From a virus: a DNA stretch of 42,834 nucleotides. The stretch is taken from IMG/VR virus record IMGVR_UViG_3300048928_000676, positions 1 through 42,834 of that record; one strand, 5' to 3'. The notes below the pieces were generated by a model. It saw nothing but the letters and a program-made list of their open reading frames with translations, was not told the DNA's origin and did no database searches. Positions 1 through 42,834 of this stretch are shown one piece after another. The translations under genes were made by a program, and so were the position numbers. Numbering within the stretch: the first letter of the stretch is position 1; each line of letters begins with the position of its first letter.

Positions 1-273
1 TTATTCACTACGATTTTCATCTATATATTCTCCCTTTGGTGCCGTGTGACCGACACCCTGTATAGGCTTAATATTCAAATCACGATATCTTATCCCATGT
101 TCAATGGGGCTGCCTAATTCTTCATGTTCATCATCACATTCCCGACAGCAAGCAAACTCCCCATCGTATAACCTCCCTGTAAGTATTTCTCTAGCTTCGC
201 TTATCGGCTTTCCGCAGTTGGCACATCTGGACTTACCATCTTGTTTAATAGCCGATATCGGCCACACATTCAT
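1..273 (-). CDS. small zinc-ribbon-like protein
   Basis: A 90-residue soluble protein with a Cys-x2-Cys pair followed about 25 residues later by a Cys-Cys-x2-Cys cluster, the layout of a small zinc ribbon. I prefer the ATG at 273 because a GGAAGG ribosome site lies 9 bases before it; the ATG at 282 directly abuts that site. The 3' end of the neighbouring upstream ORF (245-397) overlaps its start, as in tightly packed phage early genes. Function is unknown; a nucleic-acid or protein-binding role is only inferred from the Cys pattern. Confidence 0.6.
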   Translation of the reverse strand: MNVWPISAIKQDGKSRCANCGKPISEAREILTGRLYDGEFACCRECDDEHEELGSPIEHGIRYRDLNIKPIQGVGHTAPKGEYIDENRSE

Positions 274-397
274 ATCTATCATCCTTCCAACGTTCCTGGG
301 TTAGCGTATTGTATTGGTGGTTACTCCCTACCTCATCCACGTAAAACCGCTCTATGTAGCGTTTGAAGTGTATTACCCCACTGTGCTTATCGCTCAT
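245..397 (-). CDS. small hypothetical protein
   Basis: A 50-residue charged ORF rich in aromatic and acidic residues, overlapping the start of the zinc-ribbon gene by 29 bases. No clear ribosome site precedes the ATG at 397 and I recognise no family. The overlap and orientation fit a run of small phage-type genes, but it could be a chance ORF. Confidence 0.3.
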   Translation of the reverse strand: MSDKHSGVIHFKRYIERFYVDEVGSNHQYNTLTQERWKDDRYECVADIGY

Positions 398-486
398 TAT
401 AGGTATATAGGGTAAGAGGCTGTTATGCCTCAATCCTCTTTGATTTGTCTAATATCTATGTCAATCAGTTCTAATCTCCCTAATTC

Positions 487-630
487 TTATATTTCTTGTG
501 GGGTTATGATCATATTGGGCTTTTCAGACCGAATCTGCGCTCCGATCTCACGCATTCTATTCCCTTCGTATTCTCCTAGATATACCAACTGTCTCACCGC
601 TACTGTTTCATACACTTTGTATTTACTCAC
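487..630 (-). CDS. small hypothetical protein, possibly truncated
   Basis: A GTG-started 47-codon ORF with a strong AAAGGAG ribosome site. An 11-codon upstream ORF (627-662), also with an AAAGGAG site, ends in a TGA overlapping this GTG, suggesting translational coupling. After the TAA at 487-489 the same frame stays open for about 18 more codons to a TGA at 430-432, with the continuing text equally charged, so the TAA may be a nonsense mutation in a gene of about 66 codons. Product unknown. Confidence 0.45.
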   Translation of the reverse strand: MSKYKVYETVAVRQLVYLGEYEGNRMREIGAQIRSEKPNMIITPQEI

Positions 631-748
631 GGGTTATCTCTCCTTTGGTATAGGGGATGCATTGTGTCTCTCTCCTTTATGGAAAGTTGCCCCTCCTTAT
701 TGTCCCCTATGGGTTCAAAACTTTTTAATGCAATGCTCCAAAATACTT

Positions 749-883
749 TCATGGCATTGGCTTTGTATAAACGGTCTTCGCATCTTCATATGTCAGGCGA
801 AAATATGCACTTTTCTCATCCCATCCGCCTCGTTTTGTAGCTAACCCTTTAGCAACAAGATCATTCCAAACCGATCGACCGTG
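749..883 (-). pseudogene. start-less gene remnant
   Basis: The frame from 883 to the stop at 749-751 encodes about 44 residues of protein-like text (a Trp-Asn-Asp-Leu stretch, a Gly-Gly-Trp-Asp turn, and a Tyr-Phe-Arg-Leu-Thr strand), but a stop lies immediately upstream and no start codon is available. It reads like the C-terminal end of a small phage protein whose front is lost. No family is recognised. Confidence 0.3.
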
Positions 884-997
884 TCACAGTAAAAATTGTT
901 TTTGTCGGCTTCATGTTGTAGTTAAGCACAAAGCGTGCTCACCAAGCCCTCAACACTGAATATCTTCTGCATAAACTATCAAAAAGGAGATGAGATA

Positions 998-1432
998 ATG
1001 ACTAGATTGTTAGATGCTCGAACATCTCAAAATGCAAGCTATGGTAATACAATCTCAATTCCCTTGCCAGCCAATACTCCTGTAGCCATCGCAGAGCTTG
1101 GCTTAGACGTGACGGGCGCTGGGGAAAATATGCGTGTACAATTATCAGGGATTGCTGAGCTTTCATTTCCCACTACTCCACCATTTGACTCCGTTATTGC
1201 TATTTCTATTGTTAGAGGCACTCTCGACTCTCCTGTTGCTTATGCTCTTTACTCTGTTAGTGTCTCCGAGGCAAATCCCAACGCTGTGCAGGTCGTCACC
1301 ATTAATGCTTCCGATTACAATGTCCCTCTACCACCATCAAATGAATTGGTGTATACCTTATATCTATTTTGCACAGCGGATGCCACCCGAATAGGAATAG
1401 AAAGTTTTAACGCGGTTGCCTATTCAGATTAA
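998..1432 (+). CDS. small beta-rich hypothetical protein, BclA-C/C1q-like in character
   Basis: A 144-residue protein. The ATG at 998 is chosen because AAAAGGAG lies just before it; an earlier in-frame ATG at 935 has no such site. The sequence alternates hydrophobic strands with Ser/Thr/Asn turns and has no transmembrane segment, and resembles the C-terminal jelly-roll heads of spore-surface collagen-like proteins. That resemblance is by eye only. A rho-independent terminator follows at 1450-1475, so it is a single-gene unit. It lies outside the recognisable phage modules and may be a host gene or lysogeny moron. Confidence 0.55.
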   Translation: MTRLLDARTSQNASYGNTISIPLPANTPVAIAELGLDVTGAGENMRVQLSGIAELSFPTTPPFDSVIAISIVRGTLDSPVAYALYSVSVSEANPNAVQVVTINASDYNVPLPPSNELVYTLYLFCTADATRIGIESFNAVAYSD

Positions 1433-1449
1433 AATTACACCTTCAGATG

Positions 1450-1475
1450 GAGGGCAAAGCCCTCTTATTTTTCTT
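1450..1475 (+). terminator. rho-independent terminator
   Basis: GAGGGC-AAA-GCCCTC stem (1450-1464) followed by a T-rich tract, 18 bases after the stop of the upstream gene. Confidence 0.75.
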
Positions 1476-1550
1476 CTATCCGTCCTTGAGGGACGATACT
1501 TTCCATCTGTCGTTCTTTTTTGGTATAGTTTACTTAAAGGGGCTGATCCA

Positions 1551-1772
1551 ATGGGATTCATGCTTATTTTTATTGCGATTATTTTTTTCTCGCTTGGTAT
1601 TTTAAGTAAACGAAATCCCACTTGGGGATGGCGTGCAAACGAAGCCTGGAAGATCAAAGGTGACTCAGAACCAAGTGATGCTTACATTGATGACATGAAA
1701 TTTAGAGGCTCTGTATCGATTCTCTTTGGGTTCTTCTTTTTAACATGTGGACTTTTGGTTATATTCCTGTAA
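1551..1772 (+). CDS. DUF6199-type small membrane protein
   Basis: A 73-residue protein with two hydrophobic segments (about residues 1-18 and 52-72) flanking a hydrophilic loop containing an Asn-Pro-x-Trp-Gly-Trp-Arg motif and a Trp-Lys-Ile-Lys-Gly-Asp-Ser-Glu-Pro-Ser run. This pattern matches small Firmicute membrane proteins of the DUF6199 group as I remember it. The ATG at 1551 has AAAGGGG 8 bases upstream; a longer frame from 1416 lacks a ribosome site and would run through the previous terminator. Function is unknown. Confidence 0.6.
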   Translation: MGFMLIFIAIIFFSLGILSKRNPTWGWRANEAWKIKGDSEPSDAYIDDMKFRGSVSILFGFFFLTCGLLVIFL

Positions 1773-1800
1773 GTTCTACTATCTGTTTTCAATCCTCAAA

Positions 1801-1986
1801 TTACCCACATCCATAAGGCACTTGCTGTTTGGCGGCGACTCCCAAAATGTCACTGCTCACGTTTTCAAAAACAGAAATCTGTCTCTTATCCATAGCTTCC
1901 AGCAATCGAACTTCCTTAATCTTCAAAGACCGACTGCCGCTGTAGTAAGTAGTAAAAATCATTTTTCTCGCATAGTATTTACTCAT
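1801..1986 (-). CDS. small hypothetical protein downstream of a clamp remnant
   Basis: A 61-residue basic protein. Its ATG overlaps the TGA of the beta-clamp remnant by an ATGA junction and GGTGG lies about 8 bases upstream, which argues that the two were once translationally coupled genes of a replication module. No family is recognised. Confidence 0.4.
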   Translation of the reverse strand: MSKYYARKMIFTTYYSGSRSLKIKEVRLLEAMDKRQISVFENVSSDILGVAAKQQVPYGCG

Positions 1987-2150
1987 CTAACCAGCCACCT
2001 ATAAGGAAGAACAATGTAGAAACTCGACTCGTCACTTTGGAGTGTGAGTAGCTTAGAAGAGCCAGTATACCCGAGTGTAATGACTTCATTTTCTAAGACT
2101 TTCAAGGCATCCAACACATATTTTGCACTCAACGTTAATTTAAAATTTTT
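1983..2150 (-). pseudogene. dnaN: C-terminal remnant of a DNA polymerase III beta-clamp-like protein
   Basis: The frame ending at 1983 encodes about 50 residues with the order typical of the third domain of a beta sliding clamp: a Tyr-Val-Leu-Asp-Ala-Leu helix, a Glu-Val-x-x-Leu-Gly-Tyr-Thr-Gly strand-turn, then a Phe-Tyr-Ile-Val-Leu-Pro strand near the C-terminus. A stop codon lies just upstream and no start is available, so only the tail of the gene remains. It is probably a relic of a phage replication module. Confidence 0.5.
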
Positions 2151-2310
2151 TCACAGCCGACGTTTATGCACACATCTCCAAAAAAAATAGAGATGAATAG
2201 CATGGAAAAATATGAGTATTTTACTGAGCGTCCACTTCAATAATATTTTTTGGGGGAGATTATGGGGGAGAACTAATTAGTCTCAAATGACGGATGGATT
2301 ACCCACACAC

Positions 2311-2346
2311 AAAAAAATCCCTCAACGCTCACGCGCCAAGGGATTT
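2311..2346 (-). terminator. terminator after the glnA 3' fragment
   Basis: AAATCCC (2315-2321) pairs with GGGATTT (2340-2346); on the minus strand the stem is followed by a T-rich tract. It sits 7 bases past the stop of the glnA-like fragment and would be its natural terminator. Confidence 0.7.
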
Positions 2347-2352
2347 CACATT

Positions 2353-2424
2353 TTAGTAAAGCGTCAGATATTGATCACGTTCCCATTGATGCACTTGGGT
2401 GCGATATATGTGCGGCAGCATCAT
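2353..2424 (-). pseudogene. glnA: 3' end of glutamine synthetase gene; candidate attachment-site duplication
   Basis: The last 18 codons before the TAA at 2353-2355 read like the C-terminus of GlnA: an Arg-Thr-Gln-Val-His core followed by Trp-Glu-Arg-Asp-Gln-Tyr and a terminal Tyr. Upstream the similarity stops, with no room for the other roughly 420 residues of the enzyme. A short 3' fragment followed by its own terminator is what integration into the 3' end of a host gene leaves at one prophage end. Whether glnA is really the insertion site needs the other junction, which is outside this window. Confidence 0.5.
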
Positions 2425-2559
2425 ATTATTTTATCATCCAGTGCTATAACGAACTTCGGAAGAATTTATAAAAACATGTGTTCTTATTATATCATAGCTT
2501 ATCACAAATCGGGGGGCGTTTGGGGGACAAATTGGGGGACGGAATACAGAACTATTAAA

Positions 2560-2613
2560 ATATCAAAAGGAGCATAGAGATCTTACTGTACGCCTCTATG
2601 CTCCTTTTGATAT
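2560..2613. terminator. long bidirectional hairpin terminator
   Basis: Perfect 20-bp inverted repeat (2560-2579 with 2594-2613) around a 14-base loop, with A and T runs in the arms. It lies just past the stop of the small gene at 2624-2782, so leftward termination of that gene is the likely role. Confidence 0.7.
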
Positions 2614-2623
2614 CGCTCTAAAA

Positions 2624-2782
2624 CTACACAGTTGTAAAAGTAAATGTGTGCTTCCATGTTGGAGCCTCTACATAGATTACAACAGGCGGCTTAATCTCTA
2701 ATACCTGAATTACGGATTGGGTATAAATTTCAGCGTTCTCCTTTTTTACGTCCCATTTAATCTTTAATCTGTGTGTCTGCAT
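2624..2782 (-). CDS. small hypothetical phage protein
   Basis: A 52-residue ORF with ATG at 2782 and AAAGGA about 10 bases upstream. It is soluble with alternating beta-like segments and ends 11 bases before the 20-bp stem terminator. It is divergent from the Xre-type regulator at 2867, suggesting regulation from the shared interval. I recognise no family. Confidence 0.5.
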   Translation of the reverse strand: MQTHRLKIKWDVKKENAEIYTQSVIQVLEIKPPVVIYVEAPTWKHTFTFTTV

Positions 2783-2803
2783 TGATGCACGTCCTTTGTC
2801 GTA

Positions 2804-2832
2804 TTTACTGGAGTGCCTCTCAGTGATATAAT
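2804..2832 (+). promoter_or_regulatory. sigma-A-type promoter of the Xre gene
   Basis: TTTACT (2804-2809), 17-base spacer, TATAAT (2827-2832) with an upstream TG at 2824-2825 (extended -10). It points at the Xre-type regulator gene. Confidence 0.65.
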
Positions 2833-2866
2833 TTGCACGAATAGATGCCTACTGGAGGATCTCTGA

Positions 2867-3079
2867 TTGAAAATCTCCCGTGGGAGATGCCGACTAAAAA
2901 TCTTACTCAAAGAACGTCGTATGAAGCAAGTCGATCTTGCTAAACGAACAGGGTACAGCGAACAATTGATCTCAAATTGGGCGAACAATAGAGATAAAAT
3001 GTCAGCTGATGTAATGTTCAATATTGCGTTTGCTCTTGACTGTCAGGTCGAGGAGCTATACGAACTGATCTATGAGTGA
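2867..3079 (+). CDS. Xre/Cro-type helix-turn-helix regulator
   Basis: A 70-residue protein that is nearly all one HTH_3 domain: Met-Lys-Gln-Val-Asp-Leu-Ala begins helix 2, Tyr-Ser-Glu-Gln-Leu-Ile-Ser-Asn-Trp forms the recognition helix, and a Leu-x-Cys-x-Val-Glu-Glu-Leu-Tyr-Glu tail closes the domain. The start is TTG, supported by GGAGG 8 bases upstream; a promoter with an extended -10 precedes it and a hairpin follows at 3107-3129. It may be a Cro- or repressor-like protein of the prophage switch. There is no sensory domain. Confidence 0.8.
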   Translation: MKISRGRCRLKILLKERRMKQVDLAKRTGYSEQLISNWANNRDKMSADVMFNIAFALDCQVEELYELIYE

Positions 3080-3106
3080 GCCTGCCTGTCGGCTCTCCCT
3101 CGGGAA

Positions 3107-3129
3107 AAACTATGGCTAATCCATAGTTT
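3107..3129 (+). terminator. hairpin after the Xre gene
   Basis: Perfect 9-bp stem AAACTATGG/CCATAGTTT with a 5-base loop, 28 bases past the stop; the T tract is short, so it may be a weak terminator. Confidence 0.55.
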
Positions 3130-3388
3130 CGCCTCTTCCTTAAGTTGCTGCGCCCCATGCCCTTTCGCTCTTTTTTTTATGTAGCATGTATTATCGGACA
3201 AGCACTTCTCTATCCCCTCCTGTTTACTTATATTTAAAGACCACAAGATGATTATACCAATAATCCTACAAATATTATTTTGCCATAACCATACTACTAT
3301 TAAATCCCAATATTAGGTGTTTTGGCAACAAAAATTCAGCCGCTGAATGTGTTACAAGTTTCGACATTTAAAGACAATAGTTTTCGAC

Positions 3389-3416
3389 AAAAAGAGCCGC
3401 TATTTAGTAGCAGCTC
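3389..3416 (-). terminator. terminator of the agr-like operon
   Basis: GAGCCGCTA (3394-3402) pairs with TAGCAGCTC (3408-3416) with one mismatch; on the minus strand it is followed by five T. The stem overlaps the LytTR stop codon. Confidence 0.7.
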
Positions 3417-3795
3417 CAGTGATAATTATTCTCGAATTCACGAAGCCCATTTCTTCAACTACTTCATCAAACCGATGATGTGAAATTGGGCACCTTTTTG
3501 ATGTTTTAGTTACATCGCACTCAAAGTAAGCGTCTTTGAAAATGCCATTAACGATTTTTACATTTTCCACATTCAGCGTGTTACTTCTATCTACATTCAA
3601 AAATTTGAATCCGTTGCTATTCAGGTAATTTTCCCAATGTCTTAGAGTTCCAATCATGTAATAGGTTTTTTCAAATGTGTGTACTAAAATCTGATTCCTT
3701 TTACACCCTTTAGATATAAAAAGAACCTTATCCACTGGTACGTTTTCGCCATCGATAAAACCTTCAGGGTCTGCTGATGCAGTTAAATTTAGCAT
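3400..3795 (-). CDS. stand-alone LytTR DNA-binding regulator
   Basis: A 131-residue protein built almost entirely of a LytTR domain, the DNA-binding fold of AgrA and VirR. Features in order: an Ile-Ser-Lys strand near residue 28, a Thr-x-x-x-Tyr-Tyr-x-x-Gly-Thr-Leu segment near 45, a Phe-x-x-x-Asp-Arg-Ser motif near 68 (the usual Arg-Ser with the preceding Arg/His replaced), and an Asn-x-x-Asn-Val-x-x-Ile tail. It lacks the receiver domain of AgrA, so it cannot be phosphorylated by a conventional kinase. It is the last gene of the agr-like operon, 14 bases after agrD. LytTR proteins normally bind paired 9-10 bp sites; the inverted repeat at 5124-5156 is a candidate target. Confidence 0.75.
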   Translation of the reverse strand: MLNLTASADPEGFIDGENVPVDKVLFISKGCKRNQILVHTFEKTYYMIGTLRHWENYLNSNGFKFLNVDRSNTLNVENVKIVNGIFKDAYFECDVTKTSKRCPISHHRFDEVVEEMGFVNSRIIITGAATK

Positions 3796-3809
3796 TTCAA
3801 TTCCCCACT

Positions 3810-3956
3810 TTATTTTAACAATTCTTTCGGTGGCTCTGGACTATGAATCCACGACAGGCTTGCTGTGCTTACAGATGCAACTGCAAGAGTTGTGAGGACT
3901 GCTGCAACATTGTAATACATACCAGCTCTCACTTTACTCAGTTTGGTTTTCTTCAT
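3810..3956 (-). CDS. agrD: AgrD-like cyclic peptide precursor, Ser-type
   Basis: A 48-residue peptide whose ATG lies inside the end of agrB with an AGGAGGTG ribosome site, so the two are coupled. It has a basic N-terminus, an amphipathic/hydrophobic stretch (residues 14-32), a small core (Ser33-Leu-Ser-Trp-Ile-His38) and a charged C-terminus Pro-Glu-Pro-Pro-Lys-Glu-Leu-Leu-Lys, the classic AgrD tail removed by AgrB. No Cys is present anywhere, so ring closure would use Ser33 or Ser35 as a lactone, as in the S. intermedius signal. A five-residue ring Ser33-Ile37 is my best guess; the exact ends are inferred. Confidence 0.75.
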   Translation of the reverse strand: MKKTKLSKVRAGMYYNVAAVLTTLAVASVSTASLSWIHSPEPPKELLK

Positions 3957-4488
3957 TTTTCACACCTCCTTCTATTAGTGTTAAACTCTGAACAAAAAAA
4001 CTAGCGGCTACTACCGGACTAGCCAACCACAAATTAAGGGTAACAATTGCAACTCCTATACACTTTAGCAATGGGTAATATCGTCTTGGTATACGAGTCC
4101 TTCCTTCTATCCGTGATGGGGCATAGATTAAGACCAGTATCATACTTAATATCGATGTAATTAAGACCCAATTGTAGTTAAAATTTGCAAAAGATAAAGC
4201 GGTAAGCAAAACCGTTGATACAACTATGCATGTTAGATTACTCTTTAAATGCATCCCCCCTACAACCTGGCGGAGTAAAGAAAAAGAAATCATTGCCACT
4301 ATAGCTTCTAGGACCTTACCCGTGAAAAACGAAATTCCAATAGTTAATAAAATGATGGAAACTGTGTTGATCACAACGGCTATACCATGTTTTAAAACAT
4401 TCACAGATGCCGGATGATCGGGGACAACAGTTTTGATGTGCTTTGCAATATCAAGGGCGATGGAGTCAAGGTTTTTTATAATATTCAC
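3934..4488 (-). CDS. agrB: AgrB-like integral membrane cysteine protease
   Basis: A 184-residue polytopic membrane protein of the accessory gene regulator B family, which cleaves the AgrD C-terminus and cyclises the peptide. The catalytic signature is present: Arg-Gln-Val-Val-Gly-Gly-Met-His80, then Cys87 seven residues later, then Ser-Thr. The N-terminal Ile-x-x-Asn-Leu-Asp helix and a Pro-Arg-Arg-Tyr-Tyr loop before the last membrane segments also fit. It overlaps both neighbours (agrC-like stop and agrD start), indicating one translation unit. Length is about the family norm. Confidence 0.88.
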   Translation of the reverse strand: MNIIKNLDSIALDIAKHIKTVVPDHPASVNVLKHGIAVVINTVSIILLTIGISFFTGKVLEAIVAMISFSLLRQVVGGMHLKSNLTCIVVSTVLLTALSFANFNYNWVLITSILSMILVLIYAPSRIEGRTRIPRRYYPLLKCIGVAIVTLNLWLASPVVAASFFVQSLTLIEGGVKNEENQTE

Positions 4489-5098
4489 GTTCCGTTCTTA
4501 GCGCATAATATAAAAACATGGCAGAAGCCAAAGCTATAAATAAAATACTCAGAAAGAAATTGTTGAAGTAAAACATAAATGTACAAGATGCTAGTACCCC
4601 GACTATCAAGATAACAACAAGTACGTGTTCCCACCTAAAACGAAGGTTTTCATAATCTGCTGTAAAGCCTATCTTAAACTTATACAAAAACCACGAAATG
4701 GCTAATACCCATGCACTGGTTACCGCTTGAGCCAACGATCCCTCTGCTGAGGTCTGCATTTCTGTTGTCAAGGTTCCAAAGAGTATCAATATAATTACTG
4801 CTTGGAATAACGTATACAGAAACGTGCCTGTAATGGAGATAATAGCTGCCCAAATAATAGGCATCCTTACAACAGTAGTAATCAACAAAGTGAACAATAT
4901 AATGTTAATGGTAGGAGCAAAAAAAGCTAAGGATGTTTCTTCCCTTAAAATGAAACTTTGTAAGTTCATTATTAATCCAATAAACAACGCAGGCCATACA
5001 TAGTCTAAAGCCCTAACCCTGAAAATAGTTAACATTAAAACAAACGCTGCAAATGTTTCTACAGTCGAAAAAAGCAAGAACCTCATAGGCTCCCACAT
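4466..5098 (-). CDS. AgrC-like membrane sensor domain lacking a histidine kinase
   Basis: A 210-residue protein with about six or seven hydrophobic segments and short charged loops, like the signal-binding membrane half of AgrC. It ends in a basic tail with no His-phosphotransfer or ATPase domain. I place the start at ATG 5098 because AAGGGG sits 9 bases upstream; an ATG at 5116 has no ribosome site. It is the first gene of the agr-like operon and overlaps agrB by 23 bases. Options: a receptor that acts directly on the LytTR protein, a peptide exporter or immunity protein, or a decayed AgrC. Its clean stop and overlap with agrB argue against random truncation. Confidence 0.6.
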   Translation of the reverse strand: MWEPMRFLLFSTVETFAAFVLMLTIFRVRALDYVWPALFIGLIMNLQSFILREETSLAFFAPTINIILFTLLITTVVRMPIIWAAIISITGTFLYTLFQAVIILILFGTLTTEMQTSAEGSLAQAVTSAWVLAISWFLYKFKIGFTADYENLRFRWEHVLVVILIVGVLASCTFMFYFNNFFLSILFIALASAMFLYYALRTEREYYKKP

Positions 5099-5123
5099 AA
5101 CACATAACCCCTTCACATAATTG

Positions 5124-5156
5124 GTAACAAATATGCTTTAATTCTATATTTGTTAC
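5124..5156. promoter_or_regulatory. perfect 11-bp inverted repeat, candidate operator
   Basis: GTAACAAATAT (5124-5134) and ATATTTGTTAC (5146-5156) are exact reverse complements around an 11-base spacer, so the half-site centres are 22 bases (two helical turns) apart. The repeat covers the -10 and spacer of the predicted agr-like operon promoter, placing a bound protein in the path of RNA polymerase or making it an activator or repressor switch. LytTR sites are more often direct repeats, so the cognate protein is open. Confidence 0.6.
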
Positions 5157-5169
5157 TTGTTAGAGGCAA
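5141..5169 (-). promoter_or_regulatory. predicted promoter of the agr-like operon
   Basis: On the minus strand TTGCCT (5164-5169), 17-base spacer, TAGAAT (5141-5146). It is about 43 bases upstream of the chosen start and overlaps the inverted repeat. Confidence 0.5.
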
Positions 5170-5222
5170 TCCAATTACCATGTTAAATGGAAGTATTTAT
5201 GTATTATGTGAGGTAATTATTT

Positions 5223-5555
5223 TTAGCTTGTCGAAACGATATCCTCTAGCTTAATCCAACTAAAATCATCTTGCCCACGAGACAGCTTTACTTCGCGTCT
5301 AGCCGTGTTGATTACTGTTATCACACCAGTCATGACCTCATCGTCAAACGGGCTAAATACCGTCACGCTGACAGGCTGGCGTGAATTGTAGGAGTCTATT
5401 AGAGCCTGCTCAATTAGCTGTACCTCTTGGTCATCGAGTTCTGGTTTACCACGGCGCTGACGGTCTTTCATTAGCTTCAGATAAGCCTCTTTATGCTCTG
5501 GTATGATAATCCGACTGCTTTCCCACAACCCATTTTCCTCTAATTTTTTAGACAT
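5223..5555 (-). CDS. YolD-like protein, SOS-regulated
   Basis: A 110-residue protein matching the YolD-like family: Lys-Lys-Leu-Glu-Glu-Asn-Gly-Leu-Trp-Glu-Ser-Ser-Arg at the N-terminus, Pro-Glu-His near residue 20, a Leu-Asp-Asp-Gln-Glu helix in the middle and a Trp-Ile-x-x-Glu-Asp-Ile-Val strand at the end. YolD proteins are often encoded beside Y-family polymerases and act with the DNA-damage response. An AGGAGG site precedes the ATG. The promoter spacer contains a near-perfect DinR/LexA box, so induction should accompany prophage induction. No polymerase gene is adjacent. Confidence 0.82.
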   Translation of the reverse strand: MSKKLEENGLWESSRIIIPEHKEAYLKLMKDRQRRGKPELDDQEVQLIEQALIDSYNSRQPVSVTVFSPFDDEVMTGVITVINTARREVKLSRGQDDFSWIKLEDIVSTS

Positions 5556-5585
5556 GTATATAGCCTCCTGATGTGTTATGTATTG

Positions 5586-5614
5586 ATTATATTACGAACA
5601 TTTGTTCCTAACAA
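5586..5614 (-). promoter_or_regulatory. promoter of the YolD-like gene
   Basis: Minus-strand TTGTTA (5609-5614), exactly 17 bases, TATAAT (5586-5591). The LexA box fills the spacer. Confidence 0.75.
5595..5608. promoter_or_regulatory. LexA/DinR box
   Basis: CGAACATTTGTTCC matches the Bacillus consensus CGAACNNNNGTTCG at all but the last position. It lies between the -35 and -10 of the YolD-like promoter, the usual repressing position. Confidence 0.8.
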
Positions 5615-5713
5615 GTTTTTTTATCCTTCCCTATAAAACTTTTGTACTAGAAAAATATTCCTAGGTCTGATAGACTAAATACAAATATTTACTTATGTAG
5701 GGGTGGGAGCGAG

Positions 5714-6061
5714 ATGGGGGCTAAAAATCGTGTGATCGCGGGAGATTACAACGGTAAAATGATTTCGCAGAATTTCGGAATGGTAATGTTATCTACAGGC
5801 CTTTTTTCGTCTTTTAATTTGGATAAGGAAACGATTGAAAAATATGAAGTTATGGACGAAACGCATACAAAGAGTGCAGCCAGCGCAGTAGGTAGAGGCT
5901 TAGTTGGAGGTTTCTTACTTGGCCCAGTAGGATTGCTTGCCGGTCTTTCTGCTAAACAAATAGGGGTCCATACGATTGCCCTACAGTTTAAAGATGGAAA
6001 ACGCAGCCTTATTGAAGTTGATGAAAAAATATATAAAACGTTAATCAAAAAATGCTTCTGA
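5714..6061 (+). CDS. hypothetical protein with a Gly-rich hydrophobic segment
   Basis: A 115-residue protein. Residues about 60-80 form a Gly/Leu/Ala-rich stretch (Gly-Arg-Gly-Leu-Val-Gly-Gly then Gly-Pro-Val-Gly-Leu-Leu-Ala-Gly) like a glycine-zipper membrane hairpin; the flanks are soluble and the C-terminal third looks like a small beta domain with a Lys-rich end. A GGGGTGGGAG site precedes the ATG. It shares a bidirectional terminator with the nuclease gene and is divergent from the YolD-like gene. I recognise no function. Confidence 0.6.
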   Translation: MGAKNRVIAGDYNGKMISQNFGMVMLSTGLFSSFNLDKETIEKYEVMDETHTKSAASAVGRGLVGGFLLGPVGLLAGLSAKQIGVHTIALQFKDGKRSLIEVDEKIYKTLIKKCF

Positions 6062-6067
6062 AAAACC

Positions 6068-6107
6068 AAAAAGCTCTGCCGACCAGTTAAGGTTAGCAGA
6101 GCTTTTT
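6068..6107. terminator. bidirectional terminator
   Basis: AAAAAGCTCTGC (6068-6079) and GCAGAGCTTTTT (6096-6107) form a perfect 12-bp stem with T runs in both directions, between convergent genes. Confidence 0.85.
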
Positions 6108-6108
6108 A

Positions 6109-6555
6109 CTACTTAACGATAAATTCAACTTTTGTTCCGTCTGCATATTCATCCAGCTTGTGCCCTACCCACGATCCAGCTCCACGGTTATCCTTCGGGC
6201 TTATGTACTTTATATTTGCACCCTCTCCACCTTCTGAGCACATAGCCATAGGCCACTCGTCGCGATCCTTGCCCTTCTTTGTGGGTACACCCTTTAGGGA
6301 CAGGTCACGGTTATGGTCGGCTCCTTCGCGGTCTATGGTGCATACTGGTGACTTCCCGGATGCTATAGCCTCTTTTATGTGCCGGGCTGTCTCGGGATAG
6401 CGATCTGACGGAAACTCCAGCTTAATCGTGTCTGCCGATACCTGTGTTACTGGAACGGCTACAGGGTCGCTCTTAGTGGTCTTTACAACGTCTTGTTGTA
6501 CACTGCATCCAGCTAATAGGACTGTTATCAACACGGTAAATATCCATCTAAACAT
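6109..6555 (-). CDS. NucA/NucB-type secreted DNase lipoprotein
   Basis: A 148-residue protein. An N-terminal hydrophobic segment ends in Leu-Ala-Gly-Cys17, a lipobox, so it should be anchored outside the membrane. The rest is a DNase NucA/NucB domain: Arg-Tyr-Pro-Glu-Thr-Ala-Arg-His-Ile (52-60), Val-Cys-Thr-Ile-Asp-Arg (71-76), the Asp97-Arg-Asp-Glu-Trp-Pro-Met-Ala active-site segment and Asp-Asn-Arg-Gly-Ala-Gly-Ser-Trp (122-129). Family members degrade extracellular DNA. As prophage cargo it may affect biofilm DNA or DNA uptake in the lysogen; that role is inference. Confidence 0.88.
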
Positions 6556-6963
6556 ATGTGTTCCTCCCCCTATAAAACAGAAAAATACCCCAGCAGGGTG
6601 TCACTGATGCTTCTATATAATATCGTTCTTTCTAAAAATGCACATAACAAAATGCTAAATAGGCATTTACTCCTATATGAAATTTACATTTTATTCTTCA
6701 TAATTGCAAATATAGTTAAGATATGACAGGGGGTTGGCTCTCTAATGAGGAATTAATTAGATTTAGTAACATAATCAGTAAGAATTGAGACACTGCTTTG
6801 CCGCTTCAGACAGTGACGTGGCTCACTACACTACGTATCTGTTCAGTTACGATGATTTTAGAGTAAATAATAACCCGGTTGATAAATAGACCTGCCTTTT
6901 AAAAACAGGATAAAAAAACAACTAGATATCTAATGCGGGAACAACTTGAGAGGATGAAATTAA
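6556..6963. other. 408-base divergent intergenic region
   Basis: AT-rich, with no ORF having a ribosome site. It must hold the promoters of the leftward nuclease gene and the rightward secreted-protein gene. I see no convincing -35/-10 pair or repeat. Confidence 0.4.
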
Positions 6964-7428
6964 ATGAGAAATAAATGGTTTTCAATTTTATTAATGGCAA
7001 TGATTACTTTAGTCACCATTCTTCCTAGTTATCCTGAAACAGTTTCGGCAGATACCTACCATGTAGGCCAAACGTGGGAAGTTAAAGATGGAGGTACGTC
7101 TTACACCTTTGACCTAGGAGATCCTGGAGTTCCGCGAGACATGTATAGCATAAAGAGTGTTTACAATGCGAAAACAGAAAATACTGGAGATCGTCCTGAG
7201 TGGGTTTCCCTGTACTATTCTCAGGATGGAGTAAAATGGTACTTAGAGGATTCGACACCGTTGTATTATGATAGATATGATGGTGTTTACACTATTCCTT
7301 GGACAATATACAAGAGTAAACACCCAGAAGTGAGCCATATCCGGTACGTTAAGATAGAAGCTGACTCATGGCAGGTGTCTATCAAAAACATTCGCTTAGA
7401 AGTAGTGGACAGATCTGTAGCTAACTAG
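6964..7428 (+). CDS. secreted hypothetical protein
   Basis: A 154-residue protein with a Sec signal peptide: Arg-Asn-Lys, a hydrophobic core to about residue 20, and Val-Ser-Ala-Asp near 29. The mature part is beta-rich with many Tyr and Trp, and the order of segments (Tyr-Tyr-Ser-x-Asp-Gly-x-x-Trp, later Ile-Arg-Tyr-Val-Lys-Ile) recalls discoidin/F5-8-type carbohydrate-binding folds. That assignment is by eye only. GAGAGGATG lies before the ATG. It is a single gene in a moron-like position beside the lysis module; no enzymatic motif is visible. Confidence 0.6.
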   Translation: MRNKWFSILLMAMITLVTILPSYPETVSADTYHVGQTWEVKDGGTSYTFDLGDPGVPRDMYSIKSVYNAKTENTGDRPEWVSLYYSQDGVKWYLEDSTPLYYDRYDGVYTIPWTIYKSKHPEVSHIRYVKIEADSWQVSIKNIRLEVVDRSVAN

Positions 7429-7593
7429 TACATGTTTAATTGTCTGATGACGAAAAGTAGCGTTCAGTGTTTCAGTACACTATTAAAAACGGTTGCTGGG
7501 CAACTTTAAACATGTCTGAGTGGGCTAGTCAACAACATTAGAGAAAAGTAAAAATAACAGGTGGTTGTACTGTATAATTATAAAAAATATAAA

Positions 7594-7631
7594 GCGCCTC
7601 TTTAAATTCATTGTAAATGATCAAGAGGCGC
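7594..7631. terminator. terminator of the lysis operon
   Basis: GCGCCTCTT (7594-7602) pairs perfectly with AAGAGGCGC (7623-7631); read leftward it is followed by a T-rich run. It lies downstream of the holin gene and probably ends the late transcript. Confidence 0.7.
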
Positions 7632-7679
7632 CTTATTCTCAAGAAAACTGCCAACTAATTCAGCAAATTACTGACCCTA

Positions 7680-7766
7680 CTAATGGTTACGATTATTAAG
7701 CTCGTCAGTCCCCGTAACTCCAGCCGACTGCCATCCATACAAGCCTCGGCCAAGATGTACCCAATC
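7680..7766 (-). pseudogene. short gene remnant
   Basis: The frame from 7766 to the TAG at 7680-7682 encodes about 28 protein-like residues (Gly-Gly-Asp-Trp-Val-His-Leu-Gly, then Gly-Trp-Gln) with a stop immediately upstream and no start. It may be the C-terminal end of a lost cell-wall or structural protein. The rest of the 7429-7881 interval shows no gene. Confidence 0.25.
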
Positions 7767-7881
7767 ACCGCCTAAGATACATCATTTACACCAGTTACTT
7801 AATAACCATATTGCTATCCGCTCTAAAAATAATGAGCACAGTAGCGCTTCACGTTTCAGATTATACAACAGTTCTATTGCT

Positions 7882-8442
7882 CTATTCAGTGGATGTAGGT
7901 GCTTTAACAACTTCTGCCGGTGCTGAAATAGGCTCGAATGTAGGTTGAACCTGCGCAGAAGCAACGGTTCCCGCCTCTGCTGTAGCCTGAGCCAAGAAAT
8001 CATTAAGCTTTGCAGCTAGACCAGATACAGCTTCTTTAGCTGCGGCCTGTGTTACCTCTTCACTTGGCTGTGCTTCGGTAGTCAGTACTGTCTTTGTCTT
8101 AGCCTTATACTCCAGATATGCCTTCTCAATTGCAGACCTTAGCTCTACTTGGGACACTACGATACCTTGACTGGAAAGAGTAAGTGAAGCATACTGTAAA
8201 GCCTCCTGAAGCTTACGTTCTCCTCCAGCTTCTTTAAATGATGTTTGAGCAAACGCAAAGCCCTCACCAGCAATTTTATGGATTACTTCCCTCTGTGCTG
8301 CCGTGGTGCGCGCTTCTAGCCACACGTTAACCTTAGTTTTTAGTTTGTTCAGACCTCCTAAAACAAATGCTGTAAGCACACCCGCAGCGGCTGTGGCGAT
8401 GGTATTTACGTAAGGTTGCACAGTTTCGATAATTGTTTGCAT
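7882..8442 (-). CDS. LLH-family phage holin
   Basis: A 186-residue protein with one N-terminal membrane segment (about residues 10-32, Ala/Gly-rich) followed by a Leu-Asn-Lys-Leu-Lys-Thr-Lys helix and a soluble domain with a Glu-Gly-x-x-x-Ala-Gln stretch, the arrangement of the LLH (holin superfamily 6) group. The C-terminal third is a low-complexity Ala/Glu/Gln/Pro tail, longer than usual. It follows the endolysin gene directly with a 2-base gap. It is expected to permeabilise the membrane or time lysis; a second holin-type protein is encoded at 9418. Confidence 0.78.
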   Translation of the reverse strand: MQTIIETVQPYVNTIATAAAGVLTAFVLGGLNKLKTKVNVWLEARTTAAQREVIHKIAGEGFAFAQTSFKEAGGERKLQEALQYASLTLSSQGIVVSQVELRSAIEKAYLEYKAKTKTVLTTEAQPSEEVTQAAAKEAVSGLAAKLNDFLAQATAEAGTVASAQVQPTFEPISAPAEVVKAPTSTE

Positions 8443-8444
8443 GA

Positions 8445-9440
8445 TTACTTTTCTCCTTTCGTTTTCAGACCAGCAATTCTATTTTTAGAATCCCATGAAA
8501 CTTCGGCTCCATAAGATTCTGCAATTGGCCGAAGTTGTACATAAGCGACACCCTCCACAAGTTGCACAGATTGCAATTTGCGATTGTTCAAATATGCGAC
8601 CTTTTTGGCATTATCCCAGCGTAAAGGGATGCCAAGAGCATTCGCCAGCACGCGCAACGGAACGTGAGTCTTTCCATCAAACAGCAGAGCTTTACCCACA
8701 TTCTCTCCGTTGATCTGGAATGATCCATCCGCAACAGTCGCAGGCTCTTCTTTGGGTACGGATGTCTTCTTCCTAAACCGTGTCCGAAGCTCGTCTGCCG
8801 TACCGTCAAATTCATTCAAATCGACTGGACCCGCTATGCCAGCCACCTTACGTGTGCCGGACGGCAATGTGCCGCCAGCCGAGCCATCGCTATACTGCCA
8901 GAAATCCCAGCGTGACCAACCAGATGCGCCAGGCGGAACCTGTGTGGCGCTGTACCGGGCAATCCACAATGGGTAATCTGATAAGCCGCTGAAATTACCG
9001 ATGAACGAAGGATATGTGTACACGATTGGTCGTACTCCAGTAAGCCGCTCAACTTCCGCCAGAAATGTCTTGGCTACGGCTGTAAGAGCCGCTTTGCCTA
9101 AGCCAGACTTATTGGACTCATAATCCATTACTGGTGGCAGATCGAAAGCCGTGATGCCTCCGGCTGAATCAATGGCGCTCACGAAGTTTGCAGCTTCCTT
9201 TCGGGCATCCTCCGGCGTTTTCGCAGAGTCGTCTACATAGTGATAAGCTCCTACTAGGACTCCGACAGCTCGTGCAGCCTGTGCATTACCGATGAATGTT
9301 TTGTCGCGGTATGACTTCCCTTGACTAGCCTTGATGAAGGCAAACGATAAACCGTCTTCCTTCACTGCCTTCCAATCAATCTTTCCTTGATATCGGGATA
9401 CGTCAATCCCTTGAGCATTATGGCTGTTTCGTTGTTGCAT
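8445..9440 (-). CDS. GH25 muramidase endolysin with C-terminal stalk domain
   Basis: A 331-residue lysozyme. Residues about 10-205 are a glycoside hydrolase 25 domain: Gly-Ile-Asp-Val-Ser-Arg-Tyr-Gln-Gly at the start, Ala-Phe-Ile-Lys-Ala-Ser, Gly-Ala-Tyr-His-Tyr, the catalytic Met-Asp-Tyr-Glu-Ser segment and Trp-Gln-Tyr-Ser-Asp near the end. A C-terminal copper-amine-oxidase-like stalk domain (Pro-Leu-Arg-Val-Leu-Ala-Asn-Ala-Leu-Gly and a second half-repeat) probably binds the cell wall. The ATG at 9440 is chosen over a GTG at 9464 because AAGGAG is 9 bases upstream. It overlaps the holin gene 3' end by 23 bases. Confidence 0.92.
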   Translation of the reverse strand: MQQRNSHNAQGIDVSRYQGKIDWKAVKEDGLSFAFIKASQGKSYRDKTFIGNAQAARAVGVLVGAYHYVDDSAKTPEDARKEAANFVSAIDSAGGITAFDLPPVMDYESNKSGLGKAALTAVAKTFLAEVERLTGVRPIVYTYPSFIGNFSGLSDYPLWIARYSATQVPPGASGWSRWDFWQYSDGSAGGTLPSGTRKVAGIAGPVDLNEFDGTADELRTRFRKKTSVPKEEPATVADGSFQINGENVGKALLFDGKTHVPLRVLANALGIPLRWDNAKKVAYLNNRKLQSVQLVEGVAYVQLRPIAESYGAEVSWDSKNRIAGLKTKGEK

Positions 9441-9870
9441 CCTCTTTCTCTCCTTCCTTACCACTTTTACTTTTTAAAACTTCTACGGCCTGTCGGATCA
9501 CAGGCGGGATAGGTGCGCCGAGTCTGCCGCCATTCTCCAAAATGGACAGCAGCTCATTTGCCATATAAAAATAGGCGACTGCATCCCGGAATAGGTGCGA
9601 ATCGCCTAAGACTCCATCAATTAGATGGGATACTGCTACCATGGCAAAAATAAATACCTTTCGAGCGATACCGATAAGACCAATCTTACTTTTCAAACCG
9701 GGTCCGGTACCCTTCTTACCTTCTGCGCCAGCCGCAAATAATCCGGTCACATAATCAATAATGACCAGAGCAAGTAACACCCCCAATACTCCCGACCACC
9801 CACCATAAAAATACGTCACAGCGCTGCTTCCTAAAGCAGTACTGAACTTAAAAACCTCCCACTTATCCAC
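9418..9870 (-). CDS. phage holin of the TcdE/holin_4 type
   Basis: A 150-residue membrane protein with three hydrophobic segments; an Ile-Asp-Tyr-Val-Thr-Gly loop, an Ile-Gly-x-x-Gly-Ile-Ala-Arg-Lys stretch and a Tyr-Met-Ala-Asn-Glu-Leu-Leu-Ser-Ile-Leu-Glu-Asn segment are hallmarks of the toxin-secretion/lysis holin family. I choose the GTG at 9870 since GGGGGAA lies just upstream; a longer frame reaches 9921 but lacks a site and includes the palindrome at 9893-9910. It forms the pore that releases the endolysin. Confidence 0.88.
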   Translation of the reverse strand: MDKWEVFKFSTALGSSAVTYFYGGWSGVLGVLLALVIIDYVTGLFAAGAEGKKGTGPGLKSKIGLIGIARKVFIFAMVAVSHLIDGVLGDSHLFRDAVAYFYMANELLSILENGGRLGAPIPPVIRQAVEVLKSKSGKEGEKEDATTKQP

Positions 9871-9892
9871 CTTGCTTCCCCCGTCTCTTTGT

Positions 9893-9910
9893 TCAGGAAA
9901 CTTTTCCTGA
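9893..9910 (-). repeat. 18-bp palindromic repeat, copy 1
   Basis: TCAGGAAAAGTTTCCTGA on the minus strand (8-bp arms, AG centre), identical to the copy at 24461-24478 in the opposite orientation. It encodes the last codons and stop of the upstream small gene. Confidence 0.8.
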
Positions 9911-10114
9911 GCTATCATCATTTGCTTTCTGATTCTTTTCTTCTTGAGCTTGTATTTCTGCTAATGCATTTCCTACTTCCACATCCAATCCCTCAAGTAT
10001 TTCTTTACGTTTATGTGGCTGTGAAGCGATTACAGCAGAAATGACCTCAGTCAATTCCTCAACAGGTCTGGTTAGATCCAGTTGTATATCCAATGTGGAT
10101 TTTATCTTTGCCAT
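9893..10114 (-). CDS. small phage protein upstream of the holin
   Basis: A 73-residue soluble protein with a Leu-Asp-Ile-Gln-Leu-Asp-Leu start and a long charged helix rich in Glu/Gln/Lys. The ATG at 10114 is preceded by AAGGGGGTG; the longer frame from 10141 uses a TTG with no site. It occupies the position where many Gram-positive phages keep an XhlA/XkdX-like small gene before the holin, but the sequence does not clearly match either. Its stop codon is inside the 18-bp repeat. Confidence 0.55.
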   Translation of the reverse strand: MAKIKSTLDIQLDLTRPVEELTEVISAVIASQPHKRKEILEGLDVEVGNALAEIQAQEEKNQKANDDSSGKVS

Positions 10115-10144
10115 GGGTTTCGTCACCCCCTTAAGACGCAAAAT

Positions 10145-10168
10145 AAGCCCCTGATTTATCAGAGGCTT
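10145..10168 (-). terminator. hairpin between tail and lysis modules
   Basis: AAGCC and CTGA arms pair with TCAG and GGCTT around a TTTA loop, followed leftward by a T-rich tract. It may attenuate read-through into the lysis genes. Confidence 0.5.
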
Positions 10169-10509
10169 TCATACTTATATCTTAAATTGGTTCTGCTGCT
10201 ATAATGCTACGGATTTTAAAAATTCATACGTTATTAGGCTAGCAGGCAGGATAGTTAACCGTGAGCGCATATATACAGATTCGTACATTTGCTCTTTATT
10301 ATGATAGGGCAGATTCCTGGATAAATATAGGCATACAGGTTGTTCTCAGATTATGCATCAATCCGAACAACCCCCTCTCCCCTCCTACCATACTTCATAC
10401 TTGTATTTTCCTATATCATCTCCTTTTTGTATGTTAGGATATGTATAGTAACAGATTTCCATAAGATATTTTTACTTGAGTTTAAACGGTGTGAAAGGAG
10501 AATTCTTCC
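10169..10509. other. 341-base intergenic region before the RES gene
   Basis: No gene with a ribosome site is visible. It must contain the promoter for the rightward accessory genes; TATAGT elements occur, but I could not pair one with a good -35. Composition is AT-rich. Confidence 0.35.
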
Positions 10510-12018
10510 TTGGATAATGAAAAAACTGACTCCAGTATTCAAATGAGTGATACCGTGATCCCGAAATCAGATAAAGAAAAAATACAATCCATACGGGGAG
10601 GCGGAAAAAACTCCGAAATTCCATCTTTAGGGCAGAAAGCAATTGACATGATGAATGCTGTGGGTATGGGTACGACTAAACAGTTAGCGGCTCTGGATTC
10701 CCTTAAAACAACTACCAATCTGGATGTTGGTCAAAGGACACCTGCTGCTATTAAAGCACAAAACATGATCAGCATGGCTACGAAAGGCACATCTGGTTTT
10801 GATCGAGCCTATAAATCTGTAGCGAGAATGGGCGAACTACCTTGGAAGAATATTACTGGTCTTGGTTTAGACCGTATAACAACTTCAGCTACTAAGGCAA
10901 GTGATTTAGTGCCTCGTTTCCCCCATTTAGAATCAGGTCACATGAAACTCGACACCTTTCTACCTGTGGGAATATCGCGTGGTGTGCCCTGGGAAAACAT
11001 AATCGGTCTTGGTTTAGACCACATGAGTATTTCTGCTATTAATGCAATGGAACACATAAAACCTGTCACCTTTATATCACCAGGTTTAATGCGTGGTATG
11101 CCTTGGAAAAGTAAATCTGGATTTGAATGGGACTTTATTAAGCCTGGCACCTTTAAAGCATGGGATATAGTGGACAGTGTGCACACTAGAAATACTCTCC
11201 ACTCTTTAATCAGCATGCCTCTGTCCGATGACCACTTGAGAGCTAATTTGGATTTCACAAACCGCCTCGACAAGCTTCATAGCAACTATGACTACTCTTT
11301 TGTCTCAGTTGAGGATCAGGACGATAAAGAGAAACCGTTATACTTGGTTTCTAAAAACGCAGCCCCCGTACCTGTGGAAGAATTAAAAGAGGGATTTGGA
11401 CTGCTGGACTTGCTGAAAGGTGTAACAGAGGCGCAAATGACTGACTTTGTTGGACATTTGCTCGAATACCCTATGCTGGCATTGGAGCATAAAGTTGGGA
11501 AACTTATACGGAATACAATTAAGGGCTTAGCTAAAAAGGTTCATGTAGCAGGTTCATTCTATCGTTGTAGAACTAGAGAAGAAGGAACAATGCCCTTTAC
11601 ACGCTATGAAATGTTCGCAGCTCCAGATGGTTTTAGTTCGCAAGGACGTTTTAATTCTACTGGAAAAGGCTACCTATATGTTTCCCGAAAAGAAGAAACT
11701 GCTATTCTTGAAATGAAACAACCAGCGGGTACCATTTATGATGTGATTGAATGGGGCTTTGACGAACAAATCACAATGATAGATGTAACCAACAAAGACC
11801 TTCCTTTATTTCGATCTTGTATGTTTAAAGCATCTGGCCAATCCAAAATCAAAAAAGAATATTTAGTATCCAATTTTCTTAGTCAATGTTGCCAGATCGA
11901 ACATATTGATGCTTGTAAATATAAAAGCGTCCTTACTCCTACTGTGAGCAATTATGTATTCTTTGACTACAGGAAAAGATGGTTCAATTGTGTAAATCAA
12001 AAATCCGTTACAATATGA
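10510..12018 (+). CDS. RES-domain protein with repeat-containing N-terminal region
   Basis: A 502-residue protein. The TTG start has GAAAGGAG 9 bases upstream. The C-terminal 150 residues are a RES domain (NAD-consuming, ADP-ribosyl-transferase-like fold): Phe-Tyr-Arg-Cys-Arg at 350-354, Gly-Arg380-Phe-Asn, Tyr-Val-Ser392, Glu401 in a Thr-Ala-Ile-Leu-Glu helix, and Thr-Val-Ser480-Asn near the end, giving Arg/Glu/Ser candidates for the active site. The first 340 residues are unusual for RES toxins (usually 150-250 residues in all) and hold three imperfect repeats beginning Pro-Trp-Lys/Glu at 111, 160 and 198. No Xre antitoxin is adjacent. It is transcribed against the late operon and followed by its own terminator, so probably expressed in the lysogen. 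Toxin activity is inferred from the family. Confidence 0.75.
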   Translation: MDNEKTDSSIQMSDTVIPKSDKEKIQSIRGGGKNSEIPSLGQKAIDMMNAVGMGTTKQLAALDSLKTTTNLDVGQRTPAAIKAQNMISMATKGTSGFDRAYKSVARMGELPWKNITGLGLDRITTSATKASDLVPRFPHLESGHMKLDTFLPVGISRGVPWENIIGLGLDHMSISAINAMEHIKPVTFISPGLMRGMPWKSKSGFEWDFIKPGTFKAWDIVDSVHTRNTLHSLISMPLSDDHLRANLDFTNRLDKLHSNYDYSFVSVEDQDDKEKPLYLVSKNAAPVPVEELKEGFGLLDLLKGVTEAQMTDFVGHLLEYPMLALEHKVGKLIRNTIKGLAKKVHVAGSFYRCRTREEGTMPFTRYEMFAAPDGFSSQGRFNSTGKGYLYVSRKEETAILEMKQPAGTIYDVIEWGFDEQITMIDVTNKDLPLFRSCMFKASGQSKIKKEYLVSNFLSQCCQIEHIDACKYKSVLTPTVSNYVFFDYRKRWFNCVNQKSVTI

Positions 12019-12034
12019 ACATCGGATAACATTA

Positions 12035-12076
12035 AACAAACAAAAGCCCTCCGTTTAAGAGGGCTTTTGTTTGTTT
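12035..12076 (+). terminator. terminator of the RES gene
   Basis: GCCCTC (12046-12051) pairs with GAGGGC (12059-12064), extended by AAACAAACAAAA / TTTTGTTTGTTT arms; strong, with a T-rich end. Confidence 0.85.
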
Positions 12077-12191
12077 GATATATTATTTAGTTGCTGTATT
12101 GTTGCTACAAACAAACAGGAAAAAGAAGGAATTCGAACTTACTTATAGAATTCATGCAAAGTAAACATAACCAATAAAAGGAGACATGATT

Positions 12192-12779
12192 GTGAACTTA
12201 CGTAGTGTTATGAATGATTTCGGGGGAAGCGAAACATTCAAGATAATCCGTGATGAATTGCCAATTGGAATCCTTGAAGGACTTCGCAATTCAAATAAAG
12301 GTAAACGATTTATTCAATTTTTCCCTGATGCAGATATACAACCAGAAGATTGGATCTGGGCTGAATCAACAAATGAAAGATTCTATGTTGATGATGTGAC
12401 GGTATCAATGGGGTTTGGAAATGAACCATTTTCAAAAGAAGCTTATTATTCTACCGAATCTCAGCACAAGAAACAAACTAGTCGACCGTCACCTGTAACA
12501 TTTCATATTAACGATGTCCAAAATTCAATAATAGGAACCCAACAAAACGCGACTCTTACCAATAATTTTTCCGATCAGCAAATAAAAGATTATATTGACA
12601 AGAATTGCGGCGCTGACAAAGAGCTAATGAACGAGATGCTAAATATGGTAAACGCCATCATAGAGAGTAACATACCTGTTCAAAAAGGAACATTTGCTCG
12701 TTTCTCAGAAGCAGCTTCAAAACATGGTTGGTTACTAGGAGCAGTGACCACCAAGTTACTCGCTCACTTCTTTAAGTAG
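12192..12779 (+). CDS. hypothetical protein with AbiTii-like C-terminal half
   Basis: A 195-residue protein. I choose GTG 12192 because AAAAGGAG is 8 bases upstream; an ATG at 12186 is too close. The N-terminal 75 residues are a compact charged domain with a Trp-Ile-Trp motif. The middle carries Phe-His-Ile-Asn-Asp-Val-Gln-Asn-Ser-x-Ile-Gly-x-x-Gln-Gln-Asn, the beta-strand 'NVxNSxIG' signature seen in AbiTii and other defence-associated proteins, followed by a helical tail. It lies 170 bases after the RES gene in the same direction. Function is unknown; partner, immunity or sensor roles are guesses. Confidence 0.6.
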   Translation: MNLRSVMNDFGGSETFKIIRDELPIGILEGLRNSNKGKRFIQFFPDADIQPEDWIWAESTNERFYVDDVTVSMGFGNEPFSKEAYYSTESQHKKQTSRPSPVTFHINDVQNSIIGTQQNATLTNNFSDQQIKDYIDKNCGADKELMNEMLNMVNAIIESNIPVQKGTFARFSEAASKHGWLLGAVTTKLLAHFFK

Positions 12780-12950
12780 TATAACCTTCTTTGTTACTTG
12801 TTCTGCCAAAATGCCCAGACCGGAAATTACATTTATTACGTCACCAGGCCTCATGTTACTGTATCCAATTGAAATGCTAATAGCCGCTCCACCTTCGAAT
12901 ACAATTTCCTTTTCGTAAGACCAGTTAGTAGTTTTATCTTGATTATCCAT
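12756..12950 (-). CDS. small hypothetical protein
   Basis: A 64-residue soluble protein preceded by AAGGTGG. It overlaps the end of the convergent gene by 24 bases and lies between two terminators, so it is likely a separately regulated small gene. A Gly-Gly-Ala-Ala-Ile-Ser-Ile-Ser-Ile-Gly strand is followed by a hydrophobic helix. No family is recognised. Confidence 0.5.
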   Translation of the reverse strand: MDNQDKTTNWSYEKEIVFEGGAAISISIGYSNMRPGDVINVISGLGILAEQVTKKVILLKEVSE

Positions 12951-12975
12951 AGCAATTCCACCTTCACAAAAGAGT

Positions 12976-13007
12976 AAAAGCCTATCCTAAAGTTAGGACA
13001 GGCTTTT
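12976..13007. terminator. bidirectional terminator
   Basis: AAAAGCCT and ATCCTA arms pair with TAGGAC and AGGCTTTT (one mismatch); T runs on both sides. It ends the stalk-domain gene leftward. Confidence 0.75.
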
Positions 13008-13054
13008 CTATATCTCTATTTTATTTTATGAATAATACTGTGACACTACGGATT

Positions 13055-13651
13055 TTATTTAAGTGAAGCTATAGCTTTATTTATTTCTTCTAATTTAGTC
13101 TTATATTTAGCTAAATCAACTTCAACTGCTTGCAACGCTTCTTGAGTCCCTTTTGTCTTTGAATCCAGAGTATCCATCATCTTCTGATTTCCAGAATATT
13201 CGACTCTAAATTTACTGTATTTTTCAAGAGTTTTTTGCAGATCCTCTTTATCTTTTTCGGTATCAGTCACAAATTTTTCTAATTCAGATTTTCTCTCTTC
13301 CAATTTAGAAGCAGGCCACCCTTGGTATTTATCTGAAGTAGACAGCACCTCATCATCACTTTGTTTTGAAGAAGAATTATCCGGTGATTCAATTTGGATT
13401 GTTTTACCATCCACTTTTAAACTTGCCCCCAAAGAATCAGTGACAGCACGAAGAGGGACATGTGCCTTTCCGTCAACAACAATTGCATTTTCTGATAATG
13501 AGCTACCATTGACCTTGACTGTATATTCCCCTGCTACTGTCTGCCCAATCATTGACTTAATTTGATCCGCAAATGCACTACCAGCTGTAGCTATAATCGT
13601 ACCAATTAACATCCCGCTAAGTAGAACCAACAAATAAGACCATTTCTTCAT
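13055..13651 (-). CDS. secreted stalk-domain protein with coiled coil
   Basis: A 198-residue protein. The ATG at 13651 has GGAGGAA upstream; the longer frame to 13693 has none. Lys-Lys-Trp plus a hydrophobic core and Ala-Phe-Ala give a signal peptide. Residues about 40-90 form a copper-amine-oxidase-like stalk repeat (Gly-Lys-Ala-His-Val-Pro-Leu-Arg-Ala-Val), and residues 110-198 are a Lys/Glu coiled coil. The endolysin carries the same stalk domain. It follows the tail tip genes and may be a surface-exposed lysogeny product. Confidence 0.68.
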   Translation of the reverse strand: MKKWSYLLVLLSGMLIGTIIATAGSAFADQIKSMIGQTVAGEYTVKVNGSSLSENAIVVDGKAHVPLRAVTDSLGASLKVDGKTIQIESPDNSSSKQSDDEVLSTSDKYQGWPASKLEERKSELEKFVTDTEKDKEDLQKTLEKYSKFRVEYSGNQKMMDTLDSKTKGTQEALQAVEVDLAKYKTKLEEINKAIASLK

Positions 13652-13714
13652 GAACGTTCCTCCTACATAGTATATATGTCCTAATATTACCATCAGTAGA
13701 AGGTGCAGTAAACA

Positions 13715-15865
13715 TTATGTTGTCGAACTGCTAGAGCTTCCGCCAGCAGGAATATTGACTGTAGCTACCGTTTTTCCTCGGCTAAACAATTTTAGGTTCC
13801 TAGACCCAGGGTCGAATGTTGCATTAACGATCAAACCATTGAACAAATCACCACGTATTTCAGCAATATCGTCACGAAAACCTCTGAGTGTTTTTTCGAG
13901 TTCCTGAATACTCCCTATTTCTAAAGCAAGTCCACTCACAAATGCTTCGGAAAAGTCTACAGGCCCTTTTAAATAAGTAGCATCATCAACTGATTTAATA
14001 ATAATGGGTCCCATGTTCCCCAAATGAAATCCTTCTCTATCACCGTAGACACTTCCTCTTGGTGAGCCATCATCCATAAATAATAAGCCGCCTCCGTCAT
14101 TGTACTGCCCTAACGAAACAGCTTCTCCACCGCGTGAGTTATAAGCAGTCAAGCCATTGGAGTTTATCTCTATTCGTCTCCCTTCCTTGGCTGTACGGAA
14201 TAAGGCTCCTGTAATAATACCGCCTTCTATTTCATTACCGATCAGTTTACTACCACGTATTGTACTTGCATTAACTGTACTTGCTCGTATGTCTGAAGCA
14301 TTCATTTCTGAATTGTCTATCTGCCCGGTCAATTTAATTGAACGAGCGACAACATTCCCCTGCATGTCTACCCGGAATGGCGCAATGGTATAGTCGTCAT
14401 TCCCTGCACTAATTCCATTCGTATTAATTTTGGTTACGTTATTGCCACTACCAATAACCAAGGATACAAAGTTTCCGAGCTGCCCGATAATCTGTTCAGC
14501 AACAACGCCACGTGCTGTAATTGCTGTTCTTGCTGTTTTACCTCCGTCCGTTGTTAAAACAACCCCGTTTGAAGTCATAATAACTTGGTTCTGAGCATTG
14601 GTCTTGTCCTGTAGGATTATGCCACGTTGATCGTACTTGATTTCCGTTTTGGAATTATCAATGTCGATCACGGCTTGCTTGGCAAAGGACTCAAATACTT
14701 CCGTTCGGATCTTCCCGTTACTGAACAGATTATTGATAATATTCTTGTTCCGCTCGAGGTCAGAAATGATATCTGCATAGTCCCGTAAATTGACATTTGA
14801 TATGGTAGGCTCACTGTGTTTGTCTCGGCTATACGGATACTCTGTAAGCTCTGTGATTCGGGCTTTAAGTTTGTTCATGTCCATAGCCGGGTCAATGCAC
14901 ATTACATTGTCGCCCAAAGCTGGTTTAGGTTCAGTATTGTCTATTTTGAACAGGTCCGCCGTCGATACGGTTACCTCCAGCGTCACGTTTTCCTGTTCAG
15001 CAAGCGCCTTACGTGTGGCCTTTAGCAAGTCCTCCGGTTCCTCTATGTCCTGTTCAATGATTTCCCCATCGTAAAAAGGAACCGACTCGCTGGCCCAATA
15101 CTGAGCATAAGGTGAAATCAAGTAGTTCACCGCCAGCTTTCCATTCACAATCGTTCCTGGTATGCCTGACAGCAAGCTCCGCTCCTCTTCGGTCAGTTTG
15201 GACGCATCCATTCCGATAAAGGTACGTCCATCCTTCATCTGAGCGAACATGCGTGTGACCAAAGATTCACCCTTATCTTTAAAGCTGCTGGATACAATAT
15301 TCTTTTTAAGCCGGTACTGTAATCCGCTGTCGGTTCCAATCTTTTTTCTCAGGTTGATAGTGAAGTTGTCCGGTTCGACCTCGCATTCATACATTTGAAT
15401 GATCTTGTTAAGCGCTTCAAGACAAGTGCCTCGCCCAAAGTCCTTAACATCGTGTAGATCGAACGTGTCATGGATAACAAACTTGAATCGTCCACTTGTA
15501 GCAGCTGTAATCAGGTCTGTAAGCTGGTTGATATGGATACCATAGGCTTCGGCAATGTATGAAGCATAAGGAAACTTGTAATCATTAAGTTTGAACATGA
15601 TGTGGTTGCAGTAGATATTTGCAGTCAGCTTTTTTCCCTCGCGTGATCGGCTACGAGACTGAATGACATAAAATTGGCCACGCTCATCCCGAACGTGGCC
15701 TTTGATTGCTATCTTCTCCCTATAGTCTTCGCTGGTCATTGGGACCATAAAGGTTAATTCGTAATCACTGTTAATCCTGCGCCGCCGCTGAATGTCGTAG
15801 CTATCTACTAGCGTCCCAACGCGCCGCATGTTTTTATCAAACACTTGCATAGTTGGAGTAGGCAT
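13715..15865 (-). CDS. tail-associated protein (prophage endopeptidase-tail type)
   Basis: A 716-residue tail tip protein of the Gp37/prophage-tail family. The first 330 residues have the usual Gln-Arg-Arg-Arg-Arg-x-Asn-x-Asp-Tyr-Glu-Leu strand, a Gly-His-Val-x-Asp-Glu-Arg-Gly turn and a central Asn-x-x-Ile-x-Met-Tyr-Glu-Cys-Glu segment. The rest is beta-helical repeats (Asn-Ala-Ser-Asp-Ile-Arg-Ala-Ser-Thr-Val) ending in a Ser-rich tail, suiting receptor contact. It follows a Dit-like gene in the standard siphovirus order. Whether the C-terminus digests or binds the wall is not visible. Confidence 0.85.
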   Translation of the reverse strand: MPTPTMQVFDKNMRRVGTLVDSYDIQRRRRINSDYELTFMVPMTSEDYREKIAIKGHVRDERGQFYVIQSRSRSREGKKLTANIYCNHIMFKLNDYKFPYASYIAEAYGIHINQLTDLITAATSGRFKFVIHDTFDLHDVKDFGRGTCLEALNKIIQMYECEVEPDNFTINLRKKIGTDSGLQYRLKKNIVSSSFKDKGESLVTRMFAQMKDGRTFIGMDASKLTEEERSLLSGIPGTIVNGKLAVNYLISPYAQYWASESVPFYDGEIIEQDIEEPEDLLKATRKALAEQENVTLEVTVSTADLFKIDNTEPKPALGDNVMCIDPAMDMNKLKARITELTEYPYSRDKHSEPTISNVNLRDYADIISDLERNKNIINNLFSNGKIRTEVFESFAKQAVIDIDNSKTEIKYDQRGIILQDKTNAQNQVIMTSNGVVLTTDGGKTARTAITARGVVAEQIIGQLGNFVSLVIGSGNNVTKINTNGISAGNDDYTIAPFRVDMQGNVVARSIKLTGQIDNSEMNASDIRASTVNASTIRGSKLIGNEIEGGIITGALFRTAKEGRRIEINSNGLTAYNSRGGEAVSLGQYNDGGGLLFMDDGSPRGSVYGDREGFHLGNMGPIIIKSVDDATYLKGPVDFSEAFVSGLALEIGSIQELEKTLRGFRDDIAEIRGDLFNGLIVNATFDPGSRNLKLFSRGKTVATVNIPAGGSSSSSTT

Positions 15866-15877
15866 AATCCACCTCGC

Positions 15878-16507
15878 TCAATATAAGAATTTATCTCGGT
15901 GTGTAATACGGAACAAAACCGTCCGGCCTGTCTCTGGGTCCGTCCAGGTCAGGTTGTTGTTTCCGAGATTCAGATCGAAAAAGTCTCCGTTATATAGATG
16001 GGAAACGTTCTGACCATTTCTCGTTATTTTGAATTTTCCTGAGTCAATGACAATTACCTCTCCCGGCCTGAACACATCCGTGAATTCAATGTAGTCGGTA
16101 TGGAATTTCGACAGTTCTGTCGATATCCTTCCTTCCCCGGACATAGGCACAGCCTGCACCAAGATTTCACGGATATATACTGCATCTGTCATACGTCCCT
16201 CGCCCGACATCGGTACAGCTTCCAAGGCATACTCACGGACAAAATCAGCCTGCGCCTGACCTTCACCGGACAGATTAGCCGCTGCTGTCATGTCCAAGGC
16301 AAACTCCAAAATGTATTCCGTTACTGTACCAGGTTCGTCCACATTAAACGACATAAGATTGAACGCAGTATCGCTTTCGGCTCCATCCGTCTCCAGCTTC
16401 CGCGAATACATTTGCCCGGAACCAGAAAGAGATACAGAAAGGTCTATAATCTGCCTCTCTGCATCCCCTATATTAAAACCAAGGCTATTAAATCCACCAT
16501 TAAACAT
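15878..16507 (-). CDS. tail protein with tandem Ser-Gly-Glu-Gly repeats
   Basis: A 209-residue protein. The middle contains three tandem units of about 22 residues ending in Leu/Met-Ser-Gly-Glu-Gly-Gln/Arg, each with an Arg-Glu or Leu-Glu-Phe/Tyr/Ile strand. The C-terminal 50 residues (Asn-Leu-Gly-Asn-Asn-Asn-Leu-Thr-Trp-Thr-Asp) resemble the C-terminal strand of Dit-type tail proteins. The first residues, Phe-Asn-Gly-Gly-Phe-Asn, look like a tail tip cap start. It is probably a tail tip or accessory fibre component; the exact role is unknown. Confidence 0.65.
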   Translation of the reverse strand: MFNGGFNSLGFNIGDAERQIIDLSVSLSGSGQMYSRKLETDGAESDTAFNLMSFNVDEPGTVTEYILEFALDMTAAANLSGEGQAQADFVREYALEAVPMSGEGRMTDAVYIREILVQAVPMSGEGRISTELSKFHTDYIEFTDVFRPGEVIVIDSGKFKITRNGQNVSHLYNGDFFDLNLGNNNLTWTDPETGRTVLFRITHRDKFLY

Positions 16508-16519
16508 AGCGTCCTCCTA

Positions 16520-17269
16520 TTACACGATAGTTATATCGTCTGGATCAGCTAGAAAACTGACACCATCAAGGGAAACCCATCCAACCCCAGAAGGAGTAGG
16601 TATAACTTGTCCAGCCATATCTGCGGTAGATGAACTTTTATTCCCGACGATCCCCAATCGTAATGGGCCATTTTCTCCCCACACAACAAAATTGAGGCTG
16701 CGCTTAGGTCTGTATCCTTTTTTCAATTGAAATATATATCTTGTAATATCCTCGACACTGGTATTTTTACATATACCAGAGAGGTGTACGCGCCCGTTAG
16801 TATCTTTATAATATTTTGGCGGTCTGTCGTAAATAGCGTCAAATATCTGCCAACTGTTATTCAATTCCGGTTTCACAAGAAGTCTCTCTAAACCGGATAG
16901 ATTTAATAATTTAAGTCCTCCAGTTTTTATACTTTTGACAATTACCACTCTATTCTCCGCTCGATCATTGAATAAATAAACCCCGTTATACTTGAACATG
17001 CCTTGTGTCGAACCAAAAGTAGGCGGAACAATTGTTTCAACGTAGGAAAAAGTATCATTCGTAAAGGTGAATTTATCAATTCCACCTGCGAACTCATCCC
17101 CCTTGACATTAGGCCCATGCATATTTGCGTATAGCGCTCCATTCTCCCAAAAAATACCCTGGTATCCACCATAAGCTTTGGCGGTTGTTGGCAAAGGGTA
17201 GCTTTCTAAAAGCGATAATGTTTTATTGAACTTCTTGATTACTTGTTGGTCATGATAACTAACCCACAA
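16520..17269 (-). CDS. C-terminal part of a split tail protein
   Basis: A 249-residue beta-rich fragment with repeated Gly/Trp strands typical of propeller-like receptor-binding domains. The same frame is open upstream to about 17440 and continues the sense of the N-terminal fragment (17433-18020), so this is not an independent gene. Removing one base near 17441 gives a single 499-residue protein. No ribosome site precedes the ATG at 17269. See the finding on the frameshift. Confidence 0.65.
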   Translation of the reverse strand: MWVSYHDQQVIKKFNKTLSLLESYPLPTTAKAYGGYQGIFWENGALYANMHGPNVKGDEFAGGIDKFTFTNDTFSYVETIVPPTFGSTQGMFKYNGVYLFNDRAENRVVIVKSIKTGGLKLLNLSGLERLLVKPELNNSWQIFDAIYDRPPKYYKDTNGRVHLSGICKNTSVEDITRYIFQLKKGYRPKRSLNFVVWGENGPLRLGIVGNKSSSTADMAGQVIPTPSGVGWVSLDGVSFLADPDDITIV

Positions 17270-17432
17270 AAACCCGTCATGGTCTATAATGCACTCCGCC
17301 GCTCCAGCCCCGATATCTGTTGCGCTAATCTCATCGAATCCATCATCGTAGGTTTTATATTGAACAACTTTAGATTCATAGGGTATGGTCCCGCCTGAAT
17401 TTAAATTATAGACCGTTACATATAAACGGCCG

Positions 17433-18020
17433 TCAATGAAGTCTTATATCACCAAAAGACATGAATAAACCGCCTGAATCCTTGCCCGTATATGCATTTC
17501 TTTTCTCATCCACAAAGTTACCATACATATCATAAACACTTATAATGTTTTCATCGTCCTGAATGCCACTTTCGGGATTATCAGTAGCGAGATAAATATA
17601 CTTCCCATCAGTACAAACACCCTGCCATGCCCGAAAAGGAGCGTGTGCAGGGAACGTTATCATTTCAGGTGAAATCAATTTAAACGAATCATCAATCCGT
17701 TTATTAGTTGCATCAAGCTCACTAATATTCTTTTGGGCCGCTCTCCAGTCTGCCGCCGTGAAGTTACGGGCAATTCGTGTACCAACAGGCCAAGCACGAG
17801 CAACACCCTCAAATCCTCGCGTACAGCCTTTTAAGACATTATCCTCTACAGATGTATATGTGATCGTTTCGGCAACATCTCCGTTGCCCAAAACGGCAAT
17901 CCCCTCACCTTGAAGCAGTACGGACGCATTAGCAACATTAATTTCCGTTTGTGTGTCCGTAATCAATTCGGTCAACTCTGTTTTAGGAGAGTTCACCACT
18001 GGTGGATACATTTTTTCCAT
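17433..18020 (-). CDS. N-terminal part of a split tail protein
   Basis: A 195-residue fragment. The ATG at 18020 has AGGTG 6 bases upstream, better than the GTG at 18029. Residues 15-90 form a small beta domain (Thr-Glu-Ile-Asn-Val, Gly-Glu-Gly-Ile-Ala-Val-Leu-Gly, Gly-Cys-Thr-Arg-Gly-Phe-Glu-Gly) found at the base of phage fibres; residues about 127 onward start a propeller-like domain with Asp-Gly-Lys-Tyr-Ile-Tyr-Leu-Ala. The frame ends at a TGA just after the shift site. The upstream gene stops 10 bases before it, in standard tail order. Confidence 0.7.
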   Translation of the reverse strand: MEKMYPPVVNSPKTELTELITDTQTEINVANASVLLQGEGIAVLGNGDVAETITYTSVEDNVLKGCTRGFEGVARAWPVGTRIARNFTAADWRAAQKNISELDATNKRIDDSFKLISPEMITFPAHAPFRAWQGVCTDGKYIYLATDNPESGIQDDENIISVYDMYGNFVDEKRNAYTGKDSGGLFMSFGDIRLH

Positions 18021-18029
18021 GTTTAACAC

Positions 18030-18470
18030 CTACCCTTCATCAATGTTTATTCGACCAGCCATAAAACGCAGTGAGTCATTTGTCTGCACCGTCCGTGGGT
18101 TTGTAACTGCCCCGTGATACATTAAATTGCCTCCGGTCGCTGCCGTACGGATGCCGATATGTGTAACCAATCCCCAATCAGCCGTTGCAATTGGGAAATA
18201 TACATCTACTGCACTGGCTGCGGCTGCCCTACGATCCGCAATAACCGGAGCGCCAAACGTAACAGCACGCCGCGCATAGCCGCCTCCGCTTACCTCTTGT
18301 CCAGTATCTGCGTCTGTCGGGTTGCTAATGTACAGAGCAATGTACACGGTCTGTGGAGCTGTGAAATTCGTCCCCCTTAAAGCAGCATTGATACAGGCTG
18401 TTTTCCACCAATTACTTTTACTAAGCACTATTTCTTCTTCAGTCGATTTACTGAGCAATGTGTCTATCAT
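18030..18470 (-). CDS. phage tail fibre-like protein
   Basis: A 146-residue protein with the pattern of a common Gram-positive phage tail fibre/appendage family: Val-Tyr-Ile-Ala-Leu-Tyr, Asn-Pro-Thr-Asp-Ala-Asp-Thr-Gly-x-Glu-Val-Ser-Gly-Gly-Gly-Tyr-Ala-Arg, Trp-Gly-Leu-Val-Thr-His-Ile-Gly-Ile, and Gly-Asn-Leu-Met-Tyr-His-Gly-Ala. AGGAGG precedes the ATG. It forms part of the tail tip complex. Confidence 0.8.
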   Translation of the reverse strand: MIDTLLSKSTEEEIVLSKSNWWKTACINAALRGTNFTAPQTVYIALYISNPTDADTGQEVSGGGYARRAVTFGAPVIADRRAAAASAVDVYFPIATADWGLVTHIGIRTAATGGNLMYHGAVTNPRTVQTNDSLRFMAGRINIDEG

Positions 18471-18481
18471 ATAAAGACCTC

Positions 18482-19036
18482 CTAATCTACTTGATACTCA
18501 TTTGCAATTCGAAAATTTCGTATGTCGTTTTCACCAATGTTGGTCAGGACAATAACAGGACTTGCCCGTTCGTCTCCAACTGACGTAACTGAAACGGTTT
18601 GCGGCGACTGTGTGATGGTCACCTCTTTAATGTTCTCCTCACTCTCGGGAAACGGATGTTCACCCATTTTGATTGGTATGGTTAACTCTCCATCCCAAAG
18701 TATTTTTTCGATATCTAAGGTTCCGGCATAGCGTCCAATATATCGCCTTCCTGGTAAGTCCGAAAAGGTGAATACGATATCCCCTTTTTTGGCATTAAAA
18801 AGAGCCGCCACTTGGGCGACTCTCCTATGGTAATCAAGGGTTGTATCATCTGCCATAATCACACATTCAAGGGGAATTATCCGTGCTCCATAGGTACTAC
18901 CAAAATCTAGTTCTCCATCCCGTTCAGCAATCTCAAGACTGTTATCCTTTGTCGGTGGCAAAACGGGTATGTTATGCTTTTTAAGCCCTAACCCAATGGA
19001 ACTGAACGACTTACCGTCAGCAGTAGCCTCAATCAT
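18482..19036 (-). CDS. distal tail protein (Dit-like)
   Basis: A 184-residue protein of the siphovirus Dit/phage tail component family that joins the tail tube end to the tip. Features: an N-terminal Phe-Ser-Ser-Ile-Gly-Leu-Gly strand, Gly-Ala-Arg-Ile-Ile-Pro-Leu-Glu-Cys, a Val-Ala-Ala-Leu-Phe-Asn helix and Arg-Arg-Tyr-Ile-Gly-Arg-Tyr-Ala-Gly near the middle. It lies directly after the tape measure gene, the conserved Dit position. Confidence 0.82.
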   Translation of the reverse strand: MIEATADGKSFSSIGLGLKKHNIPVLPPTKDNSLEIAERDGELDFGSTYGARIIPLECVIMADDTTLDYHRRVAQVAALFNAKKGDIVFTFSDLPGRRYIGRYAGTLDIEKILWDGELTIPIKMGEHPFPESEENIKEVTITQSPQTVSVTSVGDERASPVIVLTNIGENDIRNFRIANEYQVD

Positions 19037-22000
19037 TTAGGATTTACCTCCCCTCGCTTGCAGTCTTCGCACCAGGTTGTCCCTTTCGGTCCAAAATACC
19101 TTTGCTGCGGATTCGTCTTCAATATAAGTATCTCCTGAAGTTACTGTGTAGTAATTGTTGTTATACTGCGGATTTGTCCCATCCCCCGAAGCCATAGAGA
19201 AACTCGGCATAGAGAAATCAAGCCTTGGCATTTTGAAACTTATGAGGTTAAACAGGTTACTTTGCTGTTGGTCGTTCAGATACATTTCACCGGCTCTTGC
19301 GATTACTGGAACCTCTGCGCCCCGGTCCCCTTGGACGATCCCACCAGAATGGAATTTTTGAAGCTTGCCTGTGTCCTTCTTGATGCCATATTTATTCCGT
19401 AGAGCAGCATTCTCCTCATGCAGCTTGGCTTTCTCGGCGGTGCCTGCCGAGTACCATTTATCAATATTGGAATTGTATCGCTCCAGGTCGCTATCCTTTT
19501 GTGAAAATGAAGATGCAGTATCCAAGGAAGCAGATATTGAAGTAGCATTGATTTCAGCCATTTTCATCTGATAGTCTAAGATGAATTGATCCAACTGGCG
19601 CAAGATTTCTGCGTTCTTCTCAGATTCCTTTGAAATCTGCGTATTTTTCAGATCTTCGGATTTGGATTCAACGCCATCTGAATACTCATCGAACTTACTG
19701 GTGAGTTCATCATAGTGCTGTTTTGCTGCTTCAATCTGGTCATTGTAATCCTTTTCTCGCTCAGTCTTCTCATCTTGAAGCTTTTTCTTTTGGTCCTCCA
19801 AGCCACGCTTTGCCAGCGTCCGGTTATGTTCCCGCTGCATATCCTCAATGTCTTTCTCGGTTTGTTTGCGCTCAGCGATACCCTCGGGACCAACGGCGGA
19901 TTGGAGCAAGGCAAGACGTGCTTGTTTCTCCGCCATAGCACGATCATAGTCCTCGTCTTCATTCGCGGTTTGCATCTTGGCAAGCAAGTCGTCTATGGCC
20001 TTGATTTTAGCATCCTGAGCTTCGACAAAAGCATCCCGCTCCGCTTCAATCCGTTTGACTTCCTCATCACGAGTCTTTTCAAGCGTTTCCTTTTCCTTCT
20101 TGGCAGCTTCAGTAGCGGCCTTCTTCTGATCCTCCAAAAGTTGCTTCTTCAAGTCATGGACCTGTACATCAATTTCCATGCGTTGCTCTGATCCCTCTTT
20201 ATAAAGAGCCTGCATTTTTGTCCATGCATTGAGCTGATCAGAAACAGAAATGGCTTCCATGCTTTTTTGGTAATTAATACGTTTCTGAAAATCGGATAGG
20301 AATTCATCTTCCAATGCCTTGCGCTTCTCATAGATTTTCTGTTGTAATTCAAAACTCTGTTCGGCGGTACGATCTTTAGCCTTACTCATGCGGATATAAG
20401 CATCGTATTCCATTTTTAAAATAGCAATTTGGCCTTGTCCTGCCATTTCCATTTTGGAAGTCTCTTTATCAATCCATTTTTCTGAATTTTGATATCGAAG
20501 CTCATTGTACTTGACAGTAAGATCGTAAATTTGCTTTTGGATATCTCTCCGGTTTGCTGGCAGCAGGTAGGCTTTATTTTGTTCTTTGGTATAGAAATCA
20601 AGAGATGATCTGGTCATTTCGATTTCTTGCTTGTTGGCCTGCCGCATGCGTTCGTTTTTCTTTTCTAGGTTGGCGACATCTTCTTCGTAGCGAGAATCAT
20701 TCAATTTCTGAATGTCTCGTCCCCACTGCTTTAAGGCATCCTTGTCTTCCGTGAGGAATTGCTTATGCCGCTGCCCCAAGCGTTTATATCCAGCTATCTG
20801 TTGATCTATAGACCATTCATTTCGTTCAGCGATGTACTTGAAGTTGTCCATATCATCGCTGTAAGAATCCTTACGAGCCTCAGCAGCTTCCTTGGCTGCT
20901 TTTTCAGCCGATTTTTCTGCATCACTCTTTCCTTTTCCCCCTTTTTTATCTTTGCTTGATGAATCACTAATTCCAAATTTAGGATCTTTGTAGAGCTTCG
21001 ATAAAGCGTTAATCCGAGTGTCAAAGGATTTTGCTTGATTTTCATATTCAGTGTATATTTCATCAAGCTTTTTTTTGTTATCCAGTTTTTTCTTATCAAC
21101 ATCAAGTCGATTCTTGAAAGGAGCGTTTAAAACTGATCTAATGCCAGTCATGCTATTAAGTTCAGTTTGTCTTTTCGCAACCTCCAACGAACTCTGAGCC
21201 ATCACAGCATTAAGAGCAGCTTTTAATTGAGCTAAATTTCTAATAGCCTCTGCTTCAATGCTATAAGCTTTTAATCGTTCATCGGTGGATACTTTTGTGT
21301 TAAACGCTGAAGCCTTCTCGGATTTCAAATCGTCGATTGCTTTCTGAATTTTTGCTTTTCGGAGAACTTCCACAGCATCTTTTTCAAACTTCCATCCATC
21401 GCTCGTCTTATATATCTCTGCTGCAAGTTGAGGATATTTTAATATTAGGTCCGTGGCAGCAGCGGCGTTGAGAGACTGTCCTTTTGAAAGGTCGCTCAAG
21501 AGATTATTCATCTCAGATACAGCAGTGCCATTGCCTTGAATTTGCTCTCTTAAATCTGCTAATGCTTCCGCCTGAGCTTTGGCACTTTCAGCTGCTGTAC
21601 CCGACTTCCCTGCAAATTGATCAACCGCATCAACTGCAACTTGGCCTAGCTGCACTGCGACTTCAGCGGCAGAGGCAGCAAGTTTATGGTTCTCCTTCTT
21701 TAAACCATTTACTTCGTCCTGGAGCAGCTGAACGGAGTTAGAAGCTTCGTCCAAACTCTTTCCAGTAAAAACGTTTTTAAAGAACTCTCCCATTTGTGAA
21801 GCTAGGCTGTCTTTAACTTTAAGGAGTTTCTCTTTTGTTTGCTCCAATTCTTCGGTGTTCTTTTTCAACTGATTGTTAATCTCATTTTGTTGATCGGTAA
21901 GCATGTTCTTTCGCGCTTCATTTTGCTTTGTAATCAGTGTGTTCAAAGCGTCAACTTGTATTTGTACGGCCTTTTCACTAAAGTTAGCGGATTCAAGCTG

Positions 22001-24439
22001 TTTAGCTCCATCCTTGCCTACTGTTATAATTAATGCTTTTGTGACCTCTTCCAGTTGTTTTTTTATTTGAGTTTGCCTCTCGATTGAGGTACCGCTAATT
22101 TTAAGCGAATCAGAAAGCGATTTATGAGCATTAACAAGTTTGGGAAGCAAGTCAATTTGTCGCTGATACTGACTTATCATTTGTTGAGCTGCCGAATCTT
22201 CATCTTTCAAGTTTTGCGCTCTTTCACGCGCTGCTTTTTCTTCTTTTCCACTTTCCCAAATGACAAGAGCAATTGCCCCAGCCAGCAAAGTCAAACCTGC
22301 TGTAGCAGCAGCCATCGTTACAGTGGATAACGCTTGCGCCCTAGTCATAGCTGTAGTTGCAATTGTTGCCTCTGTTGTTGCAGCAGTGGATGCCTGAGTT
22401 GCTGCGCTACGTTGGACGGTAGACAATGTTGCTCCTTGAGAAGAAACAATATTCACTTCATTGGCTGTAGTGTTGGCAGCAACAGCCACCGTTTCTGCAA
22501 CCTTAACTGTTGTAAGTACTTTCACAGCAGCTACTACATTCATAATTGGCCCGCTGAGGGCTTTATAAGCTAGAAGTAAACCTCCAATAGCTGCCGTACC
22601 CTCAAACACACCAGACGGTACTTTGGTAAGGCCAATAAGCAGTTGGTCAATCGCGTCCAAGACATTCTTGATCATTCTTCTTAGCCCGTCGTCGCCTGCA
22701 TTGTTAAATATCTCAAGCAAAGATGCCTTGGTTTGTGCTGCTTTACGCTGAATAGTATCCATTTGAACCTTCAGGTATTCCATTGTCGATCCGGTTGAGC
22801 CTATAGAGGCTGCTGTACCAAGTAAAATATCCCCGGCATTAAGGGAAGCTGCCAATTTGGCATACTGATACACGCCGCGAGAGATATCTGCATATGACTT
22901 TGTAAGGTCATAGTTTTTGTCGATTACTTTAGTAGAAAGATCCAACAAGATATCTTCTGCTTTTCTCCATTGCTCTGATCCATTAACAACTTCCTTGGTT
23001 GCAACGCCCAAGCGTTCAATTTCTCCCACAGCCTTGTCGGTACGAATCGTACCCAAGACTGTCTTCCACATGTTACCGAGATTTTCACCAGAGAGCGCTG
23101 TGTTACGTACACCGGCTGAAATAAGACCGTTCATGAAGTCGAAGCTTACGCCTGTTTCAGCAGCAATCTTACCTGTACGCTCGAAGGCTGCTCCCAAGTC
23201 TTTAGCTGGTGCCATCGTATCATGGGCAACCTTGGACCAAGAATCCAGAACGCGCCCACCCAGCACCATAGCGTCATTACTGTCCTTGATTTGCACGCCA
23301 TACTGAGCAAATGTAGACTCCATTGATTTTGTCGCATCTTCCAAGGATACAAGGTCAACCGTACTGAGCATTGTTGACTTACGTACCATCTCCTGAACAA
23401 CGCCTGCATCCTTATACATCCGGCCCCAAAGACGTGCTGATTCGGTAACATCCATGATTTCCGAGCCAAGATCATGAGCCGTTCGAATAAATTTGGTTGT
23501 TTGGTCATGAAGCTTTTCAGTATTCATAACCATTTCTTTAGTGCCTTCGTTATATTCTAAAAAGTAATGTTCGTTTGTTTGGATATAACCCGCCATGTTG
23601 GATTCTATCCCAACCAATCCTTCTTTAAGTGCTTCCTGCACTTTGTGCATGGCTGCATACATTGTGTTGAATACAAGCGCATGCGTAGCCATGTCTCCTA
23701 CTCGGCTCATCCAATTAGGCGTTGTAGTGAAGGTCTGTTTCATCTGTGCTTCGGTTTGGCTCAGTGAACGACGGATCTTCTGTTCTTCTTGAAGCACCTT
23801 TTCGCGAACCTGTGCTTCTTTCTGTTCTCTAGCACGCAGAGCGTTTATCCAGAACTTCTCATAATCCTGAGCGTTCTTCCTTGCTTGTTGTGCTTCCTTA
23901 TCCGCCATTTGTTGCAACTTCATACGGATAGCCTGTTCTTGCATGAGGACACGTTCACGCGTCTTATCATCCGTTCCTACCCCTGAAACTTTAGCGGCTT
24001 TCTGTCCGGTTGATGTCGCCTTATTTTGAAGGGCCTCCATCCGTTTTAGATGCTCTCGTTCCTGCTGCTCAATTGCATCCTCACGCTTTTTTACAATGGC
24101 CTGCTGTGCTCTGAGTTTATCGTCGGTTATCTTATTCGCCTGGTCCAGTTGATTCTTCCGAGCATTATTTAATTCTGCCTGTGCAGTACGCTGCTTTACA
24201 AGAGCTTCGGATTCAGCGAGAATCTTCTTCCGTCTGTCTTCTGCACTCAAAGCAAACTTATCCGCACTACTGGCTAAGGATTTGAAATTTTTCTCGCTGA
24301 TTCCTAATTCAGCATTTAGAAGTTTAAACGATTCAGCATTGGCTCTTGCTCCATTGTCGATAACCTTGAATGCAGGTAATATCTTGCTGGTATCCAGGTT
24401 TATTCGTGCGCCTACTACGTCCTTATTTAAGTCTGCCAC
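19037..24439 (-). CDS. tape measure protein
   Basis: An 1800-residue protein, by far the longest in the window, which sets tail length. Residues 80-240 and about 1100-1650 are extended coiled coils rich in Lys, Glu, Gln and Arg; residues about 270-600 hold the conserved TMP core (His-Asp-Leu-Gly-Ser-Glu, Thr-Ala-Leu-Ser-Gly-Glu-Asn-Leu-Gly-Asn-Met), and residues about 605-720 are hydrophobic Ala/Thr-rich segments. The C-terminus contains Gly-Gly-Ile-Val-Gln-Gly-Asp-Arg-Gly-Ala-Glu-Val-Pro, common at TMP ends. The start is GTG. At roughly 1.5 A per residue it implies a tail near 270 nm. Confidence 0.93.
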   Translation of the reverse strand: MADLNKDVVGARINLDTSKILPAFKVIDNGARANAESFKLLNAELGISEKNFKSLASSADKFALSAEDRRKKILAESEALVKQRTAQAELNNARKNQLDQANKITDDKLRAQQAIVKKREDAIEQQEREHLKRMEALQNKATSTGQKAAKVSGVGTDDKTRERVLMQEQAIRMKLQQMADKEAQQARKNAQDYEKFWINALRAREQKEAQVREKVLQEEQKIRRSLSQTEAQMKQTFTTTPNWMSRVGDMATHALVFNTMYAAMHKVQEALKEGLVGIESNMAGYIQTNEHYFLEYNEGTKEMVMNTEKLHDQTTKFIRTAHDLGSEIMDVTESARLWGRMYKDAGVVQEMVRKSTMLSTVDLVSLEDATKSMESTFAQYGVQIKDSNDAMVLGGRVLDSWSKVAHDTMAPAKDLGAAFERTGKIAAETGVSFDFMNGLISAGVRNTALSGENLGNMWKTVLGTIRTDKAVGEIERLGVATKEVVNGSEQWRKAEDILLDLSTKVIDKNYDLTKSYADISRGVYQYAKLAASLNAGDILLGTAASIGSTGSTMEYLKVQMDTIQRKAAQTKASLLEIFNNAGDDGLRRMIKNVLDAIDQLLIGLTKVPSGVFEGTAAIGGLLLAYKALSGPIMNVVAAVKVLTTVKVAETVAVAANTTANEVNIVSSQGATLSTVQRSAATQASTAATTEATIATTAMTRAQALSTVTMAAATAGLTLLAGAIALVIWESGKEEKAARERAQNLKDEDSAAQQMISQYQRQIDLLPKLVNAHKSLSDSLKISGTSIERQTQIKKQLEEVTKALIITVGKDGAKQLESANFSEKAVQIQVDALNTLITKQNEARKNMLTDQQNEINNQLKKNTEELEQTKEKLLKVKDSLASQMGEFFKNVFTGKSLDEASNSVQLLQDEVNGLKKENHKLAASAAEVAVQLGQVAVDAVDQFAGKSGTAAESAKAQAEALADLREQIQGNGTAVSEMNNLLSDLSKGQSLNAAAATDLILKYPQLAAEIYKTSDGWKFEKDAVEVLRKAKIQKAIDDLKSEKASAFNTKVSTDERLKAYSIEAEAIRNLAQLKAALNAVMAQSSLEVAKRQTELNSMTGIRSVLNAPFKNRLDVDKKKLDNKKKLDEIYTEYENQAKSFDTRINALSKLYKDPKFGISDSSSKDKKGGKGKSDAEKSAEKAAKEAAEARKDSYSDDMDNFKYIAERNEWSIDQQIAGYKRLGQRHKQFLTEDKDALKQWGRDIQKLNDSRYEEDVANLEKKNERMRQANKQEIEMTRSSLDFYTKEQNKAYLLPANRRDIQKQIYDLTVKYNELRYQNSEKWIDKETSKMEMAGQGQIAILKMEYDAYIRMSKAKDRTAEQSFELQQKIYEKRKALEDEFLSDFQKRINYQKSMEAISVSDQLNAWTKMQALYKEGSEQRMEIDVQVHDLKKQLLEDQKKAATEAAKKEKETLEKTRDEEVKRIEAERDAFVEAQDAKIKAIDDLLAKMQTANEDEDYDRAMAEKQARLALLQSAVGPEGIAERKQTEKDIEDMQREHNRTLAKRGLEDQKKKLQDEKTEREKDYNDQIEAAKQHYDELTSKFDEYSDGVESKSEDLKNTQISKESEKNAEILRQLDQFILDYQMKMAEINATSISASLDTASSFSQKDSDLERYNSNIDKWYSAGTAEKAKLHEENAALRNKYGIKKDTGKLQKFHSGGIVQGDRGAEVPVIARAGEMYLNDQQQSNLFNLISFKMPRLDFSMPSFSMASGDGTNPQYNNNYYTVTSGDTYIEDESAAKVFWTERDNLVRRLQARGGKS

Positions 24440-24460
24440 TTAACTCACCTCACAAATGGT

Positions 24461-24478
24461 TCAGGAAAAGTTTCCTGA
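24461..24478 (+). repeat. 18-bp palindromic repeat, copy 2
   Basis: TCAGGAAAAGTTTCCTGA, identical to copy 1 at 9893-9910 but on the opposite strand. It sits between the tail chaperone terminator and the tape measure start. Confidence 0.85.
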
Positions 24479-24487
24479 CCTAAATAC

Positions 24488-24525
24488 AGAAAAAGAGGCA
24501 TCCTGCATGATTGCGGATGCCTCTT
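24488..24525 (-). terminator. terminator after the tail chaperone
   Basis: AAGAGGCATCC (24493-24503) pairs with GGATGCCTCTT (24515-24525), extended inward by GCA/TGC; followed leftward by five T. It would reduce transcription into the tape measure gene. Confidence 0.8.
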
Positions 24526-24528
24526 AAT

Positions 24529-24822
24529 TTACTTGGCGAAGAAACCAAGATCAGATAACGTCTTGACCTTCTTCGGCTTTTTGTTTTCCACATTGCCACC
24601 GTGAAGAATGATTTCAAATTCCCGGTTTCTGTTCTTGGCTTTCATTAAAGCTCTGATTTTCGGAATAGTCATATTAGGCCACTCCGAATCAGAAATACCA
24701 TTACTCACGCATAAAGCCCAAAGTTCTACCCAGTCCGTTTCCCGATCATCCTCAGTAACCTCTTGGTCGCCTTCGTCGTCAGGCTCATAATCTTCATCAG
24801 GTGGAAACGACTCCTTATAGAA
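24529..24822 (-). CDS. tail assembly chaperone, gpT-like frameshifted extension
   Basis: An open frame of 97 codons that begins inside the end of the gpG-like gene and has no good start of its own. It lies in the +1 frame. It is acidic at first (a run of Asp/Glu), then Trp-Val-Glu-Leu-Trp-Ala-Leu-Cys and a basic Met-Lys-Ala-Lys-Asn-Arg-Asn-Arg-Glu-Phe helix, the usual style of gpT-type extensions. A +1 slip at TTT-C (24820-24823) would fuse it to the upstream protein to give 207 residues. Such fusions help the chaperone recruit the tape measure protein. Confidence 0.72.
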   Translation of the reverse strand, partial: FYKESFPPDEDYEPDDEGDQEVTEDDRETDWVELWALCVSNGISDSEWPNMTIPKIRALMKAKNRNREFEIILHGGNVENKKPKKVKTLSDLGFFAK

Positions 24823-25153
24823 ATCGTTCTAAGAGGCCGTCCAACTCCTTAATGCCCTCTTCGTCTACATTCTCGTATTCTTCCTCCGTCAGTCCTTCTA
24901 CCAGCACAAGATTAAAGGCTTCCTTATGCAATGCCTCAACTTTAGGCCAATCGACCTCGGCTCGATCTTCTGTGGCATCCCATTTTTCACGTCCAATTGA
25001 AAAAGAGAACTTATACTCATTTCCACTCATAAGTTGTCGCACCTGACGGATCAGAGCGATAGTTCCGATTTTAACGTGTTTTACAATTCCCTCACCAAGA
25101 GGGATTTCCGTCCCGATATTAAGTGTTTTATCTAACTGTTTGTCTGTACTCAT
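24815..25153 (-). CDS. tail assembly chaperone, gpG-like
   Basis: A 112-residue soluble protein between the tail tube and tape measure genes, the constant place of the tail assembly chaperone. It has a Leu-Gly-Glu-Gly-Ile-Val-Lys strand, a Glu-Tyr-Lys-Phe-Ser-Phe-Ser-Ile-Gly segment and an acidic C-terminal helix (Leu-Thr-Glu-Glu-Glu-Tyr-Glu-Asn-Val). Its last codons CGA-TTT-CTA-TAA overlap the second frame, as expected for a frameshift pair. Confidence 0.82.
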   Translation of the reverse strand: MSTDKQLDKTLNIGTEIPLGEGIVKHVKIGTIALIRQVRQLMSGNEYKFSFSIGREKWDATEDRAEVDWPKVEALHKEAFNLVLVEGLTEEEYENVDEEGIKELDGLLERFL

Positions 25154-25176
25154 TAAATTTCCTCCTCAATGTATGT

Positions 25177-25203
25177 AACCCCCTACCTGAGCGATAGGGG
25201 GTT
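25177..25203 (-). terminator. hairpin after the tail tube gene
   Basis: AACCCCCTA (25177-25185) pairs with TAGGGGGTT (25195-25203), 9 bp, no T tract; more likely a transcript processing or attenuation stem than a full terminator. Confidence 0.5.
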
Positions 25204-25217
25204 AAGTTAGTAATTGA

Positions 25218-26006
25218 TTAGATACCGAAAATGATTTCTACTGCATATCCATTAGGATTCTCTGGCGTGATATCCGGCTCCATAATCTCTAGTGCCAATG
25301 TATTGGTGGTCGGCTTTTTGCGCTCTTGGGACACGTCCAAAGTCCCGCCGCCGAGAGCCTTCCAAATAGTGAGCTGGCAAGGGACTTCTTTGCCGTTCCG
25401 ATCATCGGTTAATGAAAAGCGATGTACCAGTTTAAATGGTTTCGGACGGCGTTTACCGCTTAAGCTACTTCTTGTAGCATTCTCCTTTGACCATTTGAAC
25501 GTAACGGTGATTAATTTCCCTTCGTTTACAACATCAGATGTGATTTTCCCATCAGCAGTAATTACGTACTGCTCTGCTGTTGGGGCAGATGCAACACGAG
25601 TTAACTCAGCTAGTTCACCTGTGTCAGTATCTTTTAAATAAACCCGGTCACTCTTATTTACAAAGGTTCCGTTATACTTCGTTGGGGCCTTTAACTTGTA
25701 GCCATCAGTTGCATTTAAAAAACCTTGTTCTACTTCATCAAATTGAACTGTTCCTTTTTCCGATTCAGCCCCTTGAGACAGTTCAGCCAAAATATCAGAG
25801 TAGCGAGGAACCTCCATAGAGGCTTTATCCCCTAAATCCTTAGCAGTGTAGTGGAATGCGTACCCACTATCGCCGCCCATTACTTTGTCCCAATCAAACT
25901 GTAATTGTAAAGTTACTTTAGTGATTTTGTCGTCTAGAAACTTGAGCCTTCCGCCTTCTTCATAAACCTGCGCTGACCCCACACCATCAAATACTAAAGG
26001 TTGCAT
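25218..26006 (-). CDS. major tail tube protein
   Basis: A 262-residue beta-rich protein in the tail tube position, after the tail completion genes and before the chaperone. Features: Lys-Val-Thr-Leu-Gln-Leu-Gln-Phe-Asp-Trp early, Gly-Lys-Leu-Ile-Thr-Val-Thr-Phe-Lys-Trp in the middle, and a Thr-Asn-Thr-Leu-Ala-Leu-Glu-Ile-Met-Glu-Pro strand near the end, all typical of gpV-like tube subunits. AAGGAGG precedes the ATG. It polymerises around the tape measure. Confidence 0.78.
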   Translation of the reverse strand: MQPLVFDGVGSAQVYEEGGRLKFLDDKITKVTLQLQFDWDKVMGGDSGYAFHYTAKDLGDKASMEVPRYSDILAELSQGAESEKGTVQFDEVEQGFLNATDGYKLKAPTKYNGTFVNKSDRVYLKDTDTGELAELTRVASAPTAEQYVITADGKITSDVVNEGKLITVTFKWSKENATRSSLSGKRRPKPFKLVHRFSLTDDRNGKEVPCQLTIWKALGGGTLDVSQERKKPTTNTLALEIMEPDITPENPNGYAVEIIFGI

Positions 26007-26035
26007 ATAGTTTCATCCTCCTTATGTGTGAACAT

Positions 26036-26065
26036 AAAAAAACTGGTCAGCTTATTTGACCAGTT
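26036..26065 (-). terminator. terminator overlapping a stop codon
   Basis: AACTGGTCA (26041-26049) pairs perfectly with TGACCAGTT (26057-26065), followed leftward by a T run. The stem includes the stop of the gene at 26052, so attenuation before the abundant tail tube gene is likely. Confidence 0.8.
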
Positions 26066-26498
26066 CCCATAAACGCTTATCAATTTCTCCAATGCGACTG
26101 TATTCTTTGGTTAGCTTGTAACCCTGTTTTGGATACCAGACACCCATAATACCTAATCCCTTAGCAAGCGTGATTTTTTCAGCAATCAGCGTATCCCACT
26201 CGGTAGGTTCTGGTTTAGGAGGATTAGGTTGAGTCCAATTCAATTCGGCTTCATAAGTTAAACCAGCAAGAGTAACTACATTAAATTTGTACTTTTTGGT
26301 TGCATTTGATTCGCTAAACCATAGAGTTTCTTGGTCATCCGGTTCAATTTTAACCCCATCTTTTTCAATGCTGGACACATTTGTTTTAGCCAAGGAAACT
26401 CGCTTTTGCGCTGAATCAAGCAACTCATATTCAACATGGTTAACGCCATTGTGATCACCGGATCTTCCCGTTGCTTTCCATACTGCTTCTTCTGTCAT
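26052..26498 (-). CDS. hypothetical structural-module protein
   Basis: A 148-residue soluble protein: the N-terminal 80 residues are beta-rich, and the C-terminal part begins with Pro-Asn-Pro-Pro-Lys-Pro-Glu-Pro and a short helix. GAGGTGAA precedes the ATG. It sits between a tail terminator-like gene and the tail tube, so a tail role is inferred from place only. No family is recognised. Confidence 0.6.
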   Translation of the reverse strand: MTEEAVWKATGRSGDHNGVNHVEYELLDSAQKRVSLAKTNVSSIEKDGVKIEPDDQETLWFSESNATKKYKFNVVTLAGLTYEAELNWTQPNPPKPEPTEWDTLIAEKITLAKGLGIMGVWYPKQGYKLTKEYSRIGEIDKRLWELVK

Positions 26499-26509
26499 TT
26501 TAGTTCACC

Positions 26510-26944
26510 TCAATTCATTCTCAAGTAATCAACATCGAAAATTGCTTTGTACCCCTTGGCCCCTTGTATACCAGTAGCAAAATCTGAGTCATAGGCCAGC
26601 ACACAAAGATAGGACATAAACCCCTGTGCAAACAACCTTTTTTCGTGCAGGGTTTTGAATGCTCTTTCGAATAGAAGCTTTGCTTCATATGCTGTCTTAC
26701 CGTAAAAGTCGATACAAAACTTACCTTCGAATACCAACGGATTAGTTGCGTAACGTCCCGGCATGACATATTGACAGATATGTGGAACTGTATCCTTAGA
26801 AACCGTTATCTCAGGCTCCATGCCTTTCGTAAATCGCTTCACGACCTCGGCAGATGGCGACGAAGGAGTAAGCTTCAGCATGGACATAAGCTCTGTATCT
26901 GCCTTCAAAGCACTCTGAACAGCGTCAATTAACTGTAAGCTCAC
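26510..26944 (-). CDS. tail terminator/completion-like protein
   Basis: A 144-residue protein with a helical start, a Pro-His-Ile-Cys-Gln-Tyr-Val strand and Phe-Cys-Ile-Asp-Phe-Tyr, resembling minor tail completion proteins (gpU-like) that cap the tail tube. The start is GTG with GGAGG 7 bases upstream; it overlaps the previous gene by 4 bases. The assignment rests on position as much as on sequence. Confidence 0.6.
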   Translation of the reverse strand: MSLQLIDAVQSALKADTELMSMLKLTPSSPSAEVVKRFTKGMEPEITVSKDTVPHICQYVMPGRYATNPLVFEGKFCIDFYGKTAYEAKLLFERAFKTLHEKRLFAQGFMSYLCVLAYDSDFATGIQGAKGYKAIFDVDYLRMN

Positions 26945-27519
26945 TCCTTTACCTCCTTGAAGTATCTCTGATACGGAAACTCAGTTATGACACGGCTAAT
27001 GCCATCCAAAATACGTTTCCGGTTAGACTGAATTGCAATACGCAGGAAGTAGGTTGGTGGTGTGGCCCTAAATGAAGGATCGATGTCACCGCGCTCCGCA
27101 AGCTCCTCCAAGTCCACCCCAGCATATCCCCCACCTGATTCCTTCATGGTACCGTCAATCGCCCGGTACTTTCCACGGGAACGACCTACAATAATACGAT
27201 CACCTTTGGACCTCAGTCGGTTCCATGCTTCACTATTCATGTAGGTTATTAAACCGGGATTTTGGCTGCTGTCTGCCATCTTGGAGCCTTTACCGAATTG
27301 TTCAAGCCACGCCTGCCAGTAATCAGCGGTGATGTCGCCTGAAATCATCTGATTCGCCAGGACAAACATGTGCATTTCCAAGTGGTCCCGAACTGCCGGA
27401 TAGTACCGTATGCCGCTTTTGGCTGTCAGCATGACCAGTTTCGTTAGCCCGGTAATTTCAACAGCGAGCTTATTCTCCAGATCCTTCGCCGCTTTCGCTG
27501 AATCATACCCTGTAATCAT
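26941..27519 (-). CDS. HK97 gp10-like minor head-tail protein
   Basis: A 192-residue protein with an N-terminal helical region (Ala-Lys-Asp-Leu-Glu-Asn-Lys-Leu) and a compact basic core (Arg-Ile-Ile-Val-Gly-Arg-Ser-Arg-Gly-Lys-Tyr-Arg), consistent with the HK97 gp10/neck protein group. It overlaps neighbours by 4 bases at each end, part of a chain of translationally coupled connector genes. Confidence 0.6.
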   Translation of the reverse strand: MITGYDSAKAAKDLENKLAVEITGLTKLVMLTAKSGIRYYPAVRDHLEMHMFVLANQMISGDITADYWQAWLEQFGKGSKMADSSQNPGLITYMNSEAWNRLRSKGDRIIVGRSRGKYRAIDGTMKESGGGYAGVDLEELAERGDIDPSFRATPPTYFLRIAIQSNRKRILDGISRVITEFPYQRYFKEVKE

Positions 27520-28091
27520 CGGCGGTCCTCTGAAAGCTGGACATGCAGCAGATTAGGATACTTTATCCTATCTACCACATCTACCTGGTATGTCTTCCCG
27601 CCCATTACAATCCGTTCAGGCGCGGATAGACTTGAGTCTTGAGGGTCTCTTACATCGACTGTCGTCTGTAACTGCAAGGTAAACACGGTACTCGGCAGCA
27701 AGCCCGGCTCCTGTTGTCGCAATTGTGCTGTAACATACTGTGCAAAGCACACAATATCAGTAGCAACAGTTATAAAGTCAGGATCACCTATAGGGTTATC
27801 GTTGGCATCATAAGCTTGCTGGTATCTCTGAACCTCGATTAAAGCGTTCGTTTTAATCAGAGAACAGTACTTGTCCTTCTCAGTTGTTGTACGTAGAGTC
27901 TGTACCAAATAAGACGATTCGTTCTGAACTATATCTCCCGGCTTTACAGATGATTTCGAAGAAAACAAACCATTGTACATATACTCTTTTCCGATAACCG
28001 TTGTGGCTTTCGTTTCCCTAGACAATATAACGACATCGGGCTCACCATTGACAGTACAAGGTGAATGCCTATGAGCGAAGTCTTTAAACAT
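27516..28091 (-). CDS. head closure-like connector protein
   Basis: A 191-residue beta-rich protein (Ile-Leu-Ser-Arg-Glu, Gly-Asp-Ile-Val-Gln-Asn, Gly-Lys-Thr-Tyr-Gln-Val-Asp-Val-Val-Asp), the arrangement of head closure proteins that plug the connector. It is coupled to both neighbours by short overlaps. No exact family match can be claimed. Confidence 0.55.
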   Translation of the reverse strand: MFKDFAHRHSPCTVNGEPDVVILSRETKATTVIGKEYMYNGLFSSKSSVKPGDIVQNESSYLVQTLRTTTEKDKYCSLIKTNALIEVQRYQQAYDANDNPIGDPDFITVATDIVCFAQYVTAQLRQQEPGLLPSTVFTLQLQTTVDVRDPQDSSLSAPERIVMGGKTYQVDVVDRIKYPNLLHVQLSEDRR

Positions 28092-28528
28092 TAGTGACTC
28101 CGCCTTTCTCTCGCCCGGGTCGGCCCAGCTACACCGAATACCGGAACATCTGTCCCATGCTGTACTGTTGATATGGACTCGATAAACTCAAAGGCTTCAT
28201 CAACAAGCTGAACAGCGTACTTTTTCCAATCAACAATCTGATTTTCAAAAGAGAAGTCAAAGTCCTTTTTAGACTTCTTGATTCTTGCTGTCATGGAAGG
28301 GGCCAGTATGGCAGCAACCATACAAACGGCTGCTGCATACACATAAGTTTGATCATCACCAGTTAACTCAGCATAATCAGGAACGGCTTTTACAATCCTC
28401 GACTCTCCAATGGGCAAAACAGAAAGAGCGTCTATGTCAGCATCGGATATTACATCCTCACCAACGCCTAGACGCCCTCTAATTTCCTCGTGATATGTTA
28501 CTGTAGTGAGTATCTTATTAATTGCCAT
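28091..28528 (-). CDS. head-tail connector protein
   Basis: A 145-residue mostly helical protein; the start at ATG 28528 (GGCGGTG upstream, 11-base overlap with the previous stop) is preferred to 28549. An Asp-Ala-Asp-Ile-Asp-Ala-Leu segment, an Ala-Ala-Val-Cys-Met-Val-Ala-Ala-Ile-Leu helix and a Phe-Asp-Phe-Ser-Phe-Glu strand fit gp6-like adaptor proteins placed after the capsid genes. Confidence 0.62.
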   Translation of the reverse strand: MAINKILTTVTYHEEIRGRLGVGEDVISDADIDALSVLPIGESRIVKAVPDYAELTGDDQTYVYAAAVCMVAAILAPSMTARIKKSKKDFDFSFENQIVDWKKYAVQLVDEAFEFIESISTVQHGTDVPVFGVAGPTRARERRSH

Positions 28529-28907
28529 CTGCTGCACCGCCTGCAGCACTGATAGCCTGTTTCAATTCTTCAATACTCATTTTGGTGTATCCGGGTATTT
28601 TCAATTCCTTAGCTGAGGCTTTCAATTCTTTCAACTCACCGTCGGACTGAAGAATATCAATTTGCTCAAGTAATTCTGCTTCTCGCGCTTTGGACTGTTC
28701 TAATTCGGCCTGAAGTTGCAACTCCCGTTCTGAAGGAGAACCATCAAGAGCCCCATTACCATCTACAATCTCCGCAAGCAATTGTCCAGTTGCCGCATTA
28801 CGGATTTCTTTCTTTGCGATATCTACAAGACCATCAGGGGCATCTGTTACGATGTCCCCCGAATTGTATTGCCCAACAGCATCAACCAATACTTTTACAG
28901 TTGTCAT
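28518..28907 (-). CDS. hypothetical protein with coiled coil and Rho-N/LEM-like tail
   Basis: A 129-residue protein. A small beta start (Val-Lys-Val-Leu-Val-Asp-Ala) is followed by a Glu/Leu-rich coiled coil (about 60-90) and a C-terminal helix-extended-helix (Leu-Lys-Glu-Leu-Lys-Ala-x-Ala-Lys-Glu-Leu-Lys-Ile-Pro-Gly-Tyr) that resembles Rho N-terminal or HeH/LEM nucleic-acid-binding motifs. It comes straight after the major capsid gene, where many phages carry such a small protein. Function unknown. Confidence 0.65.
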   Translation of the reverse strand: MTTVKVLVDAVGQYNSGDIVTDAPDGLVDIAKKEIRNAATGQLLAEIVDGNGALDGSPSERELQLQAELEQSKAREAELLEQIDILQSDGELKELKASAKELKIPGYTKMSIEELKQAISAAGGAADGN

Positions 28908-28924
28908 AAATTGAGTTCTCCCCC

Positions 28925-29938
28925 TTACGCCACTGTAGCGAAGATATGCCAGTTGACGTATTTCAGTCGCGGCAGAACAGTAGCACCGTTAATCACTTGC
29001 CATTGATCGGGGTCACCTTGAATTAGCTTGGTGAGAGCAAACTTCCCTGTATGGCCCGTGAAAATGTCTTCATAATTATTTGGGCTTGTAACAAGATCCA
29101 TAATGGAGCCTGTCATGCCTTGACCGATGATAATTACGGCATTGTCAGGAATGAAAGGATGGAACGTTCCGGTATCGTCAATGTAGCCACCATCGTAAAC
29201 TTCATACTGAAGCCCGCTCAAATTTTGGCTGACAATTTCAGAAAGTGAGCCATCAGTTACAACATCCTTGCCATATGTGTATCTGATCAATTCGCGAATT
29301 TTCTCATTTTGCTTCATGTAGCTGTCTACCTTTTTATTGGCCAGAATCTTAACCCCTCTTGCACCACTTCCCCGGAATAGAAGGAGCCACTCATCCAAGT
29401 TTTTCAGCGGGTCAGCGGTTGTCGTATTGCTCCAGAGCACATCTGCCGTTGGCTTGTTAGTGGCAGGGACGCCATAATCAATCGTTCTGGCAGGTTTGTT
29501 TGCTGTAGCTGGAACGATAAGGTTGCCGGTCAGGGACTGCCAACGCATCCACTCAAAACGTGTCTCAAGCCGCATATTCAAGTTGACCAGTTGATCTACC
29601 ATGTACTCCTCTGCCCATTGTTGCTGTAAGTTGTTACCTGGCTTTCTCAACGTAGCAATCTTTTCACGATCAATGATGGACTTTTCTCTCCATTCTTGGT
29701 TCGTGAAGTTCATGTGTTTCACCACAGGCGGAGTATGAATTGGTGAAGGATCATTCAGCCCGGTAGCAGGCGTCATCCCCGTGTCGTCATAGGTAATATC
29801 ATATTCAATGGTGAGTCCAAGTTCAGGTTTGAAGTCAACGCCATTGGTCAGCAATTGAGCCCCGCGAAAACTGTTAATATCCGTCCGAATGTTCTGTACG
29901 ACTTCCGTAAGGAAATATGGATCAAGTACGTTTGCCAT
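28925..29938 (-). CDS. major capsid protein (gpE-like)
   Basis: A 337-residue protein with the order of the lambda gpE-type capsid family: Tyr-Phe-Leu-Thr-Glu-Val-Val at the start, a Glu-Tyr-Asp-Ile-Thr-Tyr-Asp strand, Trp-Arg-Glu-Lys-Ser-Ile-Ile-Asp-Arg near 85, Arg-Gly-Val-Lys-Ile-Leu-Ala-Asn near 190 and Pro-Asp-Asn-Ala-Val-Ile-Ile-Ile-Gly-Gln-Gly-Met near 270. It follows a decoration-protein gene, the usual gpD-gpE arrangement. It forms the icosahedral shell. Confidence 0.85.
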   Translation of the reverse strand: MANVLDPYFLTEVVQNIRTDINSFRGAQLLTNGVDFKPELGLTIEYDITYDDTGMTPATGLNDPSPIHTPPVVKHMNFTNQEWREKSIIDREKIATLRKPGNNLQQQWAEEYMVDQLVNLNMRLETRFEWMRWQSLTGNLIVPATANKPARTIDYGVPATNKPTADVLWSNTTTADPLKNLDEWLLLFRGSGARGVKILANKKVDSYMKQNEKIRELIRYTYGKDVVTDGSLSEIVSQNLSGLQYEVYDGGYIDDTGTFHPFIPDNAVIIIGQGMTGSIMDLVTSPNNYEDIFTGHTGKFALTKLIQGDPDQWQVINGATVLPRLKYVNWHIFATVA

Positions 29939-29952
29939 TTATATTTTCCCCC

Positions 29953-30333
29953 TTATACAAAGTAGCAAAGCTTCAGCGCTGTTTTAGCTGCTGCATCTAA
30001 GCCAGTCAATTTGGATGAATCAAAAATACCTGCAATCCACGCAGATGCCCCAATATCAGAAAGTGTTGTGTCATGATCATTATCAAGGATACACAGTGCC
30101 ACTTCAGAGCCGTTGGTTGCTGCGGAACTATAAGCTACCGCTTTATCCTTATCCGCTCCTGCTGCTGTGATCTTGCCGATAACTGTCCCTTTTTTCAGGA
30201 TTCCTTGTCCTTGTTTCAGTAAAATACCTCCGGGAAGCTTTGCCTGAAGATCGGTAGATGCAAGAACCTCTGTAAACTCTTGAGTAATAACCTGACCGGG
30301 ACCAGGAGCGCCATTATACTGAGATTGCATCAT
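29953..30333 (-). CDS. head decoration protein (gpD-like)
   Basis: A 126-residue protein; Leu-Pro-Gly-Gly-Ile-Leu-Leu-Lys-Gln-Gly-Gln-Gly, Lys-Gly-Thr-Val-Ile-Gly-Lys-Ile-Thr and Ala-x-Cys-Ile-Leu-Asp-Asn-Asp are usual in gpD-type proteins that stabilise the expanded head. GGAGG precedes a double ATG start. It lies between the protease/scaffold and the capsid genes. Confidence 0.8.
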   Translation of the reverse strand: MMQSQYNGAPGPGQVITQEFTEVLASTDLQAKLPGGILLKQGQGILKKGTVIGKITAAGADKDKAVAYSSAATNGSEVALCILDNDHDTTLSDIGASAWIAGIFDSSKLTGLDAAAKTALKLCYFV

Positions 30334-30335
30334 AA

Positions 30336-31640
30336 TTATTTATCCTCCTTCAGCAGATTACCTCTACCGGTATTCTTAAGTGCCGCCCGAGCTTCTTCAC
30401 GAGCTAATGCTTTAAGTTGTTCTGGCGTTTTCTCGCCACCATCATTTTGTGAGTTAGTTGGTGGTGTTCCATTCAGGGCTCCCTCAGGAAGGTTTACATC
30501 GTCACCTTGTGTATGGCGACCACCTCCGCCCAAGGCAGCTTGTGCCTGCGCTTCATACGTTGCGCCGATCTTTTCAATTTCAGATATCGGCAAATTAGCT
30601 AATGCAGTTTTCATAGCTTCTACATTAAAGGCTTCACCGAGAGCACGGACACCAGCTCCACATGCTTGTTCAGTAATTTTGACCTTGTATGTCGCCCCAT
30701 CAGCAGCCTGAGCGCTCAATGATGTAAGCTTGCTCAGAATGTCGGAATCATTATCTACACTCAATGCAGCTCGAATTTGTCCAAGTACACTATTAGCCGC
30801 TGCCAACGCGGTTGCTTGAGTTTGTGTTGCCGCCAGCGCAACTTTTTGTTCTTCTGTCACAGTGTCATCTCCTTGGGCCAGTGCGTTGGCCTGTTCTTTT
30901 GTTTGATGCTGTTTTGATACAAAAGCAGACATACCGCCTTTGTTGCTGAAAAAATAAAAGACGCGTCCATCGCCATCTAGCGACTTAGCATCTAAAGGCA
31001 GTGGTTCATATTCAGTTTGCTTCGGCTGCTCGCCTCCACTATGTTGTTTCATCGAGAGGGATTCACGAGTAATTCCAGCTCCTTCATACCCTCCATCAAA
31101 TACAATAGAGTTCTCCATGATGTATCCGTCATCGGCTAGAACAAGACATTCTTTGTCGTCATACATTTGTCCGCGTATATGCGAGCATGCCGAAGGTCCG
31201 TAGTAATTACCACCACAGATACCACAAATATGTTTCGTTGTTACAAATCCAGCCGAGGTGTCAAATATAGTTCCCGAATCAATGCCGGTAGCCAGTTGAT
31301 CCGTTGAAATCCCATTAGCTTCTAGCCCTTTTGCCATGTAATGATCACCGTAGAGTTCCAATTCCCCCGCTTCCTCTACGATTCTACTGTCGAAGGTTCG
31401 GCCATAAGGGAACGATAAGGCCTCCCACTTTTGCCACGGATGATCAACCAGCAAGGCTACTCCCTCTTTAACTTGATCAGCCATTTTACGTAGGAAGTTT
31501 GGAGTAATCTTCATTTTGTACTTATCAATACGCTTGGTTCCAATGATTCTCGCTTGAAACACATGAGTTTGTTCATCGGTTAAAGGGACCAATGCTTTTT
31601 GATTGATCTTCGCCAATTGTTCAGCTGTAGGTATTGCCAT
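30336..31640 (-). CDS. prohead protease/scaffold-like structural protein
   Basis: A 434-residue protein between portal and decoration genes. The N-terminal 190 residues have Leu-Leu-Val-Asp-His-Pro-Trp near 65 and a Ser-Gly-Thr-Ile-Phe-Asp-Thr-Ser-Ala-Gly-Phe segment near 127, as in head maturation proteases. An insert with Cys-Gly-Ile-Cys-Gly-Gly and a later Cys-Ser-His looks zinc-binding. The C-terminal half is Ala/Gln-rich with long helices and a Gly-rich loop, typical of a scaffold. Catalytic residues cannot be confirmed by eye. Confidence 0.7.
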   Translation of the reverse strand: MAIPTAEQLAKINQKALVPLTDEQTHVFQARIIGTKRIDKYKMKITPNFLRKMADQVKEGVALLVDHPWQKWEALSFPYGRTFDSRIVEEAGELELYGDHYMAKGLEANGISTDQLATGIDSGTIFDTSAGFVTTKHICGICGGNYYGPSACSHIRGQMYDDKECLVLADDGYIMENSIVFDGGYEGAGITRESLSMKQHSGGEQPKQTEYEPLPLDAKSLDGDGRVFYFFSNKGGMSAFVSKQHQTKEQANALAQGDDTVTEEQKVALAATQTQATALAAANSVLGQIRAALSVDNDSDILSKLTSLSAQAADGATYKVKITEQACGAGVRALGEAFNVEAMKTALANLPISEIEKIGATYEAQAQAALGGGGRHTQGDDVNLPEGALNGTPPTNSQNDGGEKTPEQLKALAREEARAALKNTGRGNLLKEDK

Positions 31641-31645
31641 ATTGT

Positions 31646-33106
31646 CTATTCACCTCCCTCCGGTGGAGTATTTTCTTCATTTGAATCAGATTCAAATTTC
31701 TGTGTAAGCAAAGGAATAAGTTCGGCCGGAATTTTGGCATTAATACCAAGAGTCCAACGTATTTCCTCAGCAGCTTCCAGCGGTGTGATGTAGAAATTCT
31801 TCTCCGCAGTGATGTAGTTATCGATCTTTGAACGACGGTCACGTTCAATCTCATTTTCAGAGCGTAGATCAATGGGGAGATAGTCAGCTTCAACTTTTGT
31901 TTGAGTCCCCTTTACTCTTGCAGACAACGAAAAAGCCCGCTGCCAGAAACGTTTGGTTACGCTCCGCGCGGACTCTACATTTTTGATATATATTTGAGTG
32001 TCAATCGAACTGTATGTTTCGGTTGATCCTTGATGCCTGGAAAGGATGGTGAGCAGCGTCTTGAGTGAAGTCGCCATTTGGGTATCAATAATATCGATGA
32101 GCTTTTTAATATCAATCATCGGCCCTGAATTACCGCCTTTGAGATATTCGACTTTTACGCTATCCCAGTGGACAAGGGCATCGTCTGGATTGAGTGAGTT
32201 GAAATGGTTTATCATCTCTTCCATTCGCTCTTTGAGCCATTTCTGTTGACCATCGGGATTACTTTTCAAGTTGTTCGGCATATTCTTCAGCATGCTTTCT
32301 TCCAGCATGGAGATATCAAGCCGTGGATACCCTTGGTTATGCACGACTGCTTTTAGATCAGCCAGCACTTGAAGATGAAAGAATACTACTTGCAGCACTG
32401 GAAGCATGGGCGTTCGTCCATAAGGATCGTCAACCATAGGATCAAACTCTTCATAAATAAAAGTTGGCGTGTCAATCTTTTTGTAATTACCAAACCACTC
32501 TTCGTTCGAATTCCTTTGTGGATTCTTAACATATTGCCACGGCGTAAACCGATTAGTGCCTGGTTCCCTGCGAAACCATATTAGAGCCGGGTCAACTGGA
32601 ACGATATCAATTACATCGTTACATCGCTCATTCAGTACTACTTCCCCGGCACAAGCACCACGAACCATCATCATCATCCGCTGAATCGTGTCCAGTTTAT
32701 TCAATGACCGTCCATGCTGATATCCCGGCGAAGGTAACGGTGTATTAAGCATGGTCTTAAGATCGTCCAGCACCCGTTGTCCACTCTTATCTGCATTTCC
32801 GTTTGGCTTCTTTGCACTAAACGTTAATTCGGTATCTCCCATACGTAAGTATGTGTACAAGGCATAGGATACGTCTGGATGAACAGATATCAATAGCTCA
32901 AGCAATTCCTCTGCCGTGTAGCTCTGCAATTTGGTAAGGTCAATATTATGAGCCTGCTGATGTTTCTTCGGTAGCCAGTTAAATATGCCCCACGGATTAG
33001 CATTATTAGGTACTGTTGCTCTTCCTATACCCATCATCTGTCGCTTTACTGCTGATGGAAGAATGGAATTCGCTAATGAGTATATGGCTTTATGATACCA
33101 TTTCAA
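31646..33106 (-). CDS. portal protein
   Basis: A 486-residue protein with a portal-like fold order: an Asn-Pro-Trp-Gly motif near 37, Val-His-Pro-Asp-Val-Ser-Tyr-Ala-Leu near 75, Met-Met-Met-Met-Val-Arg-Gly-Ala-Cys-Ala-Gly-Glu-Val-Val near 143, an Asp-Asp-Pro-Tyr-Gly-Arg-Thr-Pro-Met-Leu-Pro-Val segment near 225 and a Pro-Leu-Glu-Ala-Ala-Glu-Glu-Ile-Arg near 440. The start is TTG after GGCGGTGAA. It forms the dodecameric ring for packaging. It is normally next to TerL; here 5.8 kb of cargo separates the two. Confidence 0.85.
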   Translation of the reverse strand: MKWYHKAIYSLANSILPSAVKRQMMGIGRATVPNNANPWGIFNWLPKKHQQAHNIDLTKLQSYTAEELLELLISVHPDVSYALYTYLRMGDTELTFSAKKPNGNADKSGQRVLDDLKTMLNTPLPSPGYQHGRSLNKLDTIQRMMMMVRGACAGEVVLNERCNDVIDIVPVDPALIWFRREPGTNRFTPWQYVKNPQRNSNEEWFGNYKKIDTPTFIYEEFDPMVDDPYGRTPMLPVLQVVFFHLQVLADLKAVVHNQGYPRLDISMLEESMLKNMPNNLKSNPDGQQKWLKERMEEMINHFNSLNPDDALVHWDSVKVEYLKGGNSGPMIDIKKLIDIIDTQMATSLKTLLTILSRHQGSTETYSSIDTQIYIKNVESARSVTKRFWQRAFSLSARVKGTQTKVEADYLPIDLRSENEIERDRRSKIDNYITAEKNFYITPLEAAEEIRWTLGINAKIPAELIPLLTQKFESDSNEENTPPEGGE

Positions 33107-33242
33107 TATTTCACCGCCTTTCTTGGCAAACTTCTATGAATACACAATAACATTTGTTTTATTCGGATTTACTACTGATTTTTCGAGTGGGATATGTTTT
33201 ACGCTCACCATAATAGCTTATTTTAAAGGGGGGAATTTGGAA

Positions 33243-33278
33243 CAAAAAAAGAGGGTAGGAAAAGTTTCCTGCCCTCTT
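33243..33278 (-). terminator. terminator containing a diverged copy of the 18-bp palindrome
   Basis: AAGAGGG and AGGAAA arms pair with TTTCCT and CCCTCTT around AG, followed leftward by seven T. The inner AGGAAAAGTTTCCT (33257-33270) is the core of the repeat at 9893 and 24461. It terminates the SLH gene before the portal. Confidence 0.82.
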
Positions 33279-33321
33279 AAAGTATCGTAATGCATAGTAT
33301 AGATACCTGCGCTATTTAAGT

Positions 33322-35733
33322 TTATTCTATAATTTCCAGATCAAAGTTTCGTCCATACCAAACATCAAGTTTATACTTCCCAGACGGCAAATCGCCTGTA
33401 GAAATAGTAACTGGTTTATTAACCTCATCATCCTCAACCTCTATTTTCTTTCCCCAGTTCTCTGCAACTAAATCATCATAGTCACTGTTGCTACCCCAGA
33501 CGAACGAATTGAGAAGGTATACTTTTGAAACATCTGAAAGCGAGAAGGTAATATCTTCTCCTTTTTTAACCTTGAATGCTCCACCGTTAGGCTTAATCAT
33601 TGTGATTCTGACTGTTTTTCTATTTCCTCCGGTATGATATTCTTTATTTGCCTCGCCATTCCTTGTTACTACAGCATCTGCAACTATTTGGAATTTATAT
33701 ATTACTCGATCTTCTAAACTTTTCGGAGATATTATAATTAAGTTATCTTTTACTTCCACCTCACCATCCTTTTCTGTAAATGGGAGGAACGGACCGTCAC
33801 CAATTGCCCATTCAACTATATTATTTGTGGCTTTCCCTTCATTAACCGTAATCAAGCGATTGTAATCAAAAGAAAATTGATCAAGTTCATTTTCCGATGC
33901 CGTATATTGTGTAAATATAGGATTCTCAACAATTGCCTGATTCTCATCTAATACCGTAATATCTTCACTATCATAGTTATTATTCTTGTCATAAACAGTC
34001 AGATTGAACTCGAAATTTCTTGGATATTCATAATTATTAATAGCATATGTTGAGAAACTAACCGTTTTATTGGCCTGGACCTCAATCTTTTGAACCTCAC
34101 CACTCTCAACACCTAATTCAAGAGAGGTCATACTTTCAATATCAATAATATGATTTGAAAAATATGCTACCCCATCACGAGAGCTTGTAAAATAAACTGC
34201 CTCTCCAACAGCTACAACTTTTTTAGGAACAGAAATTTTAAAGTCCCCGCTGTTGTTTTCTGGAGTTTGAGGAGTATTATCTTTCTTATCTTCATTTTTG
34301 GATTTACCGGATTCATTAGGGTTACTAGAAGAACCCCCACCGCCACCTAATGATGTTGTCCCCTGTGATCCCAAAGTATTTGTCGAATTGCCTATTGTGA
34401 CCTTAACATCACTACTTACCTTGTCGCCATTTAACACGGATTTAGGTTTTGTTTGGAAGGAAACATTTTCAGCATTAACTACGGCTTTATCAACAGAACC
34501 TAAGCCTATTACTTTGGCAGCAGCATTTAGCACCAGCGAGAGAATAGAAGACTCTTTTGCTGTATCTATAGTTGTACCCGTAGCGTTGTCAGCTATGTTT
34601 AACGTATCAATCTGTCCGTTTGGAATGTTTACATTAATAGCGAATGCTTCAACATTCACAGTGTGGAAATAACCTGTAAGGCTCACATTGGATTTTGCGG
34701 GGAGCTCATTTGTTAGAGTAACTCGATCAACACTTGCTCCTTGTGAGACATCTAGAGCTGCGCCCGTCTTGATTTTTATTTCGCTGATGGACGTTGCACC
34801 TTCTGCCACCAAACGAACAGTTCCATCCACTTTGTTTACAATGATGCTAACCAGCACAGAATTGTTCAGATGAACGCTATGCTCTCCGCCCCCATAAACA
34901 TAAGTTTGACCGTGGACTTTAACATTTTTCAAGAATACGTCGCCGTTCCCAACGGCTTTCCCGATAATTAAATCACCCGCAATTTCCGTATTTTGAAGCG
35001 TTACACCCGTTGTGTTGATGACAACATTGCCTGCCTGCTTGGCGAGTCCAGTCGAAGGCCCATATGTTCCTGATTCTCCATACCAAGCACCAAAATGATT
35101 CACAGCGCGATCTAGAATCGTAACCGCCTCAGCACGAGTCAATGATTTTTGAGGCTGAAATGTACCGTTCTGGTAACCTTCAATAATACCCGCTGCCACT
35201 ACAGCATTAACGGCCTTTTGGGACCAATTGTGCAGAGATGTGCTATCTTTAAAGGTTTTAATTGTATCGGAAGAAGGTATTTGAAGTAATTGGTTTACAG
35301 TCACTGCCGCCTCTTCTCTACTTAATACTTGTGTAGGGCGAAAGCTGCCATCTTCGAATCCTTTCATATATCCAGCATAAACTGCATCCGTAACGGTTGG
35401 AGCAAACCAATCATCTTTATTTACATCGGTAAAAGATGCTGCTTGTCCTGGCTGTATTTGAAATGCACGATTTAGTAAAGCAGCCCATTCACTTCTCGTA
35501 ATCGGACGATTTGGCTCAAAACGAGCGTTTTCTACACCCGAAACCACACCTCGGTGGCTCCATTTTGTAACGTTATCCGTTGCCCAATGGTTCGCCATAT
35601 CCCCATAAGGTTGAGATAGAGTAGAGCTGTCCTCCTTTGCTGCATGGTGTGAACTGTCTGCCGCCAATATGGGGCTAGCCCATACAGAGGTCGCTAAAAT
35701 TCCAGCCGTGAAAACATTAACCCACTTCTTCAT
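33322..35733 (-). CDS. SLH-domain surface protein
   Basis: An 803-residue secreted protein. A signal peptide (Lys-Lys-Trp, hydrophobic core, Ile-Leu-Ala-Ala-Asp) is followed by three S-layer homology domains (about 41-92, 99-152 and 160-215), which bind pyruvylated wall polymer. Residues about 230-470 are a beta-helical stack of Val/Asn/Gly strands, then a Gly-rich and charged linker (about 480-510), then several beta domains to the end. It should be displayed on the lysogen surface, not in the virion. It has its own upstream palindrome and terminator, so it is independently expressed. The presence of an SLH protein between TerL and portal is odd. Confidence 0.88.
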   Translation of the reverse strand: MKKWVNVFTAGILATSVWASPILAADSSHHAAKEDSSTLSQPYGDMANHWATDNVTKWSHRGVVSGVENARFEPNRPITRSEWAALLNRAFQIQPGQAASFTDVNKDDWFAPTVTDAVYAGYMKGFEDGSFRPTQVLSREEAAVTVNQLLQIPSSDTIKTFKDSTSLHNWSQKAVNAVVAAGIIEGYQNGTFQPQKSLTRAEAVTILDRAVNHFGAWYGESGTYGPSTGLAKQAGNVVINTTGVTLQNTEIAGDLIIGKAVGNGDVFLKNVKVHGQTYVYGGGEHSVHLNNSVLVSIIVNKVDGTVRLVAEGATSISEIKIKTGAALDVSQGASVDRVTLTNELPAKSNVSLTGYFHTVNVEAFAINVNIPNGQIDTLNIADNATGTTIDTAKESSILSLVLNAAAKVIGLGSVDKAVVNAENVSFQTKPKSVLNGDKVSSDVKVTIGNSTNTLGSQGTTSLGGGGGSSSNPNESGKSKNEDKKDNTPQTPENNSGDFKISVPKKVVAVGEAVYFTSSRDGVAYFSNHIIDIESMTSLELGVESGEVQKIEVQANKTVSFSTYAINNYEYPRNFEFNLTVYDKNNNYDSEDITVLDENQAIVENPIFTQYTASENELDQFSFDYNRLITVNEGKATNNIVEWAIGDGPFLPFTEKDGEVEVKDNLIIISPKSLEDRVIYKFQIVADAVVTRNGEANKEYHTGGNRKTVRITMIKPNGGAFKVKKGEDITFSLSDVSKVYLLNSFVWGSNSDYDDLVAENWGKKIEVEDDEVNKPVTISTGDLPSGKYKLDVWYGRNFDLEIIE

Positions 35734-35776
35734 CTTTTTTTTCCTCTCATTTATGTAGTGTTAAATCAAGACTATG

Positions 35777-35794
35777 TACCTAATATTTTAGGTA
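35777..35794. promoter_or_regulatory. palindrome upstream of the SLH gene
   Basis: TACCTAA-TATT-TTAGGTA, a perfect 7-bp inverted repeat about 44 bases before the SLH start, with another ACCTA element at about 35808. Candidate operator. Confidence 0.45.
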
Positions 35795-35940
35795 TATAGA
35801 ATCACTTACCTATTATTACAAGATTAATCGATGATGTCACTACTTTTTAATCCATAAGAGGATTTTTCTTGAATAAATATCAAAAGAATGACGTCAGCCC
35901 GACTTGAGAATTCCTCTACACAAATGAGATTCTTGTTGAT

Positions 35941-36054
35941 TTAGCCTACCATATTCGTATACCGGTCAACATGATCACGAAACGCGTACATGCTCTTCTC
36001 TGAACTCCTTACAGCATTTCGTTCATAAACAGGAGTAAAGCTTAAGACATACAT
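35941..36054 (-). CDS. very short ORF, uncertain
   Basis: A 37-residue basic ORF with AGGA close to its ATG, in the 360-base gap between the SLH gene and the next gene. Protein-like in composition but too short to judge; it may be a remnant. The rest of the gap shows only the palindrome above. Confidence 0.2.
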   Translation of the reverse strand: MYVLSFTPVYERNAVRSSEKSMYAFRDHVDRYTNMVG

Positions 36055-36070
36055 TCAATCCTACAAAATC

Positions 36071-36096
36071 AAAAAAAGAGCCCCCGAAGGTTGCTC
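36071..36096 (-). terminator. terminator with UUCG-type loop
   Basis: GAGC...GCTC stem with TTCG loop, followed leftward by seven T, immediately after the TAG of the small membrane protein gene. Confidence 0.75.
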
Positions 36097-36300
36097 CTAA
36101 TTGAGAAACAGCTTAGCCCAATAATATAAAATAACCAGAACACCTACACTTGCTAGGATTCCAGTTAATCTTTTTCCAAGTATTTCTTTAATGGGAATGC
36201 ATACTACACACCAAAAGACTGAGGCTAAAATAAATATTAATAGCTTGTTTCCTCCTACAGCACCCCAAATATCTATATTTGCTCCTTCAAAAACATTCAA
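36097..36300 (-). CDS. small membrane protein
   Basis: A 67-residue protein with two predicted membrane helices (about 18-36 and 44-64) joined by a Lys-Glu-Ile-Leu-Gly-Lys-Arg loop. GAGGA precedes the ATG by 10 bases; a terminator follows at once. It lies in the cargo between portal and TerL. An immunity or transport role for the nearby peptide cassette is possible but unsupported, as a terminator separates them. Confidence 0.55.
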   Translation of the reverse strand: MNVFEGANIDIWGAVGGNKLLIFILASVFWCVVCIPIKEILGKRLTGILASVGVLVILYYWAKLFLN

Positions 36301-36395
36301 AATTATTCCTCTCTAACTCTTGTCTAAATCCAAAATTCGACATTCACAAGAATTATCCTCTTTAACACATTTATCAGGCTTTGGACAAAACTGAA

Positions 36396-36644
36396 CTACT
36401 TCATCCCACCTTCCCCATACACAACCTTTTCATTTCTTCGATTGCTTGGGCTAATGGGAGCAACCTCCCTTTCTTCTTCAATAAGATCACCTTTCAGGCA
36501 ACAGAAGTCCTCATATAGCGTCACGGCCAAATGGTTGTATTCATCTCCAGTTACCAGAATAACCGGATATCCGTATGCATACTGAGCGTCGAATTTAACC
36601 ACGAAACCATACTCTCTCTTAGATTCAGCTGCTTCTGTTTTCAT
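36396..36644 (-). CDS. small hypothetical protein
   Basis: An 82-residue acidic soluble protein; the ATG at 36644 is chosen over an upstream codon at 36692 that falls inside the preceding terminator region. It contains Tyr-Gly-Tyr-Pro-Val-Ile-Leu-Val-Thr-Gly-Asp-Glu-Tyr and a Cys-Cys pair. Similar small proteins occur near phage packaging genes, but I cannot name a family. Confidence 0.5.
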   Translation of the reverse strand: MKTEAAESKREYGFVVKFDAQYAYGYPVILVTGDEYNHLAVTLYEDFCCLKGDLIEEEREVAPISPSNRRNEKVVYGEGGMK

Positions 36645-36675
36645 ATTATTCCTACAATGTACTGTATTAAAAACC

Positions 36676-36702
36676 AAAAAGGTCGGTACCATTAACCGAC
36701 CT
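36676..36702 (-). terminator. terminator of the peptide-maturase cassette
   Basis: AGGTCGGT (36680-36687) pairs with ACCGACCT (36695-36702); followed leftward by T runs. Confidence 0.8.
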
Positions 36703-36813
36703 GATCACTGGGCTCGAAAGCTGCGGAGCGCTCCTTATTCTATTTTCCATGTTATAAATTTACCAATTCAAGAATCCCGTGGCGGGTATTGTAAATTTCT
36801 GGTCAACATATTG

Positions 36814-37419
36814 TTATTCAAACCTCTCATCAACCTCTTTAATAAATTCAAAAAATCTTGGTTTAATCTTTTTTAGAGGTAGATACATCTCTAACCATTT
36901 CTCTATTTGCTTTTTCGTGGTTTCACAAAATAAAAATTGTTTTTCCAGATTGAATGCAACTCCATCCCATCCACTTATGTAACAATTCTTACAAAGCAAA
37001 GCAGCCCAACAATTCACGCACTTATCTTCAATAAAATTTTTCCAATCATTTACTAATTGTGTAGAACGTTGAATATCTACTCCATTTTCAATATGACCTA
37101 TCTTTAATGACTCACATTTCTCACATATAGAAATTGAGCCATCAATATTAACAGCTAACTTAGCACCAGGGATACAACTTTTAAAGGGCAACTTCTTGTC
37201 TATCGTAGGAACATGGTGTCTTTCTAACATAGGAATGTATTGTTGAAGAATCCCTTTTAATAAGGGTGAGTTTTCAAATTTTTCATTCCGAACCATCATA
37301 TTGAACATCTTTTCCATAACCCATTCAAAAACTTGGTCTGTTGCCTTGTTGGTAGATGTACCGATATTTTCATAAAAATCACCGTTAGAATCGGAAGCAA
37401 GACTAAAGCGCGAGTACAT
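36814..37419 (-). CDS. radical SAM/SPASM peptide maturase, C-terminal part (split)
   Basis: A 201-residue fragment carrying the SPASM-type auxiliary cluster region: Cys-Ile-Pro-Gly-Ala with Ile-Cys-Glu-Lys-Cys, then Cys-x2-Cys-x5-Cys-x2-Cys and a last Cys near the end. These bind extra Fe-S clusters in maturases that crosslink peptides. It lacks a ribosome site and continues the N-terminal fragment in another frame. One extra C in the run at 37472-37477 would join both into 474 residues with no other change. Confidence 0.75.
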   Translation of the reverse strand: MYSRFSLASDSNGDFYENIGTSTNKATDQVFEWVMEKMFNMMVRNEKFENSPLLKGILQQYIPMLERHHVPTIDKKLPFKSCIPGAKLAVNIDGSISICEKCESLKIGHIENGVDIQRSTQLVNDWKNFIEDKCVNCWAALLCKNCYISGWDGVAFNLEKQFLFCETTKKQIEKWLEMYLPLKKIKPRFFEFIKEVDERFE

Positions 37420-37451
37420 TAAACTAGGATTAAAGTCAGAAAAAAAATCAT

Positions 37452-38237
37452 CTATTTTTTCAAAGTCAAATGGGGGGCTAATACAGTATTAGTTAAAACA
37501 TTATTTTTATAGTAGTCTGGATAATTAATTTTTAAATACTCAAGGTTTTTAAAAAGGTTAGAAAAACTGCTTTTACCATTTGCCTTTTTTCTATGTGAGT
37601 CATGTATTTCTTTGGGACCGTCTAGACTTATAACGAGTATAAAATTATTTTCCACTAGGAATTGTGCTATATCCTTAGTAAAAACATTTAAGTTTGTGGT
37701 AACACTGAAGTTCACATTATATTTCTCTACAAGTAATTTAACCTTATTTGTAACATATTTGATAATGTTGAAATTAAGAAAGGGTTCTCCTCCGTAGAAT
37801 CCAATTCCTGAACCTTCACTAACATTATTCACAAAATATTTTATGGCCAAATCTGCCACTTCTTTTGACATATTTTTATTTCCATGAGTCCGAAAAAGTT
37901 CACTTTGCTGTGATGTGTAAGGACAATAATCACATCTAAGATTACACTTTTCGGTAACAACAAGAGTCATTTGATTTATATTGTAAAAATTATCCATATT
38001 AATAGAAGGACTTTCTATTCCTTTAAAAGGCGCTCCCAAAAACCGCCCTTCCTGTCTCTCTTTACGTATAGTTTCTTTAGCTAAAATATTCTCATCCTTC
38101 TCATCATGAGAATATTCTAAATTACCATTTTCTTTTACAGCCTCAATTATTTTATTACCAAGAAAATAAGTTTCACCAAGGGAACCATCATACAGAAAAT
38201 TCTCATTAAATATTCTAAGTAAATTTTCACTATTCAC
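37452..38237 (-). CDS. radical SAM peptide maturase, N-terminal part (split)
   Basis: A 261-residue fragment: a short N-terminal domain (to about residue 85) that may bind the leader peptide, then a radical SAM core with Cys-Asn-Leu-Arg-Cys-Asp-Tyr-Cys (Cx3Cx2C), Gly-Phe-Tyr-Gly-Gly-Glu-Pro and Ile-Ser-Leu-Asp-Gly-Pro. The order and spacing resemble CcpM-like maturases of Cys-containing peptides. I prefer GTG 38237, 10 bases after GGAG, to the TTG at 38246. It follows the putative precursor gene with a stem-loop between. The frame breaks at the six-C run. Confidence 0.8.
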   Translation of the reverse strand: MNSENLLRIFNENFLYDGSLGETYFLGNKIIEAVKENGNLEYSHDEKDENILAKETIRKERQEGRFLGAPFKGIESPSINMDNFYNINQMTLVVTEKCNLRCDYCPYTSQQSELFRTHGNKNMSKEVADLAIKYFVNNVSEGSGIGFYGGEPFLNFNIIKYVTNKVKLLVEKYNVNFSVTTNLNVFTKDIAQFLVENNFILVISLDGPKEIHDSHRKKANGKSSFSNLFKNLEYLKINYPDYYKNNVLTNTVLAPHLTLKK

Positions 38238-38259
38238 TATACACAAACTCCTTTAAGGA

Positions 38260-38286
38260 CAGGGCAGTAAAAAATGAACTGCCCTG
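38260..38286 (-). terminator. stem-loop between precursor and maturase
   Basis: CAGGGCAGT (38260-38268) pairs perfectly with ACTGCCCTG (38278-38286), 9-base loop, no T tract. Such partial terminators in peptide operons keep precursor message in excess of enzyme message. Confidence 0.6.
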
Positions 38287-38303
38287 CTTTATAGTTTCTA
38301 TTC

Positions 38304-38495
38304 TTATACCGCCCACCTAATTGCATAACTAATCTTGCCGCTGCATCCTTCGCATTCAGAAAATGCCTTTAAGGATTCCTCCAATTTTTCCATAGAAACA
38401 TCTTTTGGTGCTTCTATTTCGATAACCATTTTTCCATCCTTCAAACTAATTGTTGCATCTTTGTTATTTTCATTAAATTGAATTTTTTCATCCAC
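38304..38495 (-). CDS. candidate RiPP precursor peptide
   Basis: A 63-residue peptide directly upstream of the radical SAM maturase. GTG 38495 is chosen because AGGAGG lies 8 bases upstream; a frame from 38504 would start inside that site. Residues 1-43 are a charged acidic leader (Ile-Glu-Ile-Glu-Ala-Pro-Lys-Asp-Val). The C-terminus holds a Cys-Glu-Gly-Cys pair followed by Ser-Gly-Lys-Ile-Ser-Tyr-Ala-Ile-Arg-Trp-Ala-Val, a plausible core. With only two Cys it is not a typical six-Cys SCIFF peptide. The crosslink type (thioether or C-C) cannot be told from sequence. Confidence 0.65.
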   Translation of the reverse strand: MDEKIQFNENNKDATISLKDGKMVIEIEAPKDVSMEKLEESLKAFSECEGCSGKISYAIRWAV

Positions 38496-38529
38496 AAATA
38501 TCACCTCCTATATATATTTTTTCTCATTA

Positions 38530-38558
38530 ATTATTTTTTTTATACAGGTGGATAACAA
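38530..38558 (-). promoter_or_regulatory. possible promoter of the peptide cassette
   Basis: Minus-strand TTGTTA (38553-38558), 17 bases, AATAAT (38530-38535). The -10 match is modest, but the distance to the precursor start is right. Confidence 0.35.
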
Positions 38559-38603
38559 CCTTATATTTTACTTTGGCGGTTCATATTAATTTTGAATCCT
38601 TTC

Positions 38604-38937
38604 TTAACTATCTTGTTGAAATGCTCTATCTTCATTGCTACGCCCATTACAAAATAATGAAAATATTTTAATACAACGAAATGTATTATCGCTAATTCCC
38701 ATATCCCACAACTAAAGTAATCAAATTCGCCTTTGTCATCCAGATAGCTCCGCTCAATGATCTCATGATGCATGCTTGACAGCTTACTCATCACCAATTC
38801 AAGCAGCCCATCTTCTCCTGTAATTTCGCTTCTTTGTCCATGTTATAGATAGCGATTGAGTCAGTCTGTTTACTGATCGCGGCTATAATATGAATACATC
38901 TACGCATCTGCTGTCTCTCATAGTACAAAACAGACAT
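38604..38937 (-). pseudogene. decayed ArpU/RinA-type late transcription regulator
   Basis: Three frames in series give ArpU-like text: Tyr-Tyr-Glu-Arg-Gln-Gln-Met-Arg-Arg first, then Leu-Ser-Ser-Met-His-His-Glu-Ile-Ile-Glu-Arg-Ser-Tyr-Leu-Asp, then Ile-Ser-Asp-Asn-Thr-Phe-Arg-Cys-Ile-Lys, the sigma-4-like recognition helix. At least two frameshifts (near 38800 and 38700) break the gene. A 78-residue ORF at 38561-38797 is only its middle frame running on. ArpU-type proteins activate late genes and usually lie upstream of terminase; here the remnant lies just after TerL. Confidence 0.55.
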
Positions 38938-38943
38938 ACCAAT

Positions 38944-40404
38944 CTATCTTTTTACTGCCACACTGCCTATTGAAGGAAGCATAATATGTGTTTCTGGTTC
39001 CATCAAATATTCTCCAAATGTCAAAACAAAAGCGTCAGCTCTGTCTGGTGACTTGAGCCCACGCTTTTTCATATCCTTCTTACTTTCAAGCAGCATTTTA
39101 CCCTTGCTGGTCATGTTCCATTTACGTGCTGTAAGTTGGGTTATTAGTACATCATCATCAGGCAATTGTAGAACGCTCACATCTCCATTTATGAAATTAC
39201 TCATATTCTGTTCCAATTGATCCTTAATAGATGCCCACATTTCAGTAACTAGGTTCCCATAGTGCTCATCTAAAGATGAAGAACCATTGTTAATTGGAAT
39301 GATTTCATATGGTAACCCTTCTTCAGCTACGATTTCATTTAGTCGATCCGTTACTCCTCCGCCTACACCGCTATCATCCACTCTTATTCTAATTCGGTTC
39401 AAATATGGATGAGCAACATGCAACTCTTTAGCTAGGTTAATCACCCAACCAGCAGTAACCATTGTGTCTTTCTTGAAATGATGGTGTTCCCCTACAACTC
39501 TTGGCCCTATACCAGCAAAAATTGAAGTTTCATCATCACCAAACCGCGCAACGTCCACTCCTATAGTTAGCATGTCTCCGGTGGGTTCAAGATTCACTTC
39601 TTTTGCTGCGAATTCAGCCACTTCCAACGAAATAAATGTATCCGACTCTCCACGGGGAAATTCACCTTCAACCCGGACTCTCCATACATCGCTGCCTTCA
39701 CCATACTTACGCTTGAGCATGGCGATATTATCCTTGCTGGTTCTCGGACTGTCCAAGCAGGATACCTTGCGTGTTTTATAATCCGCTCTGTCCTTATTGT
39801 GTGAATCATAAAAAACACCCGACGTTTTTGTCGGGTTTCCGCACATCAATATTTTATTGAATTCACCCGACAACGTACCTAGTATAGCTTCCATGATTGG
39901 ATCGGCAACACCTGAAGCTTCATCCACAATGAAAAGCATATAGTCTTCATGGAACCCTTGCATATTCTCAGGCTTGGTAGCTGTCCGTGCTGTAGCAAAC
40001 CAGCGTTCCTCATAGTTCTTCATATATATCTTGGTCTTAGTCCATTTCAGAATTCGTTTCAGCACCGGACTTTTAGATTGCCACTTATTAATCTCAGCCC
40101 ATAACACGTCATGTAGCTGCTGTCTTGTAGGAGCTGTGCAAATCACTTTTGGATATGGGAAACAAGACAGGTACCATAAAGCTGTCGCTGCTTCTAAACC
40201 TGTTTTCCCGACGCCCTGACCTGAACGAACTGAAACACGAGGATTATTTGCTAAATCCATTAGAGTGCTTGCCTGCCAATCATCAGGATAGAAATCAAGC
40301 ATTTCTTGACAGAACAATATAGGATTCTTACGGTACTCAGGAATCCGTATCTTGAATGCTTGAAGCCTCCGTTTCGTCTCCGGCGAGTCCTTCTGCTTCA
40401 TCAC
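38944..40404 (-). CDS. terL: terminase large subunit
   Basis: A 486-residue packaging ATPase-nuclease. Walker A Ser-Gly-Gln-Gly-Val-Gly-Lys-Thr at about 61-68, an adenine-binding Asp-Trp-Gln near 42, Walker B Leu-Phe-Ile-Val-Asp-Glu-Ala near 155, a coupling Cys-Gly-Asn-Pro-Thr segment near 190, and RNase-H-like nuclease acids in Gly-Val-Asp-Val-Ala-Arg-Phe-Gly-Asp-Asp, Val-Asp-Asp-Ser-Gly and Asp-Arg-Ala-Asp-Ala-Phe near the C-terminus. All key residues are present, so it should be active. It overlaps terS by 68 bases. Confidence 0.94.
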   Translation of the reverse strand: MMKQKDSPETKRRLQAFKIRIPEYRKNPILFCQEMLDFYPDDWQASTLMDLANNPRVSVRSGQGVGKTGLEAATALWYLSCFPYPKVICTAPTRQQLHDVLWAEINKWQSKSPVLKRILKWTKTKIYMKNYEERWFATARTATKPENMQGFHEDYMLFIVDEASGVADPIMEAILGTLSGEFNKILMCGNPTKTSGVFYDSHNKDRADYKTRKVSCLDSPRTSKDNIAMLKRKYGEGSDVWRVRVEGEFPRGESDTFISLEVAEFAAKEVNLEPTGDMLTIGVDVARFGDDETSIFAGIGPRVVGEHHHFKKDTMVTAGWVINLAKELHVAHPYLNRIRIRVDDSGVGGGVTDRLNEIVAEEGLPYEIIPINNGSSSLDEHYGNLVTEMWASIKDQLEQNMSNFINGDVSVLQLPDDDVLITQLTARKWNMTSKGKMLLESKKDMKKRGLKSPDRADAFVLTFGEYLMEPETHIMLPSIGSVAVKR

Positions 40405-41566
40405 CTACCACCGCCTCTACCCAGTCGTCAATTAGATCGTCTTCTGTATTGCCTTCTCCCGTGACCTTTGCCCTTTCAAGCTCAAGTTTCTCACGTTGCA
40501 TCTTAAGTTTCTCGTCTTCAACCATTCGTTTATGTTTGTCTGGAAGCAGATCCATGTATTTAGTTAGCACGTCCAATGCCTTGGTTTTGTCGTGTAGCTT
40601 TACACTCACTCCGTCCTTACCCTGCTTGACTTCTGAAACCAGAGTTCCATCAATTTCATCACTATTCTTAAAAGAGACATAATTGTATCTGTACTTTTTC
40701 GTTTCTCCAGTGTCAGGATCAAACACGGGATCTCCTTCTAAGCCAAGAACATCCTCTTCCTTTTGACCGAATTCCACGTAGTCCGTTATATCTGCAAAGG
40801 CAATTTTCATGTACTCCATTAGAACGCGCTGAGCATTTAAACCAACCCCATCCATCAGGGATTCGTTGTAATTCTGTATCGCAGCCTTAATTTCAGGTTT
40901 CCTCAATAATTCCCATCCAATTGAATATGCGGTTTTCTTACTATATCCAGCAGCCATTGCCGCCCTTGTCGCGTTGAAATCTCTGAGGTATTCCATTATG
41001 AAGATCCGCTGTTTTGGCGTTAAGCCCTCTTCGTCTGGAATTTCCGGCTCCGGCTTCTCCTCGATTACTGGAACGTTCCGTATTTCTGGAGCAGCGACTT
41101 TTAGCTCTTTAGAGAGGGCATCAACTGTTAGCAGGGTAGCATATACCTCTCTTGGCTTATCACCTTGATATGTACCAATGAATTTACGCCGCTCCATTTC
41201 ATCAATTAGTCGGGCTGCTCTGCTATAACCTATCCTCATTCTCCTCTGTAATAAAGAAACCGAGGCTTGTTTGGCCTCGGCTACAATTTGGACAGCTTTT
41301 AGAAAAAGCTCATCAGGGTATGATGTTGGGTCTTCATCTTCAATTGAAGAGTCGCTATTTTGATCCGTTCCATTTTCATTAGAACGTTCCTTATGCTCCG
41401 TTTCGTCAGCAAGCATGTTCTCCCACTTATCTTTTGCCTTCCATCCTCTTACCGTACCTTCAGATACACTAAGTTGAGAGGCTATTTCTGTGAGACGTAT
41501 GTTGCCGGAACTGGCTTTGTATAAATCAAATGCTTCGTCCCGTTTCGGATCTCTCTTTCGTCCCAT
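40337..41566 (-). CDS. terS: terminase small subunit with an internal FtsK-gamma-like domain
   Basis: A 409-residue protein, more than twice the usual TerS length. Residues 1-55 are the phBC6A51-type terminase HTH (Arg-Asp-Pro-Lys-Arg-Asp-Glu-Ala-Phe, Val-Ser-Glu-Gly-Thr-Val-Arg-Gly-Trp). Residues about 85-150 read as an FtsK-gamma winged helix (Ala-Val-Gln-Ile-Val, Ser-Val-Ser-Leu-Leu-Gln-Arg-Arg-Met-Arg-Ile-Gly-Tyr-Ser-Arg-Ala-Ala-Arg). Residues about 178-330 are a Terminase_2 domain (Leu-Thr-Pro-Lys-Gln, Ala-Ala-Gly-Tyr-Ser). The tail is acidic with a coiled coil. It selects phage DNA and delivers it to TerL; two separate DNA-reading domains suggest an unusual pac recognition. AAAGGGGTG precedes the ATG. 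Confidence 0.88.
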   Translation of the reverse strand: MGRKRDPKRDEAFDLYKASSGNIRLTEIASQLSVSEGTVRGWKAKDKWENMLADETEHKERSNENGTDQNSDSSIEDEDPTSYPDELFLKAVQIVAEAKQASVSLLQRRMRIGYSRAARLIDEMERRKFIGTYQGDKPREVYATLLTVDALSKELKVAAPEIRNVPVIEEKPEPEIPDEEGLTPKQRIFIMEYLRDFNATRAAMAAGYSKKTAYSIGWELLRKPEIKAAIQNYNESLMDGVGLNAQRVLMEYMKIAFADITDYVEFGQKEEDVLGLEGDPVFDPDTGETKKYRYNYVSFKNSDEIDGTLVSEVKQGKDGVSVKLHDKTKALDVLTKYMDLLPDKHKRMVEDEKLKMQREKLELERAKVTGEGNTEDDLIDDWVEAVVGDEAEGLAGDETEASSIQDTDS

Positions 41567-41609
41567 ATCTTATTATTCACCCCTTTTGATAATGTATCTG
41601 AAGCTAAGT

Positions 41610-41622
41610 AAAAGTTTCCTGA
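41610..41622 (+). repeat. partial copy of the palindromic repeat
   Basis: AAAAGTTTCCTGA, matching the right two-thirds of the 18-bp repeat; its downstream flank ACAAA also matches copy 1. It lies upstream of terS. Confidence 0.6.
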
Positions 41623-41628
41623 ACAAAT

Positions 41629-41658
41629 AAAAAAGCACCTATTAAGGTACTAGGTGCT
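41629..41658 (-). terminator. terminator upstream of terS
   Basis: AGCACCTA pairs with TAGGTGCT, followed leftward by six T. It would block transcription entering the packaging genes from the right. Confidence 0.75.
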
Positions 41659-41821
41659 AAATCTAACTTTATCGCATCATTGAAATCACGTAAAAATAAT
41701 TTTTTATATCGACATTTATTTACATATTTCCCGAGTTTTTTAATTTTTATAGTTATATAATCCTCTTAATGGTAGCTGGAAACTATCCGGCTATCAAAAA
41801 AGTGAGAGGAGATTTTTAAGA

Positions 41822-42325
41822 ATGAAAAAGTTGGTTTCTATTTTGCTCACATTTGCCCTTTTGTTATCCGTGTCCGTAACAGCATTTGCAGAAGAAGCAA
41901 CACCTACTAACCAGCAAGATGCAAAATACTCCATCAGTGTTGGTGATTCCGACATCGAATTGGCTAAAGGAGAAACTGTTGAAATACCTCTTAAATTAAT
42001 CCCTAAAGAAGGAACGGTTCATCCCAATGTTGATTTCCCTGGCACTGGGGGAATCCTTTCCTTAACTGCTGGGGCCAATTATGTCTTTTACAGAATAACT
42101 CCGTCGGTTCCAGTAGATAATTTCACTGGAATAATGAGTATCACAGATTTGACTTCTGGATTAAGTAATGGGAATGCAATTGTATCTGGATTAGCAGGTC
42201 AAGTTGCTTATTCTGGTTATAGGAATCATACGTACCGCGCTTCTTTGGACGGTACAGGCACTTTACTTGGAATCCCTTATATTAATACTAACCCAAATGG
42301 GATTACTTGGACACATAATTGGTAA
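41822..42325 (+). CDS. secreted hypothetical protein
   Basis: A 167-residue protein with a clear Sec signal peptide (Lys-Lys, Leu-rich core, Ala-Phe-Ala cleavage near 23). The mature part is beta-rich and Gly/Thr/Asn-rich without Cys. GAGAGGAG precedes the ATG. It is transcribed away from the terminase genes and has its own terminator, so probably a lysogen-expressed exported protein. No family is recognised. Confidence 0.65.
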   Translation: MKKLVSILLTFALLLSVSVTAFAEEATPTNQQDAKYSISVGDSDIELAKGETVEIPLKLIPKEGTVHPNVDFPGTGGILSLTAGANYVFYRITPSVPVDNFTGIMSITDLTSGLSNGNAIVSGLAGQVAYSGYRNHTYRASLDGTGTLLGIPYINTNPNGITWTHNW

Positions 42326-42343
42326 TATTAGTTGAATTATATA

Positions 42344-42376
42344 AAGAAGCTTACAGTCATTGACTATAAGCTTCTT
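42344..42376. terminator. bidirectional terminator
   Basis: AAGAAGCTTA (42344-42353) pairs with TAAGCTTCTT (42367-42376), with an inner AGTCA/TGACT stem; T and A runs flank it. It separates convergent genes. Confidence 0.85.
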
Positions 42377-42381
42377 TTCTA

Positions 42382-42834
42382 TTATAGAGTTGGTTTAAAC
42401 AAATAGTGTAAGAAAAGACTTGTAACAGATAAACTATATTTTTTGTCTATTGAGATCGACTTTGGGTCTTTCATAAATTGCTGTACTTCATTCGTGTCCA
42501 ACTTGGCATACAGTGCTATGGTTTCATATGAAATTCCCCAATGCTGATTCAAAATATCAATAACGCCCTTTACTCGCTCACTTTCGTCTATCATTTGGAT
42601 TCCATTAGCGAGCATAAAAAGCAAACTATCGAAATTCAGTTTAGAATGCGAATTACCTAATTCAGAAAAATCATTCTTGCCATTTAAATATCCCAAAATT
42701 ACGTCTTCTTCAATTCCAGAAATTTTACTTAGGGTATCTGTAGTTATCTTGTAGACTTCCAAAACTCGTTTTAACAGCGCTCTAGGCCCATCTTCACCTT
42801 CGGACCCGTTGCTTGTATCCCCATATAATTTCAT
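42382..42834 (-). CDS. HTH-like hypothetical protein (may continue past the window)
   Basis: A 150-residue mostly helical protein starting at an ATG on the last base of the window, so its true start may lie beyond. Residues about 20-50 (Leu-Lys-Arg-Val-Leu-Glu-Val-Tyr, Ile-Ser-Gly-Ile-Glu-Glu-Asp-Val-Ile) and 95-120 (Thr-Ile-Ala-Leu-Tyr-Ala-Lys-Leu) look like two Xre-type helix-turn-helix units. Similar proteins in Bacillus-group genomes have no established role that I know. A regulatory function is inferred. Confidence 0.55.
   Translation of the reverse strand: MKLYGDTSNGSEGEDGPRALLKRVLEVYKITTDTLSKISGIEEDVILGYLNGKNDFSELGNSHSKLNFDSLLFMLANGIQMIDESERVKGVIDILNQHWGISYETIALYAKLDTNEVQQFMKDPKSISIDKKYSLSVTSLFLHYLFKPTL

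Follow-up and report, generated by a model that had tools for sequence, protein, structure and literature searches.

How does a secreted peptide reach the DNA when the locus that encodes it holds neither a histidine kinase nor a receiver domain? This question is raised by an agr-type cassette in a 42.8-kb IMG/VR prophage record, the whole 42,834-nucleotide stretch of which is called the window below. We propose that the cassette is a phosphorelay-free peptide quorum-sensing module of agr type, in which the peptide directly gates the control of a LytTR regulator, a reading that we hold to be fairly probable.

A compact operon and its predicted signal

The original prediction described four leftward genes, overlapping or tightly packed under one promoter, and all are present as claimed. 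The minus strand from 5098 to 3393 forms a single compact operon, in which the genes of a membrane protein, AgrB, AgrD and a LytTR protein share one promoter and one terminator (Table 1). The membrane gene overlaps agrB by 23 bp, agrB overlaps agrD by another 23 bp, and a 14-bp gap separates agrD from the LytTR gene; an Rfam search of the window gave no match. The longest open reading frame of the membrane gene begins at GTG 5116, but since this codon falls within the conserved ribosome-binding sequence, the start was set at the conserved ATG 5098, which is preceded by a conserved GAAGGGG.

Table 1. Features of the cassette and its surroundings in the window
Feature	Position	Strand	Details
Probable attachment-site region	2353-2414	.	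62 bp in common with a tandem prophage of P. ottowii, close to its junction
Small XRE/HTH protein, 70 aa	2867-3079	+	HTH_26, E=3.6e-14; convergent with the operon
Intrinsic terminator	3393-3417	-	10-pair stem and T-rich tail, 3' of the LytTR gene
Stand-alone LytTR DNA-binding protein, 131 aa	3400-3795	-	PF04397, E=7e-7, above the Pfam cut-off
AgrD propeptide, 48 aa	3810-3956	-	TIGR04223, E=7e-8, above cut-off; tail HSPEPPKELLK
AgrB peptidase, 184 aa	3934-4488	-	PF04647, E=1.7e-18; catalytic His80/Cys87
Kinase-less seven-helix membrane protein, predicted AIP receptor, 210 aa	4466-5098	-	phrog_15604, E=8e-8
Inverted repeat GTAACAAATAT-n11-ATATTTGTTAC	5124-5156	-	covers the -10 region; kept in only part of the group
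Promoter TTGCCT-17-TAGAAT	5141-5169	-	position conserved across loci
34-bp element AATATTTACCTNACATAATACATAAAatATTCCA, proposed LytTR autoregulatory site	5188-5221	-	upstream of the -35

The membrane protein had been described as a kinase-less protein of six to seven segments, which is borne out by an AF2 model with seven long helices (pLDDT 80.8, pTM 0.80) and by a Pfam search that found neither a domain nor a kinase, the sole family match being an unnamed phrog. The final helix of the model stops two residues short of the C-terminus, so that a kinase cannot fit. As read from the sequence, positive charges gather in every second loop (FRVRA, VRMP, KFKIGFTADYENLRFRWE and, at the C-terminus, RTEREYYKKP), a pattern from which the C-terminus is predicted to be cytosolic. 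Relatives of solved structure were found neither by sequence search nor by fold search (best fold E 0.22), the fold search being uninformative at this score.

The expected AgrB, with its His/Cys pair, and AgrD were both recovered by family matches. The two catalytic residues of AgrB are invariant across 108 AgrB sequences, both groups of the AgrB tree included. The AgrD of the window has no Cys and the ring position is taken by Ser33, the predicted ring being Ser33-Leu-Ser-Trp-Ile37, of the Ser class; Ser-closed AIPs (lactones) are reported for S. pseudintermedius (PMC4774685). Within the close group the predicted ring is identical and the AIP region varies only by K/E in the tail, with a variable leader.

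A short AgrD-like ORF follows agrB in nearly every cassette. These ORFs were chosen by their P-rich tail, which consequently carries no evidential weight, and the residue at -10 or -9 played no part in the choice. Each of the 96 distinct cores for which the tail (P-x-[EA]-L) served as an anchor has either Ser/Cys at -10 (n=58, six of them Cys; one core with both is not counted) or Lys at -9 (n=38). Ser and Cys interchange at one fixed position, -10 from the tail Pro, and the Ser/Cys and Lys labels track the two AgrB tree groups, needing 2 changes where shuffled labels need 28 or more. The AgrDs of the Lys class have neither Ser nor Cys at the ring position but an invariant Lys at -9, and show K-T-L-V, K-V-F-I, K-V-T-I and other motifs (L047, L088, L131, L177-L188, L221, L222, L225, L015, L016, L021 and others). 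Since the Lys sits one residue tailward and its side chain is three atoms longer, a lactam would close a ring of 16 members, equal in size to that of the Ser class. It is thus possible, by arithmetic and inference, that the pheromone of the Lys class is a macrolactam, a linear peptide being the alternative; this class predicts a possible lactam-type class of natural pheromones.

The fourth gene encodes a stand-alone LytTR protein, as anticipated: the Pfam search found no receiver domain beside the LytTR match, no hydrophobic segment is visible in the sequence, and the LytTR profile matches the solved LytTR domains of AgrA (E about 5e-7). Relatives within the genus encode either a single or a tandem LytTR. 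Receiver-less regulators of ~240 aa that resemble tandem LytTR domains, of which Pfam recognises only the first half, are found at L047, L077, L082, L088, L092, L136 and similar loci.

The near-invariant 34-bp element contains an imperfect direct repeat with a spacing of about 23 bp and lies about 13 bp upstream of the -35. It is near-identical in 5 of 43 non-redundant upstream regions, with leave-one-out scores of 31-41 against a shuffled maximum of 11.5; over all cassettes, the enrichment of 21-24-bp repeats is weak (z 1.1-2.9). Across the window and ten host genomes, the element is present solely upstream of cassettes of this type, in one copy each, and was not found elsewhere at up to 3 mismatches, a threshold that leaves weaker sites undetectable; one searched host genome had no match. 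The simplest reading is a predicted autoregulation by the LytTR protein through this element.

Conservation of the cassette and its kinase-fused relatives

Conservation of the four genes as a unit, which the original prediction named as a check, was confirmed: their order recurs on Paenibacillus chromosomes, in three phages of Brevibacillus and on at least 30 contigs of IMG/VR. On seven IMG/VR contigs the same four genes occur among different neighbours, with a receptor identity of 93-98%. A further 29 contigs, collected via receptor subgroup alignments, bear diverged receptor-agrB pairs, nearly all with an AgrD-like ORF, and on the DNA fetched a LytTR gene adjoins the pair in 24 of them. Searching the phage collection with the membrane protein or the LytTR protein alone gave no match; a search with AgrB brought up Abouo, Emery and Davies, phages of Brevibacillus that carry the same cassette as the window, in the same order, with a fourth gene annotated as hypothetical. 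The LytTR match of this gene reaches E=9.7e-7 in Abouo and stays below cut-off in Emery and Davies. In these three phages, agrB, agrD and membrane proteins without HATPase_C had already been noted (Hargreaves 2014, PMC3901668), and no mention of the fourth gene was found in the accessible part of that paper. According to the same part, AgrB and AgrD are also encoded by the temperate phage phiCDHM1, there beside an AgrC of kinase type, with HATPase_C, and without a regulator, whereas the cassette of the window lacks the HATPase and includes the LytTR protein.

In 76 Paenibacillus-group genomes, the receptor profile gave 84 matches, distributed over 39 genomes, and 77 of the 87 AgrB matches adjoin a kinase-less protein. 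The ten others comprise six canonical loci (defined here by a GHKL kinase and/or a receiver-LytTR), two further kinase-less cassettes, one orphan and one pseudogene. Canonical loci with both a GHKL kinase and a receiver-LytTR occur in few genomes of the genus (L138-L141, L144). The annotation of a Paenibacillus plasmid record shows the order too, listing a hypothetical protein, accessory gene regulator B, cyclic lactone autoinducer peptide and LytTR protein, and an agr-like cassette of P. polymyxa ATCC 842 is mentioned, without further description in the accessible text, by Voichek 2020 (PMC7425212). Several relatives have receptor, agrB and agrD with no adjacent LytTR gene, and the LytTR protein is therefore not invariably the partner.

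The possibility that the membrane protein is a truncated AgrC in close relatives was ruled out, as all 84 genus-level receptor matches lie in open frames of 179-307 aa. The claim that the cassette is not a truncated agr locus thus stands, no full AgrC being found in close relatives and kinase-like fusions appearing only in distant homologues. It could also be supposed that the cassette is a decaying remnant of a normal agr locus, and broken copies do exist, with internal stops in the agrB of G029, G001 and G033. However, the dN/dS values against relatives (Nei-Gojobori, with dS saturated in some pairs) are 0.01-0.08 for the receptor, 0.12-0.23 for AgrB, 0.05-0.15 for AgrD and 0.03-0.14 for the LytTR protein: purifying selection acts on all four genes, most strongly on the receptor. 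These values, together with the identical predicted ring beside a variable leader, exclude decay, and the invariant catalytic residues of the 108 AgrBs, the near-invariant promoter element and the spread of the cassette over many phages point the same way; we give a remnant next to no credence.

A class-wide search of 400 genomes recovered eight longer receptor homologues (412-453 aa) alongside 54 short ones. At four of the five L230-type loci (L230, L232, L233 and L234, but not L231), receptor, agrB, agrD and a receiver-LytTR follow one another in the same order, and the L230 regulator was confirmed as PF00072 plus PF04397. The C-terminal part of the long homologues aligns with GHKL kinases at 82% probability, a Pfam kinase match being absent; as read from the alignments, its phospho-acceptor His is substituted and its N-box Asn is missing. 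By this reading, the sensors of these four loci carry degenerate GHKL kinases. The kinase-less receptor family aligns with the set of fused sensors at 99.1%, whereas homology to canonical Paenibacillus AgrC sensors was not detectable (hhalign 0.1%, with a thin profile). A genuine GHKL kinase adjoins agrB at L237, with a sensor part weakly similar to the cassette receptor, and at L239 the receptor is kinase-less while the regulator is a receiver-LytTR, an intermediate state. The simplest reading of this series would be a stepwise loss of the phosphorelay, both kinase and receiver; the degenerate kinases and the kinase-less receptor with a receiver-LytTR render the transition testable. More tentatively, and with greater doubt than for the module itself, it can be hypothesised that the cassettes belong to a widespread undescribed class in which the receptor acts directly on the LytTR protein, with stepwise kinase and receiver loss and two signal chemistries (Ser/Cys ring and Lys macrolactam).

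From receptor to regulator

The proposed circuit would operate as follows. AgrB would trim AgrD and cyclise it to a Ser lactone of five residues, S-L-S-W-I; after export, this peptide would bind the membrane receptor, which would hold or release the LytTR protein directly, through the cytosolic loop KFKIGFTADYENLRFRWE and the C-terminus; and the free LytTR protein would bind the 34-bp element, putting its own operon into positive feedback. A LytTR protein without a receiver has nothing to phosphorylate, from which it follows that either the sensor acts by contact or the LytTR protein is not its target. Direct coupling of membrane protein and LytTR protein, already suggested in the original prediction, is upheld on this ground as the best mechanism that we can infer, and the circuit probably is a real case of a peptide receptor wired to a DNA-binding protein with nothing in between. 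The receptor shares homology with the sensory portion of kinase-like proteins linked to agr but ends just past the last helix; no natural receptor-LytTR fusion was found.

A working precedent is provided by the LytTR-membrane pairs (LRS) defined in 2018, whose membrane proteins, according to the accessible part of that work, inhibit their LytTR partners (PMC6193735). LRS such as HdrRM and BrsRM share with the cassette a membrane protein and a soluble stand-alone LytTR protein in one operon, as well as a predicted autoregulation; the imperfect repeat of the cassette, a short way upstream of the -35, resembles the layout of their promoters. LRS sites are described there as direct repeats of about 9 bp, 11-13 bp apart and about 10 bp upstream of the -35; the norm of 21 bp and 10 bp compares with about 23 bp and 13 bp in the cassette. 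The cassette differs in that AgrB and AgrD add a peptide signal and in that its receptor comes from a different family; the gene order is also opposite to that of the S. mutans LRS, with the membrane protein first and the LytTR protein last. This order, the differing repeat spacing, the missing fusion and the relatives without an adjacent LytTR gene count against the proposed circuit, as does a loop that seems closed, with no further target of the LytTR protein detected. No description of agrBD-linked systems was found in the accessible part of the LRS paper.

With the agr system of Staphylococcus aureus type (AgrBDCA), the cassette shares the His/Cys pair of AgrB, an AgrD-family propeptide with a P-x-E-L tail, a multi-helix membrane receptor and a LytTR output related to AgrA. 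In contrast, the histidine kinase is absent, in the membrane protein of the window as in the 84 genus-level matches, the receiver is absent, the order is receptor-B-D-LytTR, and Ser replaces Cys at the ring position.

As an alternative route, also raised in the original prediction, the membrane protein could bind the peptide and a host GHKL kinase relay the signal. In its favour, canonical loci (L138-L141, L144) provide a GHKL kinase and a receiver-LytTR in some genomes of the genus, though few, and L239 couples a kinase-less receptor with a receiver-LytTR. Nevertheless, this borrowing is improbable, because the LytTR protein lacks a domain that could accept the phosphoryl group and the same genomes seldom contain canonical agrC/agrA, canonical loci amounting to only about 6 of the 87 agrB loci in the genus. 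Moreover, the canonical AgrDs seen in the genus carry Cys at the ring position, where those of the cassette have Ser, and the canonical AgrC sensors are not detectably related to the cassette receptor.

The membrane protein might instead be a peptide transporter or an immunity factor, with a LytTR protein that is constitutive or answers another signal. Some relatives, in Emery and Davies, have two membrane paralogues in tandem, which leaves room for this explanation. We nonetheless consider it rather unlikely in view of the homology of the receptor to the N-terminal sensor of agr-linked kinase-like proteins, its weak homology to the sensor of a real GHKL kinase beside agrB, and its place in the sensor's slot of a conserved gene order.

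If the receptor gates the DNA-binding protein directly, agr signalling would not be tied to phosphotransfer; LRS, the inputs of which are mostly unknown, would gain a cyclic peptide as a defined input, and synthetic work could draw on a minimal sensor of four genes. No description of a kinase-less, receiver-less AgrBD-LytTR system was found in the accessible part of the open-access literature, where the joined system and its dominance among Paenibacillus agrB loci appear to be undescribed, as do the intermediates with degenerate kinases, the XRE gene that converges on the operon and the Lys class of signals.

Position in the prophage and candidate output

The original prediction placed the cassette at the regulatory end of the prophage, from where it could tune induction to lysogen density. 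This placement does not hold in the window, where the cassette lies past holin-like and lysozyme-like genes, near a candidate att site and opposite the integrase end. Longer flanks are shared with the att region of the window in L009, L010 and L012, and the DNA to the left of it is probably host-derived. The two cassettes of P. ottowii (L025/L026) are identical, as are their flanks, and lie at a distance of 59.7 kb from each other; they probably belong to tandem prophages. Their downstream sequences diverge inside the segment homologous to the att region, an integrase following in one of them, and this divergence point thus places the window cassette at the att-proximal end. In 20 of the 29 further viral contigs, the ends of which are set by IMG/VR trimming, the start of the receptor gene lies at a distance of 1.1-3.6 kb from one end of the contig, towards which the operon points. 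Accessory genes of lysogens often occupy the stretch that follows the lysis genes on the att side, and the cassette is presumably an accessory locus of this kind, expressed in lysogens.

A role as a lysis-lysogeny sensor that matches induction to lysogen density would be compatible with direct coupling. Such a role is suggested by the CI-like and Cro-like genes adjoining the cassettes of relatives (L146, L169, L189, Abouo, Emery and Davies) and by an XRE gene convergent on the LytTR gene in 43 of 66 non-redundant cassettes, mostly small and 210-340 bp away, the 43 including a few larger XRE proteins. Against it stand the location of the window cassette, which lies beyond the lysis genes and next to the att region, the confinement of the promoter element to the operon itself, which leaves the proposed tuning of induction without sequence support in the window, and similar chromosomal cassettes beside lexA with no visible phage genes (L023, L024, L027). 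We therefore give this role a low probability. The convergent XRE gene is a candidate fifth component and the best candidate for an output beyond autoinduction.

Temperate phages of Paenibacillus and Brevibacillus carry such circuits, and temperate-phage-borne peptide communication is shared with the arbitrium system (AimR-AimP) of Bacillus phages. Arbitrium relies on a linear peptide that is taken up by the cell and bound by a cytosolic receptor of the RRNPP family, and none of its parts is present in the window cassette.

Other genes of the window were observed in passing. A NucA/NucB-like small secreted protein (6109-6555) is often found near the cassette in prophages (L008, L013, L014, L027, L198), and a 502-aa protein with a C-terminal RES domain, of a toxin-like family, is encoded on the opposite strand near the lysis genes (10510-12018). 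Between phage structural genes lies an 803-aa S-layer-homology protein with three SLH repeats (33322-35733). Also among structural genes, the segment 36814-38246 encodes a radical SAM protein (PF04055) and, next to it in an ORF of its own, a possible SPASM-like part; the two may be a single gene split by a frameshift.
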